Source: Sphingomonas sp. PAMC26645 | GTDB taxonomy: Bacteria; Pseudomonadota; Alphaproteobacteria; Sphingomonadales; Sphingomonadaceae | DNA: 64,000 bases | Assembly: GCF_004795835.1 (NCBI RefSeq) | Contig: NZ_CP039249.1 | Coordinates: 3,757,001 to 3,821,000, forward strand | Direction of reading: 5' to 3' | Part shown: piece by piece, positions 1 to 64,000 of the stretch | Position numbering within the stretch: the first letter of the stretch is position 1 | Layout of the letters: every line of letters starts with the position of its first letter | Made by a program: the position numbers and the translations under genes | Notes under the pieces: generated by a model | What the model saw: only the letters and a program-made list of their open reading frames with translations | Database searches by the model: none | What the model was told of the DNA's origin: nothing

Positions 1-311
1 CCAGGCGCAAGCCTTGCCTCGGATAACCCCGCTGCATCGCGGCGGTCTCGTGCTTCCGCCTGGACCCCGGCAGCGTATTTCGACAGCACCGCACGCGTCC
101 GTTCGACTTGCCCCGCGACCGCCGCGTCTTCCAACTTGGTAAAGCTCGGCGTGATGATCGACGCCAGCAACACCGTGATCGCGACCGTCCCGCACAGCGC
201 GACGCCCGTCATGATCAACACGAGTTTCGCACCGAGCGACGCAGGTCGCCGCATCTTGCCGAATTGCCGCCCCAGCGTCGCCGGAACGCGCCCCATCCCG
301 ACCGTCGGCAT
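1..311 (-). CDS. CHASE4-like membrane sensor protein, N-terminal part (partial)
   Basis: The frame starts with ATG at 311, sharing one base with the TGA of the upstream response regulator (TGATG), and is cut by the left edge. About 103 residues are visible: a basic N-terminus, one hydrophobic helix at about residues 30-52 (LVLIMTGVALCGTVAITVLL), then an extracytoplasmic start (TPSFTKLED..., followed by a helix rich in Ala, Val and Arg). This resembles the beginning of CHASE4 periplasmic sensor domains. The coupling to a REC-GGDEF-EAL regulator suggests a sensor histidine kinase, but a diguanylate cyclase is equally possible because no catalytic domain is in the window. Seen: membrane helix and overlap. 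Inferred: family and kinase role. Confidence 0.6.
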   Translation of the reverse strand, partial: MPTVGMGRVPATLGRQFGKMRRPASLGAKLVLIMTGVALCGTVAITVLLASIITPSFTKLEDAAVAGQVERTRAVLSKYAAGVQAEARDRRDAAGLSEARLAP

Positions 312-2221
312 CAGTTCAACATTCCGTTGCCCAATTGCCGCGGTGCCGTCGGTCCGTCGCCAGCAATATCGTCTTCACCGCCGAGATAGCGCGCGTTTGC
401 CATGTCCAGCGCAACGTCCGCGGCAACCGGGCGCGAGTAGAAATATCCCTGGAAATGGCTCGCCCCAGCCAGCTTGAGCGCCTGGACCTGCGCGTCGGTC
501 TCGACGCCTTCCGCAATCACGCCCAGCCCCAGCGCGCGACCGAGATGGATGATCGAATGCACGATCGCCGCGCTTTCGCGCTCCCGGCCCATCCCATCGA
601 TGAACGAGCGGTCGATCTTCAGGCAATCCAGCGCGAACTTGCGGATGTTGTATAGGCTCGAATACCCCGTCCCGAAATCGTCGAGCGCGATCCGAAATCC
701 CATCTGGCGTAGCTTGTAGAGAGTCTCCGCCGCCCGTTCGGCATCGTCGAAGATCGCGGTCTCGGTGATCTCGATCTGCAATCGCGCAGGCTCGATCCCG
801 GCGCGCTCGACGCTCTCCATGATGTGCCCGACGAAATTGTGACGGCGAAACTGGCGCGGCGAGAAATTGACCGAGACATATTGACCGGGCCATTGCTTCA
901 GGACGTTGAGCGCTTCGCCCAGTACCCAGTCGCCAAGCTCGTGGATCAGGTTCGATTCCTCGGCGATCGGGATGAACGTGCTCGGGCTCATCGCGCCATA
1001 TTCGTCGGTGTTCCAGCGGATGAGCGCCTCGAAACCGATCACCTCGACCGCGTCGCGCGACACGATCGGTTGATAGACCAGGCTCAATTCGCCCTTCGCG
1101 ATCGCCTGGCTCAGCCCACCCTCGACCCGCCGGCGAAACCGGATGCCTTCGTCCATGCTCTCGTCGAACAGGCGGACGATCCCTCGCCCACCACGCTTGG
1201 CGTCGTTGAGCGCGAGATCGGACCGTCGCATGACATCCACCGGATCGCGGCCCTGCCCACCCTCGCTGACAACCACGCCCGCCGACGCCCCGCCCTGCAC
1301 CGAATTGCCGAACACCTGCAGGCTGACCGAGCACGCCGCGACGACACGCTCGCACGCCATGACGCCCGCCGCCTCGCCGGACGTCTCGAACAGGATGCCG
1401 AACTCATCCCCGCCAAGCCGGGCGACCAATGCTCCCTCCGGCGCCGATCGCTGCAGGATCGTGCAGATCTCACGGATCAGCGCGTCGCCCGCCAGGTGGC
1501 CGAGCGTGTCGTTGACCAGCTTGAACCGATCCAGATCGACCATCACCGTCGCGAACAGCCCTGCCGCGCGGGTTCGCTCGGCAAGCGCGCGCAGAAATGC
1601 GAGCCGATTCGGCGCATCGGTCAGCGAATCATGTGTCGCCATATGCACCGCGCGACTCTCGTTCGCGGCTAGTTCGGCGCTCTGCTCTTCGAGTTGAACA
1701 ACCTGCGCGGCCAGCGTGACGCGGGCCGCCTTCAACTCGCGATCGATTTCCCAGCGCTTCGCAAGCGCCGTCGCGGTCTGCGTGACCTCGGCGACCTCGA
1801 ACGGCTTGGCGATGTAGAAGATCTTGTCGGCGGGTCCTGCGACCTTGCTGATCTCGATCGGCGAGAAATCGGAAAAGCCGGTAACGATGACGAGGTTGAT
1901 CTCAGGGTCGAGCGCCCGGATGCGCTGCGCCGTCTCGCGCCCGTCGATACCGGGTGGCATGCGGATATCGATGAACGCGACCGCGAAAGGTTCGCCGTCC
2001 GCCAACGCCCGCGCGACGTCCGCGACCGCATCCAGCCCTTGATGCGCATGCGTCAGCGCGAAGCCGGCGATGTCCCCGCGCCGGAGCTCACTGGCGTTCC
2101 CGCCAAACAGGTCCGCCGCCATCGCGCCGAGCGCCTCGCCGCCCTCCGATCGCTGACCGGCGAAGCTGCGCCGGTAGCTGTCATGCATCGCTGGCTCGTC
2201 GTCCACGATCAGAATGCGCAT
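311..2221 (-). CDS. Response regulator with GGDEF and EAL domains (c-di-GMP turnover)
   Basis: The 636-residue protein has a receiver domain (residues 1-145: VDDE at 6-9, phospho-acceptor D85, K139), a linker with a short coiled coil (155-190), a GGDEF domain (about 195-355) and an EAL domain (about 365-615). The cyclase signature GGDEF (270-274) is intact. So are the phosphodiesterase residues: EAL (398-400), the N of VNFSP, EITE, DDFGTGYSS (514-522), LKIDRS and AEGVET. Both activities are therefore possible. The receiver carries about 30 extra residues before D85 compared with a standard CheY fold. A GAGGA ribosome site lies about 9 bases before the ATG. The gene overlaps the downstream membrane sensor, which is its probable partner. 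Role: cytoplasmic control of cyclic di-GMP in response to an envelope signal. Confidence 0.9.
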   Translation of the reverse strand: MRILIVDDEPAMHDSYRRSFAGQRSEGGEALGAMAADLFGGNASELRRGDIAGFALTHAHQGLDAVADVARALADGEPFAVAFIDIRMPPGIDGRETAQRIRALDPEINLVIVTGFSDFSPIEISKVAGPADKIFYIAKPFEVAEVTQTATALAKRWEIDRELKAARVTLAAQVVQLEEQSAELAANESRAVHMATHDSLTDAPNRLAFLRALAERTRAAGLFATVMVDLDRFKLVNDTLGHLAGDALIREICTILQRSAPEGALVARLGGDEFGILFETSGEAAGVMACERVVAACSVSLQVFGNSVQGGASAGVVVSEGGQGRDPVDVMRRSDLALNDAKRGGRGIVRLFDESMDEGIRFRRRVEGGLSQAIAKGELSLVYQPIVSRDAVEVIGFEALIRWNTDEYGAMSPSTFIPIAEESNLIHELGDWVLGEALNVLKQWPGQYVSVNFSPRQFRRHNFVGHIMESVERAGIEPARLQIEITETAIFDDAERAAETLYKLRQMGFRIALDDFGTGYSSLYNIRKFALDCLKIDRSFIDGMGRERESAAIVHSIIHLGRALGLGVIAEGVETDAQVQALKLAGASHFQGYFYSRPVAADVALDMANARYLGGEDDIAGDGPTAPRQLGNGMLN

Positions 2222-2308
2222 CGATACAGTTCCTCACTGGCCACCGCATCCGTGCCTTGCGGTACGCCAAGTGCCTTCATCGTTACGAAGGATAGTAACC
2301 TAAAGCAG

Positions 2309-3223
2309 TTAAGACGCTGTGAACGATGTTTGTAACTTATGTCCAAGTGCTTGAGCGCCCAACACGATTGCGCCAAGCGGCCCGGCGTTGTTGCCTAACG
2401 CGGGCGGCACGATGAACGTGTCGACCAGCGCGACCTCGGGCAGCGTGATGTATCCGCCAAGGCTCCGCGTCATGGCGGCCCGGACCCGCGGGAACAGGTG
2501 CGATGCCCCCATCACGCCGCCGCCCATCACGATGCGGCGCGGGATGCCGGTCAGCACGAGCGTGTGGCAAAGCTGCCCGAGCGCGTCCGCGACGTTATCC
2601 CAGACTGGATGCTCGGCAGGCGCTTCGTCGGCGGGAAATCCGATCCGTGCCGCGATCGCGGGTCCGGCGACCAGTCCCTCGATGCACGCGCCGTGGAACG
2701 GGCAATTGCCGATCCAGTCGTCACCCTGGAACCTAGCGGGGCGGATGTGGCCGAGTTCTGAGTGCGTGAGGCCATCGACCGGACGGTTGCCTGCGATCAT
2801 GCCGGCGCCGACTCCAGTGCCGACCGTGACATAGGCGATGTCCGGCAAACCCTTCGCCGCGCCCCAGAATGCCTCGGCCAACGCCGCGCCGACTACGTCG
2901 CTATGGAAACCCGTGGGCACACCGTAGCGCCGGTTCAGCCGTCCCGCGATATCGGTCCCGGCCCAGCCCGGCTTCGGCGTCGACGTGATATGGCCGTAAT
3001 CGCCCGAATGGCGATCGATCGAAACCGGCCCGAAGCTCGCGATACCGATCGCCACGAAGCCACTCCACCGGTCCAGCACTGCCTCGATCGCGGCTAGCGT
3101 CTCTTCGGGGCGCGTGGTCGGTATCCGCACGGTTTCCTCGATCTGGTCGGGTCCGCGCGCAAGAATGCAGATGCATTTGGTGCCGCCAAGTTCGATACCT
3201 GCGACCAGCGGTGCTTCCGTCAT
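2309..3223 (-). CDS. ROK-family sugar kinase, probable fructokinase
   Basis: The 304-residue protein has the ROK ATP-binding start GIELGGTKC and the zinc-binding segment with GH, CPFHGAC and EGL typical of fructokinase/N-acetyl sugar ROK kinases. It should phosphorylate a hexose, most likely fructose, with ATP in the cytoplasm. The ATG at 3223 is preferred because GGGAG lies about 7 bases upstream; a TTG at 3229 sits directly after that site and is too close. It stands alone between the c-di-GMP regulator and dps, which are read in other directions or units. Substrate is inferred from the family; glucose or mannose kinase activity cannot be excluded. Confidence 0.82.
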   Translation of the reverse strand: MTEAPLVAGIELGGTKCICILARGPDQIEETVRIPTTRPEETLAAIEAVLDRWSGFVAIGIASFGPVSIDRHSGDYGHITSTPKPGWAGTDIAGRLNRRYGVPTGFHSDVVGAALAEAFWGAAKGLPDIAYVTVGTGVGAGMIAGNRPVDGLTHSELGHIRPARFQGDDWIGNCPFHGACIEGLVAGPAIAARIGFPADEAPAEHPVWDNVADALGQLCHTLVLTGIPRRIVMGGGVMGASHLFPRVRAAMTRSLGGYITLPEVALVDTFIVPPALGNNAGPLGAIVLGAQALGHKLQTSFTAS

Positions 3224-3388
3224 CCTCAACTCCCAACACGTTTACCGCGCCCGCTTCCTTCGCCGACGCCGTCCAGTCAAGAGCAGGTCGGTTCTGACGA
3301 TCACGCTGAACGAGGATTTGATCTGCTGTCGATCCGTCCGTTCGTGCGTTATGCCGGTCGAGTTCACCCGAACAGACAGGAATTCCGA

Positions 3389-3997
3389 ATGGCGAAGAAA
3401 CCCGCGAAGCTGATCAAGGCGGACACCGATGTTTCGGTCGAGGCACAGCCACAGTACAAGGTCGAATATCGCGAGATCCAGCCTTATGGGACGCTGAAGA
3501 AACTCCCGATCGCACTTGAGGACAATGCCCGCGCCCAGAGCGTCGCGACGCTGAACCAGGTGCTCGCGGACACGATGACGATCCGCGACATGTACAAGAA
3601 GCATCACTGGCAGATGTCGGGCGCGACGTTTTACCAACTGCATCTGCTGCTCGACAAGCATTACGAAGAGCAGGCAGCACTCGTCGATCTCATCGCCGAA
3701 CGCATCATGGCGCTTGGCGGTATCTCAATCGCGATGTCGCACGATGTCGCGGAGATGACGACGATCCCCCGCCCGCCCAAGGGTCGCGAGGACGTCCCGA
3801 CGCAGCTCGCACGCCTGCTCGAAGCGCATGAGATCATCCTGCGTCAGGCCCATGAAGGCGCCGAAGCTGCCGACGAGTCGGGCGACGACGGCACCAACGA
3901 TCTGCTGGTGAGCAACATTATCCGCACGCACGAGCCGCAGGTGTGGTTCCTGGCGGAACACCTCGCCGCGACCGAACTGGTCCGCAGCGACAAGTAA
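3389..3997 (+). CDS. dps: Dps/ferritin-like DNA-protection protein
   Basis: The 202-residue protein matches the Dps family: a Lys-rich N-terminal tail of about 30 residues, then a four-helix ferritin fold with the ferroxidase residues of KKHHWQMSG and the LLLDKHYEEQAALVDLIAERI helix. It stores iron in 12-mers and shields DNA from oxidative damage. ATG 3389 is chosen over an in-frame start at 3344 because AGGA lies about 7 bases upstream and the family starts with a Lys-rich tail (MAKKPAK). It is transcribed alone from a 165-base upstream gap and is followed by a strong hairpin. At about 200 residues it is somewhat longer than E. coli Dps (167), mostly at the N-terminus. Confidence 0.9.
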   Translation: MAKKPAKLIKADTDVSVEAQPQYKVEYREIQPYGTLKKLPIALEDNARAQSVATLNQVLADTMTIRDMYKKHHWQMSGATFYQLHLLLDKHYEEQAALVDLIAERIMALGGISIAMSHDVAEMTTIPRPPKGREDVPTQLARLLEAHEIILRQAHEGAEAADESGDDGTNDLLVSNIIRTHEPQVWFLAEHLAATELVRSDK

Positions 3998-4000
3998 GTT

Positions 4001-4035
4001 TACGGCCCCCTCTTCAGCGCGAAGGGGGGGCCGTA
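4001..4035 (+). terminator. Terminator hairpin after dps
   Basis: TACGGCCCCCTCTTC (4001-4015) pairs with GAAGGGGGGGCCGTA (4021-4035) over 15 positions with one G-T wobble; the loop is 5 bases. Only a weak T-rich tail follows. It lies between the convergent dps and the lipoprotein gene and may serve both strands. Confidence 0.7.
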
Positions 4036-4077
4036 CTTCGTTCTGACAGTACCGTGGGCGACAGTCGCCCAACGGGC

Positions 4078-4716
4078 TCAACGCGTGGCGTTATACTTTA
4101 GCTGATCGTCGGTGAGCTGGAATCCGACCAGCGCCTCGAAGCTCGCGCGCAGCACGGCCTGGCGAACTTCCGGCGTGCTCAGCGGATCGACCGCGGCATC
4201 CTGATCGCCCGCCTTGCGCCGGCGGGTCAGCTTTTCCCGAACGTCTTCCGGCAAGGTGGCCGCAGCGCGCGACACGGTGGCGGTCGTCGTGCCCGACGCC
4301 GAAGCCAGCGCCTGTCCGGCGGCGAAGTGCAACGTCACACGGCCGATGCGCTTGGCGACGACCGCGCTGCCGCCGCGCACGACGGTGATGAAATACGGCA
4401 ACGTCACGTCGCGCGCGGCGTCGGTACGCGTCCGGCGAGCGCGGATGTCGAACGTCACGTTGGTCACGACTTGGTCCGTCGCATCCGCGCAAGTCGATCG
4501 GACGTTGGTCATGAAGCCGGCAACGTCGATCGCCGACTGGTCGCGGCTGGTTACCGGATCGAACAGCGTGATGTCGCCGGTCGCTGCCGGGATCGCCACG
4601 GGCGGGCAGACCGAGCGGACTGCGGAAATGCCGCCGGTCGCATCGACTTCGCCCTTGCCGGCGCACCCGCTCAACAAGATCGCACACGCAGAAACGGCTA
4701 GGATGGGGGCTTTCAC
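4078..4716 (-). CDS. Putative lipoprotein of unknown function
   Basis: From the GTG at 4716 the protein has 212 residues and begins MKAPILAVSACAILLSGC, a textbook lipoprotein signal with lipobox LSGC (Cys18). The frame is open up to 4839, but a longer start would overlap the divergent ispH gene, and AGAAGG lies about 11 bases before the GTG. The mature part alternates short beta-like stretches (VVTNVTFDIRARRT, DVTLPYFITVV) and ends in a basic, charged segment; no catalytic motif was recognised. It faces ispH across a 121-base divergent promoter region. I do not recognise the family; an envelope-anchored structural or stress protein is a guess. Confidence 0.6.
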   Translation of the reverse strand: MKAPILAVSACAILLSGCAGKGEVDATGGISAVRSVCPPVAIPAATGDITLFDPVTSRDQSAIDVAGFMTNVRSTCADATDQVVTNVTFDIRARRTRTDAARDVTLPYFITVVRGGSAVVAKRIGRVTLHFAAGQALASASGTTTATVSRAAATLPEDVREKLTRRRKAGDQDAAVDPLSTPEVRQAVLRASFEALVGFQLTDDQLKYNATR

Positions 4717-4837
4717 GGCGACGCTTACCTTCTCGAACGAGCGAAAGGGCCACCGCATGTCGCAAGCGGCCCCTGTCGCGGCGCACCATAGGAACCGGCT
4801 ATCGTCCAGGCAAGCAATCGCGTAGAGGCAAGGCATC

Positions 4838-5794
4838 ATGAGCCCAATCGATAAGCCGCCGCTCGAACTGTTGATCGCAGCACCCCGAGGCTTTTGCGCA
4901 GGCGTCGACCGCGCGATCCGGATCGTCGAACTGGCGATCGAGAAACACGGGGCGCCGGTCTATGTTCGCCACGAGATCGTCCACAACAAGTTCGTCGTCG
5001 ACACGCTGAAGGCGCAGGGCGCGATCTTCGTCGAGGAATTGAACGAGGTGCCCGATGGCGCCCCGGTCGTGTTCTCGGCGCATGGCGTGCCTAAATCGGT
5101 GCCGCTCGACGCGCAGAATCGCGGGCTTGAATATCTCGACGCGACGTGTCCGCTAGTGTCGAAGGTCCACCGCCAGGCCGAGCGGCTGGTGGCGCAGGGA
5201 CGGCATATCGTGTTCATCGGCCATGCCGGGCACCCCGAGGTGATCGGCACGTTCGGACAGGTTCCGGCGGGTGCGATGTCGCTGATCGAGACGGTCGAGG
5301 ACGCCGAGGTGTTCATGCCGATCGATCACACCAACCTCGCCTTCCTGACGCAGACGACCCTGTCGGTCGACGATACCGCCGCGGTGGTGGCGACGTTGCA
5401 GCGCCGCTTCCCGCAGATGTTGCCGCCGCGGGGCGAGGACATCTGCTACGCGACGTCGAACCGCCAGACCGCGGTCAAGGCGATCGCGCACAGCGTCGAT
5501 GCGGTGCTGGTGATCGGCGCGCCGAACTCGTCAAACTCGGTGCGGCTGGTCGAGGTCGCCGAGCGCGAGGGTACGCCGGCGATGCTGATCCAGCGCGCGA
5601 GCGAGCTCGACTGGGATTTTCTTGCTGGCGTTGGGACGCTGGGCATCACGGCCGGCGCTTCGGCGCCTGAATTGCTGGTCCGCGAACTGGTCGATCGGCT
5701 GTCGGAGCGTTTCACGGTGTCGGAGCGCGAGGTCGAGACGAACCGCGAGACGATCGCGTTCAAGCTGCCACGCGGACTGGAGGCGGCCGCCTAG
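4838..5794 (+). CDS. ispH: 4-Hydroxy-3-methylbut-2-enyl diphosphate reductase (IspH/LytB)
   Basis: The 318-residue protein catalyses the last step of the MEP isoprenoid pathway, reducing HMBPP to IPP and DMAPP with a [4Fe-4S] cluster. The three cluster cysteines are visible at C20 (RGFCAG), C104 (DATCPLVSK) and C203 (DICYATS), and the substrate motifs AHGVP, GHAGHPE and NSSNS are present. Length is normal for the family. It is the first gene of a run ispH-thrB-rnhA read in the same direction, with one base between its stop and the next start. Confidence 0.97.
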
Positions 5795-5795
5795 C

Positions 5796-6746
5796 ATGGC
5801 GGTCTACACGCAGGTATCGGCGGAGGCGCTGGGCGCGTTCCTCGCGCGCTACGATCGGGGCGAACTCCTTTCCGCCAAGGGCATTGCGGAGGGCGTGCAG
5901 AACAGCAACTACCTCGTCGAGACGACCGCAGACCGCTTCATCCTAACGCTGTACGAGGAGCGGACGTCGACCGACGACCTGCCGTTCTTCCTCGACATGC
6001 TCGATCATCTTGCGGCCGATGGCAATCCGGTACCGCGCGCATTGCCCGATCGTGACGGCGCGGCAATCCAGCAGCTCGCCGGGCGATCGGCATGCCTGAT
6101 CGAGTTCCTGACCGGGGTTTCGGTATCGCATCCAACCGCGGCACAGGCGTTTGCGGCGGGTGGGGCGATGGGGCAGATGCACAACAGCCTCGCAGGGTTC
6201 GACCAGGTCCGCCTCAACCCGCTCGGTGCGGATACGTGGCGACCGTTCCTGGAGCGTTGCGGCCGCGACATCGACACGATCGAACCGAGGCTGTTCGACC
6301 GGACCGAGGCGGCATTGGCGGCGGTTCTGGCGGAATGGCCGCGCGACCTGCCGATGGCGGCGATCCATTCGGATCTGTTCCCCGACAACGTGCTGATGCT
6401 CGGCGACCGCGTGACCGGGGTGATCGATTTCTATTTCGCCTGCACCGACATCCGCACCTATGATCTGGCGGTGATGCACACGTCATGGGCGTTCGACGGC
6501 AATGGCGAGAATTACGACCCGGCGATCGGCAAGGCGCTGATCGACGGCTATGCCAGCCGCTTCCCACTGTCCGATGCGGAACGCGCCGCGCTGCCGATCC
6601 TGGCGCGCGGCGCCTGCCTGCGGTTCCTGCTGACGCGCGCGTGGGACTGGCTCAATACGCCGGCGGATGCGCTGGTGACGCGCAAGGATCCACTCGCCTA
6701 TTGGCGGCGGCTCGAGACGTATCTCAAGGACGACCTGTTTGCATGA
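5796..6746 (+). CDS. thrB: Homoserine kinase, APH-fold type
   Basis: The 316-residue protein matches the aminoglycoside-phosphotransferase-fold homoserine kinases of proteobacteria (not the GHMP type). It begins [12 protein letters not shown] and has the NSNY substrate/ATP region, the catalytic [12 protein letters not shown] (HxDxxxxN) and the metal-binding VIDFYFA segment. It makes O-phosphohomoserine for threonine synthesis. The open frame extends to 5622, but the ATG at 5796 directly after the ispH stop gives the family's normal N-terminus. The gene overlaps rnhA by four bases (ATGA), so translation is probably coupled. Confidence 0.93.
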
Positions 6747-7207
6747 CTGACGAAGCTCCCGTTTCCATCACCAAGGTCGAGATCTTCACCGACGGCGCGT
6801 GCAAGGGCAATCCGGGGTCCGGCGGCTGGGGCGCGGTGATCCGCATGGGCGCGCATGAGAAGGAATTGTCGGGCGGCGAGACGCCGACGACCAACAACCG
6901 GATGGAGATGACCGCGGCGATCGAGGCGCTCAACGCGCTGACCCGGCCGTGCGCGGTGACGCTGTATACCGACAGCAAATACGTGATGGACGGCCTCACC
7001 AAGTGGGTGAAGGGCTGGCAGCGCAACGGCTGGAAGACCGCCGACAAGAAGCCGGTGAAGAACGCCGAGCTGTGGCACGCGCTGCTCGCGGCGGTGGCGC
7101 GGCACAAGATCGAGTGGCAGTGGGTCAAGGGTCACGCCGGCCATCCGGAAAACGAGCGGGCGGACAAGCTGGCGAGCGACGCGGCCGTCGCGGCCGGACG
7201 CAAGTAG
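6743..7207 (+). CDS. rnhA: Ribonuclease HI
   Basis: The 154-residue protein has the complete RNase HI active site: D17 ([12 protein letters not shown]), E55 (NNRMEM), D77 (YTDSKYV), H131 (VKGHAGH) and D141 (ERADKLA), plus the basic handle region WQRNGWK. It cleaves RNA in RNA-DNA hybrids. The start ATG overlaps the thrB stop (ATGA). Placement after ispH and thrB is a common arrangement in sphingomonads and other alphaproteobacteria. Confidence 0.96.
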
Positions 7208-7209
7208 AC

Positions 7210-8295
7210 CTAGAACCGCCCGGGCGAATACCGTGCGGCGTCGATCGCTGCGACTGCCGGGTCGGGACTGACGCCGAGCAGCAGGCTGGCGGCGAGCAAC
7301 GCCGCGGCGGGGGCGGTCTGGATACCGAAGCCCCCTTGCCCCGCGCACCAGAAGAAGCCAGGCACGTCGCGGTCGAAACCATAGATCGGCAGGCGATCGG
7401 GCGCGAACGTGCGCAGGCCAGCCCAGCGTCGCTCGACGGCGGCGACTCGCCAGTCGACGACCTGCTCGAACCGATCGATCGCGATCGCGACATCGATCTC
7501 CTCAGGCGCGGCGTCGCACGGGTCCGTCGGCGTCTCGTCGTGCGGGCTCAGCCACAGCCGACCGCCGGGTTCGGGCTTAAAATAGAAGCGACCGCCAAGA
7601 TCGGCGACATGCGGCATCCCGTCAGGCGCGCCGGGATCGGTGCGGAGTTGCACCATCGTCCGGCGATAGGCCTGCAACCCGAGCGGACGGACGCCCGCGC
7701 GTACTGCGACGTCATCGGCCCAGGCGCCCGCTGCGTCGACGATCGTCCGCGCCTGGAACGTGCCGGCCGTCGTGTCGATCGTCCAGATCCCGCCATCGCG
7801 CGTCGCTCCGGCAAACGTGGCATCGGTGACGAAGTCCGCACCGGCGCGGCGCGCCGTGGCAATGCTTTCGGCATGAAGCGCGGCAACGTCGATATAGGCA
7901 CAGGTCGCTTCCTGTACGCCAAGCGTCCATTCGGAACGCAGTCCGGGCACGAAAGCGGAAGGATCGACTCGATCCAGCCGCACGTCGCTACTCGCGAACT
8001 CGGCGAGGAACGCGTCCATCGCCGATTCGTCTTCGGCGCGGCCGATGTGGAGCGAGCCCAACGGAGCCAGATGGCCGCCTGCCTGCAACAATGGCCCGGA
8101 CGCGGTGGTCAGCGGCTGGATATCCGGCCCGCCGTAAGTTTCCGACCAAAAGGCCGCCGAGCGACCCGTCGCGTGATAGCCCGGCGCGTCCTCCGCCTCC
8201 AGGACGAGCACCCACGCCTGCGACCCGATCGCCGCGGACAGGCTTGCCCCCGCCATGCCCGCGCCGACGATCGCGATGTCGTACACGCCCGTCAC
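7210..8295 (-). CDS. FAD-dependent oxidoreductase, DAO family
   Basis: The 361-residue protein has the N-terminal dinucleotide-binding motif IVGAGMAGAS followed by the ATGRSAAF FAD segment, and ends with the second FAD motif around FWCAGQGGFGIQT, as in D-amino-acid oxidase/glycine oxidase/sarcosine oxidase (DAO) proteins. The substrate is probably an amino or 2-hydroxy acid, but nothing fixes which. No ATG is available at the expected position; GTG 8295, GTG 8286 or GTG 8310 are possible, and 8295 gives MTGVYDIAIVG. It follows the alpha/beta hydrolase gene almost without a gap, so the two form a probable operon. Confidence 0.8.
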   Translation of the reverse strand: MTGVYDIAIVGAGMAGASLSAAIGSQAWVLVLEAEDAPGYHATGRSAAFWSETYGGPDIQPLTTASGPLLQAGGHLAPLGSLHIGRAEDESAMDAFLAEFASSDVRLDRVDPSAFVPGLRSEWTLGVQEATCAYIDVAALHAESIATARRAGADFVTDATFAGATRDGGIWTIDTTAGTFQARTIVDAAGAWADDVAVRAGVRPLGLQAYRRTMVQLRTDPGAPDGMPHVADLGGRFYFKPEPGGRLWLSPHDETPTDPCDAAPEEIDVAIAIDRFEQVVDWRVAAVERRWAGLRTFAPDRLPIYGFDRDVPGFFWCAGQGGFGIQTAPAAALLAASLLLGVSPDPAVAAIDAARYSPGRF

Positions 8296-8297
8296 CG

Positions 8298-9245
8298 TCA
8301 GGCCGCGCACGCAGCCAGGAACGAATCGATCGCCGACAGCGCCCGATTTCGCACGCCGTCCGCCTCGCGCAGGATTTCATGCGCGGACTCCGGACCGAAG
8401 CGAACGACCTGCGCATTGCGCAACCGCGCCGCGAGCCGGAGCGCAGCACGCGGATCGACCAGCTTGTCGGCCTCCGCAATCAGCATCAGCACGGGCGCCT
8501 CGATCGACTCCACCCGCGGATCGCTCGCCAGCGCCGCAGCGCCCGCGAACCCCTGTGCGAGCCACGCCCAGCTCGGTGGCCCCAGCACGAGGTCGGGATG
8601 CGCCGCCTGCCACCAGCCTTCGTCGCCGTAGCGATCGGCGTCGTGCGTCAAAAGCGACTGGCGCGAGGCGACCGATCCCGGCCGCTCGTTGCTGCGCCAC
8701 GCCGCACGCGCAGGGTCGCCTCGACTCGCGATCCACCGCGCAATCGTTGCGCTGAACGCCGCCCCGAACGGTGCCTTCAACCCGATCATCGGCGCGACCA
8801 GAATCGCCGCATCGGGCGCGATCGTGCGATCGGCAAGCGCGCGCATCACCATCATCCCGCCCATCGAATGGCCGAGTATCACCCGTGGCAGGCCGTGGCC
8901 CGCCTCCTCCACGCTCCAATCCGACCAGAACGCCGCAAGGTCGGCATCGAACACCCGGTAGTCGCTCGCATGCCCGACATGCGGGTCGCTCGACAAACGC
9001 CCGGACCCGCCCTGCCCGCGCCAGTCGAACGCCGTCACCGACCACCCCGATGCGTGCAGATGCGCGAACGTCTCGAGATACTTCTCGAAAATATCGCCGC
9101 GCCCCGTCTGGAACAGCATCCGCCCGCGCGGTGACTGTGCCGGCCAGTCGAATCGGCGCAGCTTCCAGCCGTCGGGCGCGGTCCAATAGCCGATGCGCGC
9201 CTCGTCCGGAATCGTCCGACGCACCGCTGACGGATCGGTCGTCAT
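8298..9245 (-). CDS. Alpha/beta hydrolase, lysophospholipase/monoglyceride-lipase type
   Basis: The 315-residue protein has the alpha/beta-hydrolase nucleophile elbow GHSMGG, an oxyanion segment (LFQTGRGD), the strand with DWRGQGGSG, the late acid in LMLIAEADKLVDP and a C-terminal His in ESAHEIL. The pattern is that of PldB-like lysophospholipases. The frame opens at 9305, but that start leaves only 19 bases before the divergent cpaA gene; ATG 9245 (MTTDPSAV) gives a usual N-terminus. No signal peptide is seen, so a cytoplasmic lipase or esterase role is inferred. It is followed directly by the DAO-type oxidoreductase. Confidence 0.82.
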   Translation of the reverse strand: MTTDPSAVRRTIPDEARIGYWTAPDGWKLRRFDWPAQSPRGRMLFQTGRGDIFEKYLETFAHLHASGWSVTAFDWRGQGGSGRLSSDPHVGHASDYRVFDADLAAFWSDWSVEEAGHGLPRVILGHSMGGMMVMRALADRTIAPDAAILVAPMIGLKAPFGAAFSATIARWIASRGDPARAAWRSNERPGSVASRQSLLTHDADRYGDEGWWQAAHPDLVLGPPSWAWLAQGFAGAAALASDPRVESIEAPVLMLIAEADKLVDPRAALRLAARLRNAQVVRFGPESAHEILREADGVRNRALSAIDSFLAACAA

Positions 9246-9324
9246 GCGCAAACCCGTGGCATCATTCGAAATTCCTCCAAGCACGGTTACTTTTTCGAAA
9301 GCCATGTCCGTTAGGGACTAGCCG

Positions 9325-9798
9325 ATGGGATGGAACATTGCTCTTCCAATTTTGATTCTGGTGCTCGGCGGCCTGCTGGTCTCGGCGGGTATCCAGGATG
9401 CGCGGACGCGGGAGATCGCGAACTGGAAGACCGCTGCGGTCGCTATGCTGGCGCCGCTGTGGTGGTATGCGAACGGACTCGATCCGTGGCCCGACATGGC
9501 GCTGCAGGTCGGCGTCGCGCTCATCGTCTTCGCGCTGTTCCTGCTTGCCTTCCACTTCGGCATGATGGGCGGCGGCGACGTTAAGCTGATCGTCGCGCTC
9601 TCGCTATGGCTGCCGTTCCCGGCGTTCCTTTCGATGCTGATGGTGATGTCCATCGTCGGCGGCCTCGTCACGCTCGTTATGATGATCGAGCATCGTGCCA
9701 AGAAGAACGCCGGACATATCGAGGTCCCCTACGGCGTGGCAATAGCAATCGCTGGCCTTCTCGCGCTGCGCGAACCACTCCTTAACCAGTTTCAGTGA
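9325..9798 (+). CDS. cpaA: Prepilin peptidase CpaA/TadV
   Basis: The 157-residue integral membrane protein (about 4-5 hydrophobic segments) carries the two aspartates of A24 prepilin peptidases, in IQDARTREIANW and in MGGGDVKL. It cleaves Flp prepilin leader peptides at the inner membrane. The short form without the cytoplasmic methylase domain is typical of Tad systems. It is the first gene of the cpa/tad run; a 49-base gap separates it from cpaB. Confidence 0.92.
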   Translation: MGWNIALPILILVLGGLLVSAGIQDARTREIANWKTAAVAMLAPLWWYANGLDPWPDMALQVGVALIVFALFLLAFHFGMMGGGDVKLIVALSLWLPFPAFLSMLMVMSIVGGLVTLVMMIEHRAKKNAGHIEVPYGVAIAIAGLLALREPLLNQFQ

Positions 9799-9847
9799 TG
9801 ATTAACGTCGAAATACATTCGCGGCGCCTGAAAGGCACGATCTAGTC

Positions 9848-10885
9848 ATGGATACACGCAAGATCATTTTGCTGGTCGGCGCGCTTATAGTCGCAGCCGT
9901 CACGGCCTTCTTCGCCAGAACGCTAATCGCCGGAAGTTCGGCGCCGCAAGCTGGCGCGACCGCCATCGCCGCGCCGGTCATCGACGGCCCCGAAGTCCTG
10001 GTCGCAACGCGCTCGCTCCCGGTCGGCACGATCCTCGACGCCACGGCGCTAAAGTTCCAGCCCTGGCCGAAGGAGCTGGTCGACAACGCCTATTACCTTC
10101 GTGACAAGACCGACCTGAAATCGCTCCAGGGCACGGTGGTCCGCAGCATCATCACCGCCGGGCAGCCGGTGACCCAGGGCGCGCTGGTGAAGCCCGGCGA
10201 TCGAGGGTTCCTCGCCGCGGCACTCGGCCCCGGCATGCGCGCGGTCACCGTCCCCGTCTCGGCACAGGCCGCCGTCGCCGGGTTCGTGTTTCCCGGCGAC
10301 CGAATCGACCTCGTGCTGACGCAGGCGGTCAGGGGCGGTGGCGACGGCGATCCATTGAAGGTGTCCGAAACGATCATGCGCAACATCCGCGTGCTCGCGA
10401 CCGATCAGCGGACCGACAATCTGGTCGGTGCGGACGGCAAGACCGAGGTCAAGACGTTCTCCAACGTGACGATCGAGGCGACGCCGAAGATGGCCGAGCA
10501 GGTCGCTCTCGCGCAGACGCTCGGCTCGCTGTCGCTGTCACTGCGGTCGATTGCCGACAACTCCGCCGAACTCGAGGAAGCGATCGCGTCCGGCGCGGTG
10601 AAGGTACCCGACGGTACCGATCCGAAGGCGGAGAAGGCGATGTTGGTGCGCGTCGCCAGCCAGCCGAGCTCCGGCGCGGGTAGCTATCAGACCGGCGCCG
10701 ACGTCTCGCGGTACCAGCGCAGCACGGTGCCCGGCAAAGCATCCAGCGGCGAAGACGGTCGTCCTATGCAGATGACAAGTGCGCCGCAGTCCGGTGGCGG
10801 GGCACCGGTCGTGGTGCAGGGCCCGGCCGTACGGGTCGCCCGCGGCAATGCGGTGACCATGGTTCCGGTCGGGGGGAAGAATTAA
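9848..10885 (+). CDS. cpaB: Flp pilus assembly protein CpaB
   Basis: The 345-residue protein has one N-terminal membrane helix (residues about 5-24), then an SAF domain around VATRSLPVGTILD and the RcpC/CpaB core (MRAVTVPVSAQAAVAGFVFPGDRIDL, shown here only to VAGF in many relatives). It is periplasmic and contacts the secretin. The C-terminal 80 residues are low-complexity and rich in Gly, Ser and Gln. One base separates it from cpaC, so both are cotranscribed. Confidence 0.92.
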   Translation: MDTRKIILLVGALIVAAVTAFFARTLIAGSSAPQAGATAIAAPVIDGPEVLVATRSLPVGTILDATALKFQPWPKELVDNAYYLRDKTDLKSLQGTVVRSIITAGQPVTQGALVKPGDRGFLAAALGPGMRAVTVPVSAQAAVAGFVFPGDRIDLVLTQAVRGGGDGDPLKVSETIMRNIRVLATDQRTDNLVGADGKTEVKTFSNVTIEATPKMAEQVALAQTLGSLSLSLRSIADNSAELEEAIASGAVKVPDGTDPKAEKAMLVRVASQPSSGAGSYQTGADVSRYQRSTVPGKASSGEDGRPMQMTSAPQSGGGAPVVVQGPAVRVARGNAVTMVPVGGKN

Positions 10886-10886
10886 G

Positions 10887-12497
10887 ATGCGTATCGCCAT
10901 GACGCGCCCAGTCGGACGGCAGATGGGTTGGCCGCTCGCGGTCGCCCTTGCCGCCGCCACCGCCGCACCATCCGTCCCCGCGCTCGCCCAGCATGCCCAG
11001 CGGGCTCAGGCTCGTACGCAGGCCGCCCCCTCGGGACTGCCCGTCGTGCAGGTCAACACCGGTCGCGGACGACTCGTCACGCTGGCGCGGCCGATGAGCG
11101 ACCTGTTCGTCGCCGACGACACCATCGCCGACGTTCAGGTCCGCTCGCCGACGCAGCTCTACGTGTTCGGCAAGAAGACCGGCGAGACGACGATCTCGGC
11201 AACCGCGAAGGGCGGCGGCGTCGTCTACGCCTCGACCATTCGCGTCGGCAACAACCTCGATTCGGTGCAGCAGATGCTCGGGCTCGCGATGCCCGAAGCA
11301 CAGGTCGTCGCGACGCCGATGAACGGGTTGATCCTGCTTACGGGTACAGTCGCTGCACCCGAAGATGCCGCCGAAGCCGAACGGCTGGTGCAGGCGTTCG
11401 TCGGTGATTCGACAAAGGTCCTGTCGCGACTGAAGACTGCGACGCCTTTGCAGGTGAATCTTCAGGTCCGCATTGCCGAGGTCTCTCGGAGTTTCATCAA
11501 GAACATCGGGGTAAACATACAAAGCAGGGACGGTACGGGCGGCTTCAAATTTGGCGTTGCCCAAGGCCGCGGCGCCAGCACGCAATTCCTTCCGGGCGGC
11601 ACGCTGTCGACAGGCTTTACTGCCCCCACTCAAAGCGGTGTCACGCAATCGACGTTAGGCTCTACCTTCGGCCTTGCCGGCAAGCTGCTCGGGCTCGATC
11701 TCATCGGCGCGATCGACCTGGGTGAGACAATCGGTCAGGTGACGACGCTCGCCAACCCGAACTTGACTGCGCTGTCGGGCGAGACGGGCACGTTCCTCGC
11801 CGGTGGCGAAATTCCGATCCCGCTGGCGCAGGCGCTCGGCACGATCTCGGTCGAGTACAAGCAATACGGCATCAGCCTCGCCTACACGCCCACGGTCTTG
11901 TCGGATGGTCGAATCTCGCTTCGGGTACGTCCGGAGGTTTCGCAGCTCGATTATGCCAACGCGATCACGCTGAGTAGTACGCGCGTGCCCGGCATCACGA
12001 CGCGTCGTACCGAGACGACGGTCGAACTCGGCTCGGGCCAGAGCATGATGATCAGCGGACTGCTGTCGAACAACAACAACAACAGCTACGACAAGACGCC
12101 GGGCCTTTCGAACCTGCCGATCATCGGCGCGCTGTTCCGCTCCAACGCGTTCCAGCGCAACGAGACCGAACTCGTAATCGTCATCACGCCGTATCTGGTG
12201 AAGCCGGTCAACAACGCCAGCGACATCGCGTTGCCGACCGATGGCGCGCGCGCGCCGACCGATATCGACCGCGTGCTGCTGGGAACGCTCAGCGCCACCA
12301 GTGGCGGCAAGCGACCTGTGCCGACGATCGCGCGGCCTTCCTATGTTCCACCGGCGATCGGTGCCGCCGCCCCGGTCATGCCGATGCCGCGTAGCGACGT
12401 CCGCCGCAGCGAGGACGATATCGCCGCGCGCCCTGCCAACGGGAATGGCGCCAAGACCAAGAAGGGCGCCGTGCCCGCGCCAGGTTTCTCGAATTGA
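10887..12497 (+). CDS. cpaC: Tad pilus secretin CpaC/RcpA
   Basis: The 536-residue protein has a signal peptide ending near ALAQ, an N-terminal pilus-secretin domain, a BON-like segment (residues about 110-170) and the C-terminal secretin core with NPNLTALSGETG, GGEIPIP and the closing LPIIGALFRS. It forms the outer-membrane channel for the Flp pilus. The tail after residue 470 is Pro/Ala/Arg-rich. The stretch 11430-11690, coding the variable region before the secretin core, reads as less GC-rich than its flanks. It sits tightly between cpaB and cpaD. Confidence 0.93.
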   Translation: MRIAMTRPVGRQMGWPLAVALAAATAAPSVPALAQHAQRAQARTQAAPSGLPVVQVNTGRGRLVTLARPMSDLFVADDTIADVQVRSPTQLYVFGKKTGETTISATAKGGGVVYASTIRVGNNLDSVQQMLGLAMPEAQVVATPMNGLILLTGTVAAPEDAAEAERLVQAFVGDSTKVLSRLKTATPLQVNLQVRIAEVSRSFIKNIGVNIQSRDGTGGFKFGVAQGRGASTQFLPGGTLSTGFTAPTQSGVTQSTLGSTFGLAGKLLGLDLIGAIDLGETIGQVTTLANPNLTALSGETGTFLAGGEIPIPLAQALGTISVEYKQYGISLAYTPTVLSDGRISLRVRPEVSQLDYANAITLSSTRVPGITTRRTETTVELGSGQSMMISGLLSNNNNNSYDKTPGLSNLPIIGALFRSNAFQRNETELVIVITPYLVKPVNNASDIALPTDGARAPTDIDRVLLGTLSATSGGKRPVPTIARPSYVPPAIGAAAPVMPMPRSDVRRSEDDIAARPANGNGAKTKKGAVPAPGFSN

Positions 12498-12544
12498 GCC
12501 GGCCCCTGCCCCGCCGCTCGCGACCACCGCATCAAGGATTTCCG

Positions 12545-13177
12545 ATGATCACCAAGTCGATCCTGTTGGCGTCTCTCGTCCCCGCGCTGCTGCTTGGCGG
12601 GTGCATGGGTACCGAGAATCGCGGTCTTGAATCGATCCACCAACCGGTCGTGAGCCGCTCCGACTACGCGCTCGATCTCGGCGTGTCTGGCGGTGCCCTG
12701 GCGCCGGGCGAACAGCAACGGCTTGCCGGCTGGATGAACGCGATGCGGCTTGGTTATGGCGACCGCGTAGCCATCGACGATCCCGCAGGTGAGGGCCCTG
12801 CCGCGCACGGCGACGTCGCCGCGGTGGTCGCGAGCTATGGCCTGTTGCTGAGCGACGACGCGCCGGTCACCCCGGCCTCGGTCACGCCGGGATCGATCCG
12901 GGTGGTCGTCAGCCGGATGCGCGCGCAGGTTCCGCACTGCCCGGACTGGTCGCGCAACGCGACCAACGAGTTCGAATCCAACACGTCGTCCAACTTCGGC
13001 TGCGCGATCAACAGCAACCTCGCGGCGATGATCGCCAACCCGGCCGACCTGGTGCGCGGCAAGGAAGGGGCGGAGACCACCGATACCGCGGCCTCGTACA
13101 AGGCGATCGACACGTACCGCAAGAAAGCGCCGACCGGTGCCGGTTCGCTCGCCGCAGCCACGCCGGGAGGCAAGTGA
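12545..13177 (+). CDS. cpaD: Pilus assembly lipoprotein CpaD
   Basis: The 210-residue protein starts MITKSILLASLVPALLLGGCMG, a lipoprotein signal with lipobox LGGC. AAGGA lies 6 bases before ATG 12545, which decides the start against an upstream in-frame codon at 12494. The mature part has the CpaD features: a repeated VSRSDYALDL/VVVSRMRAQVPHCPDW region and a Cys pair around NFGCAINSN, then IANPADLV. It is thought to help the secretin at the outer membrane. The stop overlaps the cpaE start by one base. Confidence 0.9.
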   Translation: MITKSILLASLVPALLLGGCMGTENRGLESIHQPVVSRSDYALDLGVSGGALAPGEQQRLAGWMNAMRLGYGDRVAIDDPAGEGPAAHGDVAAVVASYGLLLSDDAPVTPASVTPGSIRVVVSRMRAQVPHCPDWSRNATNEFESNTSSNFGCAINSNLAAMIANPADLVRGKEGAETTDTAASYKAIDTYRKKAPTGAGSLAAATPGGK

Positions 13178-14466
13178 TGAACGCTCCGTGGAAGCCCGCT
13201 GGCGCCGCCAGTCGCGATCCCTTTACCGCCTATGTCTGCGACGAGACGACCGCGGCGGCATTGCGCCCGATCGCGACCGAACTCGGCTGGTCGGTCGACA
13301 AGATCTACAAGGGCGGACTGCGCAACGCGATCCAGTCGCTGTCGGTTGCCGCATCCCCGCAGATCCTGTTCGTCGATCTCGCCGAGTCGGGCGATCCGCT
13401 GAACGACATCCACGCGCTCGCCGAAGTCTGCGAACCCGGCACGGTGGTGATCGCCGCGGGCCAGGTGAACGACGTTCGCCTGTACCGTGACCTCGTGGCG
13501 AGCGGTATCCAGGATTACCTCCTGAAGCCGCTCCATCCCGACATGCTGCGCGAGGCGTTCGTTCATGCGCAGATGATGCTCAATGCACCGAAGCCCGTTG
13601 ACCTGTCGCCGGAGCGTCCGCATTGCTCGGTCGGCGTGATCGGCACGCGCGGCGGCGTCGGCGCATCGACGATCGCGACCTCGATCGCGTGGCTGCTCGC
13701 CGACAAGGAGAAGCGCTCGACCGCGCTGCTCGATCTCGACGTGCATTTCGGCACGGGCGCGCTCAGCCTCGATCTCGAGCCCGGCCGCGGCCTCACCGAC
13801 GCGATCGAGAACCCGAGCCGCATCGACGGGCTGTTCATCGAACGCGCTATGGTCAAGGCGACGGAGAACCTGTCGGTGCTCAGCGCGGAAGCCCCGATCA
13901 GCTCGCCGGTGGTCACCGACGGCTCCGCCTTCTACCAGTTGCAGGAGGAGATGCGCGCGGCGTTCGAATGCACCGTCGTCGATCTGCCGCGGGCAATGAT
14001 GATCCAGCACCCGCATCTGATCAGCGACGTGAAACTAGCGGTGATCGTCACCGACCTGACGCTGGCGGCTGCGCGCGATACGATCCGGATCCTGTCGTGG
14101 CTGAAGACGAATGCGCCGCAGATCGAGCTGTTCGTGGTCGCCAACCGCGTGCACACCGGCGGTCAGCTCGAGATCAGCCGCAAGGATTTCGAGGGCTCGA
14201 TCGAGCGCAAGATCGATTATCTCGTCCCGTTCGACCAGAAGCTCGCGGCGCAGTCGGCCAAGCTCGGCAAGCCGATCGTCGAGGTCGGCAAGACCAGCAA
14301 GACGATCGCGCCGATCGTCGCGCTCGCCAGTGCGCTCGCCGCCGCGGTCGCGGACTGCGGCATCGATGGCGCCAAGGCGTCCCGGGGTCATTCGCTGATG
14401 GGCAAGTTCGGCGAACTCCGCGGGCTGATGACCAAGCGCACGCTGAAGCCGGCAAAAGCGAAATGA
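13177..14466 (+). CDS. cpaE: Pilus localisation ATPase CpaE/TadZ
   Basis: The 429-residue protein has an N-terminal pseudo-receiver domain (about 1-125, ending LKPLHPDMLREA) and a C-terminal MinD/ParA-like ATPase domain. The deviant Walker motif reads GTRGGVGAST, with Ala in place of the usual second lysine, as in many CpaE proteins; ALLDLDVHFG and CTVVDLPR follow. It places the pilus machinery at the pole. ATG 13177 is chosen (TGATG overlap with cpaD, GGGAGG 8 bases upstream). The gene normally expected next, cpaF, is absent; tadB starts 37 bases after the stop. Confidence 0.92.
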   Translation: MNAPWKPAGAASRDPFTAYVCDETTAAALRPIATELGWSVDKIYKGGLRNAIQSLSVAASPQILFVDLAESGDPLNDIHALAEVCEPGTVVIAAGQVNDVRLYRDLVASGIQDYLLKPLHPDMLREAFVHAQMMLNAPKPVDLSPERPHCSVGVIGTRGGVGASTIATSIAWLLADKEKRSTALLDLDVHFGTGALSLDLEPGRGLTDAIENPSRIDGLFIERAMVKATENLSVLSAEAPISSPVVTDGSAFYQLQEEMRAAFECTVVDLPRAMMIQHPHLISDVKLAVIVTDLTLAAARDTIRILSWLKTNAPQIELFVVANRVHTGGQLEISRKDFEGSIERKIDYLVPFDQKLAAQSAKLGKPIVEVGKTSKTIAPIVALASALAAAVADCGIDGAKASRGHSLMGKFGELRGLMTKRTLKPAKAK

Positions 14467-14507
14467 TCGCGCATGGTCACGCCCACATGACGAGCGTCGC
14501 GCAATGA
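14463..14507 (+). other. 14-codon frame bridging cpaE and tadB (possible cpaF deletion scar)
   Basis: An ATG at 14463 overlaps the cpaE stop (ATGA), and its in-frame TGA at 14505-14507 overlaps the tadB start (ATGA again). The peptide would be MIAHGHAHMTSVAQ. Both junctions have the form used for translational coupling of complete genes, which is why this is noted. It may be a coupling micro-ORF, the remains of an in-frame loss of cpaF, or chance. No ribosome site is evident in front of tadB. Confidence 0.35.
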
Positions 14508-15478
14508 CCGGCATGGCGCCGCTTCTGCTCGTGATGATCGGCGCGAGTATCGTGCTGGGGATGATCGTGTTCGCGTTCGCCGGGCCCTCGCCGGGCCGCG
14601 CGAAATCGCGACGCCTCGTGGCGTTGCGCGAACGCCACGGCGACGAGATCACCGTGGCGGACGCGCACATGCGGCGCATTTCGCATGCGCGCGATACCAA
14701 GATGGATCTGGCGTTCGGTCGTATCCTGCCCAACCCGGTGCAGCTCGCAAAGCGGCTCGCGATGACGGGCAAGGACTGGACCGTCGGCCAATACGGCATG
14801 GCGACCGCGGGGATCGCATTGGTCGTCGCGGCGCTCATGCTGTTCAAGGGCATGCCGGTCCTGCTCGCGTTGCTGTTCGGCCTGTTCGTCGGCATCGGCC
14901 TGCCGCATCGGGTCGTCGGCAAGACGATCAACCGCCGCGTCGGCAAGTTCACCGCGAAGTTTCCCGACGCGATCGAGCTTCTCGTCCGGGGCTTGCGCTC
15001 CGGCCTGCCGATCAGCGAGACGATCGGCGTCGTCGGCCATGAACTCGACGGCCCGGTCGGCGAGGAATTCCGCTCGGTCAGCGACAAGATGAAGATCGGC
15101 CGGACAATGGACGCCGCGCTCCAGGAGACCGCGGACCGGCTCGGCACGCCCGAATTCCAGTTCTTCGTCATCACCATCGCGATCCAGCGCGAGACCGGCG
15201 GCAACCTTGCCGAAACGCTCGCCAATCTCGCCAACGTGCTGCGCATGCGCGGCCAGATGAAGCTGAAGATCAAGGCGATGTCGTCGGAATCGAAGGCGTC
15301 GGCCTACATCATCGGCGCGCTGCCGTTCATCGTGTTCGCGCTGATCTGGTTCATCAACGGCACCTACATGCAGCGGTTCTTCGTCGACGAGCGGCTGATG
15401 GCAATCGGCATGGGCGGCATGATGTGGATGGCGATTGGCGCCTTCATCATGGCCAAGATGATCAATTTCGAGATCTGA
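14504..15478 (+). CDS. tadB: Tad pilus inner-membrane platform protein TadB
   Basis: The 324-residue protein has a T2SS F-type domain with the cytoplasmic part FPDAIELLVRGLRSGLPISETI and the helix IQRETGGNLAETLANLANVLR, flanked by hydrophobic helices at about 5-27, 95-130, 265-285 and 295-320. Together with TadC it forms the inner-membrane platform on which the TadA/CpaF motor acts. No motor gene is present here. The start ATG overlaps the stop of a 14-codon frame and lacks a clear ribosome site. Confidence 0.9.
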   Translation: MTGMAPLLLVMIGASIVLGMIVFAFAGPSPGRAKSRRLVALRERHGDEITVADAHMRRISHARDTKMDLAFGRILPNPVQLAKRLAMTGKDWTVGQYGMATAGIALVVAALMLFKGMPVLLALLFGLFVGIGLPHRVVGKTINRRVGKFTAKFPDAIELLVRGLRSGLPISETIGVVGHELDGPVGEEFRSVSDKMKIGRTMDAALQETADRLGTPEFQFFVITIAIQRETGGNLAETLANLANVLRMRGQMKLKIKAMSSESKASAYIIGALPFIVFALIWFINGTYMQRFFVDERLMAIGMGGMMWMAIGAFIMAKMINFEI

Positions 15479-15488
15479 GGGACTGACG

Positions 15489-16481
15489 ATGGGCGAGACC
15501 GCCGGACCTACCCTGCTCGGGGTCGACATACTCTGGGTCGCGACGATCCTGTCGGGCGTCGCCGCGTTCGCCGTGATGATCGCGATCTATGCGGTGACGA
15601 CGGTCCACGATCCGATGGCCAAGCGCGTCAAGGCGCTGAACGATCGTCGCGAACAATTGAAGGCGGGCATCACCGCCTCGACCAAGCGCCGCGCGAAACT
15701 GGTCACGCGCAACGACACCGCGGACCGGATGCGCGGCATCCTGTCGTCGATGAAGGTGCTGCAGGACAGCCAGGTCAAGGCGGTCCAGGTCAAGCTGATG
15801 CAGGCCGGCATCCGTTCGAAGGAATGGGCGCCGGCGGTAATCTTCGGTCGGCTGGTCCTGCCGATCGTGATCGGCGGGACGATGCTCTACTGGGTCTATG
15901 GCACAGATGGCTTCGCGACCTGGGGTCCGCTCAAGAAATACGGGCTCGTCGCGATGAGCTTCATCCTGAGCTACAAGGCGCCGGACCTGTATCTCGACAA
16001 CAAGATCAAGAAGCGCTCGGATGCGATCCGCAAGGGCCTTCCCGATGCGCTCGACCTGCTCGTGATCTGCGCCGAAGCCGGCCTGACCGTCGATGCCGCG
16101 TTCCACCGCGTCGCGCGCGAGCTCGGCCGCGCCTATCCCGAACTGGGTGAGGAATTCACCCTCACCGCGATCGAACTGGGCTTCCTGACCGACCGCCGCA
16201 GCGCGTTCGAGAACTTCGCGTTGCGCGTGAAGCTCGACGCGGTGAAGGGCGTCGTCACGACGATGATCCAGACCGAGAAATACGGCACACCGCTTGCCTC
16301 CGCACTGCGCGTATTGTCGGGCGAATTTCGCAACGAACGCATGATGCGTGCCGAGGAGAAAGCGGCACGTCTGCCCGCGATCATGACCGTGCCGCTGATC
16401 CTGTTCATCCTGCCGGTGCTGTTCGTCGTCATTCTCGGCCCAGCCGCCTGCTCGATCTCCGACGCGCTGCTGAAGGGGTAA
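15489..16481 (+). CDS. tadC: Tad pilus inner-membrane platform protein TadC
   Basis: The 330-residue protein is the second F-type platform protein. Hydrophobic segments lie near 12-37, 115-135, 145-162 and 300-325, and the F domain reads GLPDALDLLVICAEAGLTVDAAF, with the partner helix TMIQTEKYGTPLASALRVLS. A GAGGGA ribosome site precedes the ATG, and only 10 bases separate it from tadB. It closes the recognisable Tad genes; no Flp pilin, TadD, TadE/F/G or CpaF follows. Confidence 0.9.
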   Translation: MGETAGPTLLGVDILWVATILSGVAAFAVMIAIYAVTTVHDPMAKRVKALNDRREQLKAGITASTKRRAKLVTRNDTADRMRGILSSMKVLQDSQVKAVQVKLMQAGIRSKEWAPAVIFGRLVLPIVIGGTMLYWVYGTDGFATWGPLKKYGLVAMSFILSYKAPDLYLDNKIKKRSDAIRKGLPDALDLLVICAEAGLTVDAAFHRVARELGRAYPELGEEFTLTAIELGFLTDRRSAFENFALRVKLDAVKGVVTTMIQTEKYGTPLASALRVLSGEFRNERMMRAEEKAARLPAIMTVPLILFILPVLFVVILGPAACSISDALLKG

Positions 16482-16533
16482 GCAACCGCAACGCCAACGG
16501 ATCGTTGAGCCCCCGTAACAGGAGGGTTTTTCG

Positions 16534-16923
16534 ATGCCGTTGTTTTCCACGCCTACGCAATTCGCCGCGCTCGCACTTATCTTCGTCGCCGGCTGGCTTT
16601 TCGGATTGGCGAGCCATCCCGGCGGCAAGAAGTGGAAGGCGCGCTATCACGCCGAGCGAGATGCCCATGCGGTCGCCAAGAAGGATGCCGACATCCGCGC
16701 CGCCGCCGCCGAAAAGCGTGCGGTCGAGGCCGAGCACGAGAATGCGCGCCTCGTAAAGGCCACGCCGGTGGCGCCAGTCGCCCCCGTGACGACGCGTGCG
16801 CCGGTAGAGGATCGCTCGATCTTCGTGTCGCCTGACACGCGTCCCGTAGCCGCGTCGTCGGCGCGCCCGGCGTACAACACTGACGGCACGAAGCGCGGTT
16901 GGTTCGACTTCGACCGTCGCTAA
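16534..16923 (+). CDS. Small membrane-anchored protein of unknown function
   Basis: The 129-residue protein has one N-terminal hydrophobic helix (residues 9-26), then an Ala/Lys/Glu-rich stretch of about 40 residues likely to be a coiled coil (AERDAHAVAKKDADIRAAAA), a Pro/Val linker and a short aromatic tail (GWFDFDRR). GGAGG lies 8 bases before the ATG. It follows tadC by 52 bases and is closed by a strong hairpin, so it may be cotranscribed with the Tad genes, but no family was recognised. A link to pilus function rests on position only. Confidence 0.65.
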   Translation: MPLFSTPTQFAALALIFVAGWLFGLASHPGGKKWKARYHAERDAHAVAKKDADIRAAAAEKRAVEAEHENARLVKATPVAPVAPVTTRAPVEDRSIFVSPDTRPVAASSARPAYNTDGTKRGWFDFDRR

Positions 16924-16933
16924 TCGCTAAAAT

Positions 16934-16961
16934 GCGGCCCGCTCTCCATCGAGCGGGCCGC
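16934..16961. terminator. Bidirectional terminator hairpin
   Basis: GCGGCCCGCTC (16934-16944) pairs perfectly with GAGCGGGCCGC (16951-16961) around a 6-base loop. It lies between two convergent genes and can end both. Confidence 0.8.
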
Positions 16962-16972
16962 CTTATCGATAC

Positions 16973-17329
16973 CTATTGATAGTAGGCGACGTTCTCGAAC
17001 CCCGTGTTCGTCTTCGCCATCTTGACCAGCTTTCTAGCGTAGGACCGCACGTGCCGGTCGAAGCGCGTATCGTTGTAGACGCCGCGCCAGATATATTCGT
17101 CGCGCTCCAATATCGCGGCAAGTGCGGTGGCAAACGCCGCCTGGCTGTCCGCTACCCCCCTCCGGCTCATCAGCGCACAGACCATTTCCTCGGCTGATGC
17201 CTTGTCGCAGTCATCCTGCAGTTCACGGCCGCCACGCTCGGCTACAACCTGCTCGGAGCGTGCGGCAATCCCCCGGGCGTCCAGCCATTTGCGGACCGCA
17301 TCGCCGTCCCAATCCTTTTTGTCCGCCAA
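16973..17329 (-). CDS. Unknown 118-residue protein at the end of the thiamine operon
   Basis: The frame starts with TTG at 17329 (GGAG about 9 bases upstream), 24 bases after the pnuC-like gene, and ends at the shared terminator. The protein is soluble and charged, with no signal peptide or membrane helix. Features seen: an acidic/basic start (MADKKDWDGDAVRKWLDARG), two cysteines around residue 41-51, and a basic C-terminal helix (VRSYARKLVKMAK) before an aromatic end. I do not recognise the family. Its position suggests cotranscription under the TPP riboswitch, but a role in thiamine metabolism is only a guess. Confidence 0.6.
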   Translation of the reverse strand: MADKKDWDGDAVRKWLDARGIAARSEQVVAERGGRELQDDCDKASAEEMVCALMSRRGVADSQAAFATALAAILERDEYIWRGVYNDTRFDRHVRSYARKLVKMAKTNTGFENVAYYQ

Positions 17330-17353
17330 CGCCCCATCTCCGTTTCGCGCGCA

Positions 17354-17911
17354 CTAGCCGGCAGAGCGCGCCTGCCAGCGCCGATATCCGATCACGGCCA
17401 GCACGACCATCGCCGCGTACAGCCCGGCAGTGAGCATGAGCCCCTTGTAGGCGAACATCCCGACATACAGGACGTCGACCGCGATCCACAGCAGCCAGTT
17501 CGCCGCATGCCGTCGCGCGACCCAATATTGTGCGACCAGACTGAAGCTGCTGAGCGTCGCGTCGGCCCATGGCAATGCCGCGTCGGTGTAACGGCTCATG
17601 AACCAGCCGATCACGAACGCCCCGACCGCTCCCGCGCCGAGACCTGTAACCGCACGCGATGGCCGCAACGGTTCGACGACGACATCGCCTTTATCAACCT
17701 TTCCGCGTGCCCACGCGAGCCAACCATAGACGATGGCGATCGCGAATAGCGCCTGGAGCACCATGTCCGCGTACAATCGCACGTCAAGGAACAGCTTGAA
17801 GTAGAGCGCACAGGCGACGAAATTGACCGGCCAGCACAGCATGTTGCGCTTCGCGGTCAGCCATATCCCAGCAAAACTGACGACGACCGCAACGATCTCG
17901 AGCGGCGTCAT
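17354..17911 (-). CDS. pnuT: PnuC-family vitamin transporter, probable thiamine permease PnuT
   Basis: The 185-residue integral membrane protein has about seven hydrophobic segments and the PnuC pattern: WLTAKRNMLCWPVNFVACAL early, ALYFKLFLDVRLYADM in the middle, and the late VARRHAANWLLWIAVDVLYV. PnuC proteins take up nicotinamide riboside, and the PnuT branch takes up thiamine; TPP-riboswitch control of this operon argues for PnuT. ATG 17911 is chosen because it overlaps the stop of the upstream kinase (ATGA). Such transporters work by facilitated diffusion and need a kinase to trap the substrate, which the preceding gene can supply. Confidence 0.82.
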   Translation of the reverse strand: MTPLEIVAVVVSFAGIWLTAKRNMLCWPVNFVACALYFKLFLDVRLYADMVLQALFAIAIVYGWLAWARGKVDKGDVVVEPLRPSRAVTGLGAGAVGAFVIGWFMSRYTDAALPWADATLSSFSLVAQYWVARRHAANWLLWIAVDVLYVGMFAYKGLMLTAGLYAAMVVLAVIGYRRWQARSAG

Positions 17912-19041
17912 GACTGAGCGATCCGGCGCAGGAACTCCTGGCCCAGAGGCGAGAAGAACCACGCCGCATGGTCGATCAGATACCCGTCCCAGGCCATAGC
18001 GGCGGACGCGGTGTCCGCGACGACGGCGGTGAAGTAATCGGCCTCCGACAGCGCGAATTCGACATGGACCAAAGGCAACAAGGACACGATCGCGGCGATC
18101 TCCTCATCGCTCAGCGGTAGGACTTCGGCATAGCCCGCCATCAGCGCCAGCGCCGTCTCGGGATCGGCGATCGCATCGTCAGCCCCCTGCCCCAGATCCA
18201 GCCACCGCACCGCCGTCCGCTCGATCGCCGTCGCGATGTCGTGAACGGCGTTCGTGCGATCCGCCAACCCGAAGTCGAACACCGTCCGCACCGCGCCCTC
18301 TCGCGTCCAGAGAAGGTTGGAGGGATGCCAGTCGTTGTGCGTCCACAACGACGCTTGTTTCACGAGAAGCGAAGACAGGTCGCTATCGGCCTGCTCGAAC
18401 AGTCGCGCGAGTTGCGCCTGCCATGGCCGGTCCGCGAGGAACGCGGCCAGCGCAGGGCGGGAGGCGACATACGCGCGCGCCGCGATCAGCGGATCGGCGG
18501 CAGGGAGTATCGTGAAACTCGAAACCAAGGGTTGTCGGCGTCGCACTGGCGCATCGAACCCGCGCGCCGCGACGTGCAGTTCCGCCAGTGCCACACCGGC
18601 GGCATGGGCATAATCGAGCGACAGGAACGGCGTCCAAGACAGCCGATCGCGATACAGATCCTCGCCCGGCGCCTGGCGGTGCAGTTCGTACGACCACGGA
18701 CCGATCGCGACGGCGCTCGCCCCTTGTGCAGTCGCCATCACTTCGGGCACCGACACGCCCGCACCCGCGAGATGCGCGATGAACGCGTGTTCCTCGGCCA
18801 GCCCCTCGACCGTGCGGACGCGGTGATGGTGCCGCTTCAATAGGAACGCGCCGTTGGTCGTATGCACCAAGGTCGCGGCAGAGAAGGGTCGCGGGGAATG
18901 CCAGTGAAGCCCGGTCATCCGCCCTGTTCCAGGAAAGTGCGCCAGCGCGGCTTGGGCCTCGTCCGCAGCGATGGCGGGCCAAGTCGGCGCCTCCAGCGTC
19001 GTGCCCATGCCGTGGACCAGATGCTTCAGCTGCGACGCCAC
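17908..19041 (-). CDS. APH-fold phosphotransferase, candidate thiamine kinase
   Basis: The 377-residue protein belongs to the aminoglycoside-phosphotransferase/choline-kinase fold. The Brenner-type catalytic loop WTHNDWHPSNLLW (HNDxxxxN) and the metal-binding VFDFGLADR are intact, so it should be active. It starts with GTG at 19041, one base after the receptor stop; M12 (19008) is an alternative. It lies between a TonB receptor and a PnuC-type permease under one TPP riboswitch. Inference: it phosphorylates incoming thiamine to trap it, as ThiK does in E. coli, although sequence alone only shows a small-molecule kinase. Confidence 0.72.
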   Translation of the reverse strand: MASQLKHLVHGMGTTLEAPTWPAIAADEAQAALAHFPGTGRMTGLHWHSPRPFSAATLVHTTNGAFLLKRHHHRVRTVEGLAEEHAFIAHLAGAGVSVPEVMATAQGASAVAIGPWSYELHRQAPGEDLYRDRLSWTPFLSLDYAHAAGVALAELHVAARGFDAPVRRRQPLVSSFTILPAADPLIAARAYVASRPALAAFLADRPWQAQLARLFEQADSDLSSLLVKQASLWTHNDWHPSNLLWTREGAVRTVFDFGLADRTNAVHDIATAIERTAVRWLDLGQGADDAIADPETALALMAGYAEVLPLSDEEIAAIVSLLPLVHVEFALSEADYFTAVVADTASAAMAWDGYLIDHAAWFFSPLGQEFLRRIAQS

Positions 19042-19042
19042 C

Positions 19043-21352
19043 TCAGAACGCTCGCGAGATCGTCGCCATGACCGCCGCGCCGCTGCCGATGTAATAAGCG
19101 GGCGGCGAGCCGGCGATCACCGTGCCGTTACGGCCGATCGTGTCCTGCGCACTGGTACTAACCGACTGCACGCCGGCAAGGACGTGCGGATCGGTGACGT
19201 TGATCGCGTTGACGCGCAGATCGGTGCGCTTGCCGTCGAGCCAGTCGGCGAGGTGCATGCCGACCGACAGGTCGAGCGTCGCATAGCCCTTGATCCGCTC
19301 GTCGTTCATGAAGCTCGCATATTGCCGGCCGATATATTTCGACGCGACGCTGCCGAAGAATCGCCCGTCGTCATAGATCCCGCCCGCGCCGAACTGGACT
19401 GTCGGGCTGGACACCGCGTGCTTGCCGCTGGTCGGCAGGAAGTCCGCGCCGACCGGCAGGTCGTCGTCGATCCGCGCGCGGAGATATTCGCCGGAGAGGT
19501 ACAGGCTGACGCCTGCGACCGGGCGATAGTCGATCTCCGCGTCGACGCCGTACGAGGTCTGGCCGCCGGCGTTGAGCGTCGCGTTGACCTGCGCGCCGCC
19601 CTGGTCGATCACGGTTGCCAACTGTCGATTGCGGAACTTGTAGTGGAAGCCGGTTACCGAGGCGGAGAGCTGCTCGCCGATGAAGCGGTAGCCGATCTCC
19701 TGCGACACCGAATATTCGTTCTTGAGCGCGTTCGTCCCCTGCGCGACCACTTCGCCACCATAGTAGCTGTTGTAGAGCGTGAACTCGTTGGGCGTGCGGA
19801 AGTTGGTGGTGATGTTGGCGAACAGCTGCTGGCGATCGTCGATCCGGTAGTGGATCGCGGCACGCGGCAAGGCGGCGAAGCTGTCGTTGCGCACCTTGTC
19901 CTGCGGCCCAGGCAGATAATTGCGCCCGTTGCGCAAAACGTTGACGCCCTTGAACCCGGCATCGATCGTCAACCGCGGCGTCAGCGCGATGCTGTCGGCG
20001 ACGAAGAAGCCCTTTGTGACCGTCACGGTGCGCTGGTTCTCATAGGCGAGCAGGCTCCCGTAGGCGGTGCGGATTGCCTTTGAACGATAGCCCCAGCGAT
20101 CGAATGGCTGCCCATCGGCGTCGATCGAGGTGTACGACTGCGTGACGCGGTCGGTGCCGTAGTCGAACCAGAGCCCCGCCGTGAGCGTGTGCGCGCCGGT
20201 CCTGAAGGTCAGCTTGCTGACGTTGCCGGTCCGCATCTGGTCGCCGGTGTAATTGCCGAGCACGGTCGCGACGCCGTCGACCGCACCGGGCAGCGCAATC
20301 GGCTGTGCCAGTTCCTCAGTGCCGAGGAAATTCCCTTCCGTGGTCAGCTGCGTCCCGTAGGGCGAGTTGCCGTAGCCGAACTGGAGATAGGTGGTGGTGT
20401 CGAGCGCCAGCCGATCGGTCAGCACCAGATGCACCGGCGCGGAGGCGTAGAGATTCCGGAACGGCGCGCGGTACAGGCGCCAATAGTTCGTGTTCCCCGC
20501 CGTGTAGCGCTTGTCGTAGTTGAAGTCGCGGCCCTGCGCGTTCCATTCGGCGAGCGTCGGACTCGGATAGCTCGACGAGTTCGCGTCGTTGTACGACAAC
20601 GCAAGGCTGGCGCGGTTGCCGGCGCCCCATTCCCCCAGGATCTTGGCGTCGATATGCTGGCGCGTATCGTAGCCGGCACCTCGCCAATTGTCCGCACGGG
20701 TATTCGAATAGGACAGGAACGCCTTCAGCCCGGTATTGCCGATCGTCCCGCTATCGACCCGGAAGAACCCACGCCGCGCCGCGTAGCTGCCGAGCGACAA
20801 GTCGACGAGCGCACCGGGACGCGCCTTGGGATCGTCGAGCGCGAGCGACAACAGCCCGCCCGCGCCGCCGAGCGTCGGTGAGTCGATATCGACCGAGCCC
20901 TGCGCGAGCGAAATGCGCTTCAAATTCTCGGGATCCGCGAACTGCGACGGATAGGCATAATAATAGCCGATGTCGTTCTGCGGCGCGCCTTCCATCAGCA
21001 CGCCGATCTCGTCCTGGCCGAGCCCGCGCAACGTGAGGCTGGAACTCGTCGACAGACCGTACGGGTCGCTCGACGCGACGTTCGCGCCGGGCAGCAGCGT
21101 CACCAATTGAAACGCGTTGAGCGTGGGCGCCTGCTTGACGATGAAGTCGGCGGAGATCGCACTCTGCGCGCGCGGTACCTTTTGGTCCGGGAGCAAGCCG
21201 GCCGGATCCTGCTTGCCGACCACACGAATTTCCGTGGGTTCGACCGGCTCGGACGCGACCTGCGCGCTTGCAGAGGATGCGGCAAGGCTCGCCGAGAGGG
21301 TCAGCGCTACCCGGAAAGCAGGGCGGCCACGCGCTATAAACGGGCGCGTCAC
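19043..21352 (-). CDS. TonB-dependent receptor for thiamine or a thiamine precursor
   Basis: The 769-residue protein has a signal peptide ending near SSASAQ, a plug domain (about 45-170, with LTLRGLGQDEIGVLMEG and TLGGAGGLLSL) and a 22-strand type barrel ending in F (ATISRAF). It imports a scarce nutrient across the outer membrane using TonB energy. The substrate is inferred from the TPP riboswitch 60 bases upstream, as known for thiamine-regulated TonB receptors. The start codon is GTG at 21352 with no clear ribosome site, possibly because the leader RNA folds over it. It leads the operon with the kinase and permease genes. Confidence 0.88.
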   Translation of the reverse strand: MTRPFIARGRPAFRVALTLSASLAASSASAQVASEPVEPTEIRVVGKQDPAGLLPDQKVPRAQSAISADFIVKQAPTLNAFQLVTLLPGANVASSDPYGLSTSSSLTLRGLGQDEIGVLMEGAPQNDIGYYYAYPSQFADPENLKRISLAQGSVDIDSPTLGGAGGLLSLALDDPKARPGALVDLSLGSYAARRGFFRVDSGTIGNTGLKAFLSYSNTRADNWRGAGYDTRQHIDAKILGEWGAGNRASLALSYNDANSSSYPSPTLAEWNAQGRDFNYDKRYTAGNTNYWRLYRAPFRNLYASAPVHLVLTDRLALDTTTYLQFGYGNSPYGTQLTTEGNFLGTEELAQPIALPGAVDGVATVLGNYTGDQMRTGNVSKLTFRTGAHTLTAGLWFDYGTDRVTQSYTSIDADGQPFDRWGYRSKAIRTAYGSLLAYENQRTVTVTKGFFVADSIALTPRLTIDAGFKGVNVLRNGRNYLPGPQDKVRNDSFAALPRAAIHYRIDDRQQLFANITTNFRTPNEFTLYNSYYGGEVVAQGTNALKNEYSVSQEIGYRFIGEQLSASVTGFHYKFRNRQLATVIDQGGAQVNATLNAGGQTSYGVDAEIDYRPVAGVSLYLSGEYLRARIDDDLPVGADFLPTSGKHAVSSPTVQFGAGGIYDDGRFFGSVASKYIGRQYASFMNDERIKGYATLDLSVGMHLADWLDGKRTDLRVNAINVTDPHVLAGVQSVSTSAQDTIGRNGTVIAGSPPAYYIGSGAAVMATISRAF

Positions 21353-21369
21353 AACAAAAAACCAGCATT

Positions 21370-21403
21370 AAAAAACGTCACGTCCACTCCAATCGGAGGG
21401 ACG
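21370..21403 (-). terminator. Intrinsic terminator in the TPP riboswitch leader
   Basis: On the minus strand CGTCCCTCC (21403-21395) pairs with GGAG-T-GGACG (21390-21381), a 9-pair stem with one bulge and a GATT loop. A run of six T follows at 21375-21370. It lies between the riboswitch aptamer and the receptor start and is the probable expression platform. Confidence 0.65.
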
Positions 21404-21413
21404 ACGGGCCAGC

Positions 21414-21514
21414 CGCAGACCCTCCCTACGCCGGTATAAGCCGGATCAGGTTCAGCGGGTCATGGGCTGCTGCCCACCTCTCAGCCGCGCATAAGCGGCC
21501 CCCCGGGGATGCGT
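21414..21514 (-). promoter_or_regulatory. TPP riboswitch (THI element)
   Basis: Read on the minus strand, the aptamer shows the conserved core in order: GGGGGGCC, GCGGCTGAGAGG, ACCC, CTGAACCTGATC, and CCGGCGTAGGGAGGG. The outer stem is formed by CGCA near 21514 and TGCG near 21415. These are the diagnostic boxes of the thi element that binds thiamine pyrophosphate. High TPP should favour the downstream terminator and shut off the receptor, kinase and permease genes. Confidence 0.95.
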
Positions 21515-21625
21515 TTCGCTTAGGCGGTTGGGCGAGTGGTGGAAAGGGCTATCGCGTTGATCTGGCTGGAGTGCCGCACGCGGCGCGCTGGCGAACCTCA
21601 AGCCCCGCCCCAAGAATGGCGCGCA

Positions 21626-21676
21626 GCGGCCGGCCTACCCAGAAAACATGCTGTGAAAACAAGGTAGGCCGACCGC
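21626..21676. repeat. Inverted repeat in the gap upstream of the riboswitch
   Basis: GCGGCCGGCCTACC (21626-21639) and GGTAGGCCGACCGC (21663-21676) are inverted copies with one mismatch in 14. The 23-base spacer is AT-rich and contains GAAAACA twice. It could be a terminator for the minus-strand gene at 21815-22150, a small RNA or an operator. Nothing else was recognised in 21515-21814. Confidence 0.55.
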
Positions 21677-21814
21677 CTCTACTGCTCGATCGACGAGCAC
21701 CGCCGGGGTCGGCAAGGGAGCGCCAACGCCGCAGCGATGTGACAGTTACGTTGCAGCGCGGCATTTAGACTCACCGCGCTGTAAAATTCCTGGGCTACCG
21801 GCGACGTCGTACCA

Positions 21815-22150
21815 TCAGGCGCGACCCTCGCGACGCTTGATCTCGCCCAGCAGCGCCTCGGCCACCGGGTTGCCAACCTCGCCACCCGACTGGTCGTACG
21901 CACCTGCCAGCTCCGCGTCCGTCGCGCCCTGCAACAGCGCGTTCACCTCGGCATTGAAGTCGTCGACCTCGCCCGCGGCGGCATCGGCGGCGTCCTCGCT
22001 CGTCACGGCCGGCTCCGCTCCGGCGGCCGGGGCGTGCGCCATCACGGCATCCTGCTTGAAGACGTCGAAGGCTTCGGCGGCCTCGTTGCGCTCCTCGATC
22101 GCGATTTCGAGGCGGGTGAACAGGTCGAGCTGCGGTGCGGTGTTTTCCAT
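21815..22150 (-). CDS. Acidic small protein of unknown function
   Basis: The 111-residue protein is strongly acidic and Ala-rich, with predicted helices (LEIAIEERNEAAEAFDVFKQD) and a segment EVNALLQGATDAELAGAYDQ. There is no signal peptide, cysteine or known motif. Codon use is normal for the window (GC-rich third positions), which supports it as a real gene. It stands alone, divergent from the acetyltransferase across 185 bases in which no clear site was found. Function unknown. Confidence 0.55.
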   Translation of the reverse strand: MENTAPQLDLFTRLEIAIEERNEAAEAFDVFKQDAVMAHAPAAGAEPAVTSEDAADAAAGEVDDFNAEVNALLQGATDAELAGAYDQSGGEVGNPVAEALLGEIKRREGRA

Positions 22151-22335
22151 TGCGCCAGCTTATCCGCGCGAACACGGTCCAGGCAACTCGTTCGCGCACG
22201 GCCGCTACCCGAAGCGAGAATGTACCAGGAATCTCTATAATCTAAAGCAACTCGTGAGACTTCCAGCCGGAACGTCCGTTCTGCCCTTCAAGCCGCCGAC
22301 CTGGAACCAGCGATCGGTTGCAGCAGGGAGAGACC

Positions 22336-22737
22336 ATGACCGCGATCCGAGCCGCCGAACCGTATGACCTTTCCCGGTTGATGGCGTTCGATTCCTTCCC
22401 CGGAGACCGGATCGCGGAGATCGTCGAGCGCCGCATGCTTGTAGCCGAAGTGGACGGCGTCATCGCAGGCTATATCGCGTGGCAGACCGGCGGATGCATC
22501 GGCAAGGACTATGTGAACAAACTGGTCGTCGATCCCGACTATCGTCGCCACGGGATCGCCCAATCGTTGATAGCCGAACTGAAATCTGTCCTGAGTGGCA
22601 GAGTCTTCATCTCGACCGGTGTCGATAACAGCGCCGCTGTGGGACTTTTGACACGCACCAATTGGCAACCAGCCGGGCAAATCGTTGGCTTGCGCCCTGC
22701 AGACGAAGCGGAAATCTTCTACTACCGAGACCTTTGA
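22336..22737 (+). CDS. GNAT-family N-acetyltransferase
   Basis: The 133-residue protein has the compact GNAT fold: beta strand VAEVDGVIAGYIAW, the LVVDPDYRRHGIAQSLI acetyl-CoA loop (R/Q-x-x-G/A type) and the late FISTGVDNSAAVGLL segment. It should transfer an acetyl group from acetyl-CoA to an amine, a peptide N-terminus or a small molecule. ATG 22336 is chosen because GGGAG lies about 9 bases upstream. No neighbour points to the substrate. Confidence 0.8.
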   Translation: MTAIRAAEPYDLSRLMAFDSFPGDRIAEIVERRMLVAEVDGVIAGYIAWQTGGCIGKDYVNKLVVDPDYRRHGIAQSLIAELKSVLSGRVFISTGVDNSAAVGLLTRTNWQPAGQIVGLRPADEAEIFYYRDL

Positions 22738-22870
22738 GTCGCGGCATTACCCTTGATGTTTACTACCGACATCAGTTCTCACGGAGTTAAGCGGGCAGGT
22801 CGTGAGATTTTTGCGACTAGTCGAGGGACCGACGTGTATCGCCAAACGTTTGCGGCGATATAACTCAGAC

Positions 22871-23014
22871 ATGCCCCAACGGATGCTCAATCCCGATCAA
22901 CGGCTTCGCGAGCATCTCGAGGATGCGCTGGCGGAGGCGGATGCGCTCGGCCAGACGGTCGTCGCCGCATTGATCTCCGAGGCACTCGACGCTTTGGCAT
23001 ACGTCCGCCCCTGA
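22871..23014 (+). CDS. Small helical protein of unknown function
   Basis: A 47-residue frame from ATG 22871 encodes a basic start (MPQRMLNPDQRLREHL) followed by an amphipathic Ala/Leu/Glu helix ending AYVRP. An in-frame start at 22802 would lengthen it to 70 residues with an unlikely Arg-rich extension. No ribosome site is obvious. A hairpin follows at 23027-23050. The preceding 22738-22870 stretch is AT-richer than average and holds nothing else recognisable. Real-gene status is uncertain. Confidence 0.4.
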   Translation: MPQRMLNPDQRLREHLEDALAEADALGQTVVAALISEALDALAYVRP

Positions 23015-23026
23015 AGGGATCGTCGC

Positions 23027-23050
23027 GACGGCCCCGTGTGTTGGGCCGTC
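23027..23050 (+). terminator. Hairpin before the photolyase gene
   Basis: GACGGCCC (23027-23034) pairs with GGGCCGTC (23043-23050) around CGTGTGTT. There is no T-tail. It touches the preferred photolyase start at 23051, so it may end the small upstream gene or affect photolyase translation. Confidence 0.4.
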
Positions 23051-24553
23051 ATGGTAACGTCGCTCTCGCAACCTTCGACTGCAGAATCGCTGGATTCCTG
23101 GCCCGAGGCACCCCGTATACGCCGGATGAACGCGGCAGAAGTCCGACGGACCGGACGTTACGTCCTTTGCTGGCTGCAGCAGGCGTTGCGTGCCCGCGAC
23201 AATCCGGTCATCGACGCGGCGATCCGCCTCGGCAACGATCTCGGCCTGCCGGTCCTCGTCTATCACGGGCTGCGCGAAGACTACCCCTACGCATCCGATC
23301 GCCTTCACCGCTTCATTCTGGGTGCGAGCCGCGATCTCGCGCGCGACTGCCGCCAGCGCGGTCTTGCCTGCGTCCAGCATGTCGACCGCGACGACGCGCG
23401 GGAGAAGGGTCTGGTCTATCGTCTTGCCGCCGACAGCGCCGCGGTGTTCGTCGAGGACCAGCCGACCTTTGTCGCGCGCTGGCAGTCGGAGCGTGTCGCC
23501 GCCCGCACCGAAGTTGCGATGTTCGCGGTCAACGCCGCATGTCTGGTACCCCCTGCGCTGCTCGGCGACGGCATCGGCTCGACCACCGCGTTCCGACGCA
23601 AGCACGAGGCAGTGCGTGCGGATTGGCTGGCGACCGACGACCTTCAGGCGGACATTGCCGCGTATGACGGCCCCCTGCCCTTCACGTCCGATCGTCTCGA
23701 ATCCTGCAGCGACGCCGACCTGGACCGGCTGGTCGAGAACGCGGCGATCGATCATTCGCTTGCGCTCAGTCCGGACTTCCCGGCCGGTCGCGAGGGCGCG
23801 CTAAGCAAGCTCGAACGGCTGATGGGCATTGTGCTGCCGACCTACGCGACGACCCGCAACGATGCGACCAAGCCGGTCGGTGCGAGCATGCTCTCGCCCT
23901 ATCTGCATTTCGGCGTGATCGGCCCACGCGAAGTCATGGCCACCGTCGAAGCCGCCGACGCACCCGCCGCCGCCAAGAGCAAATTCGCCGACGAGCTGCT
24001 GACATGGCGCGAGTGGTTCCACTACCAGGCTCGCGCGCTTCCCTCGCCCGAGCGCTACGACCGCGTCTCTGAATGGGCCCGCGAAACGCTGACCGCTCAC
24101 GCTTCTGACCCGCGTCCGGAAGTGGAAACGCTCGCCGACCTGCTCAACGGAACCACCCGCGACGAGACCTGGAACGCCTGCCAGCGCCAGTTCCTGGTCG
24201 ATGGCTGGATGCACAATAATCTGCGGATGTACTGGGCCAAGCGGATCATCGCCCTGACGCCCGATCCCGAGACCGCGTGGGCGACCGCCTGTTATCTGAA
24301 CGACCGGCTCAGTCTCGACGGGCGCGATCCGTCGACCTACGGCAACATCGCAGCGTCGTTCGGTGCAGGATCGCCCGGCCGCGACGGGCCGCCGATCTAC
24401 GGCAAGGTGCCGACGCGGTCGGATGGCTCGACCCGGCACCGCGACGGTGGCCCGGAGTGGCTTCGTACCGCCGCAACGCGTACCGCGCCCGAACCTACGC
24501 TGCCATCGGGCCTGCCGTCCGCACTTTACCTTACGGGCGAACTGCCCATTTAG
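23051..24553 (+). CDS. Deoxyribodipyrimidine photolyase, class II-like
   Basis: The protein of about 500 residues has an N-terminal photolyase alpha/beta domain (YVLCWLQQALRARDNP) and a C-terminal FAD domain. The C-terminal signatures resemble class II CPD photolyases: SPYLHFGVI, DELLTWREWFHY, WNACQRQ, WMHNNLRMYWAKRI and YLNDRLSLDGRDP. It repairs UV-induced cyclobutane dimers using blue light. The start is uncertain; ATG 23051 keeps the RIRRMN segment that precedes the first strand in class II enzymes. It is a separate unit followed by an MFS gene 96 bases later. Confidence 0.85.
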   Translation: MVTSLSQPSTAESLDSWPEAPRIRRMNAAEVRRTGRYVLCWLQQALRARDNPVIDAAIRLGNDLGLPVLVYHGLREDYPYASDRLHRFILGASRDLARDCRQRGLACVQHVDRDDAREKGLVYRLAADSAAVFVEDQPTFVARWQSERVAARTEVAMFAVNAACLVPPALLGDGIGSTTAFRRKHEAVRADWLATDDLQADIAAYDGPLPFTSDRLESCSDADLDRLVENAAIDHSLALSPDFPAGREGALSKLERLMGIVLPTYATTRNDATKPVGASMLSPYLHFGVIGPREVMATVEAADAPAAAKSKFADELLTWREWFHYQARALPSPERYDRVSEWARETLTAHASDPRPEVETLADLLNGTTRDETWNACQRQFLVDGWMHNNLRMYWAKRIIALTPDPETAWATACYLNDRLSLDGRDPSTYGNIAASFGAGSPGRDGPPIYGKVPTRSDGSTRHRDGGPEWLRTAATRTAPEPTLPSGLPSALYLTGELPI

Positions 24554-24649
24554 CCCGAGCGCGCGTCGCCGCCCGCTAAAAACGCTCGACCCATTCACCT
24601 GCAAGCATGGCGCGCCCGTCAGGCGCAGCGTCGTACACCGGAATTGACC

Positions 24650-25855
24650 ATGACATCGACTGCGCAAGACCGCCCGGAACCTCGTACGACGGGCTATGTC
24701 CTGACCAGCAGCGTGACGTTCTCGATGGCGGCTGCTGCCGGCGTCGCGGTCGCCAACATCTATTACAACCAGCCGATGCTCGGCGTGATCGAGAAGGATC
24801 TGCCGGGCAAGCTGTCCACGCTGATCCCCACCGCGACGCAGCTCGGCTATGCCGCGGGCCTGTTCTTCCTCGTACCGCTCGGCGACCTGATCGAGCGCAA
24901 GCGCCTGATCGTGATCCAGTTCGCCGTCCTGGCCGCCGCGCTGGTCGCCGCCGCGATCGCGCCTACCGCGGGGCTCGTCGTGGCTGCCTCGCTTCTGGTC
25001 GGCATCGCCTCCACGGTCGCGCAGCAGATCGTCCCGCTAGCCGCCAACCTCGCCGCCCCGGAACGCCGCGGGGCGACCGTCGGCACGGTCATGTCGGGCC
25101 TGTTGTGCGGCATATTGCTGAGCCGGACACTCGCCGGCTTCGTCGCCACGCATGCCGGCTGGCGCGAGATGTTTTGGCTGGGCGTGCCGATGGCGCTCGC
25201 GGTCGGCCTCTGGATGGCGATCAAGCTGCCCCGCAGCCAGCCCGCCGCCGCACTGTCCTATGGCGGCCTCCTCCGCTCGCTCGTCGTGCTGTGGCGCGAG
25301 TTCGGTGCCTTGCGGCTGGCGACCGTCACCCAGTCGCTGATCTTCGCCGCATTCACCGCGTTCTGGACCATCCTCGCGCTCAGACTTCAGGAGCCGCGCT
25401 ATGCGATGGGTGCCGACGTCGCGGGCCTGTTCGGCATCGTCGGCGCAGTCGGCATCTTCGCCGCACCGATCGCCGGACGGTACGCGGATCGAAAGGGCCC
25501 GCACACCGTGATCGCGCTCGGCGCAGCGCTGACGCTGGTGTCGTGGATCCTGTTCGGCGTGTGGACGTCGATCGCGGGCATGGTCGTCGGCGTCATCGTG
25601 CTCGATTTCGCCGTCCAGAGCGCGCTCGTCTCCAACCAGCACATCGTCTACGCGCTGCGCCCCGAGGCACGGGCGCGGCTCAACACGATCTTCATGGGCG
25701 GGATGTTCCTGGGCGGCGCGGTCGGGTCCGCCGCCGCGACGCAAGCCTGGGCCGCGGCTGGGTGGTCCGGCGTAGTCATGCTCGGCATCGTGCTGACCGC
25801 GCTGGCGACGATGATCCAGACGGCCAGTCTGGTTCGCCGCAAGCGGGCGATCTGA
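24650..25855 (+). CDS. MFS transporter, drug/sugar exporter type
   Basis: The 401-residue protein has 12 hydrophobic helices and the DHA1-like opening [11 protein letters not shown], an MFS motif A variant ([12 protein letters not shown]) in loop 2-3 and its repeat ([11 protein letters not shown]) in loop 8-9. It is likely a proton-driven exporter of an unknown small molecule. ATG 24650 is preferred to the TTG at 24644. The 3' end is 16 bases from the convergent pectate-lyase-fold gene, and no terminator hairpin fits between. Confidence 0.83.
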
Positions 25856-25871
25856 CCGACCGCCGTCGCGC

Positions 25872-28800
25872 TTACAGTCCGATAGAGTAGAGTGCGTGGT
25901 GTGCCAGGATAAACAGCGTACGACGGTCGGCGCCACCGATGACGAGTTGCAGCGGACGTTCCGGTACGTCGATACGGCGTAGCAGTGAGCCGTCCGGCCG
26001 GTAGACGAACACCTGTCCATTGGCGACGTACAGGTTGCCAGCCGCATCGCGCGTCGCGCTCTCGCCGCCGCGCGGTGCGACGACCTTGAGGTCCGTCACC
26101 CGGCCGTCGTCGCCGACCAGACCGCTATACGTGCGGTTCTCCGATCCGTTGGTCAGCACCACCCGCTCGCCGGGAGGCGCCGTGACGAACCCATAGGAGT
26201 CGAGCGTATCGGACCAGCGCCAGCCCTGATGATCGTCCGGCCCCTGGTTCCACACGCGGAACGCCGGCAGCACCAGCGAACCGTCGGGCGAGACATATTC
26301 CTGCGCCTTCGCCTCGCCCATCTTGCCGGTGAAGAAATCGGCGAGCGGTGGATATTGGTACGTCGTCGGATCGATCCGGTCGGCGAACTCGCCGTTCGCC
26401 CAGACGTTGACGGGCAGCACAGTCGCCGCACCGCGTCTCGCCTTGGCTGGGGTCGGCGCGATGACCTTGACGTCGGAGGGCTTGGTTGGATCGATGCTGT
26501 AGACGGTACCATCTCGCCCGACCGAAGACAGCACCAGCAGGTCGCCGGACTTGTCGACCGCGAGGTTCACCGCGTCGAGCGGCGCTTCCGCGACGATCGA
26601 CAGGCCTTCGGTCTTCGACCAGCCATGGATCCGCTGGAAGCGACGATCGATGAAGTACAGCTTGCCCTGCGCATCGACCGCACCGCCGGCGATCGAATAG
26701 AATCCGTCGGCCAGTTTCTCCACGCCAGGCGTTGCCGGTATCGGAGTTCGCACTGCCGTGGCCGACGCCGCCGGCACGTCGAGCTTCGCGAATTCGAGTT
26801 CACGTACTTCCTGCCCGCGCGTCATGTCCTTGATCGTGTTCTCGAACGGGAACTTGCTCGCGCGCAGATACGTGCCGCAGCCCTTCGCATCGCAGCTCGC
26901 GAACCCGCTTTCGGCGTTCACGTGGACGTTGCGGAAACGGATATCGCCGGAGTTGTAGAGCTTTACCGCGGCGTCCATCGGCTTGATCGACCGTGTGACG
27001 CGGTAGCTGTGGTAATTGGCGAACAGGATGTTGCGCGAATTGCGGATCTCGGTGGAAATCGCGTCGACGCCGTCGCGCACTTCCTGCTCGGTCTGTGGCG
27101 CGAGGAATTCCCAGTTCTCGACGTTGTCGAGAACGATCTCGGCGCGATAATGGTGCTCGGCGGAGAGTTCGTAGACGTGGCCGGGAGTCTTGGTGTTCGA
27201 GACGTGGAAGCCCGCCGAGGCCAGCGTGTTCGGCGACCAGATCGCCGCAAACGTACCGCCGCCGCCATCGGTCACCCAGATGCTCGGATATTGGCCGTCG
27301 AAGCGCGCGCGCGGATCGCCAAAGCCGATCGGACTGCCCTTGGTCAACACGGTGCCGCCCCCGCCCTGGATCTTGACGTCATTGATCATAGACGCCTCGC
27401 CCGCCTTCCACAGAAGCGCGGTCGCACGCGGGTTCACGCCGCCGGTCCATAAGCCCAGGCCGGAGACGATCGCGTTGCCGCCTTTCGCGCTCTCCAGCAG
27501 CGCCTTCGGACCGCCGACGCCCATGTACGCGGGCGTCTCGTCGGGGAGATAGAGATGCGTGAGGCTGGGGTGCAGCGAGATCAGCACGCTGTCGGGCCGC
27601 AGCTTCAGCGTGTCGGTGACGCGGTAGCGACCGACCGGAAGATACAGCACACGGTGGGTGTCGATCGCGCGCTGCAAGGCTGCGGTATCGTCGGTGGTAT
27701 CGTCACCTTTGACGCCTAAATCATGCACGTTCGCCCATTCGCGCACGGCCGGCATTGCCCGGATCGCCGGCGCGCGTCGGGCGGGCAGTCGAGACAGCGG
27801 CGCGATCGAGACGTCGGTCGCATATTCGCCGATCGTACCGAGGCCCGCCAGCTTCAGACCGTAGGAAAAGTCGGCGACCCGGTAGGTCGGCCCCGTCGCC
27901 GCGACGGTCTTGCCGCTATCGCGGAAGCGCGCAAAGGTCGGCGTGTTGCTCGCCACCGCATTGTCGAAGCCGATCTGCGTGAACACGCTGTTCTCAGCCG
28001 AAACGACAATACCCGCCTGCGACACGTTCTCGAACCGGACGTCCTTGCCCCAAAAGGAATCCGAATAGCCGCGGTCGATCTCGATCCCGACCGGCGTATC
28101 GCGGATTGCGACGTTGACCAGGGTCAGGTCTACCTCATGCTCGCGGATCGCCGCGTCGCGCTGGCCCTGGAACTCCGAATCGAGCAATGTGAACTGCCAT
28201 GCGGGCGAGGTCTTCTCCGACATGATGCCGTAGCGACCGCCGAAGAAGCGCAGATTCTCGAACTCGTTGCCCGCCTGATAGACGCCGGCGAGACCCGAGC
28301 CGATGTGGAAGTCGATGTGTCGCAGATAGCCGTGCTGCGCGACACGGAATCGCACCGCGACCGCGCCGGCATTGCCCTCGCCGATCCGGAAATCGACGTT
28401 CGACAGCGTGGAATAGAAGGTGCTCGAGGTTGCGTCGAAGATCGCCGGATCGAACGGCACGCTCGTGCGCGGCGGTACGGGTGCCTTGCCGACGCGGTAC
28501 TGGTCCTCGCCGGTAAAACTGACCATCGCCGCCACGCCGGATCCGAAGCCGGCACTGTTGTCGGCGAGAACGATCTCCGGGCGATTCGCGCCGACGCCGA
28601 AGACGCGGACGGCGGACCGGATGAAGATCGTGCGGGTGATCCTGTAGCGTCCCGATGGCAGGAAAACGACGCCGCCATGACCGCCAGCCGCCGCCGCATC
28701 GATTGCCTGCTGGATCGCCGCGCTATCGTCCGCGCGGCCATCGCCGACTCCCTTGACGGTTACCGCCTGCGGATCGTTGGGTTGGCTGAGATAGACCGAG

Positions 28801-28886
28801 ACCGACCGGGTTGGCGCCGAAGTCTTCGCAACGGCCGGGCTGGCGACAAGAAGCGCCGTTCCGCAGAGCAGCCATTTCGCAACCAT
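25872..28886 (-). CDS. Secreted tandem pectate-lyase-3-fold protein fused to an SMP-30-like propeller
   Basis: The 1004-residue protein has a signal peptide (ending SPAVAK). Two right-handed beta-helix modules of the Pectate_lyase_3/GH55-like class follow, each announced by a GV-GD-DDSAA/DDTAALQ-AID block (about residues 46-65 and 392-410) and a PxGRYRI/V-T segment. From about 710 to the end comes a beta-propeller resembling SMP-30/gluconolactonase proteins (GGAVDAQGKLYFIDRR, LQLVIGGADRRTLFI). It probably acts on a plant polysaccharide in the periplasm or outside. Its neighbours are a LuxR-type regulator and the hexuronate/xylan genes. No catalytic residues could be assigned, so the exact activity (lyase, hydrolase or binding) is open. 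Confidence 0.75.
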   Translation of the reverse strand: MVAKWLLCGTALLVASPAVAKTSAPTRSVSVYLSQPNDPQAVTVKGVGDGRADDSAAIQQAIDAAAAGGHGGVVFLPSGRYRITRTIFIRSAVRVFGVGANRPEIVLADNSAGFGSGVAAMVSFTGEDQYRVGKAPVPPRTSVPFDPAIFDATSSTFYSTLSNVDFRIGEGNAGAVAVRFRVAQHGYLRHIDFHIGSGLAGVYQAGNEFENLRFFGGRYGIMSEKTSPAWQFTLLDSEFQGQRDAAIREHEVDLTLVNVAIRDTPVGIEIDRGYSDSFWGKDVRFENVSQAGIVVSAENSVFTQIGFDNAVASNTPTFARFRDSGKTVAATGPTYRVADFSYGLKLAGLGTIGEYATDVSIAPLSRLPARRAPAIRAMPAVREWANVHDLGVKGDDTTDDTAALQRAIDTHRVLYLPVGRYRVTDTLKLRPDSVLISLHPSLTHLYLPDETPAYMGVGGPKALLESAKGGNAIVSGLGLWTGGVNPRATALLWKAGEASMINDVKIQGGGGTVLTKGSPIGFGDPRARFDGQYPSIWVTDGGGGTFAAIWSPNTLASAGFHVSNTKTPGHVYELSAEHHYRAEIVLDNVENWEFLAPQTEQEVRDGVDAISTEIRNSRNILFANYHSYRVTRSIKPMDAAVKLYNSGDIRFRNVHVNAESGFASCDAKGCGTYLRASKFPFENTIKDMTRGQEVRELEFAKLDVPAASATAVRTPIPATPGVEKLADGFYSIAGGAVDAQGKLYFIDRRFQRIHGWSKTEGLSIVAEAPLDAVNLAVDKSGDLLVLSSVGRDGTVYSIDPTKPSDVKVIAPTPAKARRGAATVLPVNVWANGEFADRIDPTTYQYPPLADFFTGKMGEAKAQEYVSPDGSLVLPAFRVWNQGPDDHQGWRWSDTLDSYGFVTAPPGERVVLTNGSENRTYSGLVGDDGRVTDLKVVAPRGGESATRDAAGNLYVANGQVFVYRPDGSLLRRIDVPERPLQLVIGGADRRTLFILAHHALYSIGL

Positions 28887-29007
28887 CGTCCGTCTCCCGT
28901 TATCAGGACAGCAGTCCTACCGTTCGTGGAGGCCCGCTTCATCTGCGACGAAGGTCGTATTCGGAGCCCTTCGATCCTCCCCACCAGAGGGGGATCAACG
29001 GCAAGTG

Positions 29008-29259
29008 TCAGATCGCCAGCGTCTGCGCGACGATCGCGGCCTGCGTCCGGTTGCGGACGTTCAGCTTGCGCATCAGGGCGGTCATGTGGACCTTCACGGT
29101 AGCCTCGGCGATCCCGAGATCGAAGGCGATCTGCTTGTTGAGCAAACCCGAATGCACGCCGCGAAGGACCCTGATCTGCGTCGGCGTCAGGCGCGGCGAC
29201 GCGGCGCGCGTCGCGGCTGAAGGTTGGTGCGTATCGTATCCAGGCCGTTCCATGGTCAT
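29008..29259 (-). CDS. Stand-alone LuxR-type HTH protein lacking a receiver domain
   Basis: The 83-residue protein consists almost entirely of a GerE/LuxR helix-turn-helix: LTPTQIRVL, SGLLNKQIAFDLGIAEATVKVHM and LMRKLNVRNRTQAAI. This sequence is that of NarL/FixJ response regulators, but the phospho-receiver is missing; only about 23 residues precede the HTH. GGGAGGG lies directly before ATG 29259 and 5-6 bases before ATG 29253, which may be the true start. It lies between the beta-helix/propeller gene and the divergent gntP. It may regulate the polysaccharide genes constitutively, or be a truncated regulator. Confidence 0.8.
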   Translation of the reverse strand: MTMERPGYDTHQPSAATRAASPRLTPTQIRVLRGVHSGLLNKQIAFDLGIAEATVKVHMTALMRKLNVRNRTQAAIVAQTLAI

Positions 29260-29427
29260 CCCTCCCTGTGCGCCGGCCGAAGTCGTAGCGGCCGATGGGT
29301 GGCCGAGACGCGGTGGCTGTCGCTGTTGATCCAGTGATCCGTTAATCGGATTCGGTTGGACAGGTTTTGACTATGGGCCGCGCTATCGGACGCAATCAAG
29401 CCTTTTTTGTTGTCAGATCGAAAAGAC

Positions 29428-29438
29428 CTGTCGTACAG
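29428..29438. promoter_or_regulatory. Candidate GntR-family operator
   Basis: CTGTCGTACAG is a perfect palindrome with the GT-NNN-AC core typical of FadR-type GntR operators. It lies in the luxR/gntP divergent region, 110 bases before gntP, and the gntP operon contains a GntR/FCD gene. A single site, so support is limited. Confidence 0.35.
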
Positions 29439-29491
29439 ATATGCCATCATATCGGCAGGCGAAGGCGCCGCCGACCAACGGGAGGGGCGTG

Positions 29492-29542
29492 ATGTCACGA
29501 GCACTGGACGAGCGCGCGCAACTGCGACCCGCATGCCGATGA
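29492..29542 (+). other. Possible 16-residue leader frame before gntP
   Basis: GGGAGGGG precedes an ATG at 29492 that opens a 16-codon frame (MSRALDERAQLRPACR). Its TGA (29540-29542) overlaps the gntP ATG at 29539 (ATGA). The good ribosome site belongs to this frame and not to gntP, which suggests translational coupling. Confidence 0.35.
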
Positions 29543-30885
29543 TCAGCCCCGACATGCGACTCGTGATCGCTGCACTCACGGGGATATTGCTTGCCGTCCT
29601 GATGATCGTTCGCGGTCGACTCCACCCCTTTATCGGCCTGTTGTGCGGCGCGTTCACGGTCGGCCTTCTCGCCGGTCTTCCCCTCCCCGACGTCGCCAAG
29701 GCGGTGCAGAAGGGGGTAGGCGACATCATCGGCGGCACGGGGCTGGTGGTCGCGCTCGGCCTGTCGCTCGGCGCGATGCTGCATCTGTCGGGCGCCGCTG
29801 CGTCGCTTGCCAAAGGCGCGTTGAAGATGACCGGCAAGCAAGCGGCACCATGGGCGACGCTGGGCATCGCGATCATCGTCGGCCTTCCGCTGTTCTTCGA
29901 AACCGGCCTCGTCCTGCTGCTGCCGATCGTCGTCGCGGCTGCCGAAGAAATGACCGGCAAGGACGGCGCTGAACGCGATGCCGCCAAGTTGAGGCTGATC
30001 ATGCCGGCGCTGGCGGGGCTCGGCGTGGTGCATGCGCTGGTCCCGCCGCATCCCGGCCCGCTGCTCGCGGTCGAGGCGTTGGGCGCCAACCTCGGCAAGA
30101 CGATGCTGTACGGCATCGCGATCGCCATTCCGACGGCGATCATCTCCGGTCCGCTGCTCGCGAAGTTCACGACGCGCGGCGTGCGGTTGGAAGCGCCGGT
30201 GTTGCATGATCCAGGGCTCGGCATCGCCCCGCCACCGCGGCTGTGGTCGCTGTTGATCGTGCTCCTGCCGGTGCTGATGATCGCGACCGGCGAGCTGGGC
30301 CAAATGATCCCGGGCATGAAAGGAACCGCATGGCTCGTCGCCGCGAGCAACCCAGTAGTCGCGCTGCTGCTGACCAACCTCATCGCGCTCCCGCTGCTGT
30401 TCGGCCGGCGGCTTCGTGAGGCTGCGATCCAGAACGCGGTGTGGCACGAGACGATGGGCGCCGCGGGGGCGATCCTGCTCGCGATCGGCGCTGGCGGTGC
30501 GCTGAAGCAGGTGCTGGTGACCGCAGGCCTGTCCGATCTGCTCGCGCGCACGGTACTGATGTATTCGATCTCGCCGCTGTTGCTCGGCTGGCTGGTCGCA
30601 GTCGGCATCCGCCTGGCGGCCGGTTCCGCGACCGTGGCGACGATCACCGCGGTCGGGATCATGCCGGGCGTCGTCGCAAGCTCGGGCGTGTCACCGGAAC
30701 TCGTCGTGCTGGCGATCGGCGCGGGCTCCGTATTCTTCAGCCACGTCAACGATCCCGGCTTCTGGCTCGTTAAAAGCTATGTCGGCACCAGCACCGCGGA
30801 CACGTTCCGCACCTGGTCGATGCTGGAGACGTCGATCTCGATAGTTGGCCTCGCGTTCGTCCTGGCGCTCAGCCATGTCGTCTGA
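29539..30885 (+). CDS. gntP: GntP-family gluconate/sugar-acid permease
   Basis: The 448-residue protein has about 12-14 hydrophobic helices and the GntP pattern GLPLFFETGLVLLLPI, VPPHPGPLLAVE and the late SHVNDPGFWLVK. It imports gluconate-like sugar acids with protons through the inner membrane. The frame is open from 29407, but that part is hydrophilic and unlike the family. ATG 29539 overlaps the stop of a 16-codon leader; ATG 29533 and 29557 are alternatives. The next gene, a GntR regulator, overlaps its end by 11 bases. In this locus the substrate may be an aldonate or uronate released from xylan. Confidence 0.88.
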   Translation: MISPDMRLVIAALTGILLAVLMIVRGRLHPFIGLLCGAFTVGLLAGLPLPDVAKAVQKGVGDIIGGTGLVVALGLSLGAMLHLSGAAASLAKGALKMTGKQAAPWATLGIAIIVGLPLFFETGLVLLLPIVVAAAEEMTGKDGAERDAAKLRLIMPALAGLGVVHALVPPHPGPLLAVEALGANLGKTMLYGIAIAIPTAIISGPLLAKFTTRGVRLEAPVLHDPGLGIAPPPRLWSLLIVLLPVLMIATGELGQMIPGMKGTAWLVAASNPVVALLLTNLIALPLLFGRRLREAAIQNAVWHETMGAAGAILLAIGAGGALKQVLVTAGLSDLLARTVLMYSISPLLLGWLVAVGIRLAAGSATVATITAVGIMPGVVASSGVSPELVVLAIGAGSVFFSHVNDPGFWLVKSYVGTSTADTFRTWSMLETSISIVGLAFVLALSHVV

Positions 30886-31606
30886 GACTCCGAGCACCCC
30901 GCCGCCGATCGTTCCGGACAAGCCCGCCGCGAACGGCATAAGGCTGGCGGACCGCGCCTATACCGCGATCGTCCAGATCATCCTCGACGAGCAGCTCGCG
31001 GTCGGCGACCGGCTTCCGGCCGAGGACAAACTCGCCACGATGTTCGGCATGTCCCGCACGATCGTCCGCGAGGCGCTCGCGAGGCTCGCGTCCGACGGCA
31101 TCACGCAGGCACGGCGCGGCGCGGGTTCCTACGTCAAGCGGCGACCGTCGGAGCGGCTCGGGTCGCACATGCCAATGGCCGACATCGCGGCGACGCTCGG
31201 CACCTACGAAGTGCGCTTCGTACTGGAGGCGGAAGCGGCGCGGCTCGCGGCACAACGCCGGTCGCATCACCAGATGGACGCTATCGAGCATGCTTTGGAA
31301 GCGTTGCGCACCGCGTTGCTGTCGAATGCGCCGGCGCATGACGAGGACTGGGTGCTGCACCGCGCGATCGCCGAGGCGACTGCCAACGCTGCGTTCCTGC
31401 CGGTCTTCGATCACCTCCAGGACGCGGTGATGCGTATTCTCCGAGCCGGTGTCGACATCTCGCGGTCGCGCGCGCCGGAAGTGATCAAGGCCATGATGGA
31501 CGAGCACGACGCGATCGTCGAAGCTATCCGTGCGCAGGATGCGGACGGCGCGGCGCTGGCGATGCGCTGGCATCTCTCGCAAGGCCGCAAGCGCCTGATG
31601 CCCTGA
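30875..31606 (+). CDS. GntR/FadR-type transcriptional regulator (FCD domain)
   Basis: The 243-residue protein has a GntR winged helix (about 30-100: LPAEDKLATMFGMSRTIVREALARLASDGI, RRGAGSYV) and a C-terminal FCD ligand domain with the usual metal/acid pocket (D and H in EDWVLHRAI, H in MMDEHDAI, H in MRWHLS). Such regulators bind sugar acids or other carboxylates and release DNA. ATG 30875 lies inside the end of gntP, so the two genes are cotranscribed and coupled. It probably controls gntP and perhaps the receptor gene that follows; CTGTCGTACAG upstream of gntP is a candidate site. Confidence 0.88.
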   Translation: MSSETPSTPPPIVPDKPAANGIRLADRAYTAIVQIILDEQLAVGDRLPAEDKLATMFGMSRTIVREALARLASDGITQARRGAGSYVKRRPSERLGSHMPMADIAATLGTYEVRFVLEAEAARLAAQRRSHHQMDAIEHALEALRTALLSNAPAHDEDWVLHRAIAEATANAAFLPVFDHLQDAVMRILRAGVDISRSRAPEVIKAMMDEHDAIVEAIRAQDADGAALAMRWHLSQGRKRLMP

Positions 31607-31749
31607 CGTGTCAGGCTTCGGCTCACGCGCCGCACCTGCGACCATGGTCGTAGATGATACCGCGCCCAGTATATCGTAGAGAACGACAAGAATGACACGT
31701 CGCCAGGCCGGACCACGGCACGCGCCACGTGCGACAAGGGGATGGACGG

Positions 31750-34700
31750 ATGAACAAGGTTACGCGCGGTCGACGGTCAGTCGGATCTTTCAATGTTAAC
31801 GCAACCAGCATGATCGTGCTGGCCACCGCGTTGCTCTGCGCCCCTGCCGCAGCCCAGACCGTTGCCCCGCCGTCCGACCTGCCCGCTTCGACCCAATTGG
31901 CCGATCCGGCAGCGCCGCCCCAGACGCTGACCCCGCAGACCGCCGCAGAAGAGCAGGCCGCGCCGGACAAGGACATCGTCGTCACGGGGTCTCGCATCGT
32001 CTCGAGTGGCTATAACGCGCCAACACCGACGACCGTGATCGGCGAGGACCAGATCCTCAAGAACGCGCAGCCCAACATCTTCAACGCGGTCGCGCAGTTG
32101 CCGTCGCTGCAAGGCTCGACCGGTGCCTCCACCGGCACGTTCAGCACGTCGAGCGGTACGCAAGGACTGAGCTCGTTCTCGTTGCGCGGCCTTGGCCCGA
32201 TCCGTACGCTGACCCTGCTCGATGGCCAGCGCGTCGTCGGCGCCAACGTCTCCGGCGTGCCCGACATCAGCATGTTCCCGCAGTTGCTGGTCAAGCGCGT
32301 CGACGTCGTCACCGGTGGCGCATCGGCCTCCTACGGCTCGGACGCAGTCGGCGGCGTGGTCAACTTCATCACCGATACGCGCTTCAAGGGCTTCAAGGCG
32401 AACGTCCAGGGCGGCATCACCAACTATGGCGACGACAAGCAGGGCCTGGTCCAGGCGGCATTCGGCACGTCGCTGTTCGGCGATAAGCTGCACCTGATCG
32501 TCAGCGGCGAATATGACGACGAGGACGGCGTCGGCCCGGGCGATTTCGGCACAGACCTCGCCAAGGGTCGCGACTGGTACCGCGCCACTACGCTCGTCAA
32601 CACCGGACAAACCAACAATGGCCTGCCGCAGTTCAACTACCGCGACTATGCACAGCCTTATCAATATGCGCGCTACGGCCTGATCAACAACGGCCCGTTG
32701 CAGGGCATTGCGTTCGATCAGAGCGGCGCGCCGTATAATTTTAGTTATGGATCGAACGGTCGTCCGACCGGCACCGGCGGCGTCACCAACTGCTTCCCCG
32801 CCAACAGCTTCTGCGTCGGCGGCGACCTATCGGGCGCGCCGGGCTCGGGCGCATCGCTCCAATCCTCGCTGGAACGGCTCAACGGCTTCGGGCGGATCGG
32901 CTTCGACTTCGCCGAGAACAACGAGGCCTATGTGACGGTCAACCTTGCGCAGGTGAAGACCAGCAACCAGCCTAGCCCGGGGTATAACCGCCCGAACCTG
33001 ACCGTGCAGTGCGCCAACCCCTTCCTGCCGCAGTTGGTGCGGGATCGGTGTGCGACGGCGATCAATCCCGCTACCGGTACTCCAGGGATCACTCAGTTCA
33101 ACTTCGGTACCAGCAACGGCAACTTCCCCGATCCTTTGGTCCAGACGGACCGGCGCCAGTACCGCTTCGTCGGCGGCCTGAAGGGCAAGTTCGAGATCGG
33201 CGGTACGCCCTGGAACTACGACACGTATTACGAACACGGCATCACCCTGGCGGCGATCGACGTCGACAATACCGTGTTGCAGCCGCGCTACGTCGCCGCG
33301 ACCAACGCGATCACGCTAAACGGCGCGATCGTCTGCGCCGATCCGGTCGCGCGTGCCGCCGGATGCCAGCCGATCAACATCTTCGGCGGTGCGGTGCCGT
33401 CGGCATCGGCGCTCGCCTATGTAACGCCTGCCAATGGCCCCCTCCAGCGCACCAAGCTGACGCAGGACGTCGCCAGCCTCAACTTCTCCGGCGAGCCGCT
33501 CAACCTGTGGGCCGGGCCGTTGTCGGTTGCCTTCGGTGGCGAGTATCGTCGTGAATTCTACCGCGTTCACGGCGACCCCTATGGTGCGGGCGTCACCGCA
33601 CTCAGCCCGAACAGCACAGCCTATCCCGCCGATCCGCTGCTGAATTCCGCGCTGGGCAGCAACTGGGCAGCCGGCAACTACAAGAACGGCCGCGGCAAGT
33701 ACGAGGTGTATGAGGGATTCCTCGAACTCAACCTGCCGTTGTTCAACAGCGAAAAGATCGGCCGCGCAAACCTCAACGGCGCGGGCCGCGTGACGCATTA
33801 CAGCACGTCGGGCACGGTCTGGGCGTGGAAGGCCGGCGGCACCTGGGATACGCCGCTCGACGGCATCCGGTTGCGCGCCGTCACGTCACGCGACGTCCGT
33901 GCGCCGAACCTGTCCGAACTGTTCGCCGCACCGACCGTCACCACGCTGCCGAACTTTACCAATCCGTTTTCCGGTAGCGGCGTGCAGGCGTTCCAGAACA
34001 CCGTCGGTAACCCAGATCTGAAGCCGGAAATCGCGCGCAATACCGAGGTCGGTATCGTCCTGTCACACCCGTCATGGGCACCGGGTCTCGGTCTGTCGTT
34101 CGACTATTACAAGATCAAGCTAGACGGCGTCGTCTCGACACTGTCGCCCGATCAGATCGTCCGCTTCTGCTTCGAGGGCAATCAAGCGTTCTGCGGCGGC
34201 TTCGTGCTGAACAGCCCGACCCAGGGCGGCAATTTCATCAACGTCCAGCCGTTCAATCTGGCATCTTGGAAGACCAGCGGGTTCGACATCGAGGCGAGCT
34301 ATCAGTGGAAGAAGCCACTCGGCATCCCCGGCAACTTCACGCTCCGCGTGCTGGGTACGCATGTGAAGGAGTTCCTCGTCGACGCCGGGATCGCCGGTGT
34401 TGACGTGGTCGACCAGGCCGGGGCCAACAACGGCGCGACGCCGGATTGGAAGTGGTTGGCGACGCAGAGCTACGACAACGACGTCTTCAGCCTCAACCTG
34501 CAGGAGCGCTGGTTCTCGGACGGCGTGTTCGGCAATCAATATGTCGTGTGCACCAGCGCTTGCCCGGTCTCGACCGCCAACCACCCGACCATCGACTATA
34601 ACACGATGAAGGGTGCCTTCTATTTCGACCTCGGCGGTTCGGTGAACCTGACCAAGCAGGTCAGCATGTTCTTCAAGGTCGACAATCTGTTCGATCACGA

Positions 34701-34803
34701 CCCAGAGCCCGCGCCGCAGACCAATACCGGCCTCGACGTGAACCCGGCACTGTACGACACGCTCGGCCGCTTCTACCGCCTGGGCGTCCGCGCCCGGTTC
34801 TGA
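31750..34803 (+). CDS. TonB-dependent receptor of the large carbohydrate-uptake type
   Basis: The 1017-residue protein has a signal peptide ending PAAAQ, a Pro/Ala linker, a plug domain (DIVVTGSRI at about residue 75, then LPSLQGSTGAS, FSLRGLGPIRTLTLLDGQRV, GSDAVGGVVNF) and a long barrel ending VRARF. Its length and plug match receptors that import oligosaccharides in sphingomonads, Caulobacter and Xanthomonas. ATG 31750 has a GGACGG-type site; the frame opens at 31729. It follows the GntR gene by 143 bases and is closed by a hairpin. The surrounding xylan/hexuronate genes make a xylo-oligosaccharide or aldouronic acid ligand likely, by context only. Confidence 0.88.
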   Translation: MNKVTRGRRSVGSFNVNATSMIVLATALLCAPAAAQTVAPPSDLPASTQLADPAAPPQTLTPQTAAEEQAAPDKDIVVTGSRIVSSGYNAPTPTTVIGEDQILKNAQPNIFNAVAQLPSLQGSTGASTGTFSTSSGTQGLSSFSLRGLGPIRTLTLLDGQRVVGANVSGVPDISMFPQLLVKRVDVVTGGASASYGSDAVGGVVNFITDTRFKGFKANVQGGITNYGDDKQGLVQAAFGTSLFGDKLHLIVSGEYDDEDGVGPGDFGTDLAKGRDWYRATTLVNTGQTNNGLPQFNYRDYAQPYQYARYGLINNGPLQGIAFDQSGAPYNFSYGSNGRPTGTGGVTNCFPANSFCVGGDLSGAPGSGASLQSSLERLNGFGRIGFDFAENNEAYVTVNLAQVKTSNQPSPGYNRPNLTVQCANPFLPQLVRDRCATAINPATGTPGITQFNFGTSNGNFPDPLVQTDRRQYRFVGGLKGKFEIGGTPWNYDTYYEHGITLAAIDVDNTVLQPRYVAATNAITLNGAIVCADPVARAAGCQPINIFGGAVPSASALAYVTPANGPLQRTKLTQDVASLNFSGEPLNLWAGPLSVAFGGEYRREFYRVHGDPYGAGVTALSPNSTAYPADPLLNSALGSNWAAGNYKNGRGKYEVYEGFLELNLPLFNSEKIGRANLNGAGRVTHYSTSGTVWAWKAGGTWDTPLDGIRLRAVTSRDVRAPNLSELFAAPTVTTLPNFTNPFSGSGVQAFQNTVGNPDLKPEIARNTEVGIVLSHPSWAPGLGLSFDYYKIKLDGVVSTLSPDQIVRFCFEGNQAFCGGFVLNSPTQGGNFINVQPFNLASWKTSGFDIEASYQWKKPLGIPGNFTLRVLGTHVKEFLVDAGIAGVDVVDQAGANNGATPDWKWLATQSYDNDVFSLNLQERWFSDGVFGNQYVVCTSACPVSTANHPTIDYNTMKGAFYFDLGGSVNLTKQVSMFFKVDNLFDHDPEPAPQTNTGLDVNPALYDTLGRFYRLGVRARF

Positions 34804-34812
34804 TCGACCTGT

Positions 34813-34836
34813 CCCCGGTAGCGGTTGCTATCGGGG
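34813..34836. terminator. Terminator hairpin between convergent genes
   Basis: CCCCGGTAGC (34813-34822) pairs with GCTATCGGGG (34827-34836) with one G-T wobble and a GGTT loop. It lies between the receptor gene and the lactonase gene, which converge here. Confidence 0.6.
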
Positions 34837-34897
34837 AGCGTCCCAAGACCGTGCCAACGTGACCGATGGGCAACGACCCGTGTCGAACGAAGTCGGA

Positions 34898-35953
34898 TCA
34901 GCCCTCGCTTTGCCAGCCCGCACGGAGTGGCAAGCGCAGGATACGGTCGTTGGCGGTCATGTATAGCGCCCGCCCTCGTTCCCCGAACGCGCAGTTGGCG
35001 ATCGGCGCGCCGGTCGTCACCAGCGCGAGCGGCTCCGCATCGGGTGTCATGAACATCATCCCGCCGGGCACCGAGCACACGAGCGTTCCGTCCCGCGCGA
35101 CCTTCATGCCGTCGGGCAACCCCGCCCCGCCCCGCGCCTTCATCGCCTTGGCATCGAGCAGCACCTGGGCATTGCGCACGCCCTTGGCATCAAGGTCGTA
35201 GACCATGATCCGGGGCGCGGTTTCGTCCGACACCGATACGTAGAGTCGCGTCTCGTCGGGCGACAGCGCGATGCCGTTCGGTCGCGTCAGGCCTCCCTCC
35301 AACAGTTCGACCACGCCACCGGGGCGCAGCCGATAGACGCCGTTCACCGACATTTCCTTCAGCGGCGAGGTATCGCCTTCGGTCAGGCCGTACGGCGGAT
35401 CGGTGAAATATAGCGTCCCATCGCGCGCGACATGCATGTCGTTCGGGCTGTTGAACCGCTTTCCCTGATACCGGTCGACCACCACCTCGCGCCGTCGCGT
35501 GACCAAATCCACGCGATCGATCGAGCGCCCACCACTGTTCGCGATCAACAACCGGCCCGTACGGTCGAGCGCAAGTCCGTTCGCGCCCGGTTCGCGGATG
35601 AGCTTCGGATCGGTGCCTCCTGCCCCCGACGGATCGAGGAACGGCACGGCCGGTCCACCCTTGCGCCAGCGACGGACGATATTGGCAGGAGGATCGGAGA
35701 ACAGCAGATACTGCCCAGCCTCCACCCATACTGGCCGTTCCGCCCAGCGAATGCCGGTCGCGATCGTCTCGACTTGCGTGCCGGGCGCGACCATCCGGTC
35801 GAACGCGGGCGACAGACGCTGGATACGGGGCTCGGCGACGGGGCCAGCACCAAAAGCAGGCGCGGCGACCATCGCCACCGCCCCGAACAGGATGTCGCGA
35901 CGTCCCGGTTGGAACGCCCCCTTCGCGCAACGATCGAGGCCGGACTGTTTCAT
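34898..35953 (-). CDS. SMP-30/gluconolactonase-family sugar lactonase, Tat-exported
   Basis: The 351-residue protein is a six-bladed propeller of the SMP-30 family with the metal ligands in IRWAERPVW (E), NSPNDMHV (N) and GLPDGMKV (D). The N-terminus carries a twin-arginine signal (R18-R19 in GRRDILFG, then a hydrophobic stretch ending APAFGA), so it should be exported folded. It hydrolyses a sugar lactone such as glucono- or xylonolactone; Caulobacter XylC belongs to the same family. Its ATG overlaps the uxaC stop (ATGA), making it the last gene of the GH3-manD-exuT-uxaC operon. The exact lactone is not known. Confidence 0.87.
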   Translation of the reverse strand: MKQSGLDRCAKGAFQPGRRDILFGAVAMVAAPAFGAGPVAEPRIQRLSPAFDRMVAPGTQVETIATGIRWAERPVWVEAGQYLLFSDPPANIVRRWRKGGPAVPFLDPSGAGGTDPKLIREPGANGLALDRTGRLLIANSGGRSIDRVDLVTRRREVVVDRYQGKRFNSPNDMHVARDGTLYFTDPPYGLTEGDTSPLKEMSVNGVYRLRPGGVVELLEGGLTRPNGIALSPDETRLYVSVSDETAPRIMVYDLDAKGVRNAQVLLDAKAMKARGGAGLPDGMKVARDGTLVCSVPGGMMFMTPDAEPLALVTTGAPIANCAFGERGRALYMTANDRILRLPLRAGWQSEG

Positions 35954-37362
35954 AGTCGATAGGCCTGCTTGACCAGATCGTAGGTGAGCGCGCGGGCGAC
36001 CTCGTGCGCTTCATCCTCTTCGAGCCGATGTTCGGCGACGAGTTTCGCCAGGAACGCGCAGTCCATCCGGCGCGCGACGTCGTGCCGCGCCGGGATCGAG
36101 AGGAAGGCGCGGGTGTCGTCGTTGAAGCCGACCGTGTTGTAGAAGCCGGCGGTCTCGGTCGCGCGTTCGCGGAAGCGGCGCATGCCCTCCGGGCTATCGT
36201 GGAACCACCAGGGAGGGCCGAGCCGCAGCGACGGGTAATGGCCGGCGAGCGGGGCGAGTTCGCGCGAGTAGGTGTCCTCGTCGAGCGTGAAGAGGATCAG
36301 CGTCAGCCGGGGATCGTTGCCGAACCGGTCGAGCAGCGGTTTCAGCGCGCGGACGAACTCGCCGGGCAGCGGTATATCGCCACCTTTATCACGGCCGAAG
36401 CGCGCCAGCACCGAGGCGTTGTGACTGCGCGAGACGGCGGGGTGAAGCTGCATCACCATGCCGTCCTCGACCGACATCGCCGCCATCTCGGTCAGCATCT
36501 GCGCGCGGAAAAGTTCGGCGTCGGCGGCGGTCGGCTGCCCCATGACACGGGCGTAGAGCGCTTCCGCTTCGGCGGGCGTCAGGTCTGCGGTTGCTGCCGA
36601 AGGGTGGCCATGATCGGTCGAGGTTGCGCCCGCCGCGCGGAAGCGTGCGCGGTGGAAGCGATGTGCCGCAAGATAGCCCGCATAGCTGCCGACGTCTTCG
36701 CCCGCGGTCTCGCCGAAGTGGCGAACGTTGGCGGCGAAGCCCGGCGTCTCGGGATCGACGACCGGGTCGGGACGATAGGCGGTGACGACGCGGCCGTTCC
36801 AGTCGCTCGCACGGATCGCGGCGTGGTGGTCGAGCGGGTCGAGCGGGCTTTCGGTGGTCGCGATCAGTTCGATGCCGAACCGGTCGAATAGCGCGCGCGG
36901 GCGGAACTCGGGGGTCTTCAGCGCGGCATCGATCGTGTCGAAATACAGGTCCGCAGTCGCGGGTTCGAGGCGGACGTCGATGCCGAACGCCTCGGCGAAC
37001 ACCCAGTCGAGCCACATCCGCGACGGCGTGCCGCGGAACAGATGGTAGTTCGCCGCGAAGATTTTCCAGATCGCGCGCGGATCGGTTGCGGTCGCGCTGC
37101 CATCGACCGTTGGCACACCGAGCGCATCGAGCGGCACGCCCTGGCTGTAGAGCATCCGGAATACGTAGTGATCGGGCACGATCAGCAGCGAGGCGGGATC
37201 GCTGAACGCCTCGTTCCGCGCGAACCATGCCGGATCGGTATGGCCGTGTGGGCTGACGATCGGCAGGTCCTTTACCCCGGCATGCAGCGCGCGGGCGATG
37301 TCGCGGGTGCGGCCTTCGCTGGGAAACAGGCGGTCGGGATGGAGGCGTAGCGGATGGGTCAT
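35950..37362 (-). CDS. uxaC: Uronate isomerase
   Basis: The 470-residue protein matches uronate isomerases: SPHGHTDP near the start (metal histidines), DHYVFRMLYSQG, MWLDWVFAE, ATTESPLDPLDHH, MVMQLHPAVSRSHN and GFNDDTRAFLSIPARHD. It converts D-glucuronate to D-fructuronate, or D-galacturonate to D-tagaturonate. The open frame continues far upstream inside the transporter gene, but ATG 37362 gives the family's normal start (MTHPLRLHPDRLFP) and overlaps the transporter stop (ATGA). Together with ManD in the same operon this fits the glucuronate branch; the intermediate reductase UxuB is not present in the window. Confidence 0.95.
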   Translation of the reverse strand: MTHPLRLHPDRLFPSEGRTRDIARALHAGVKDLPIVSPHGHTDPAWFARNEAFSDPASLLIVPDHYVFRMLYSQGVPLDALGVPTVDGSATATDPRAIWKIFAANYHLFRGTPSRMWLDWVFAEAFGIDVRLEPATADLYFDTIDAALKTPEFRPRALFDRFGIELIATTESPLDPLDHHAAIRASDWNGRVVTAYRPDPVVDPETPGFAANVRHFGETAGEDVGSYAGYLAAHRFHRARFRAAGATSTDHGHPSAATADLTPAEAEALYARVMGQPTAADAELFRAQMLTEMAAMSVEDGMVMQLHPAVSRSHNASVLARFGRDKGGDIPLPGEFVRALKPLLDRFGNDPRLTLILFTLDEDTYSRELAPLAGHYPSLRLGPPWWFHDSPEGMRRFRERATETAGFYNTVGFNDDTRAFLSIPARHDVARRMDCAFLAKLVAEHRLEEDEAHEVARALTYDLVKQAYRL

Positions 37363-38630
37363 GCGAGGCGTTCCGGATCGACGGGAGTATAGTGCGGGAC
37401 GAGCAGGTGGATAACCAGCAACGCGACGAGATAGGCGCAGCCGGCGACCGCGAAGATCGGGCCGTAGCTGCCGACGCCGGCCAGGATCGTGCCCGCGAAC
37501 TTGGCCATCAACATGCCACCGCATGCTCCCGCCAGTCCGCCGAGACCGATCACCGATCCGCCCATGCCTCGCGGGAACAGGTCGCCGGGGATCGCGTACA
37601 CGTTGGCGGAAAAGCCCTGGTGACACGCGCACGCCAATCCAATTGCTGCGACCGCCCACCATAATCCCGGTGCCTGCGCGGCGAAGATGATCGGCAGCGC
37701 GAACAGCGCGCAGGCGAACAATGCGGTCTTCCGTGCGCGGTTGGGCGTCTGGCCGCGTGCCAGCAGCCGCGACGAGAACCAGCCGCCCGCAACCGATCCG
37801 ACGTCGGCCAGCACGTATACTGCGACCAGCGGTGGGCCGAAATCGAGCATCTTCACGCCGTATTGCCGGTTGAAGAAATCGGGCAGCCAGAACAGGAAGG
37901 TCCACCACACCGGATCGATCAGGAACCGGCCGAGCATGTACGCCCAGCTTTGTCGCAGCCGCAGGAGCGTACGCCAGCGGACCGGCTTGGCAGCGGGCAC
38001 GGGATCGGCCTCGATCCACGCCAGTTCCTCGGGCGTGATGCGCGGATGCTTGCGCGGCGATCGGTAGAAGGCGAGCCACGCCACCAGCCAAAGCACGGTC
38101 AGCGCGCCGGTCGCGATGAACGCCATCCGCCAGCCGAACGTCACCGCGATCACCGGTACGATCAACGGCGTGAGGATCGCGCCGACGTTCGAGCCCGCGT
38201 TGAAGATGCCGATCGCCAGCGCGCGTTCGCGCTGCGGAAACCATTCGTTCGCAGCAGCCAGCGCGGCGGGGAACGCGCCGGCCTCGCCGATCGCGAGCGG
38301 AATACGTGCGAAGATCATCAAGCCTGCGCTGGTGAACAGCGCATGCGCGACATGACCGATCGTCCACAGCGTCACCGCGACCGCATAGCCGATCTTCGCG
38401 CCGACCCGGTCGACGAACCGCCCGAACAACACATAGGCGATGCCGTACGCCGCCTGGAATGCGATCGCGAGATCGGCATAGCCCTGCTCGCTCCAGTTAT
38501 AGCGCGCTTGGAGTTCGGGTTTCAGCACCGGCAGCACGAGCCGGTCGATATAGCTCAGCGCGACCGCAGCGAAGAGCAATGCACAGACGATCCACCGCAC
38601 TTTGCCGCGCGGTTTCTCGGCTGCTGGCAT
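37359..38630 (-). CDS. MFS hexuronate transporter, ExuT-like
   Basis: The 423-residue protein has 12 hydrophobic helices and the anion:cation symporter (ACS) pattern: YIDRLVLPVLKPELQARYNWSE, LFGRFVDRVGAK, and RIPLAIGEAGAFPAALAAANEWFPQRERA. ExuT and related proteins in this group import hexuronates with protons. ATG 38630 lies 8 bases after the manD stop; a GTG at 38651 is possible but lacks support. It is coupled to uxaC (ATGA). Uptake of glucuronate, galacturonate or aldouronates is inferred from the operon. Confidence 0.88.
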   Translation of the reverse strand: MPAAEKPRGKVRWIVCALLFAAVALSYIDRLVLPVLKPELQARYNWSEQGYADLAIAFQAAYGIAYVLFGRFVDRVGAKIGYAVAVTLWTIGHVAHALFTSAGLMIFARIPLAIGEAGAFPAALAAANEWFPQRERALAIGIFNAGSNVGAILTPLIVPVIAVTFGWRMAFIATGALTVLWLVAWLAFYRSPRKHPRITPEELAWIEADPVPAAKPVRWRTLLRLRQSWAYMLGRFLIDPVWWTFLFWLPDFFNRQYGVKMLDFGPPLVAVYVLADVGSVAGGWFSSRLLARGQTPNRARKTALFACALFALPIIFAAQAPGLWWAVAAIGLACACHQGFSANVYAIPGDLFPRGMGGSVIGLGGLAGACGGMLMAKFAGTILAGVGSYGPIFAVAGCAYLVALLVIHLLVPHYTPVDPERLA

Positions 38631-38638
38631 GGCCGCGT

Positions 38639-39850
38639 TCACCAGTTGCACAGCGTGCCATCCTCAAGACGCGCGACCGGGAGATAGGCGCGCTTATAGT
38701 CGTAGGTCGCGGCAAGCTCCTCGTCGATGTCGACACCAAGCCCCGGCGCCTCCCCCGGATGCATCATGCCGTCGTCGAAGCTGTACGCGTGCGGGAAGAC
38801 CGCATCGGTCTCGTCCGTGTGCGGCATATGCTCCTGCACGCCAAAATTGGGCACCGACAGCCCGAAATGCAGCGCCGCCGCCATCGCCACCGGCGACAGG
38901 TCGGTCGCGCCGTGGCAGCCGGTCCGCACCTGGTACAGGTCCGCAAGTGACGCGATCCGGCGCAGATGCGTGATGCCGCCCGCGTGCACGACGGTAGCGC
39001 GGATATAGTCGATCAGCTGGTTCTGGATCAGGTCCTTCGCGTCCCAGATCGAATTGAACACCTCACCCACCGCGATCGGCGTGGTCGTGTGGTGCCGGAT
39101 CAGCTTGAACGCCTCCTGGTTCTCGGCGGGCGTCGGGTCCTCGATCCAGAACAGATTATACGGCTCGAGCGCCTTGCCGAGCCGCCCCGCCTCGATCGGC
39201 GTCAGCCTGTGGTGAATGTCGTGGAGCAGATGGACCTCCCAGCCCATCGCCTCGCGCGCCGCCTTGAACAGTTCGGGGACGACGCGGAGGTATTTCTCGG
39301 TCGACCACACGCTCTCGCTGGGTAGGTCGGCGTCGGCGGGCTCGTAGCGCGCGCCGTGCTTGGCGACGCCGTAGGTCGAGGCGAGCCCCGGTACGCCGCA
39401 TTGCAGCCGGATCGCCTTGTACCCCTTGGCCTGCTCCGCCTTCGCGACAGCGATGGTGTTCTCGATCGTCGTGCCGTTGGCATGCGCGTAGACCATGCAC
39501 GCATCGCGCGCCGCACCGCCGAGCAACTGGTACACCGGCATGCCCGCGAGCTTGCCCTTGATGTCCCACAAGGCCGTGTCGACCGCGGCGATCGCCGCCA
39601 TCGTCACCGGGCCGCGGCGCCAGTACGCACCCTTGTAGAGATACTGCCAGACGTCCTCGATCCGGTGCGCGTCGCGGCCGATCAGGCACGGTACGACGTG
39701 GTCGGTCAGGTAGCTTGCGACGCTCAACTCGCGGCCATTGAGCGTGGCATCGCCGAGCCCGGTGGTACCGTCGTCGCACTCGATCTTCAGCGTGACGAAA
39801 TTACGCCCCGGACAGGTGACGATGACGCGGGCGGAAACGATCTTGGGCAT
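38639..39850 (-). CDS. manD: D-mannonate dehydratase, enolase superfamily (ManD)
   Basis: The 403-residue protein is a mandelate-racemase-subgroup member with the ManD active site. Metal ligands are D211 (LLHDIHH), E237 (WIEDPT) and E263 (VGEVFNS); catalytic residues are R148 (IRLQCG), Y160 and H213, with H313 in GCHGATD. These positions agree, shifted by one, with my recollection of the Novosphingobium aromaticivorans enzyme. It dehydrates D-mannonate to 2-keto-3-deoxygluconate, replacing the unrelated UxuA. AAGGA lies 7 bases before ATG 39850. It follows the GH3 gene by 10 bases. RspA-like low-activity relatives are the main alternative, but the operon supports ManD. Confidence 0.92.
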
Positions 39851-39860
39851 CGAAGGTCCT

Positions 39861-42269
39861 TCAGGCGATTTCGAGGATAGCGGTTTTCAGCTGTGCCGAA
39901 CTCGGCCCGGCCATGATCGTGAACAGGCCGGGCTCGACGAACTCGCGCATGTCGACGTCCCACAAAGCGAACGCGTCGGGGCCGAGCGTGAAGCGCAACG
40001 TCCGCCGCTCGCCGGGCGCGAGCGTCACGCGCTCGAACCCCTTCAGCTCCATCACCGGTCGCGCGACCGACGAAACCTGGTCGCGCACATACAGCTGCAC
40101 GACCTCGTCGCCAGCGCGCTGGCCGATATTGGCGACGTCGACCTCAACCTCGACGCTACCGGCTATGCCGATCTTCACCGTCGACAGCCGCGGTGCGCTG
40201 ACGTCGAAGCGCGTGTAGCTGAGGCCGTGGCCGAACGGGAACAGCGGCGCGGTCTCCGCGAACAGATAGCCGCGCTGGGTCGATGGCTTGCGGTTGTAAT
40301 AGAACGGCACCTGCCCGACTTCGCGCACCACGGTCACGGGCAGCTTGGCACCCGGATTGATCCGCCCGAACAAAGCCTCGGCCATCGCGGTGCCGCCCTC
40401 TTGCCCCGGATACCAGCATTCGAGCACCGCGTTCGCCTTCGCGATGACGCCCGGCCAACTCGGCGGACGCCCGTTGATCGCCGCGATCACGATGGGCTTG
40501 CCGAGCGCATGCAGCGCGTTGAACAGCGCGTTCTGCTCGCCGAGAAGGTCCAGCGTGGTGCGGTCGCCCAGGTGATTGGCCGAAAACCCCTCGCGGCTGG
40601 TCTGCTCGGTATCGCCGATCGCGAGAATGATCGTGTCCGCCCCGCGCGCGACCTCGACCGCCTCAGCGATCAGCGCGCGGTTCCTGGCGGGATCGGCGAG
40701 CAGCACCGCGTCCTGAGACCGGTCCTCGCTCTGCGTGATGAACACGCCCTGCGCATGGACGATCGTCGCCGCGCCGCCGATTAATGCACGCACGCCGTCG
40801 AGCAGCGACACCGTCTGGCGCGGCGGCGCGGAATAGCCGCCGAGCCGCGCGATCGCCGCATTCGGCCCGATCACCGCGATCTTGCCCTTGGGCGCGAGCG
40901 GCAGCGTGCCGTCGTTGGTCAGCAGGCACATCGATTTGCGCGCGGCCTCCAGCGCAACGCCGCGCGCTTCCGCGTTACCCGTCAGACGAGCGGCGGCGCG
41001 GGGATCGACCGGCGGCTCCTCGAACAGGCCGGCGCGGAACTTCAATGCCAACATCCGTGCGCAGGCGGCGTCGACCTGCGCGATTGGCACCGTCCCCGCG
41101 CGCACCTGGGCGGGGAGCGTGCGGTAGGCCAGACCGTCGGGCAGCGCGCTGTCGACTCCGGCCGCCAAAGCCAGCTTCGCTGCCCCGTTCAGGTCACGCG
41201 CGATGTGGTGGATCGTGTCGAGCTCCTCGATCGCGCCGTAATCGCTGACGATCGCTCCCGAAAATCCCCATTCGCCGCGCAGCACGTCGCCGAGCAGCCA
41301 GTGGTTCGCATGACTCGGGACGCCATCGATCTCGTTATACGATGGCATCACCGCGCCGATCCCGGTCCGCGTCACGACCGCGCGGAACGGCGGGAAGAAG
41401 CTCTCGCGCAGTTCGCGCTCACCGATCGGTGCGGGGCCGATATTGTTGCCGGCCTGGGGCTGGCCGTGGCCGGTCATGTGCTTCAGCGTCGCGAAGACCT
41501 TGCCCGGCGCCAGCGTCGTGCTGTCGCCCTGCAGCCCCTCAACCGCGGCGACCCCCATCTCTCCGCACAGATACGGATCCTCGCCGAACGTCTCCTCGAT
41601 CCGGCCCCAGCGGGGGTCGCGGGCGATGTCGACGACCGGCGACAGCGAGAGGTGGCTGCCGTGCGCGCGCACTTCGCGGCCAATGATCGCCTGTCCGCGA
41701 CGCATCAGGTCGCGATCGAAGCTGCCTGCCATGCCGATCGCCTGCGGGAACATCGTCGCGTCGGGCGCCATGTAGCCGTGCAGCGATTCCTCGTGGAAGA
41801 TCACCGGGATGCCGAGCCGCGTGCCCCGCGCCCAGCGCTGGACCGCGTTGACGAACGCGATCGTCGAAGCCGTCCCGCGCCACGCAGCGCCGGTGCCGCC
41901 GGCCGTCACCGCGACCGATGGGCCGCCGCGCTTGTCGGACGGCCGCGTGACCTGCCCGAAGCCCGCCGGATACGCGGCGGTCGCCCGCGCCGGATCGAAA
42001 TCGAGCCCGCCCGGCACCATCACGTCGGCCTTGGTCGCCCACAAGGAAATGGTCTGGCCAACTTTCTCCTCCAGCGTCATCCGTGCCATCAGGTCGCGGA
42101 CCCGAAGATCAACCGGCGCGCGGGGATCGCGGTAGGTGGGTGATGCGGTAGCGGCATACGCAACGCCGGGAATGAGCCCTGAGATGGAGACCGAGCCGAG
42201 CAGGCCGAAAAGGTCACGCCGGGTCGGCATCATGGTCGGCGCGTTCCCTGCTGTCTTCGTACCGGCCAA
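39861..42269 (-). CDS. GH3 beta-xylosidase/beta-glucosidase, Tat-exported
   Basis: The 802-residue protein has the two catalytic GH3 domains and a C-terminal fibronectin-III-like domain ([23 protein letters not shown]). The nucleophile is D343 in [17 protein letters not shown] and the [13 protein letters not shown] substrate loop are present. The start is decided by the ribosome site: AGGAG lies 7 bases before TTG 42269. That extends the N-terminus before the twin-arginine signal (R17-R18 in TRRDLFG). It removes terminal xylose or glucose from oligosaccharides in the periplasm. It is the first gene of the hexuronate operon and is divergent from the GH67 gene across a 115-base region with a LacI-type site. 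Confidence 0.9.
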
Positions 42270-42317
42270 GATTATCTCCTAATGTGAAACGCGGCATTGC
42301 TGTCGAAGCCGTCGTCG

Positions 42318-42331
42318 TGATAGCGATAACA
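42318..42331. promoter_or_regulatory. Candidate LacI-family operator in the GH3/GH67 divergent promoter
   Basis: TGATAGCGATAACA fits the LacI/GalR-family consensus TGnTAnCGnTAnCA at every fixed position and sits mid-way between the two divergent start codons. It would let one sugar-responsive repressor control both arms of the locus. No LacI gene is in the window. Confidence 0.55.
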
Positions 42332-42384
42332 TGGCTGATCATCCGCGATCCTGTCAATGTGGTGCGGAACGGCGGGAGAGGATA

Positions 42385-44508
42385 ATGACGATATTCGGCC
42401 GATGGATCGGTAAGTTCGTGCTTCTGTTTGGAGCGGTAATTGGTTTGACCGGACCGGCGCAAGCTGAAGACGGCTATGATCTCTGGCTGCGATATCCGGC
42501 TTCGGCGACGACAGGCGCGCGCGGCGCACCCACGATCGAGGCGCGCGGCGATACACCTACGCTGAACGTGGCCGCGGCGGAATTACGCCGCGGCGTAGGT
42601 TTGTTCGGGACGAGCACGCTGCCGATCCTGCTGGCCACCACCAACGATCCCGACGTCGCAGCACTCCGCCTTCCGCTGGCAGCGCTCGGCGATGAGGGGT
42701 ACCGCGTTGGACAAGTCACGCTCGGGTCCCGCCGCGTGCTGCTTGTCACCGCCAACACCGATCGCGGCGTACTCTATGGCAGCTTCGCGTTGCTGCGACA
42801 TCTCCAGACCGGCGGCAGCGTCGACCGAATCGACCTGACCTCGACCCCGCGCGTGAAGCTGCGCGTGCTCAATCACTGGGACAATCTGGATGGCGTGGTC
42901 GAGCGTGGTTATGCCGGCGCGTCGCTGTGGGACTGGTGGACGCTCCCGGATTTCCGCGATCCGCGTTACACCGACTACGCGCGCGCCAACGCCTCGATCG
43001 GGATCAACGGCACTGTCCTCAACAACGTCAACGCGAAGACGGAAAGCCTAACCGCGCCGTACATCGCGAAAGCCGCCGCGCTCGCTGACGTGTTCCGGCC
43101 GTACGGGATCAAGGTATATTTGTCGGCACGGTTCTCGGCGCCGATCGAACTCGGCGGTTTGAAGACCGCCGATCCGCTCGATCCGCAGGTCGCTGCGTGG
43201 TGGAAGGCAAAGACCGACGAGATCTATCGCAGCATTCCCGATTTCGGCGGCTTCCTGGTCAAGGCGAACAGCGAGGGGCAGCCGGGCCCGCGCGATTACC
43301 ACCGCAGCCACGCGGACGGCGCCAACATGCTCGCCGCCGCGGTCGCACCGCATGGCGGAATCGTGATGTGGCGGGCGTTCGTCTATGCCGAGACCGACCC
43401 CGATGACCGCGCGAAACAGGCCTATACCGAATTCAAGCCACTCGACGGCAAGTTCGCGCCGAACGTCATCGTTCAGGTCAAGAACGGCGCGATCGACTTC
43501 CAGCCGCGCGAGCCGTTCCACCCGCTGTTCGGCGCGATGCCCAAGACCCCGCTGATGATCGAGTTCCAGATCACCAAGGAGTATCTCGGCTTCGCAACGC
43601 ACCTCGCCTATCTCGGGCCGCTGTTCGCCGAAACGCTCGGCAGTCAGACTATGCGGACGCCCGGTGAGACCGTGGCGAAAGTCGTCGATGGCTCGGTGGA
43701 AGGTCATAGACTTACCGGCATGGCGGGCGTGGCGAATATCGGCCGCGACCGCGACTGGGCGGGCTCCACCTTTAACCAGGCGAACTGGTACGCGTTCGGC
43801 CGGATGGCGTGGGATCCCACACTCGGCGCCGCCCCGGTCGCGCGCGAATGGGCGGCGATGACGTTCGCGCCCTCCCCGAAAATCGTCGACCCGGTGGTCG
43901 CGATGATGATGGGATCGCGTGAGGCGGTAGTCGACTATATGACACCGCTGGGCCTCGCGCACGTCATGGCGACGGGGCATCACTACGGCCCCGGCCCGTG
44001 GGTGGCCGATCTCAAGCGCCCCGAATGGAACCCGGTCTATTACCACCGCGCCGACAAGGGCGGGATCGGCTTCGATCGGACCAAGACGGGAAGCAACGCG
44101 GCTGCGCAATACGCGCCCGAGCTTGCCCGCAAGCTGGCCGCCCCTGCGACCACCCCCGAGCGCGAGCTGCTATGGTTCCACCATGTGCCGTGGACGTATC
44201 GGACGACATCGGGGCGCTCGGTCTGGGCGGAGATGGTCCATAATTACGATGCAGGCGTGGGCTACGTGGCCGGCATGCGTCGGCAGTGGGACGGCGTGAA
44301 GACCGAGGTCGATGCCGAGCGCTGGGCAAAGACCGCGACGTATCTCGCGGCCCAGGAGCGCGAGGCACGCTGGTGGCGCGATGCGAGCCTTGCCTATTGG
44401 ATGTCGGTCAACGGCCTGCCGCTCCCGGCGGGCGCCGCGGCACCCGCGCATGACCTGACATGGTACAAGGCGCAGCGCTTTCCGGACGCGCCCGGCAACC
44501 CGCAATAG
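42385..44508 (+). CDS. aguA: Alpha-glucuronidase, GH67
   Basis: The 707-residue protein has a signal peptide ending PAQA (residue 27), an N-terminal beta domain, a TIM barrel and a C-terminal helical domain as in GH67. The acid catalyst is E297 (VKANSEGQPGP) and the base pair D371 (VKNGAIDFQPREP) and E399 (EFQITKEYLG); the spacing matches the E292/D365/E393 set of the Cellvibrio enzyme. It removes 4-O-methylglucuronic acid from the non-reducing end of xylo-oligosaccharides. ATG 42385 follows GAGAGG; an earlier in-frame codon (42331) lacks a signal peptide. The product feeds the UxaC/ManD operon on the other strand. Confidence 0.95.
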   Translation: MTIFGRWIGKFVLLFGAVIGLTGPAQAEDGYDLWLRYPASATTGARGAPTIEARGDTPTLNVAAAELRRGVGLFGTSTLPILLATTNDPDVAALRLPLAALGDEGYRVGQVTLGSRRVLLVTANTDRGVLYGSFALLRHLQTGGSVDRIDLTSTPRVKLRVLNHWDNLDGVVERGYAGASLWDWWTLPDFRDPRYTDYARANASIGINGTVLNNVNAKTESLTAPYIAKAAALADVFRPYGIKVYLSARFSAPIELGGLKTADPLDPQVAAWWKAKTDEIYRSIPDFGGFLVKANSEGQPGPRDYHRSHADGANMLAAAVAPHGGIVMWRAFVYAETDPDDRAKQAYTEFKPLDGKFAPNVIVQVKNGAIDFQPREPFHPLFGAMPKTPLMIEFQITKEYLGFATHLAYLGPLFAETLGSQTMRTPGETVAKVVDGSVEGHRLTGMAGVANIGRDRDWAGSTFNQANWYAFGRMAWDPTLGAAPVAREWAAMTFAPSPKIVDPVVAMMMGSREAVVDYMTPLGLAHVMATGHHYGPGPWVADLKRPEWNPVYYHRADKGGIGFDRTKTGSNAAAQYAPELARKLAAPATTPERELLWFHHVPWTYRTTSGRSVWAEMVHNYDAGVGYVAGMRRQWDGVKTEVDAERWAKTATYLAAQEREARWWRDASLAYWMSVNGLPLPAGAAAPAHDLTWYKAQRFPDAPGNPQ

Positions 44509-44544
44509 CTGCGCGCTGACACTATACGAGAGGACGAGATCGCG

Positions 44545-46689
44545 ATGATGAGACGGTGGCCGGTAGCGCTGGTGTTGGGCGCCCTGATCGTGACGGGCGC
44601 GGGCGCGCGGGACACTGCGCCGTCTCGAGACGCACATTGGATCGCGACATGGGGATCGTCGCAGATGATCGCCGAGGGGGACAATGCGCTCCCGGCCGAT
44701 CGGGCCGGCGCGATCACGCTGCGCCAGGTGGTGCGGGTCTCGGCCGGCGGCGAACGCGTGCGCATCCGGCTCTCCAACGCGTTCGGCACGCGTCCGCTGG
44801 CGATCGGTGGGGCGCACGTCGCCCGGTCGGTCGCCCCCGGTACACCGCGGATCGAAGGCGGCGCGCGGCTGACCTTCTCGGGGCGGAGCGACGCAGTGAT
44901 CCCGGCCGGCGCGGAGATGTATGGCGACCCCGTCGCGTTGCATATCGCGGCCGGTGCCGATCTAGCCATCAGCCTATATCTGCCGGACGCCGCCCGCCCG
45001 CAGACCGGCCACCCCGGCTCTCGCGCGACGAGTTTCACGCTGGCCGGCAACGCGGTGGCGGATGCGACGCTGGCGGGCGCGGCGCCGACGACGCATTGGT
45101 ATGCGCTCGCGGACGTCGAGGTCGCCGCGGCACCGACGGCGGGTACGATCGTGGCGATCGGCGACTCGATCACCGACGGTTACGGCGTGAAGCCCGAGCG
45201 CAACACCCGCTGGACCGACGTGCTCGCGCAGAGATTTCGCGGAACTACGGCGACGCGCGCGATCGGCGTCGTCAATGCGGGGATCGGCGGCAACCGCGTT
45301 CTGCTCGACGGGCTTGGTCCCAATATGCTCGCACGGTTCGACCGCGACGTCATCGCGCGGAGCGGCGTGCGCTGGGCGATCATGCTGGAGGGGATCAACG
45401 ATCTTGGCGTCCTGACGCGCGAGGCACCCGCCACGCCTTCGCAACATGCCGCGATCGTCGCACAGATTACTGCCGGCTTCTCAGAGGTCGTCGCGCGTGC
45501 ACATGCCCACGGGATCAAGGTGATCGGCGGAACGGTGATGCCGTTCGGCGGCAATACCTATTATCATCCGACCGCGGAGAACGAGGCGGATCGACAGGCC
45601 GTCAACACCTTCATCCGCAGTTCGGGCGTGTTCGACGCCGTCATCGATTTCGACCAATTGATGCGCGACCCGGCGCATCCCGACCGGCTGTCCCCTGCGT
45701 ATGACTCGGGTGACCACCTGCACCCGTCCGAAGCTGGCTATAAGGCGATGGGTGAAGCCGTACCGCTGAGTCTGTTTGGCGGCGCACGCGCGTCGGCCCG
45801 GTCGCGATCGGTGATTGGCGCTGCGGCCCCGGTGCCGGTCGGTCCTTCCGAGCCCGGCGTGGCCAAGGGGCCTGCCATCGCGATCACCTTCGACGATATT
45901 CCGGCACACGGGCCACTCATACCGGGGCAGACTCGGGTCGATGTGGTCCGGGCGATTACCGGGGCGCTGGCCGCGGCGAAGGCGCCGGCGTTTGGGTTTC
46001 TGAATGCGGGGTTTGGGCTCGATGCGCCGGGTGATGCTGCGAAGGCGATCGCGGCGTGGCGCGCTGCCGGACTGCCGCTTGGCAACCACACTTATTCGCA
46101 TGCCGATCTCGACAAAGTCGGTGCGGCTGCGTTTGCCGCTGATGTCTTGCGGAACGAAGGACCACTCGCTGACGCTGCGAAGGGGACCGACTGGCATTGG
46201 TTTCGGTATCCGTTCCTTTCCGAGGGTAGCACACCGGCGGTTCGCAACGCGGCTCGTGCCGACCTCAGGGTTCGGGGGTATCGGGTTGCGGCGGTGACGA
46301 TGAGTTTCAACGATTTCAGCTGGAACCCGGTTTATGCCGCTTGCTCGGTCAAGCGGGACGCGGGGGCGATCGCCAAGCTGGAGGCGAGCTTTCTCGGCGA
46401 TGCGCGGGCTGCGGCCTTGGCGGCACGGGCGCGGGCAAAGGCTCAGGTGGGGCGGGATATTCCCTATGTCCTGCTGATGCATGTAGGCGCGTTCGATGCG
46501 CGGATGTTGCCGAAGCTACTCGCGCTGTACCGCGAGATGGGGTTCCGTTTCGTGACGTTGCCTGAGGCGGAAGCCGATCCCTATTATGCGCGGGCGATCG
46601 ACCTTTCGCTGCCGGGGCCGACGCCGTCGCTTGCCGGCCCGCCTGCCCTGCCCGCGCTGGCCGGTCCGCCGGCAGGCCTGTGTAGCTGA
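44545..46689 (+). CDS. Secreted fusion of SGNH esterase and NodB-type polysaccharide deacetylase
   Basis: The 714-residue protein has a short signal peptide, an N-terminal beta domain, an SGNH hydrolase domain (S208 in AIGDSITDG, G and N in GIGGNR and GIND, D390-H393 in SGDHLHPS) and, after a Ser/Ala/Pro linker (415-440), a NodB/CE4 domain (D450-D451 in ITFDD, H515 and H519 in NHTYSH, then RYPFLSEG). Both sets of catalytic residues are present. It probably removes acetyl groups from xylan. The gene follows the GH67 gene by 36 bases in the same direction. The second half uses GGG and T-ending codons more freely than the first, hinting at a separate origin. Confidence 0.85.
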   Translation: MMRRWPVALVLGALIVTGAGARDTAPSRDAHWIATWGSSQMIAEGDNALPADRAGAITLRQVVRVSAGGERVRIRLSNAFGTRPLAIGGAHVARSVAPGTPRIEGGARLTFSGRSDAVIPAGAEMYGDPVALHIAAGADLAISLYLPDAARPQTGHPGSRATSFTLAGNAVADATLAGAAPTTHWYALADVEVAAAPTAGTIVAIGDSITDGYGVKPERNTRWTDVLAQRFRGTTATRAIGVVNAGIGGNRVLLDGLGPNMLARFDRDVIARSGVRWAIMLEGINDLGVLTREAPATPSQHAAIVAQITAGFSEVVARAHAHGIKVIGGTVMPFGGNTYYHPTAENEADRQAVNTFIRSSGVFDAVIDFDQLMRDPAHPDRLSPAYDSGDHLHPSEAGYKAMGEAVPLSLFGGARASARSRSVIGAAAPVPVGPSEPGVAKGPAIAITFDDIPAHGPLIPGQTRVDVVRAITGALAAAKAPAFGFLNAGFGLDAPGDAAKAIAAWRAAGLPLGNHTYSHADLDKVGAAAFAADVLRNEGPLADAAKGTDWHWFRYPFLSEGSTPAVRNAARADLRVRGYRVAAVTMSFNDFSWNPVYAACSVKRDAGAIAKLEASFLGDARAAALAARARAKAQVGRDIPYVLLMHVGAFDARMLPKLLALYREMGFRFVTLPEAEADPYYARAIDLSLPGPTPSLAGPPALPALAGPPAGLCS

Positions 46690-46695
46690 TTGCCG

Positions 46696-46726
46696 CCCCT
46701 CTCTCCCGCGGGTCGGGAGAGAGGGG
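46696..46726. terminator. Terminator hairpin between convergent genes
   Basis: CCCCTCTCTCCCG (46696-46708) pairs perfectly with CGGGAGAGAGGGG (46714-46726) around a 5-base loop, followed by TTT. It separates the esterase/deacetylase gene from ppdK. It resembles one arm of the CCCTCCCC-type palindromic repeats further right. Confidence 0.75.
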
Positions 46727-46733
46727 TTTCACG

Positions 46734-49397
<2,664 letters not shown>

Positions 49398-49488
49398 GGT
49401 CGGTCCTCTAAGTGTTTGTTTTTACCCGCAAGACGGCGCGGAAGTGCACAAAGTGCAGACGCTGGGAGCATCTGCACTTCGCCTCAAA

Positions 49489-51957
49489 TCACCCCTCGAT
49501 CTTCGAGAAATCTGCGACGTTGTGCACTGCGGCGCGGACTCGCTCAAGTAGCGCGAGACGAGCGGATCGCTTGGCGGGATCGGAATCGTTGACGATAACG
49601 CTATCAAAGAACGCGTCGATCGGCGCGCGGAGCGAGGCGAGTGCAGCCATGGCGGCGGCGAAATCCTCGCGTGCGATCGCGGCGGTGGCGCGGGGTTCGG
49701 CGGAGTCGAGCGCGGTCATCAGCGCAGTCTCTGCGGGTTCGGGGGTGTAGGACAGCGTTTCCTCTTCGCCCCTCCCTGTAAGGGACGGGTTGAGGGTGGG
49801 TCGGTCCGAGGCGGGCGCGGCGGTCCCACGAGGGCTACCCACCCCCGGCCCCTCCCTTTCAGGGATGGGAGCAGAAGAGGCGGCGTCGTCCTTCGGCGCT
49901 TCCTTCTTCAGGATATTGGCGGCGCGCTTGTAGCCGGCGAGCAGGTTCGCGCCGTCCTCGGTGGTCACGAACGCCTGGAGCGCGTGGACGCGCGCGAGCA
50001 GGCGGACGAGATCGTCCTCCTTAGCGCCAGTGCCGTCTATGATGCGGGCTGCACGAATTATGTCAGAACGAGTTCCTACATCACGTTCAGCTACTTCCAA
50101 ACGATCCATCATGAAATCTCGAACGCCAGCCGCCACCGGAATTGCCCGTTCCATGTCGGCCCATACCGCTTCGCCAACCCGTTTCTTAAATTCGTCAGGA
50201 CGGATCGTGTCAGCCCAAGCTTTCAAGGCGCCAATCGCGACCTCGACGCCAAACTCGTCAAAAACCGTGTTCAATAATGCCGCGCGTTTTCCCTGCTGTT
50301 CTAGCACGGCAGCCCCAATTCCGGACTTACCAAGTGCTTCAAAAATAGCAAAGAATAGGCTCATGCGGAGGCCATTCCGCTTCACGATAGCAATTACGCC
50401 GAGGGCAGCGCGACGAAGTGCGAAGGGATCCTTCGATCCCGTCGGCGCCAGATCGATCGAGAAAAATTGTGCTATCGTATCCAGCTTGTCCGCCAAGCTT
50501 ACCGCGACCGTTACCGGGTCGGTGGGGACATCGTCGCCTTGGCCGACCGGCTTGTAGTGGTCGCGGATGGCGGTGGCGACGGACGGGTGCTCGCCTTGGG
50601 CGGCGGCGTAGTAGCCGCCCATCAGGCCTTGCAGCTCGGGGAACTCGCCGACCATGCCGGTGACGAGGTCTGCCTTTGCGAGGCAGGCTGCGCGGTCTGC
50701 TAGGGTAGCCAACTCACTGCTCCCTTCCCGCTTGCGGGAGGGGTCGGGGGAGGGGCTAGCCTCGAACGCGGCGGTGGTGGTTGCGTCAGGCCCTCCCCCG
50801 ACCCCTCCCGCGAGCGGGAGGGGAGCAGAAGCAGAAGTTACTATGCCCTCTTCTACCAGCCAGCGGGCGAGCTTTGCGACGCGGTCGACCTTATCGGCTA
50901 CCGTGCCGAGCTTTTCGTGGAAGACGATCTTCGACAGCTTCTCGGCCTGCTCTTCGAGCGGGACCTTCAAGTCGGTGTCGTAGAAGAACTTCGCGTCCGA
51001 CAAGCGCGCGGCGAGCACTTTCCGATTGCCCTCGACGATCTTCGCACCGCCGTCGTGCGCGGCGATGTTAGCGGTACAGACGAACGCGTTCGCCAGTTTT
51101 CCGTCCGCGTCGCGGCAGACGAAATATTTCTGGTTCACGCGCGCCGTGAGCTGGATCACCTCGGGCGGGACGTCGAGAAACGCGGGGTCGAACTGGCCGA
51201 GCAGGGGAATCGGCCATTCGGTGAGGCCGGCATTCTCCGCGACGAGTCCCTCGTCCTCGATCAGTTCAAGGCCAGCCTGCGCGGCGGCTTCGCGGGCGTG
51301 GTCGCGGATCAGCGTGGCGCGTTCGTCGTGGTCGACGATGACGTGGCAGGCGCGCAGTTTCTCGACATAGTCGTGCGCGCCGCCGATCGTGATCTGGTAC
51401 GGATGGTGGAAGCGGTGGCCGAGCGTGGCGGCGCCGCTGGCGATGCCGGCGATCTCGAACGGCACGATCTCTTCGCCGAGCAACGCGACGATGCCTTGCA
51501 GCGGGCGGACCCACCGGAGCGATTCAGTGCTGGCCGACGCATCCCCCCAGCGCATCGACTTCGGCCACGGGAACGCGCGGACGATCGCGGGGATCGCCTC
51601 GGCGAGCACGGCGGCGGTTGCGCGGCCGGGCTTCTCGGTGACCGCGAAGAGCGTGCCGTTGCGGTCGATGAGTTGCTCACGCGTGAGGCCGGTCTTGCGG
51701 AGGAATCCTTCGAGCGCCTGGGGTGGCGCGGAGGTCTTGGGGCCCTTGGTTTCCTCGGAGACGGCGGCGGTCTCGAGCGGCAGGTCGCGCGCGATCAGCG
51801 TCAGGCGACGCGGGGTCGCGTAGGTGACGATGGCGCTGGTGGCGATGCCGGCCTTGGCGAGCTCGGCGGTGAACAGCCTGGCGAGATCGTCACGCGCCTT
51901 GGACTGCATCCGGGCGGGGATTTCTTCGGAGCGGAGTTCTAGGAGGAAGTCGGTCAT
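49489..51957 (-). CDS. glyS: Glycine--tRNA ligase beta subunit, with two repeat-derived insertions
   Basis: The 822-residue protein starts MTDFLLELRSEEIPARMQ, the usual GlyS N-terminus; the frame is open further upstream but only into a repeat. Family members are near 690 residues. Two extra segments are seen, at about residues 378-413 (after LVEEGIV) and 694-732 (after KKEAPKDD). Each is encoded by a palindromic repeat read through in frame. The core motifs are otherwise present (ARVNQKYF, LAKADLVTGMVGEFPELQG, DPFALRRAALG). The stretch from about 50035 to 50475 is markedly less GC-rich than the rest of the gene. The beta subunit works with GlyQ as an alpha2-beta2 enzyme charging tRNA-Gly. 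Confidence 0.95.
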   Translation of the reverse strand: MTDFLLELRSEEIPARMQSKARDDLARLFTAELAKAGIATSAIVTYATPRRLTLIARDLPLETAAVSEETKGPKTSAPPQALEGFLRKTGLTREQLIDRNGTLFAVTEKPGRATAAVLAEAIPAIVRAFPWPKSMRWGDASASTESLRWVRPLQGIVALLGEEIVPFEIAGIASGAATLGHRFHHPYQITIGGAHDYVEKLRACHVIVDHDERATLIRDHAREAAAQAGLELIEDEGLVAENAGLTEWPIPLLGQFDPAFLDVPPEVIQLTARVNQKYFVCRDADGKLANAFVCTANIAAHDGGAKIVEGNRKVLAARLSDAKFFYDTDLKVPLEEQAEKLSKIVFHEKLGTVADKVDRVAKLARWLVEEGIVTSASAPLPLAGGVGGGPDATTTAAFEASPSPDPSRKREGSSELATLADRAACLAKADLVTGMVGEFPELQGLMGGYYAAAQGEHPSVATAIRDHYKPVGQGDDVPTDPVTVAVSLADKLDTIAQFFSIDLAPTGSKDPFALRRAALGVIAIVKRNGLRMSLFFAIFEALGKSGIGAAVLEQQGKRAALLNTVFDEFGVEVAIGALKAWADTIRPDEFKKRVGEAVWADMERAIPVAAGVRDFMMDRLEVAERDVGTRSDIIRAARIIDGTGAKEDDLVRLLARVHALQAFVTTEDGANLLAGYKRAANILKKEAPKDDAASSAPIPEREGPGVGSPRGTAAPASDRPTLNPSLTGRGEEETLSYTPEPAETALMTALDSAEPRATAAIAREDFAAAMAALASLRAPIDAFFDSVIVNDSDPAKRSARLALLERVRAAVHNVADFSKIEG
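49763..49878. repeat. Palindromic repeat (CCCTCCCC type) inside glyS, copy 1
   Basis: Arms at 49763-49801 and 49837-49878 are inverted copies; each contains its own small hairpin (CCCTGTAAGGG and CCCTTTCAGGG). It is read in frame as part of glyS, replacing the variable linker before the C-terminal anticodon-binding region, and codes for a Pro/Gly/Arg-rich stretch. Confidence 0.85.
50719..50826. repeat. Palindromic repeat (CCCTCCCC type) inside glyS, copy 2
   Basis: Arms of about 35 bases (50720-50754 and 50791-50825) are nearly perfect inverted copies, each with an inner hairpin (CCCGCTTGCGGG and CCCGCGAGCGGG), separated by 36 bases. It is in frame in glyS and adds about 36 residues rich in Pro, Ala and Gly between two conserved helices. 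Confidence 0.88.
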
Positions 51958-51969
51958 GGGACTCTCAAA

Positions 51970-52094
51970 TCCTCCCCGGCACGGGGAGGGGGACCGTCCA
52001 AAGGACGGTGGAGGGGGCGGGCCGCGAACGGAGCGTGTGTGGCACGCCCCCTCCACCATGCTGCGCATGGTCCCCCTCCCCGTTCCGGGGAGGA
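51970..52094. repeat. Palindromic repeat (CCCTCCCC type) between glyQ and glyS
   Basis: Two 50-base arms (51970-52019 and 52045-52094) are inverted copies with few mismatches; each has inner hairpins (CCCCGGCACGGGG, CCGTCCAAAGGACGG). It fills the glyQ-glyS gap and ends 12 bases before the glyS start, so its folding may affect glyS translation. Confidence 0.88.
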
Positions 52095-52110
52095 ATGGCG
52101 CTGGCGGGCA

Positions 52111-53001
52111 TCATGCTGCCCATCCGTGCTTGTCCATCCAGGCTGCGCAGGCACCTTTCGCCAAGTCTCGGACGCGGCCCATATAGGCTTGGCGTTCGGC
52201 TACCGAGATTACGCCGCGGGCTTGCAACAGGTTGAAGATGTGGCTGGCTTTGATCGCCTGCTCGTACGCTGGGATCGGGAGCTTGGCGGAGAGGCTGTTC
52301 TCGCATTCGGCGACGTGCTTGCGGAACTGATCGAACAAGGAGTCCGTGTCGGCGATCTCGAAGTTCCACTTCGACATCTCCTGCTCGTTTTCCAGGAACA
52401 CGTCGCCGTAGGTCACGCCGGCATCGTTGAAGGCCAGATCGTAGACCGAGTCCTTGTCCTGGATGTACATCGCGAGGCGCTCCAGCCCGTAGGTGAGTTC
52501 GCCGGCGACGGGCTTCATGTCGAAGCCGCCCATCTGTTGGAAATAGGTGAACTGAGTCACCTCCATGCCGTCGCACCAGACTTCCCAGCCGAGCCCCCAG
52601 GCGCCGAGCGTCGGGCTTTCCCAGTCGTCCTCGACGAAGCGGATGTCGTGCTTCAGCATGTCGATGCCGATCGCGGCCAGGCTACCGAGGTAGAGTTCCT
52701 GGAGGTTCGCGGGGCTCGGTTTCAGGATGACCTGATACTGATAGTAATGCTGGAGCCGGTTGGGGTTCTCGCCGTAGCGGCCGTCGGTCGGGCGGCGACA
52801 GGGCTGCACGAACGCGGCGTTCCACGGTTTCGGCCCGAGCGCGCGGAGCGTCGTTGCGGTGTGGAAGGTGCCCGCGCCCATTTCCATGTCGTAGGGCTGC
52901 AGGATCAGGCATCCGTGTTCGCTCCAGTAATCGTGGAGCGTGAGGATCACGCGCTGGAAGCTAAGAGGCTTTGTCGGTGGCTGGGTCAGGTGCTGGGTCA
53001 C
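52111..53001 (-). CDS. glyQ: Glycine--tRNA ligase alpha subunit
   Basis: The 296-residue protein is the class II catalytic alpha subunit: [61 protein letters not shown] in this family's form (here [13 protein letters not shown]), [11 protein letters not shown] and the late [10 protein letters not shown]. It activates glycine with ATP. It is the first gene of glyQ-glyS-ppdK on the minus strand, separated from glyS by a palindromic repeat of 125 bases. Confidence 0.97.
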
Positions 53002-53096
53002 GCGTGGGCTTTGGCGGATGGGGGTGCGGGAGGCAAGTGGTGCGTTGTGGCCAGGCGTCCTACATGGGCTGCACCAACGATAAGGATGCCGTCACC

Positions 53097-54017
53097 TTGA
53101 AGCTGTTTTCGAAGATCGTTTCGTTCCGATCCGCGCTCTCTGCCATCGCGATGGCGTTCGCTTTGCCCGCCTGTGCGCAGGTCGCGCCGAAGCCTGTGCA
53201 AGCCGCGAACGATGCCGATCCGGCGCTTTGGGTGGTGAAGGACAAGGACACGACGATCTACCTGTTCGGGACGATCCATGTGTTGAAGCCCGGCATGACG
53301 TGGTTCGACGAAGCGGTGAAGACCGCGTTCGATCGGTCGAACCAGGTGGTGCTTGAGCTGGTGATGCCTGATCCGGCGAAGATGCAGTCGCTGGTGATGG
53401 CGACCGGCGTGTCGAAGGACGGCCCGACGCTGACCGAGCAGCTGCCTGCGGACAAGCGTGCGGCATATGCGAAGGCGGTGACGGATCTCGGGCTGCCGGC
53501 GAATGCGTTCGATCGGTTCAAGCCGTGGCTGGCGGCGACGAACCTGTCGATCGCGCCTTTGTCCAAGCTTGGGTATGATTCGGCGAATGGGCCCGAGCAG
53601 GTGATTACGACGGCGGCTAAGGCTGCGGGGAAGCCGGTGATTGGGCTGGAGACCGCGGAGCAGCAGCTGGGGTATTTCGGGGGACTGTCGCAGAAGGCGC
53701 AGATCCAGTTTCTGGGGAGCACGATCGACGAGTTGCCTAAGCTCGAGAGCACGATGGCGACGATGGTGGACGAGTGGGCGAAGGGGGATCCCGAGGCGCT
53801 CGCCAAGGAGATGAACGATAGTTTGAAGGACTCGCCGGAGGTGGCGAAGGTGCTGCTGGTGGATCGTAACGCGCGGTGGGCGGAATGGGTGAAGACTCGG
53901 CTTGGGACGCCGGGGACTGTGTTCGTCGCGGTCGGTGCTGGGCACCTCGCGGGCAAGGACAGCGTTCAGGCGCAGTTGGCGAAGCTTGGGGTGAAGGCCG
54001 AGCGGGTCAAGTATTGA
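53097..54017 (+). CDS. TraB/GumN-family secreted protein
   Basis: The protein of about 306 residues has a signal peptide (MKLFSKIVSF..., hydrophobic SALSAIAMAFALPA, cleavage near CAQ) and the TraB/GumN/PrgY pattern: ALWVVKDKDTTIYLFGTIHVLKPG with the GTIH motif, VVLELVMPD, PVIGLETAEQQL and the closing VFVAVGAGHLAGKDSV. Family members are metal-dependent peptidase-like (Tiki-type) proteins, mostly uncharacterised in bacteria. The start is uncertain: TTG 53097 with AAGGA upstream puts the signal peptide at the N-terminus, and ATG 53064 is the alternative. Codons here end more often in G and T than in the neighbours. Confidence 0.8.
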   Translation: MKLFSKIVSFRSALSAIAMAFALPACAQVAPKPVQAANDADPALWVVKDKDTTIYLFGTIHVLKPGMTWFDEAVKTAFDRSNQVVLELVMPDPAKMQSLVMATGVSKDGPTLTEQLPADKRAAYAKAVTDLGLPANAFDRFKPWLAATNLSIAPLSKLGYDSANGPEQVITTAAKAAGKPVIGLETAEQQLGYFGGLSQKAQIQFLGSTIDELPKLESTMATMVDEWAKGDPEALAKEMNDSLKDSPEVAKVLLVDRNARWAEWVKTRLGTPGTVFVAVGAGHLAGKDSVQAQLAKLGVKAERVKY

Positions 54018-54027
54018 GGTTCCGAGT

Positions 54028-54173
54028 CCCTCTCCCCTCGGGGAGAGGGAGGGAGGAGCACTTGCGACGGAAGGGTGAGGGGGAGTTGGGATAAACCGCC
54101 CGAGCCTCACCGCCCCTCACCCTCCCACGTGCAAGCGCACGCGGGCCCCTCCCTCTCCCCGGAGGGGCGAGGG
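54028..54173. repeat. Palindromic repeat (CCCTCCCC type) before rplY
   Basis: Inverted arms at about 54028-54081 and 54114-54166, each with an inner hairpin (CCCCTCGGGGAG and CTCCCCGGAGGGG). It fills much of the 264-base gap between the TraB-family gene and rplY; the rplY promoter must lie in or just after it. Nothing else was recognised in this gap. Confidence 0.8.
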
Positions 54174-54281
54174 TTTAGTTGATTCTAACGCCGCTTTCCG
54201 CTATGCGCCCGCGCTTCCGGTCCATGGTCATCCCTGGAGGCGTGGGCGGGAAGGACAACAAACGAGTTTCGGAGAATATAG

Positions 54282-54980
54282 ATGAGCGACCAGTTGACGC
54301 TCGCAGCCGAGACGCGTGACCGGGTTGGCAAGGGAGCCTCCCGGGCGCTGCGTCGTGATGGCCGCGTGCCTGCCGTGATCTACGGCCTGAACCAGGAACC
54401 AACCTCGGTTCACCTCGAGGAAAAGGCGCTGATGAAGGCGCTGATGACCGGCCACTTCATGAATTCCGTCGTGATGGTCAACGGCGTGCGTACGCTGCCG
54501 AAGGACGTGTCGTTCCACCCGGTTTCGGATCGCCCGATCCATGTCGACTTCCTGCGCATCGGCGAGCATTCGACCGTCACCGTCGCGGTGCCGATCGCGT
54601 TCACCGACGAGGACGACGCGCCGGGCATCAAGAAGGGCAAGGGCGTCCTCAACATCACGCGTCACGAGATCGAGCTGGTCGTCGACGCTTCGGACATCCC
54701 GAGTGAGATCACGATTTCGCTCGCCGGTCTGGAGATCGGTGATTCGATCCACATCAGCGACGTGAAGCTGCCCAAGGGCGCGACGCCCGCGATCGACGAC
54801 CGCGACTTCGCGATCGCCACGATCGTGCCGCCGACCGTGCCGACCGTCGAGGACGAAGAGCTCGAGGCTGAAGTCGCCGAAGCACAGGCTGCCGAGGCTG
54901 CTGCCGAGGAAGAGCCGGCCGTTGAGCCTAACGACGATGACAACGACGACGACAAGATCACGCCGCAGAAGAAGGACTAA
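54282..54980 (+). CDS. rplY: 50S ribosomal protein L25/general stress protein Ctc
   Basis: The 232-residue protein has the L25 5S rRNA-binding domain (about 1-95: [24 protein letters not shown]) and the CTC-type beta domain (about 100-185: [22 protein letters not shown]). A long acidic, Ala/Glu/Asp-rich tail ends NDDDNDDDK and a few basic residues. It binds 5S rRNA in the large subunit. A strong terminator follows, and pth comes next, the usual neighbour in many bacteria. Confidence 0.95.
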
Positions 54981-55006
54981 CCTTCTTCGTCCTCGGATGA
55001 TCTGGC

Positions 55007-55034
55007 GGGCGGGAAAGCTAGGGCTTTCCCGCCC
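55007..55034 (+). terminator. Rho-independent terminator after rplY
   Basis: GGGCGGGAAAGC (55007-55018) pairs perfectly with GCTTTCCCGCCC (55023-55034) around TAGG, followed by GTTTCGTTTT. A clear intrinsic terminator. Confidence 0.9.
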
Positions 55035-55066
55035 GTTTCGTTTTATGGGGCTTGGCCCTGCCTTCC

Positions 55067-55147
55067 TGTTCCCTCGCGAACGCGGGGGTCCAGGATCAAG
55101 CAGCGCCGCCGCCCGTTACCCTGGGCTCCTGCGTTCGCAGGAGAACA
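55067..55147. repeat. Palindromic repeat (GCGAA...CCCAGG type) between rplY and pth
   Basis: Inverted arms of 32 bases at 55067-55098 and 55116-55147 with several mismatches. Each arm has an inner hairpin around GCGAACGC or GCGTTCGC, and the CCCAGG/CCTGGG part faces the centre. It belongs with the elements at 56388 and 62368. Confidence 0.75.
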
Positions 55148-55185
55148 CGGTTACGTGGCCGACGCGGTCTTTTGGAGAATCACAC

Positions 55186-55755
55186 GTGCAGATCTGGGCG
55201 GGACTCGGCAATCCGGGGGCGCAATATGCGATGCACCGGCACAATGTCGGGTTCATGGTCGCCGACGCGATCGCCGAGGTTCACGGCTTTGGCGCGGTCA
55301 AGAAGCAGTTCCAGGGCTGGACGCAAGAGGGGCGGATCGGTTCGACCAAGATCCTGCTGCTGAAGCCAGCCACCTTCATGAACGAGAGCGGCCGCGCGAT
55401 CGGCGAGGCGTTGCGGTTCTACAAGCTCGGCGTCGAGGCGCTGACGGTGTTCCACGACGAACTCGACATCGCGCCGTTCCGCGTGAAGGTGAAGACCGGC
55501 GGCGGGACCGCGGGGCATAACGGGCTGCGCTCGACCGATCAGCATCTGGGCCCGGACTTCCGCCGCGTCCGGCTGGGGATCGGGCATCCGGGGCACAAGG
55601 ATCGCGTGACCGGGTATGTGCTCGGCAATTATGCGAAGGCCGAGATCGAGCCGCTCTCCGACATGCTCGGCGCGGTCGCGGCGGAGGCCAAGTGGCTGGC
55701 GGAAGGCGACGACGTCCGCTTCATGAACGATGTCGCGTTGAGGATGCAGCCATGA
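55186..55755 (+). CDS. pth: Peptidyl-tRNA hydrolase
   Basis: The 189-residue protein has all Pth signatures: GLGNPGAQYAMHRHNVGF (catalytic His), LLKPATFMNESGRA, VFHDELDIAPF (Asp) and GGGTAGHNGLRS (Asn). It frees stalled peptidyl-tRNAs. The start is the GTG at 55186, supported by GGAG 8 bases upstream; the open frame continues upstream into a repeat without meaning. The stop overlaps the next gene (ATGA). Confidence 0.95.
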   Translation: MQIWAGLGNPGAQYAMHRHNVGFMVADAIAEVHGFGAVKKQFQGWTQEGRIGSTKILLLKPATFMNESGRAIGEALRFYKLGVEALTVFHDELDIAPFRVKVKTGGGTAGHNGLRSTDQHLGPDFRRVRLGIGHPGHKDRVTGYVLGNYAKAEIEPLSDMLGAVAAEAKWLAEGDDVRFMNDVALRMQP

Positions 55756-56357
55756 CCACCCGCTCTCTGTTTGCCACGCGGTTCTACGAGGCCGATCTCG
55801 GCGACGACGATCTGGTCGAGGAACTCGAGGACGCCGCGCTCGAACTGGCGAAGGCGGATCGCGCGGGGGTCGCGTGGTCGAAGGCGCATGGGTATCGCGG
55901 ATATACGTCGTACGCGTCGCTGAACGACCTGCCGTTGCGGGATCCGCGGTTCGGGGATCTGGTGCGGTTGTTGAACAAGCATGTCGCGCAGTTCGCGAAG
56001 GACTGTGCGTTCGATCTGGGCGGGCGGAAGTTGAAGCTCGATAGTCTTTGGGTGAACGTCCTGAAGCCCGGTGGCGCGCATTCGGGGCATATCCATCCGC
56101 ATAGCGTCGTTTCGGGGACTATGTATGTTGCGATTCCGGAAGGGGCTGGTGCGCTCAAGCTGGAGGATCCGCGGTTGCCGATGATGATGGCGGCGCCGAC
56201 GCGGCTGGAGGATGCGCCGGAGGATCTGCGGACGTTCGTGTATGCCGAGCCTAAGCCGGGGAGTGTTTTTCTGTGGGAGAGCTGGTTGCGGCATGAGGTC
56301 GTGCCGAATGCTGCCAAGGGAGAGCGGATTAGTATCAGTTTCAATTATCGGTGGTGA
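55752..56357 (+). CDS. Putative 2-oxoglutarate/Fe(II)-dependent oxygenase
   Basis: The 201-residue protein matches a small family of putative 2OG-Fe(II) oxygenases: LWVNVLKPGGAHSGHIHPHSVVSGTMYV (metal HxH/D region), VFLWESWLRHEVVPN (distal His) and GERISISFNYRW (the Arg/Ser that would bind 2-oxoglutarate). It should hydroxylate an unknown substrate. Its ATG overlaps the pth stop, so it is translationally coupled. The second half has G- and T-ending codons more often than pth. Confidence 0.8.
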   Translation: MTTRSLFATRFYEADLGDDDLVEELEDAALELAKADRAGVAWSKAHGYRGYTSYASLNDLPLRDPRFGDLVRLLNKHVAQFAKDCAFDLGGRKLKLDSLWVNVLKPGGAHSGHIHPHSVVSGTMYVAIPEGAGALKLEDPRLPMMMAAPTRLEDAPEDLRTFVYAEPKPGSVFLWESWLRHEVVPNAAKGERISISFNYRW

Positions 56358-56387
56358 TTGGGGGCTGAGACATTTCGACATGCAAAG

Positions 56388-56495
56388 TACCACCCCGGCG
56401 CAGGCCGGGGCCCAGTTGGGCAACGTTGCTAACGAAGGGCTGCCCTTTATCATACTGGCCTTCTCAACTGGGCCCCGGCCTTCGCCGGGGTGGTA
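56388..56495. repeat. Palindromic repeat (CCCCGGCG...CCCAGTTG type)
   Basis: Arms of 33 bases (56388-56420 and 56463-56495) are inverted copies with 2 mismatches; each arm has an inner CCCCGGC/GCCGGGG hairpin. Between them lies a 42-base AT-richer centre. A second small hairpin, CTCCCC-TGAA-GGGGAG (56531-56546), looks like half of a CCCTCCCC-type element. Both lie between convergent genes. Confidence 0.88.
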
Positions 56496-56591
56496 GAGTT
56501 TGGGGGAGCGTCTCCGGACCTTCTTACCCCCTCCCCTGAAGGGGAGGGAGATTGGGGCGGCGTCATACAACGCACGCCGTCCCCAGCCCGA

Positions 56592-57656
56592 TCAGGCGGT
56601 CTTCATCGTCGCCATGTCGATGACGAAGCGATACTTCACGTCGCTCTTCACCATGCGCTGATACGAGGGTTCGATCTCGTCCATGCGGATCATCTCGATG
56701 TCCGATACCAGCCCGTGCTCGTTGCAGAAATCGAGCATCTCCTGCGTCTCGGCGATGCCGCCGATCAGCGAGCCGGCGATCGCGCGGCGCTTGAAGATCA
56801 GGTTGCCTACCGAAGGCGACGGATGCGCATGCTCGGGCACGCCGACCAGCGTCATCGTGCCGTCGCGCTTCAGCAAGGCCGTGAACGTGTCGAGGTTGTG
56901 GCTCGCCGCGACGGTGTTGAGGATGAAGTCGAAGCTGTTGGCGTGTTCGGCCATCGCGGCTTCGTCCTTCGACACGATCAGGTCCTTTGCGCCGAGACGC
57001 TTGGCATCATCGCGCTTGTTCGGCGAGGTCGAGAACACGTAGACCTCGGCACCCATCGCATTGGCGATCTTGACGCCCATGTGGCCGAGACCGCCGAGAC
57101 CGACGATGCCGACCTTCTGGCCGGGGCCGACCTTCCAGTGCTTGAGCGGCGAATAGGTCGTGATGCCGGCGCAGAGCAGCGGCGCGACCGCGGCGAGGTC
57201 GGCTTCGGGATGCGAGACCTTCAGCACGAAGCCTTCGTCGACGACGATCTTGTCCGAATAGCCGCCGAAGGTATGGCCGCCGAGCACGGGATCGGGGCCG
57301 TTATAGGTGCCGACGAAGCCGGTAGTCTCGCAATATTGCTCCTCGCCGTCCTTGCACGACGGGCACTCGCCGCAGCTGTCGACCATGCAGCCGACGCCGA
57401 CGACGTCGCCGACCTTGAACTTGGTGACATCACTGCCGACTGCGGTGACGTGGCCGACGATCTCGTGGCCGGGGACGCAGGGGTAGAGCGTGCCTTCCCA
57501 CTCGCCCTTGGCGGTGTGGAGGTCGGAATGGCAGACGCCGCAGAACGCGATGTCGATCGCGACGTCGGTCTTGCCGGGTTCGCGGCGCTCGAAGCTGAAC
57601 GGGGCCAGGGGCGTTTCGGGAGATTGCGCGGCGTAGCCGTGGGCGGTCGTGGTCAT
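56592..57656 (-). CDS. Zinc-dependent NAD(P) alcohol/aldehyde dehydrogenase (YahK/CAD type)
   Basis: The 354-residue medium-chain dehydrogenase has the catalytic zinc ligands (GVCHSDLH, GHEIVGHV), the structural zinc four-cysteine loop (CGECPSCKDGEEQYC) and the Rossmann motif GLGGLGHMG. The long structural loop and the opening AAQSPETPLAPFSFERREPG are those of YahK/cinnamyl-alcohol-type aldehyde reductases that use NADPH. AGGAA lies before ATG 57656. It reduces aldehydes broadly and may serve detoxification. A palindrome upstream (57715-57726) is a candidate TetR-type site. Confidence 0.92.
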   Translation of the reverse strand: MTTTAHGYAAQSPETPLAPFSFERREPGKTDVAIDIAFCGVCHSDLHTAKGEWEGTLYPCVPGHEIVGHVTAVGSDVTKFKVGDVVGVGCMVDSCGECPSCKDGEEQYCETTGFVGTYNGPDPVLGGHTFGGYSDKIVVDEGFVLKVSHPEADLAAVAPLLCAGITTYSPLKHWKVGPGQKVGIVGLGGLGHMGVKIANAMGAEVYVFSTSPNKRDDAKRLGAKDLIVSKDEAAMAEHANSFDFILNTVAASHNLDTFTALLKRDGTMTLVGVPEHAHPSPSVGNLIFKRRAIAGSLIGGIAETQEMLDFCNEHGLVSDIEMIRMDEIEPSYQRMVKSDVKYRFVIDMATMKTA

Positions 57657-57714
57657 GAAGTTCCTGATCTATCTCAAGCTGGGCTCGGGATATAAGCGTC
57701 GACCATATGATAAC

Positions 57715-57726
57715 TACCGACCGGTA
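57715..57726. promoter_or_regulatory. Candidate TetR-type operator upstream of the dehydrogenase
   Basis: TACCGACCGGTA is a near-palindrome (TACCG-AC-CGGTA) flanked by ATGATAAC and TGATTAT, of the kind bound by TetR/NemR-like repressors of aldehyde-detoxifying genes. It lies about 60 bases before the dehydrogenase start. No TetR gene is in the window. Confidence 0.35.
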
Positions 57727-57781
57727 TGATTATTTTGCTGCACTGCGGCAATCGAGTGGGTCGATCAGGGCTGCTCTTGCT

Positions 57782-57904
57782 GATCCTCCCCCGCCAGGGG
57801 GTGGCGCGCAGCGACGGAGGGGGAGGAACACGCGACATCGGTTGCGCCGGCCTCCCCCCTCCGTCAGGCAAGTGCCTGCCACCTCCCCCTGGCGGGGGAG
57901 GATC
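57782..57904. repeat. Palindromic repeat (CCCTCCCC type) before ychF
   Basis: Inverted arms at about 57782-57827 and 57851-57904 with inner hairpins (CCCCCGCCAGGGGG, AGGCAAGTGCCT). It takes up most of the 330-base gap between the divergent dehydrogenase and ychF genes. The rest of that gap holds the TetR-like palindrome and the two promoters, which could not be placed exactly. Confidence 0.82.
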
Positions 57905-57986
57905 CGCGCAGCACCTTGGGCGAATGCTGGCCTTCCGCCCCGCCCTGCCCTAAAGCGCCACCACATTCTTATACCAAGGGCATATC

Positions 57987-59084
57987 ATGGGTTTTCGCTG
58001 CGGCATCGTGGGGCTGCCGAACGTCGGCAAGTCCACTCTCTTCAACGCGCTGACCGAGACGGCCGCGGCGCAGGCGGCGAACTATCCGTTCTGCACGATC
58101 GAGCCGAACGTCGGTAACGTCGGCGTGCCCGACAAGCGGCTCGACGCGCTGGCGAAGATCGCCGGATCGCAGAAGATCATCGAGACTCAGCTCGGCTTCG
58201 TCGACATCGCCGGCCTCGTGCGCGGCGCGTCGAAGGGCGAAGGGCTCGGCAACCAGTTCCTCGGCAACATCCGCGAGGTCGACGCGATCGTCCACGTGCT
58301 GCGCTGCTTCGAGGACGGCGACGTGACGCATGTCGACAACAAGGTCGATCCGATCGCGGACGCCGAGACGGTCGACACCGAGCTGATGCTGAGTGATCTC
58401 GAAAGCCTCGAGAAGCGCGTACCGAACCTCGCCAAGAAGGGCATGCAGGGCGACAAGGAAGCCAAGATCGGCGCCGCCGTGCTCGGCCAGGCGCTCGAAC
58501 TGCTGCGCGAGGGCAAGCCCGCGCGGCTGACCGTGCCGAAGGACGAAGACGAGGCGCGCGTGTTCGCGCAGGCGCAGTTGCTGACCGCAAAGCCCGTGCT
58601 GTACGTGTGCAACGTCGACGAGGGCGATGCGGCGAACGGCAATGCGCTGTCGGCGCGGGTGTTCGAGAAGGCGAAGGCCGAGGGCGCCGAGGCGGTCGTG
58701 GTGTCGGCAGCGATCGAGGCGGAAATCGCGACGATGCCCGCCGAGGACCGCGGCGAGTTTCTCGGCGAGCTGGGGCTGGAGGAGACCGGTCTCGCGCGCG
58801 TCATTACCGCCGGGTACAAGCTGCTTCACCTGCTGACGTTCTTCACGGTCGGCCCGAAAGAGGCGCGTGCCTGGACCGTCCACGAGGGCGCGACCGCACC
58901 TCAGGCCGCGGGCGAGATCCACGGCGATTTCGAAAAGGGCTTCATCCGCGCCGAGACGATCGCGTTCGACGACTTCATCGCGCTGGGCGGGGAATCGAAG
59001 GCACGCGAGGCGGGCAAGCTGCGCGCGGAAGGCAAGGCGTACGTCGTCCACGACGGCGACGTGATGCACTTCCTGCACAGCTGA
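57987..59084 (+). CDS. ychF: Obg-like ATPase YchF
   Basis: The 365-residue P-loop protein has GLPNVGKSTLFNALT (G1), FVDIAGLVRGASKGEGLGN (G3 and switch), NVDE in place of the GTPase NKxD, as usual for YchF and the cause of its ATP preference, a coiled-coil insert (LESLEKRVPNLAKKG) and a C-terminal TGS domain (FTVGPKEARAWTVHEG). It binds ribosomes and is linked to redox-stress control. ATG 57987 gives the normal start MGFRCGIVGLPN. Confidence 0.95.
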   Translation: MGFRCGIVGLPNVGKSTLFNALTETAAAQAANYPFCTIEPNVGNVGVPDKRLDALAKIAGSQKIIETQLGFVDIAGLVRGASKGEGLGNQFLGNIREVDAIVHVLRCFEDGDVTHVDNKVDPIADAETVDTELMLSDLESLEKRVPNLAKKGMQGDKEAKIGAAVLGQALELLREGKPARLTVPKDEDEARVFAQAQLLTAKPVLYVCNVDEGDAANGNALSARVFEKAKAEGAEAVVVSAAIEAEIATMPAEDRGEFLGELGLEETGLARVITAGYKLLHLLTFFTVGPKEARAWTVHEGATAPQAAGEIHGDFEKGFIRAETIAFDDFIALGGESKAREAGKLRAEGKAYVVHDGDVMHFLHS

Positions 59085-59105
59085 GGGTTTGGCCGGACGG
59101 ACGGC

Positions 59106-59507
59106 TCAGCGATAGGGTTCGCAGGCGATCCCGTCGTTGTCGCCGTCCATGCCGGGCCGATACCCCGGTTGGCCGCGATAGAGCGGGGCGGCGCCCGCCG
59201 CCCGGACTTCGCGGCACCCGCTGTAGAATACCGAGCCTTTCGATCCGGCGTTGGTCGAACGACGGGCAGGGGTCGATGGTCCGTATGCCGGTCGAACGGC
59301 GTTGTACGGCTCGGCGTTGGCGACTTGCCGGGGAGGCGCGACCACATGCTGCCGCAACGCCGGCGCCGCGGCCACCGCTGCTTCGGGAGCCGCCGTGGTA
59401 TCAACGACAGCCAAAACTGCGGTCGGCCGCGGTTCGGTGGCTTTCCAGACACCGGCGAACATCAATGTCGCGGCGATCGCCGTGACCGCGATAAAGGAAC
59501 GCTCCAT
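59106..59507 (-). CDS. Secreted protein with a C-terminal excalibur domain
   Basis: The 133-residue protein starts MERSFIAVTAIAATLMFAGVW, a signal anchor or signal peptide, followed by an Ala/Val/Pro-rich linker. It ends with an excalibur domain: YSGCREVRAAGAAPLYRGQPGY and MDGDNDGIACE, with the two cysteines and the DxDxDG calcium-type loop. Excalibur domains occur in extracellular nucleases and surface proteins; here it stands alone. ATG 59507 is chosen over an earlier in-frame codon since it starts the hydrophobic segment. Role unknown. Confidence 0.8.
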   Translation of the reverse strand: MERSFIAVTAIAATLMFAGVWKATEPRPTAVLAVVDTTAAPEAAVAAAPALRQHVVAPPRQVANAEPYNAVRPAYGPSTPARRSTNAGSKGSVFYSGCREVRAAGAAPLYRGQPGYRPGMDGDNDGIACEPYR

Positions 59508-59667
59508 AGCGCCGCTATACGGGCGTAGTGGTTGACGAATATTTATCGATGGTTGCTGCCGCAACAGCCGGGCCGGCCGGTTACGCGATGTCCGCTATGA
59601 GGGAAAAGTGGATTGTCGGCTTTGCAGACGCGACTTAGTGTAAGCAGACATCACGACGGAGAGAACG

Positions 59668-59922
59668 ATGCGCCACAAAGTCATGTGTCCCTTAGCCGCT
59701 GTTTTGATCCTGTCACCGATCGGCACTGCCACGGCACAGACCCGGCCACTCACGGGAACATCTATCTTTCAGTCGGCAGGGTATGGCGCCTACCCTTTTA
59801 GCTTGAGCAGCGGGCCTAAAATCTGTCTTACGCGAACCAGCAATGGTGCACGGGAATGCCGGACGCGCCAAGAGTGGGCTCGGATTGCCCATAAGCTGAG
59901 CAAGAAGCCCCAAGGCGGGTAA
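59668..59922 (+). CDS. Small secreted protein of unknown function
   Basis: The 84-residue protein has a clear signal peptide (cleavage near TATAQ) and a mature part of about 60 residues with two cysteines (KICLTRT, ARECRTRQEW) that could form a disulfide, ending in a basic helix. GGAG lies 6-7 bases before the ATG. No family was recognised. The upstream gap (59508-59667) has no clear site beyond the two divergent starts. Confidence 0.6.
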   Translation: MRHKVMCPLAAVLILSPIGTATAQTRPLTGTSIFQSAGYGAYPFSLSSGPKICLTRTSNGARECRTRQEWARIAHKLSKKPQGG

Positions 59923-59934
59923 GCCGGTTGGGCG

Positions 59935-60174
59935 TTAGCCGTTGGCCCTGGTGTGATCAGGCAATGCCAGCGGACGTCTTGCGGCTTTGCGACCTGCGGC
60001 GGCGACTATGACAGCGCTGGACAGGAGGATGCTGGACACTAGCGCGCCTACCGACAGCAGGCCGACAGTGGTGACCGATGCGTCGAAGGTGGTGCGCTTG
60101 CCGATCCTGATCGAGACTTTGGCGGCGGGGGCGCTCGGGGTTTTGGTTCGTTCGGGGTGTTTTGGGATCTTCAT
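59935..60174 (-). CDS. Small single-helix membrane protein of unknown function
   Basis: The 79-residue protein has a basic, Pro-rich start (MKIPKHPERTKTPSAP), one hydrophobic helix at about 36-60 (VGLLSVGALVSSILLSSAVIVAAAG) and a basic tail (RKAARRP). It converges on the small secreted protein gene. No family recognised; real-gene status rests on the clean membrane helix and an open frame. Confidence 0.45.
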   Translation of the reverse strand: MKIPKHPERTKTPSAPAAKVSIRIGKRTTFDASVTTVGLLSVGALVSSILLSSAVIVAAAGRKAARRPLALPDHTRANG

Positions 60175-60299
60175 GGGTCGAGGCTGAACCTTTCGCCGCT
60201 TCCGGGCAAGGCGGCGCGTTGGCGCTGCGAGGGATTTGGTGGGTCCGGGGGAGAGACTGTGTGGTTGTGGCGGGTCGTGCGGGAGGTTAGACCGGGGGT

Positions 60300-60653
60300 A
60301 TGCTCGCGCGCCTGATCCTGGCTTTACTCCTTGCTGCGTTTGCGTTTCCTGCGGTGGCGCCGGCGGCGTGTCATGATGCGTCTGCTTCGCGGGGGCATGG
60401 CGTCGTCATGGATATGGCGGCGGTGGGCGGGAGGCACGAGGCTATATCGGGCCATCGGCCGGATCACGAGGCGCCCGACCGCAAGGCTACGCCGCTGCAT
60501 GGATGCATCGGGTGCGTGCCGCCTTCGAACTGGAATGCCGCCCGGGTGCTCGGCGTGGCGTTGCAGGAGCCGGTTATGGTGACCGAGCGGGTGGCGGTGC
60601 TGAATCTTGGGGCGGGCGTCGCGCCGGCTTTGCGGCCTCCGCGGGAGGCTTGA
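60300..60653 (+). CDS. Small secreted His/Cys-containing protein, possible metal-related
   Basis: The 117-residue protein has a signal peptide ending near APAACH. It then carries several histidines and a CIGC-type pair (HGCIGCVPPSNW), which could bind a metal. It precedes the Met/His-rich barrel gene by 51 bases on the same strand, as small DUF2946-like proteins often do in copper loci. No exact family was recognised. The third codon positions include many G and T, as in the following gene. Confidence 0.6.
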   Translation: MLARLILALLLAAFAFPAVAPAACHDASASRGHGVVMDMAAVGGRHEAISGHRPDHEAPDRKATPLHGCIGCVPPSNWNAARVLGVALQEPVMVTERVAVLNLGAGVAPALRPPREA

Positions 60654-60704
60654 TCGTCGGGTGCTGAGGCACCGTGGTTTTCAGGCTTTTCCAAGGATAT
60701 AGTA

Positions 60705-62342
60705 ATGACTCGATCGAGGTTTCTCGCGGCTGGGGCCGTGAGGGCGATGCTGCTTGCGGGCGGTGTCGTGGGGGCGGTGCTGCCCGTGGGCGCGGTGGCG
60801 CAACATGCCATGTCCATGCCGGGCATGACGATGCCGGATGCGGCTCCCAGGAAGACGGTGGAGAAGGCCAAGTCGCGGCCGGTGGTTAAGCGTTCGGGTG
60901 TGCGTTCGGCTGCTCCGTCGGCTCACACGTTGCAGCCGGGGAATGCTGTCGATCATTCGACGATGGACCATTCGGCGATGGGCCACCCTGCTCCGGTTCC
61001 CCCTCCGGCTCCGGCCGCGCCGTCTGCGGTGCCGGGGATGGATCATGCGCAGATGGATCACTCGGCGATGCCCGGGATGGCGATGGATCATGGCGCGATG
61101 GGGCATGCGATGATCGCCGATCCCACCTACCGCGCGGCGTCCGATGCGGCGCTGGCGAAGATGCCGGCGGGCTCGGCGATGACGGGGATGGCGATGGGGA
61201 CGTCGGCCGGGTTCTACAGCCAGGGGAGCGGGACGTCGCGGTTGCCGGCGGCCGAGGGGCCGATGCGTGGGTATATGACCCAGGCGGGGGAGTGGATACT
61301 GATGGCGGATGGCTATGCGTGGGGCGTCGCGACCGACCAGGGGGGCCCGCGCGGCAAGACCGAGGCGTTCGTGCAGTCGATGGCGATGCTGATGGCGGAT
61401 CGCGACCTGGGCGACCGGTTCCATATCCAGCTGCGGACGATGAACAGCCTCGAGCCGCTGATGGGTGCGCGCGGCTACACCAATCTGTTCGCGACCGGGG
61501 AACTGGCGAACGACCGGCCGCTGGTCGATCGGCAGCATCCGCACGACCTGTTCATGGAGCTGGCCGCGAAGGTTGATTACCGGCTCGGGAACGGCAACAC
61601 GGTGTTCCTGTATGGCGGGCCGGTCGGCGAGCCGGCGCTGGGGCCGAGCGCGTTCATGCACCGCGGGTCGGCGCGGTATCAGCCAATGTCGCCGATCACG
61701 CATCACTGGTTCGATTCGACGCACATCACGTACGGCGTGGTGACGGTGGGGTATGCGACGCCCGCGTTCCAGCTGGAGGCGTCGGCGTTCAAGGGGCGCG
61801 AGCCGGACGAGCATCGCTGGAATATCGAGACGCCGAGGCTCGATTCGTGGAGCGTGCGGGGGACGTGGACGCCGTCGCCGTTCTGGGCGGTGCAGGTGAG
61901 CCATGGCCATCTGAAGGAGCCCGAGGCGCAGCATCCGGGGGAGGACGAGAATCGCTCGACCGCGAGTGTGCAATATGCGCGGGGCGGGCTGGCGACGACG
62001 TTTGCGTATAGTCTCAAGGACCGGGTGCCGGGGGAGAAGCTGAGCGCGTTCCTGGCGGAGGCGACGTATGAGCTTTCGGCTCGGCATGCGGTGTTTGGGC
62101 GGGTTGAGAACGTGGCGAACGACGAGCTGTTTCCGGACGAGGGCGATCCGCTGCACGATACCAAGTTCCGGGTGACGAAGGCTGAGGTCGGGTATGCGTA
62201 CCGGGTGCCGATCGTCGGGCCGCTGGGGTTGGCGCTTGGCGGGACGGTGGCGGCGTATGCCAAGCCGGCGGCGCTGGAGGCGGCGTATGGGAAGACGCCG
62301 GTGAGTTGGACCTTGTTCAGCAAGCTGGCGGTGGGGTTGTAG
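60705..62342 (+). CDS. Outer-membrane barrel with Met/His-rich N-terminus, copper-resistance-like
   Basis: The 545-residue protein has a signal peptide (cleavage near AVAQ33), then about 105 residues rich in MDHS/MPGM repeats (DHSTMDHSAMGH at 83-94, MDHAQMDHSAMPGMAMDHGAMGH region at 112-134). The rest, from about 175 to the end, is a beta-barrel-like domain with alternating aromatic strands and an ARG/GYTNLF region. The repeats are like the copper-binding parts of CopA/CopB; the barrel lacks clear CopB identity. AAGGA lies 8 bases before the ATG. Likely a periplasmic/outer-membrane copper-handling protein; proof is lacking. No copA oxidase is in the window. Confidence 0.65.
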   Translation: MTRSRFLAAGAVRAMLLAGGVVGAVLPVGAVAQHAMSMPGMTMPDAAPRKTVEKAKSRPVVKRSGVRSAAPSAHTLQPGNAVDHSTMDHSAMGHPAPVPPPAPAAPSAVPGMDHAQMDHSAMPGMAMDHGAMGHAMIADPTYRAASDAALAKMPAGSAMTGMAMGTSAGFYSQGSGTSRLPAAEGPMRGYMTQAGEWILMADGYAWGVATDQGGPRGKTEAFVQSMAMLMADRDLGDRFHIQLRTMNSLEPLMGARGYTNLFATGELANDRPLVDRQHPHDLFMELAAKVDYRLGNGNTVFLYGGPVGEPALGPSAFMHRGSARYQPMSPITHHWFDSTHITYGVVTVGYATPAFQLEASAFKGREPDEHRWNIETPRLDSWSVRGTWTPSPFWAVQVSHGHLKEPEAQHPGEDENRSTASVQYARGGLATTFAYSLKDRVPGEKLSAFLAEATYELSARHAVFGRVENVANDELFPDEGDPLHDTKFRVTKAEVGYAYRVPIVGPLGLALGGTVAAYAKPAALEAAYGKTPVSWTLFSKLAVGL

Positions 62343-62367
62343 GCTGCATAACATCGGACGGCACCTG

Positions 62368-62424
62368 TTGTTCTCCCGCGAAGGCGGGAGCCCAGTCTGG
62401 GCCCCCGCCTTCGCGGGGAAACAA
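62368..62424. repeat. Palindromic repeat (GCGAAGGCGGGAGCCCAG type)
   Basis: Two 28-base arms (62368-62395 and 62397-62424) are inverted copies with 3 mismatches, separated by one base, giving a long hairpin with inner CCCGCGAAGGCGGG stems. It lies in the 177-base gap between the barrel and phosphodiesterase genes and could act as a terminator. Confidence 0.88.
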
Positions 62425-62519
62425 GCGAGGATAAGTTCGCCCCGCACGGATCGCTTTCTCTCATCGTTCGTGCCGAGTAAGGACCGCGCGAAGTCGCCAC
62501 CTGCTCGGGACGAACGGTT

Positions 62520-63833
62520 ATGATGAAGAACGCGCTGGCTCTCCTCGGTTCGGCACTCGGGCTGACGCTCGCCGGGTGTGCATATCCGTATACGCCCCCT
62601 GCCCTTGCGCCGATTACTGCGCCCGCTCCGACCACGACGGCGGCCGCGGCGATGCCGGGCGAGGCTCGGGCGCCGGTTACCATCCTCGTGTCGATCGATG
62701 GCTTCCGGCCGGATTATCTCGACCGGGGGGTGACACCTAACCTCAACCGGCTGCGTGCGGGCGGGGTGTTCGCGAGCATGCGGCCGTCGTTTCCGAGCAT
62801 CACCTTTCCCAATCACTGGACGCTGGTGACCGGCCTGCGCCCTGATCGCAGCGGGATCGTGGGCAACAAGATGGAGGATCCGGCGCGGCCGGGCGAGACG
62901 TTTACGATGGCGACCGACGATCCGTTCTGGTGGAGTGAGAGCTCGCCGATCTGGGTCGACGCGGAGAAGGCCGGGATCCGGACCGCGACGATGTTCTGGC
63001 CTGGCGCGAACGTCGCGGTTGGCGGCAAGGTCAAGCCCGACAGCCACGGCGCGATCGAGGGGGGGACGCGCCCGGAGGACTGGCAGCAGTTCAACCAGCA
63101 GGTGTCGGGGACGCAGCGGGTCAATGCGGTGCTCGACTGGATGCGGCGGCCGGCCACGATCCGGCCTAAACTGGTGACGCTGTATTTCGATACGGTCGAC
63201 AGCGCTGGTCATGCGGGTGGGCCGGACAGTGCTGGCGTGACGCAGGCGGTGACGGATGTCGATGCGAGCATTGGCGCGCTGGTCGACGGGCTTGCCGCGC
63301 TGGGGCAGACGGCAAATCTCGTTATCGTCGCGGATCACGGGATGGCGGCGACTAGCAGCACGCGGGTCGTGGCGCTGGATACGATTGCGGACAAGGCGGA
63401 CTATCGCACCGTCGAGATGGGGCCGTACGCGACCCTGTTCGCGGTACCGGGGCACGAGGCGGCACTGGAGGCGCGGTTGCTGAAGCCTCACGATCACCTG
63501 CAATGCTGGCGCAAGGGGGAGATCCCGGCGCGGTTTCATTATGGACGCAACCCGCGGGTGCCGAGCTATCTGTGCCTTGCCGATGTCGGCTGGCGGGTAG
63601 ATCCGAGCGCGCCGACCAAGGCTTCGGTCGGCGGGATGCATGGCTATGACAACATGGCGCCGGAGATGCGCGCGCTGTTCATCGCCAATGGGCCGGCGTT
63701 TGCGCACGGCAAGACGATTGCGAGCTTCGACAACGTTGCGATCGAGCCTTTGCTGCGTGATCTGATCGGGTTGCCGGCCGAGGCGGGGCTGGACGGCACC
63801 GACGCACCCTTCCAGAAGGTGCTGCAACGATAA
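62520..63833 (+). CDS. Lipoprotein nucleotide pyrophosphatase/phosphodiesterase (alkaline phosphatase superfamily)
   Basis: The 437-residue protein begins with a lipoprotein signal (LTLAGCAYPY, Cys near 21) and an Ala/Pro/Thr linker. The type I phosphodiesterase domain follows with the metal and nucleophile residues: SIDGFRPDYL, SITFPNHWTLVTG (Thr nucleophile), DTVDSAGHAGGPD, ADHGM and the late GGMHGYDN. It should split nucleotide phosphodiester or pyrophosphate bonds (NPP family) in the periplasm. The stop is 11 bases before a MaoC gene, so the two may be cotranscribed. Confidence 0.88.
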   Translation: MMKNALALLGSALGLTLAGCAYPYTPPALAPITAPAPTTTAAAAMPGEARAPVTILVSIDGFRPDYLDRGVTPNLNRLRAGGVFASMRPSFPSITFPNHWTLVTGLRPDRSGIVGNKMEDPARPGETFTMATDDPFWWSESSPIWVDAEKAGIRTATMFWPGANVAVGGKVKPDSHGAIEGGTRPEDWQQFNQQVSGTQRVNAVLDWMRRPATIRPKLVTLYFDTVDSAGHAGGPDSAGVTQAVTDVDASIGALVDGLAALGQTANLVIVADHGMAATSSTRVVALDTIADKADYRTVEMGPYATLFAVPGHEAALEARLLKPHDHLQCWRKGEIPARFHYGRNPRVPSYLCLADVGWRVDPSAPTKASVGGMHGYDNMAPEMRALFIANGPAFAHGKTIASFDNVAIEPLLRDLIGLPAEAGLDGTDAPFQKVLQR

Positions 63834-63844
63834 GAGGAGAGGTT

Positions 63845-64000
63845 GTGCAGTATTTCGAGGATATCGAGGTCGGTCGGACTGCGTCGTTCGGGTCCTACGC
63901 GGTCACGCGCGAGGAGGTGATGGACTTTGCCGCGAAATACGATCCGCAGCCGTTTCACCTGTCCGACGAGGCGGCCGCGCAGACGCATTTCGGGCGGTTG
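63845..64000 (+). CDS. MaoC-family hydratase (partial, N-terminus only)
   Basis: A GTG at 63845, preceded by a strong GAGGAGAGG site, opens a frame that runs off the right edge after 52 codons. The visible part reads QYFEDIEVGRTASFGSYAVTREEV, then FAAKYDPQPFHLSDEAAA, the hot-dog hydratase signature (D-x-x-P-x-H) of MaoC-type enoyl-CoA hydratases. Substrate unknown. Confidence 0.85.
   Translation, partial: MQYFEDIEVGRTASFGSYAVTREEVMDFAAKYDPQPFHLSDEAAAQTHFGRL

What the first reader, a model, noticed from the sequence alone, without database searches (positions are those of the whole stretch)
49763..50826. Two palindromic repeats inserted in frame inside the essential gene glyS
Copies at 49763-49878 and 50719-50826 are the same kind of inverted element that occupies intergenic gaps at 51970, 54028 and 57782, yet here both are translated, adding about 36-39 residues each to the tRNA synthetase beta subunit. 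This is like Rickettsia palindromic elements, which also insert in frame in essential genes. The protein is about 822 residues against about 690 for E. coli GlyS. It suggests a mobile or spreading element that tolerates or prefers in-frame coding sites.
Basis: partly seen in the sequence, partly recalled or inferred. Interest (0 to 1): 0.8.

Follow-up and report, generated by a model that had tools for sequence, protein, structure and literature searches.

The report
Palindromic repeats translated inside a tRNA synthetase
In Sphingomonas, two loops of an essential tRNA-charging enzyme are repeatedly filled by translated hairpin repeats of several different kinds, and between these loops lies a stretch that differs almost completely between otherwise very similar genes.

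Summary
Two palindromes, window 49760-49878 and 50717-50828, sit in frame in glyS (822 codons). They are repeat DNA: 19 and 21 palindromes match them in a 38% sample of this genome, themselves counted.

'Tolerates' is supported; 'prefers in-frame sites' is not. Of 237 sampled palindromes, 13 lie inside genes (82% of the DNA); I kept 9, in 8 genes.

New is the site. Among 93 sphingomonad GlyS loci, loop 1 is empty in 14 and filled in 79, by 11 motif classes that form about six separate DNA groups, with weak phylogenetic signal. The inserts are predicted disordered. valS and ileS have similar hot spots; leuS carries an insert.

Unexpectedly, between the loops GlyS has a hypervariable segment of about 80 residues. 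Relatives mostly 90-99% identical in DNA on both sides are unalignable inside it. One shared allele shows purifying selection (20 synonymous, 1 non-synonymous change). valS and ileS have such segments; alaS and leuS do not.

In-frame REP-type repeats are known; this is a strong new variant.

The parts
49489..51957 (-). glyS, glycyl-tRNA synthetase beta subunit, 822 codons plus stop
   Evidence: PF02092 E 2e-177 and DALR_1; solved GlyS matches. The mechanical ORF starts at 52068; the start used here gives MTDFLLELRSEEIPARM, shared by relatives.
50717..50828 (-). E2: in-frame palindrome at glyS site 1 (between LVEEGIV, residues 367-373, and LATLADRAA, 416-424); family F2 (CCCTCCCGCNNGCGGGAGGG arms)
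   Evidence: 110 sites of the arm motif in this genome at up to 2 mismatches, 0 in the reversed control.
49760..49878 (-). E1: in-frame palindrome at glyS site 3 (between RAANILKKE, residues 678-686, and LSYTPEPAE, 735-743); decayed copy of family F3 (CCCCTCCCTGGAAGGGAGGGG arms)
   Evidence: shared with the relatives L017-L020 and L066.
50110..50391 (-). HV: hypervariable segment of glyS (about residues 523-616) between the two palindromes, low GC3, predicted helical with pLDDT 52-78 over residues 541-600
51970..52094 (.). E3: intergenic palindrome between glyQ and glyS, family F11; the same family fills glyS site 1 in relatives
54028..54173 (.). E4: intergenic palindrome, F9-like long form
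56388..56495 (.). E6: intergenic palindrome, family F1, the commonest family in the sample
57779..57907 (.). E5: intergenic palindrome, family F4
62368..62424 (.). E7: short palindrome, family F8

Best explanation
The two inserts are REP-type palindromic repeats: two inverted hairpin arms around a spacer of variable sequence. They are copies of families that mostly occupy intergenic gaps. Copies that landed in two flexible linkers of GlyS without breaking the frame were tolerated and kept as disordered loops of about 36-42 residues. The same linkers have been filled, emptied and refilled by different families many times in the sphingomonads. Shown here: repeat identity, open frame, different occupants at the same place, avoidance of genes. 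Predicted: loop placement. Inferred: that the inserts are neutral or nearly so for the enzyme, and that turnover works by occasional insertion plus homologous exchange of glyS segments between species. Unknown: the enzyme that moves the repeats.
For: Genome copies of both families. In one search, 87 of 139 loci had all anchors (counted): site 1 was filled in 75 (71 with inverted-repeat z of 5 or more), empty in 11 (none with z of 3 or more), intermediate in 1. Eleven motif classes at site 1, about six groups separable at the DNA level. On an N-terminal GlyS tree the class label changes 45 times among 79 filled loci (shuffle mean 49.9, minimum 43); with six groups 37 times (shuffle mean 41.7, minimum 34, 23 of 500 as low). 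Inserts have pLDDT under 50 at 383-403, 693-697 and 699-728; 597 of 822 residues have 90 or more. Genes avoided: 9 kept of 237. Divergent gaps avoided: 11 of 214 placed intergenic palindromes against 171 of 771 gaps of 60 nt or more. An element at site 3 of L024 reads as a chimera, left arm like F9 and right arm like F3 (by eye), which speaks for exchange within the site. Lengths modulo 3 even.
Against: The GlyS loci were best matches to a query that itself carries the inserts, so the filled share is biased upward. Labels rest on motif patterns that I wrote; F2, F9, F13 and F3 are related to one another, as are F1, F16 and F17, so the number of independent replacements is smaller than the class count suggests. 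The tree has 29 weak forks of 89. In-frame hits include tRNA synthetases more often than expected from coding length (3 of 8 genes; 2 of 7 without the window), which plain tolerance does not predict. Inserts keep strong hairpins, as a function for the hairpin would also predict. No empty-versus-filled pair gave a clean junction or target duplication, so insertion itself was not seen.
Confidence: 0.75

Rival explanations
1. Hitchhiking: the glyS region between and around the two sites is exchanged between species because its hypervariable segment is under diversifying selection. The palindromes turn over at its edges as passengers of that exchange, or their arms help recombination.
For: The segment lies between the two sites. 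Against all ten relatives compared, three windows inside it are 37-57% identical, most windows outside 90-99%. Allele pairs shared between loci. A chimeric palindrome at site 3. valS and ileS have both features.
Against: L019 and L026 share the segment but differ at both palindrome sites. leuS has the palindrome without such a segment. For most of the 237 palindromes no such neighbour was looked for.
Confidence: 0.3
2. The hairpin is kept for a function in the mRNA, such as slowing the ribosome between two domains; any strong hairpin will do, so families can replace one another.
For: 71 of 75 filled site 1 loci keep a strong inverted repeat although the classes differ; fold of -93 kcal/mol.
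Against: 11 of 87 anchored relatives have no insert and no hairpin at site 1; at site 3 only 33 of 61 long inserts have z of 5 or more.
Confidence: 0.12
3. A mobile element that targets in-frame coding sites.
For: Two insertions in one gene; palindromes have more open frames than shuffled copies (3.44 against 2.81 of 6).
Against: 13 of 237 palindromes inside genes (9 kept) with 82% coding DNA; lengths modulo 3 even.
Confidence: 0.03
4. Assembly or sequencing error that creates a false fusion.
For: One relative (Leaf20, L098) has N runs in both inserts, which break its frame.
Against: The own genome is one contig; many independent genomes have open GlyS frames with an insert.
Confidence: 0.01

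Closest known systems
Rickettsia palindromic elements (RPE), Ogata et al. 2000 (not seen; through the review PMC2229807, passages read)
   Same: Palindromes of 105-146 bp, translated in frame in conserved protein genes and also present between genes; inserts thought neutral or slightly harmful.
   Different: Sequence relation not tested. Here some 13 arm-motif classes coexist in one genome sample, and one place in one gene is filled by several classes across species.
CGTC-tagged REPs of alphaproteobacteria, Di Nocera et al. 2013 (PMC3733652; abstract, sections 6 and 15 and passages read)
   Same: Head-to-head dimers, mostly intergenic, between co-directional and converging genes, no dedicated transposase. 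Intragenic copies reported, including in tRNA synthetases of X. oryzae, E. lithoralis and S. alaskensis and in DnaE2. A precedent for a shared site: different REPs at about the same place in recB of two Xanthomonas.
   Different: The two glyS inserts have no CGTC at the arm ends (one internal CGTC in E1, one internal GACG in E2), though 12 of 199 palindromes of this genome carry CGTCATCC. The paper says REPs in other genes of those functional classes are at different sites; here one site is shared by much of an order.
REPINs with RAYT transposase, Bertels and Rainey 2011 (PMC3116915, passages read)
   Same: Inverted REP doublet that forms a hairpin with a spacer.
   Different: No RAYT/Y1 transposase found in this genome; 16 of 151 genus genomes have a match.

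Membership tests
Rickettsia palindromic elements | Palindrome of about 105-146 bp in frame in conserved genes | tested here: met
   112 and 119 bp, in frame
Rickettsia palindromic elements | Sequence homology to RPE families | not tested
   No RPE sequences were fetched
CGTC-tagged REPs | Terminal CGTC tag with CCA tail on each arm | tested here: not met
   No CGTC at the ends of E1 or E2, read from the sequence; one internal CGTC in E1 and one internal GACG in E2. Another family of the genome, F7, carries the tag
CGTC-tagged REPs | Head-to-head dimers without a dedicated transposase | tested here: met
   Inverted arms; no Y1_Tnp; other transposases not searched
REPIN/RAYT | Inverted REP doublet forming a hairpin | tested here: met
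REPIN/RAYT | Cognate RAYT (Y1 transposase) in the genome | tested here: not met
   PF01797: 0 matches at E up to 0.001 in the own genome; the control rang in 5 of 14 named genomes
Caulobacter CIR | GANTC motif in the repeat | tested here: not met
   0 in E1 and in E2
MITE | Target-site duplication | tested here: inconclusive
   No clean empty/filled junction among the pairs listed

The most novel reading that the evidence does not exclude
Three essential tRNA synthetase genes (glyS, valS, ileS) of Sphingomonas carry hypervariable, horizontally exchanged allele segments kept diverse by balancing selection, perhaps by an antagonist such as a phage protein or toxin that binds the enzymes. The in-frame palindromes turn over at the edges of these exchange hot spots.
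Probability: 0.4. Interest if true: 0.88.

Novelty: new variant of a known kind. Interest (0 to 1): 0.62.

Why it matters
Translated palindromes are known, but a fixed place in an essential enzyme where several kinds of repeat come and go across a bacterial order makes their turnover, fitness cost and mechanism directly testable. The hypervariable segment next to them is more surprising: housekeeping synthetases are not expected to behave like antigen genes, and a force that diversifies three of them would be new biology. Four literature searches, of which I saw only the listings, showed no description of it.

Tried and rejected
Rejected: one repeat family for all elements. RAYT-driven spread in this genome (the F2 motif is abundant in many genus genomes without a Y1 match, for example 129 and 102 copies in G054 and G108). 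Hypervariable segment as random filler (over 53 segments cysteine is 0.2% against 3.6% expected, GC1 above GC2; purifying selection in a shared allele). The segment as another frame, strand or silent copy (blastn among 53 segments found only three same-strand allele pairs; one match in the own genome at E up to 1e-6). Phage or plasmid source (the matches that were listed with annotation were glyS; many records were unannotated there and most matched only the conserved flank; the two plasmid records opened look like chromosomal glyQ-glyS surroundings). Known RNA family (0 hits at gathering score). A Fitch count of empty against filled gave 12 changes, shuffle mean 13.2. In one search wrong frames were picked for several leuS and alaS relatives and its output was cut; the count was redone with all 30 loci of each gene in the right frame.

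Full report
What is there. glyS (49489-51957, minus strand) encodes an 822-residue glycyl-tRNA synthetase beta subunit. Two inverted repeats lie in it in frame: E2 at 50717-50828 (41-nt arms, 93% complementary) and E1 at 49760-49878 (weaker). They fold as RNA far better than shuffles. Block-shuffled control DNA gave no inverted repeat of score 17 or more in 797,500 bases.

Repeat families. I sampled 79 stretches plus the window, 1.63 million readable bases, about 38% of the genome. At score 17 or more there are 237 palindromes, at 20 or more 199. By arm motif the 199 fall into 13 classes, F1 being the commonest with 58, and 27 are left over. E2 belongs to F2 and E1 is a decayed F3; 21 and 19 palindromes of the sample, the inserts themselves counted, match them at score 45 or more. 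The elements at 51970, 54028, 56388 and 57779 are of other classes. Within the window E1 and E2 (score 31), E3 and E5 (34) and E3 and E4 (28) are distantly similar, the other pairs 10-23.

Location in the genome. Of the 237, 132 lie between co-directional genes, 71 between converging, 11 between diverging genes, 7 at stretch ends, 3 overlap gene edges and 13 lie inside predicted genes. Four of the 13 (L189, L203 at 10512, L207, L248; scores 17-19.5) have ordinary coding composition and fit no repeat class by eye; I dropped them as chance. The other nine are in eight genes: glyS twice, dnaE2, thiD, tsaC/sua5, recF, valS, hrpB, ileS. Predicted coding DNA is 82% of the sample, so genes are strongly avoided. 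All nine came from the first 40 stretches and the window; the other 39 stretches gave only L248, which I dropped. The in-frame genes lean to translation and DNA repair, as Di Nocera et al. also found (PMC3733652, section 15). With tRNA synthetases taken as about 1.2% of coding length (my estimate, recalled gene sizes), 2 of 7 genes outside the window has a chance of roughly 0.003. leuS also carries one in this genome, seen in a targeted look outside the sample.

The hot spots. From 139 GlyS loci (30 of the genus, 80 named records, 29 more of the order), 87 could be measured with all anchors: 75 filled at site 1, 71 of them with a strong inverted repeat, 11 empty, 1 between. With looser anchors for site 1 alone, 94 loci were read: 79 filled, one of them a short remnant, and 15 empty; one empty locus, Boseongicola, is not a sphingomonad and was left out of the tree, so 93 remain, 14 empty. 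Typical empty text is LVEEGIVKGADPDLAERAARLA; filled loci have the insert between LVEEGIV and LADLAERAARLA. The fillings fall into 11 motif classes. At the DNA level F2, F9, F13 and F3 are related to each other, as are F1, F16 and F17, while F11, F14, F12 and F15 stand apart, so about six separate groups. F11 is, in our window, the intergenic element E3. On a tree of the N-terminal part the class label changes 45 times among 79 filled loci, against 49.9 in shuffles (minimum 43); with the six groups 37 times against 41.7 (minimum 34; 23 of 500 shuffles as low). The phylogenetic signal is weak: turnover is fast at this depth. The loci were best matches to a query with inserts, so the filled share is too high; the tree has weak forks. 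In the nearest relatives the inserts are shared: F2 at site 1 in L016, L017 and L021, F3 at site 3 in L016-L020 and L066. In L024, site 3 has a left arm like F9 and a right arm like F3, which speaks for exchange inside the site.

Other synthetases. valS has a site between LGW and RYPND that is short (7-9 residues) in 16 of 28 measured loci and filled (40-48) in 12, in four motif classes (2 of 30 loci lacked the anchors). ileS has one after FIPMD with six motif classes among 30 loci, 13 of them unclassified. leuS has an F2-type insert in 3 of 30 loci: L345 (own), L347 and L348. alaS has none: the 40 full-length matches in 41 genomes span 2559-2580 nt, and no long variable block appears in 30 loci.

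Structure. The predicted model (53 sequences, mean pLDDT 86.8, pTM 0.82) has the two inserts as low-confidence coil (383-403, 693-697 and 699-728 under 50) between confident helices; the hypervariable part, residues 541-600, is helical at 52-78.

The hypervariable segment. Between the palindromes, residues about 523-616 differ almost wholly between loci. Own DNA against L017 is 89-99% identical in windows on both sides but 48-56% in three windows inside. Against all ten relatives compared, those three windows are 37-57%. Most windows outside are 90-99%, with drops at the palindrome sites, towards the glyS-ppdK gap, at the start of the stretch, and generally lower values for L025; only the glyQ-glyS gap with E3 is likewise random against all ten (37-54%). 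The segment was measured in 124 of 139 loci; 61 of those have 40 residues or more and a usable N-terminal part. Few pairs align: L024 and L066 (88 of 89 residues), L034 and L071 (N-terminal parts identical too, probably one species), L019 and L026 (70 of 74), L081 and L083 (50 of 72), and a few near 36-47%. For L024 and L066 the segment has 20 synonymous and 1 non-synonymous change, dS 0.40 and dN 0.005: this allele is under purifying selection. For L019 and L026 the contrast is weaker (6 and 4 changes). For L081 and L083 the segment is saturated at synonymous sites while the N-terminal part is not, which fits allele lineages older than the species. Third-position GC over 53 segments is 0.54 against 0.85 in the N-terminal part; one of the 30 genus loci, L028, has 0.84. 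Among 813 genes of 240 codons or more, 30 have an internal low-GC3 island, strongest in glyS and valS; the ileS segment was not flagged by this scan. valS has a segment of exactly 29 residues in 18 of 29 loci and 63-92 in the other 11; ileS has 51 in 8 of 30 and 59-84 in 22. Their DNA shows similar islands against near relatives. leuS and alaS show no such segment (leuS has a second short variable block, 10 residues at the median, 30-31 in three loci). Segments of differing length also occur in Brevundimonas, Phenylobacterium, Methylobacterium and Boseongicola GlyS. The own segment with its flanks has no near match elsewhere: in 295 genus genomes the best full-length match besides itself is 46%; higher values cover only the conserved first part.

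Reading. The palindromes are best read as REP-type repeats tolerated in linkers. Different occupants at one place are shown; the mechanism of turnover is inferred. Whether the hypervariable segment drives it is open: L019 and L026 share the segment but not the palindromes, and leuS has a palindrome without such a segment.

Known and new. In-frame palindromes are known from Rickettsia (review PMC2229807, passages) and from REPs in many bacteria, with tRNA synthetases of E. lithoralis and S. alaskensis named, and with one case of different REPs at about the same place, recB of two Xanthomonas (PMC3733652, section 15). Which synthetases these were is in a supplement I could not open. New, as far as my searches show, are the hot spot with several repeat kinds and the hypervariable segments. 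Four searches for the latter, listings only, gave no description. The searches on in-frame and palindromic repeats listed works on other bacteria as well; I opened only the three papers named here, so I cannot exclude a report on glyS in one that I did not open.

Noticed in passing
window 50110-50391; L016-L045: Hypervariable segment in glyS between the two palindromes: 37-57% DNA identity to all ten relatives compared, most windows outside 90-99%.
   Followed up: partly
L203:5953-8898 (valS); L259-L288: valS has a hypervariable segment between RQLWWGH[RQ]IPAWF and DVLDTWF, exactly 29 residues in 18 of 29 loci and 63-92 in 11.
   Followed up: partly
L214:14196-17135 (ileS); L289-L318: ileS has a hypervariable segment before HPMHALGGFF, in what I recall as the editing domain, 51 residues in 8 of 30 loci and 59-84 in 22.
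   Followed up: partly
L024 site 3: Palindrome that reads as a chimera, left arm of one class and right arm of another.
   Followed up: no
own genome sample: Genes with in-frame palindromes are skewed to tRNA synthetases, tRNA modification and DNA repair.
   Followed up: partly
window 51970-52094: The glyQ-glyS gap palindrome also differs wholly between near relatives; read as an upstream extension it lengthens the glyS ORF to 859 aa, a risk of a wrong start in annotation.
   Followed up: no
L345 and L348 (leuS): A second, acidic variable block of 30-31 residues in leuS, also in L341, against 10 at the median.
   Followed up: no
L105: Record titled Arthrobacter sp. TPD3018 encodes a sphingomonad-like GlyS (65% identity); probably mislabelled.
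   Followed up: no
L257, L258: Plasmid records of Sphingomonas parapaucimobilis YK209 and Yersinia frederiksenii AGR_49 carry glyQ-glyS with chromosome-like neighbours; perhaps mislabelled contigs.
   Followed up: no
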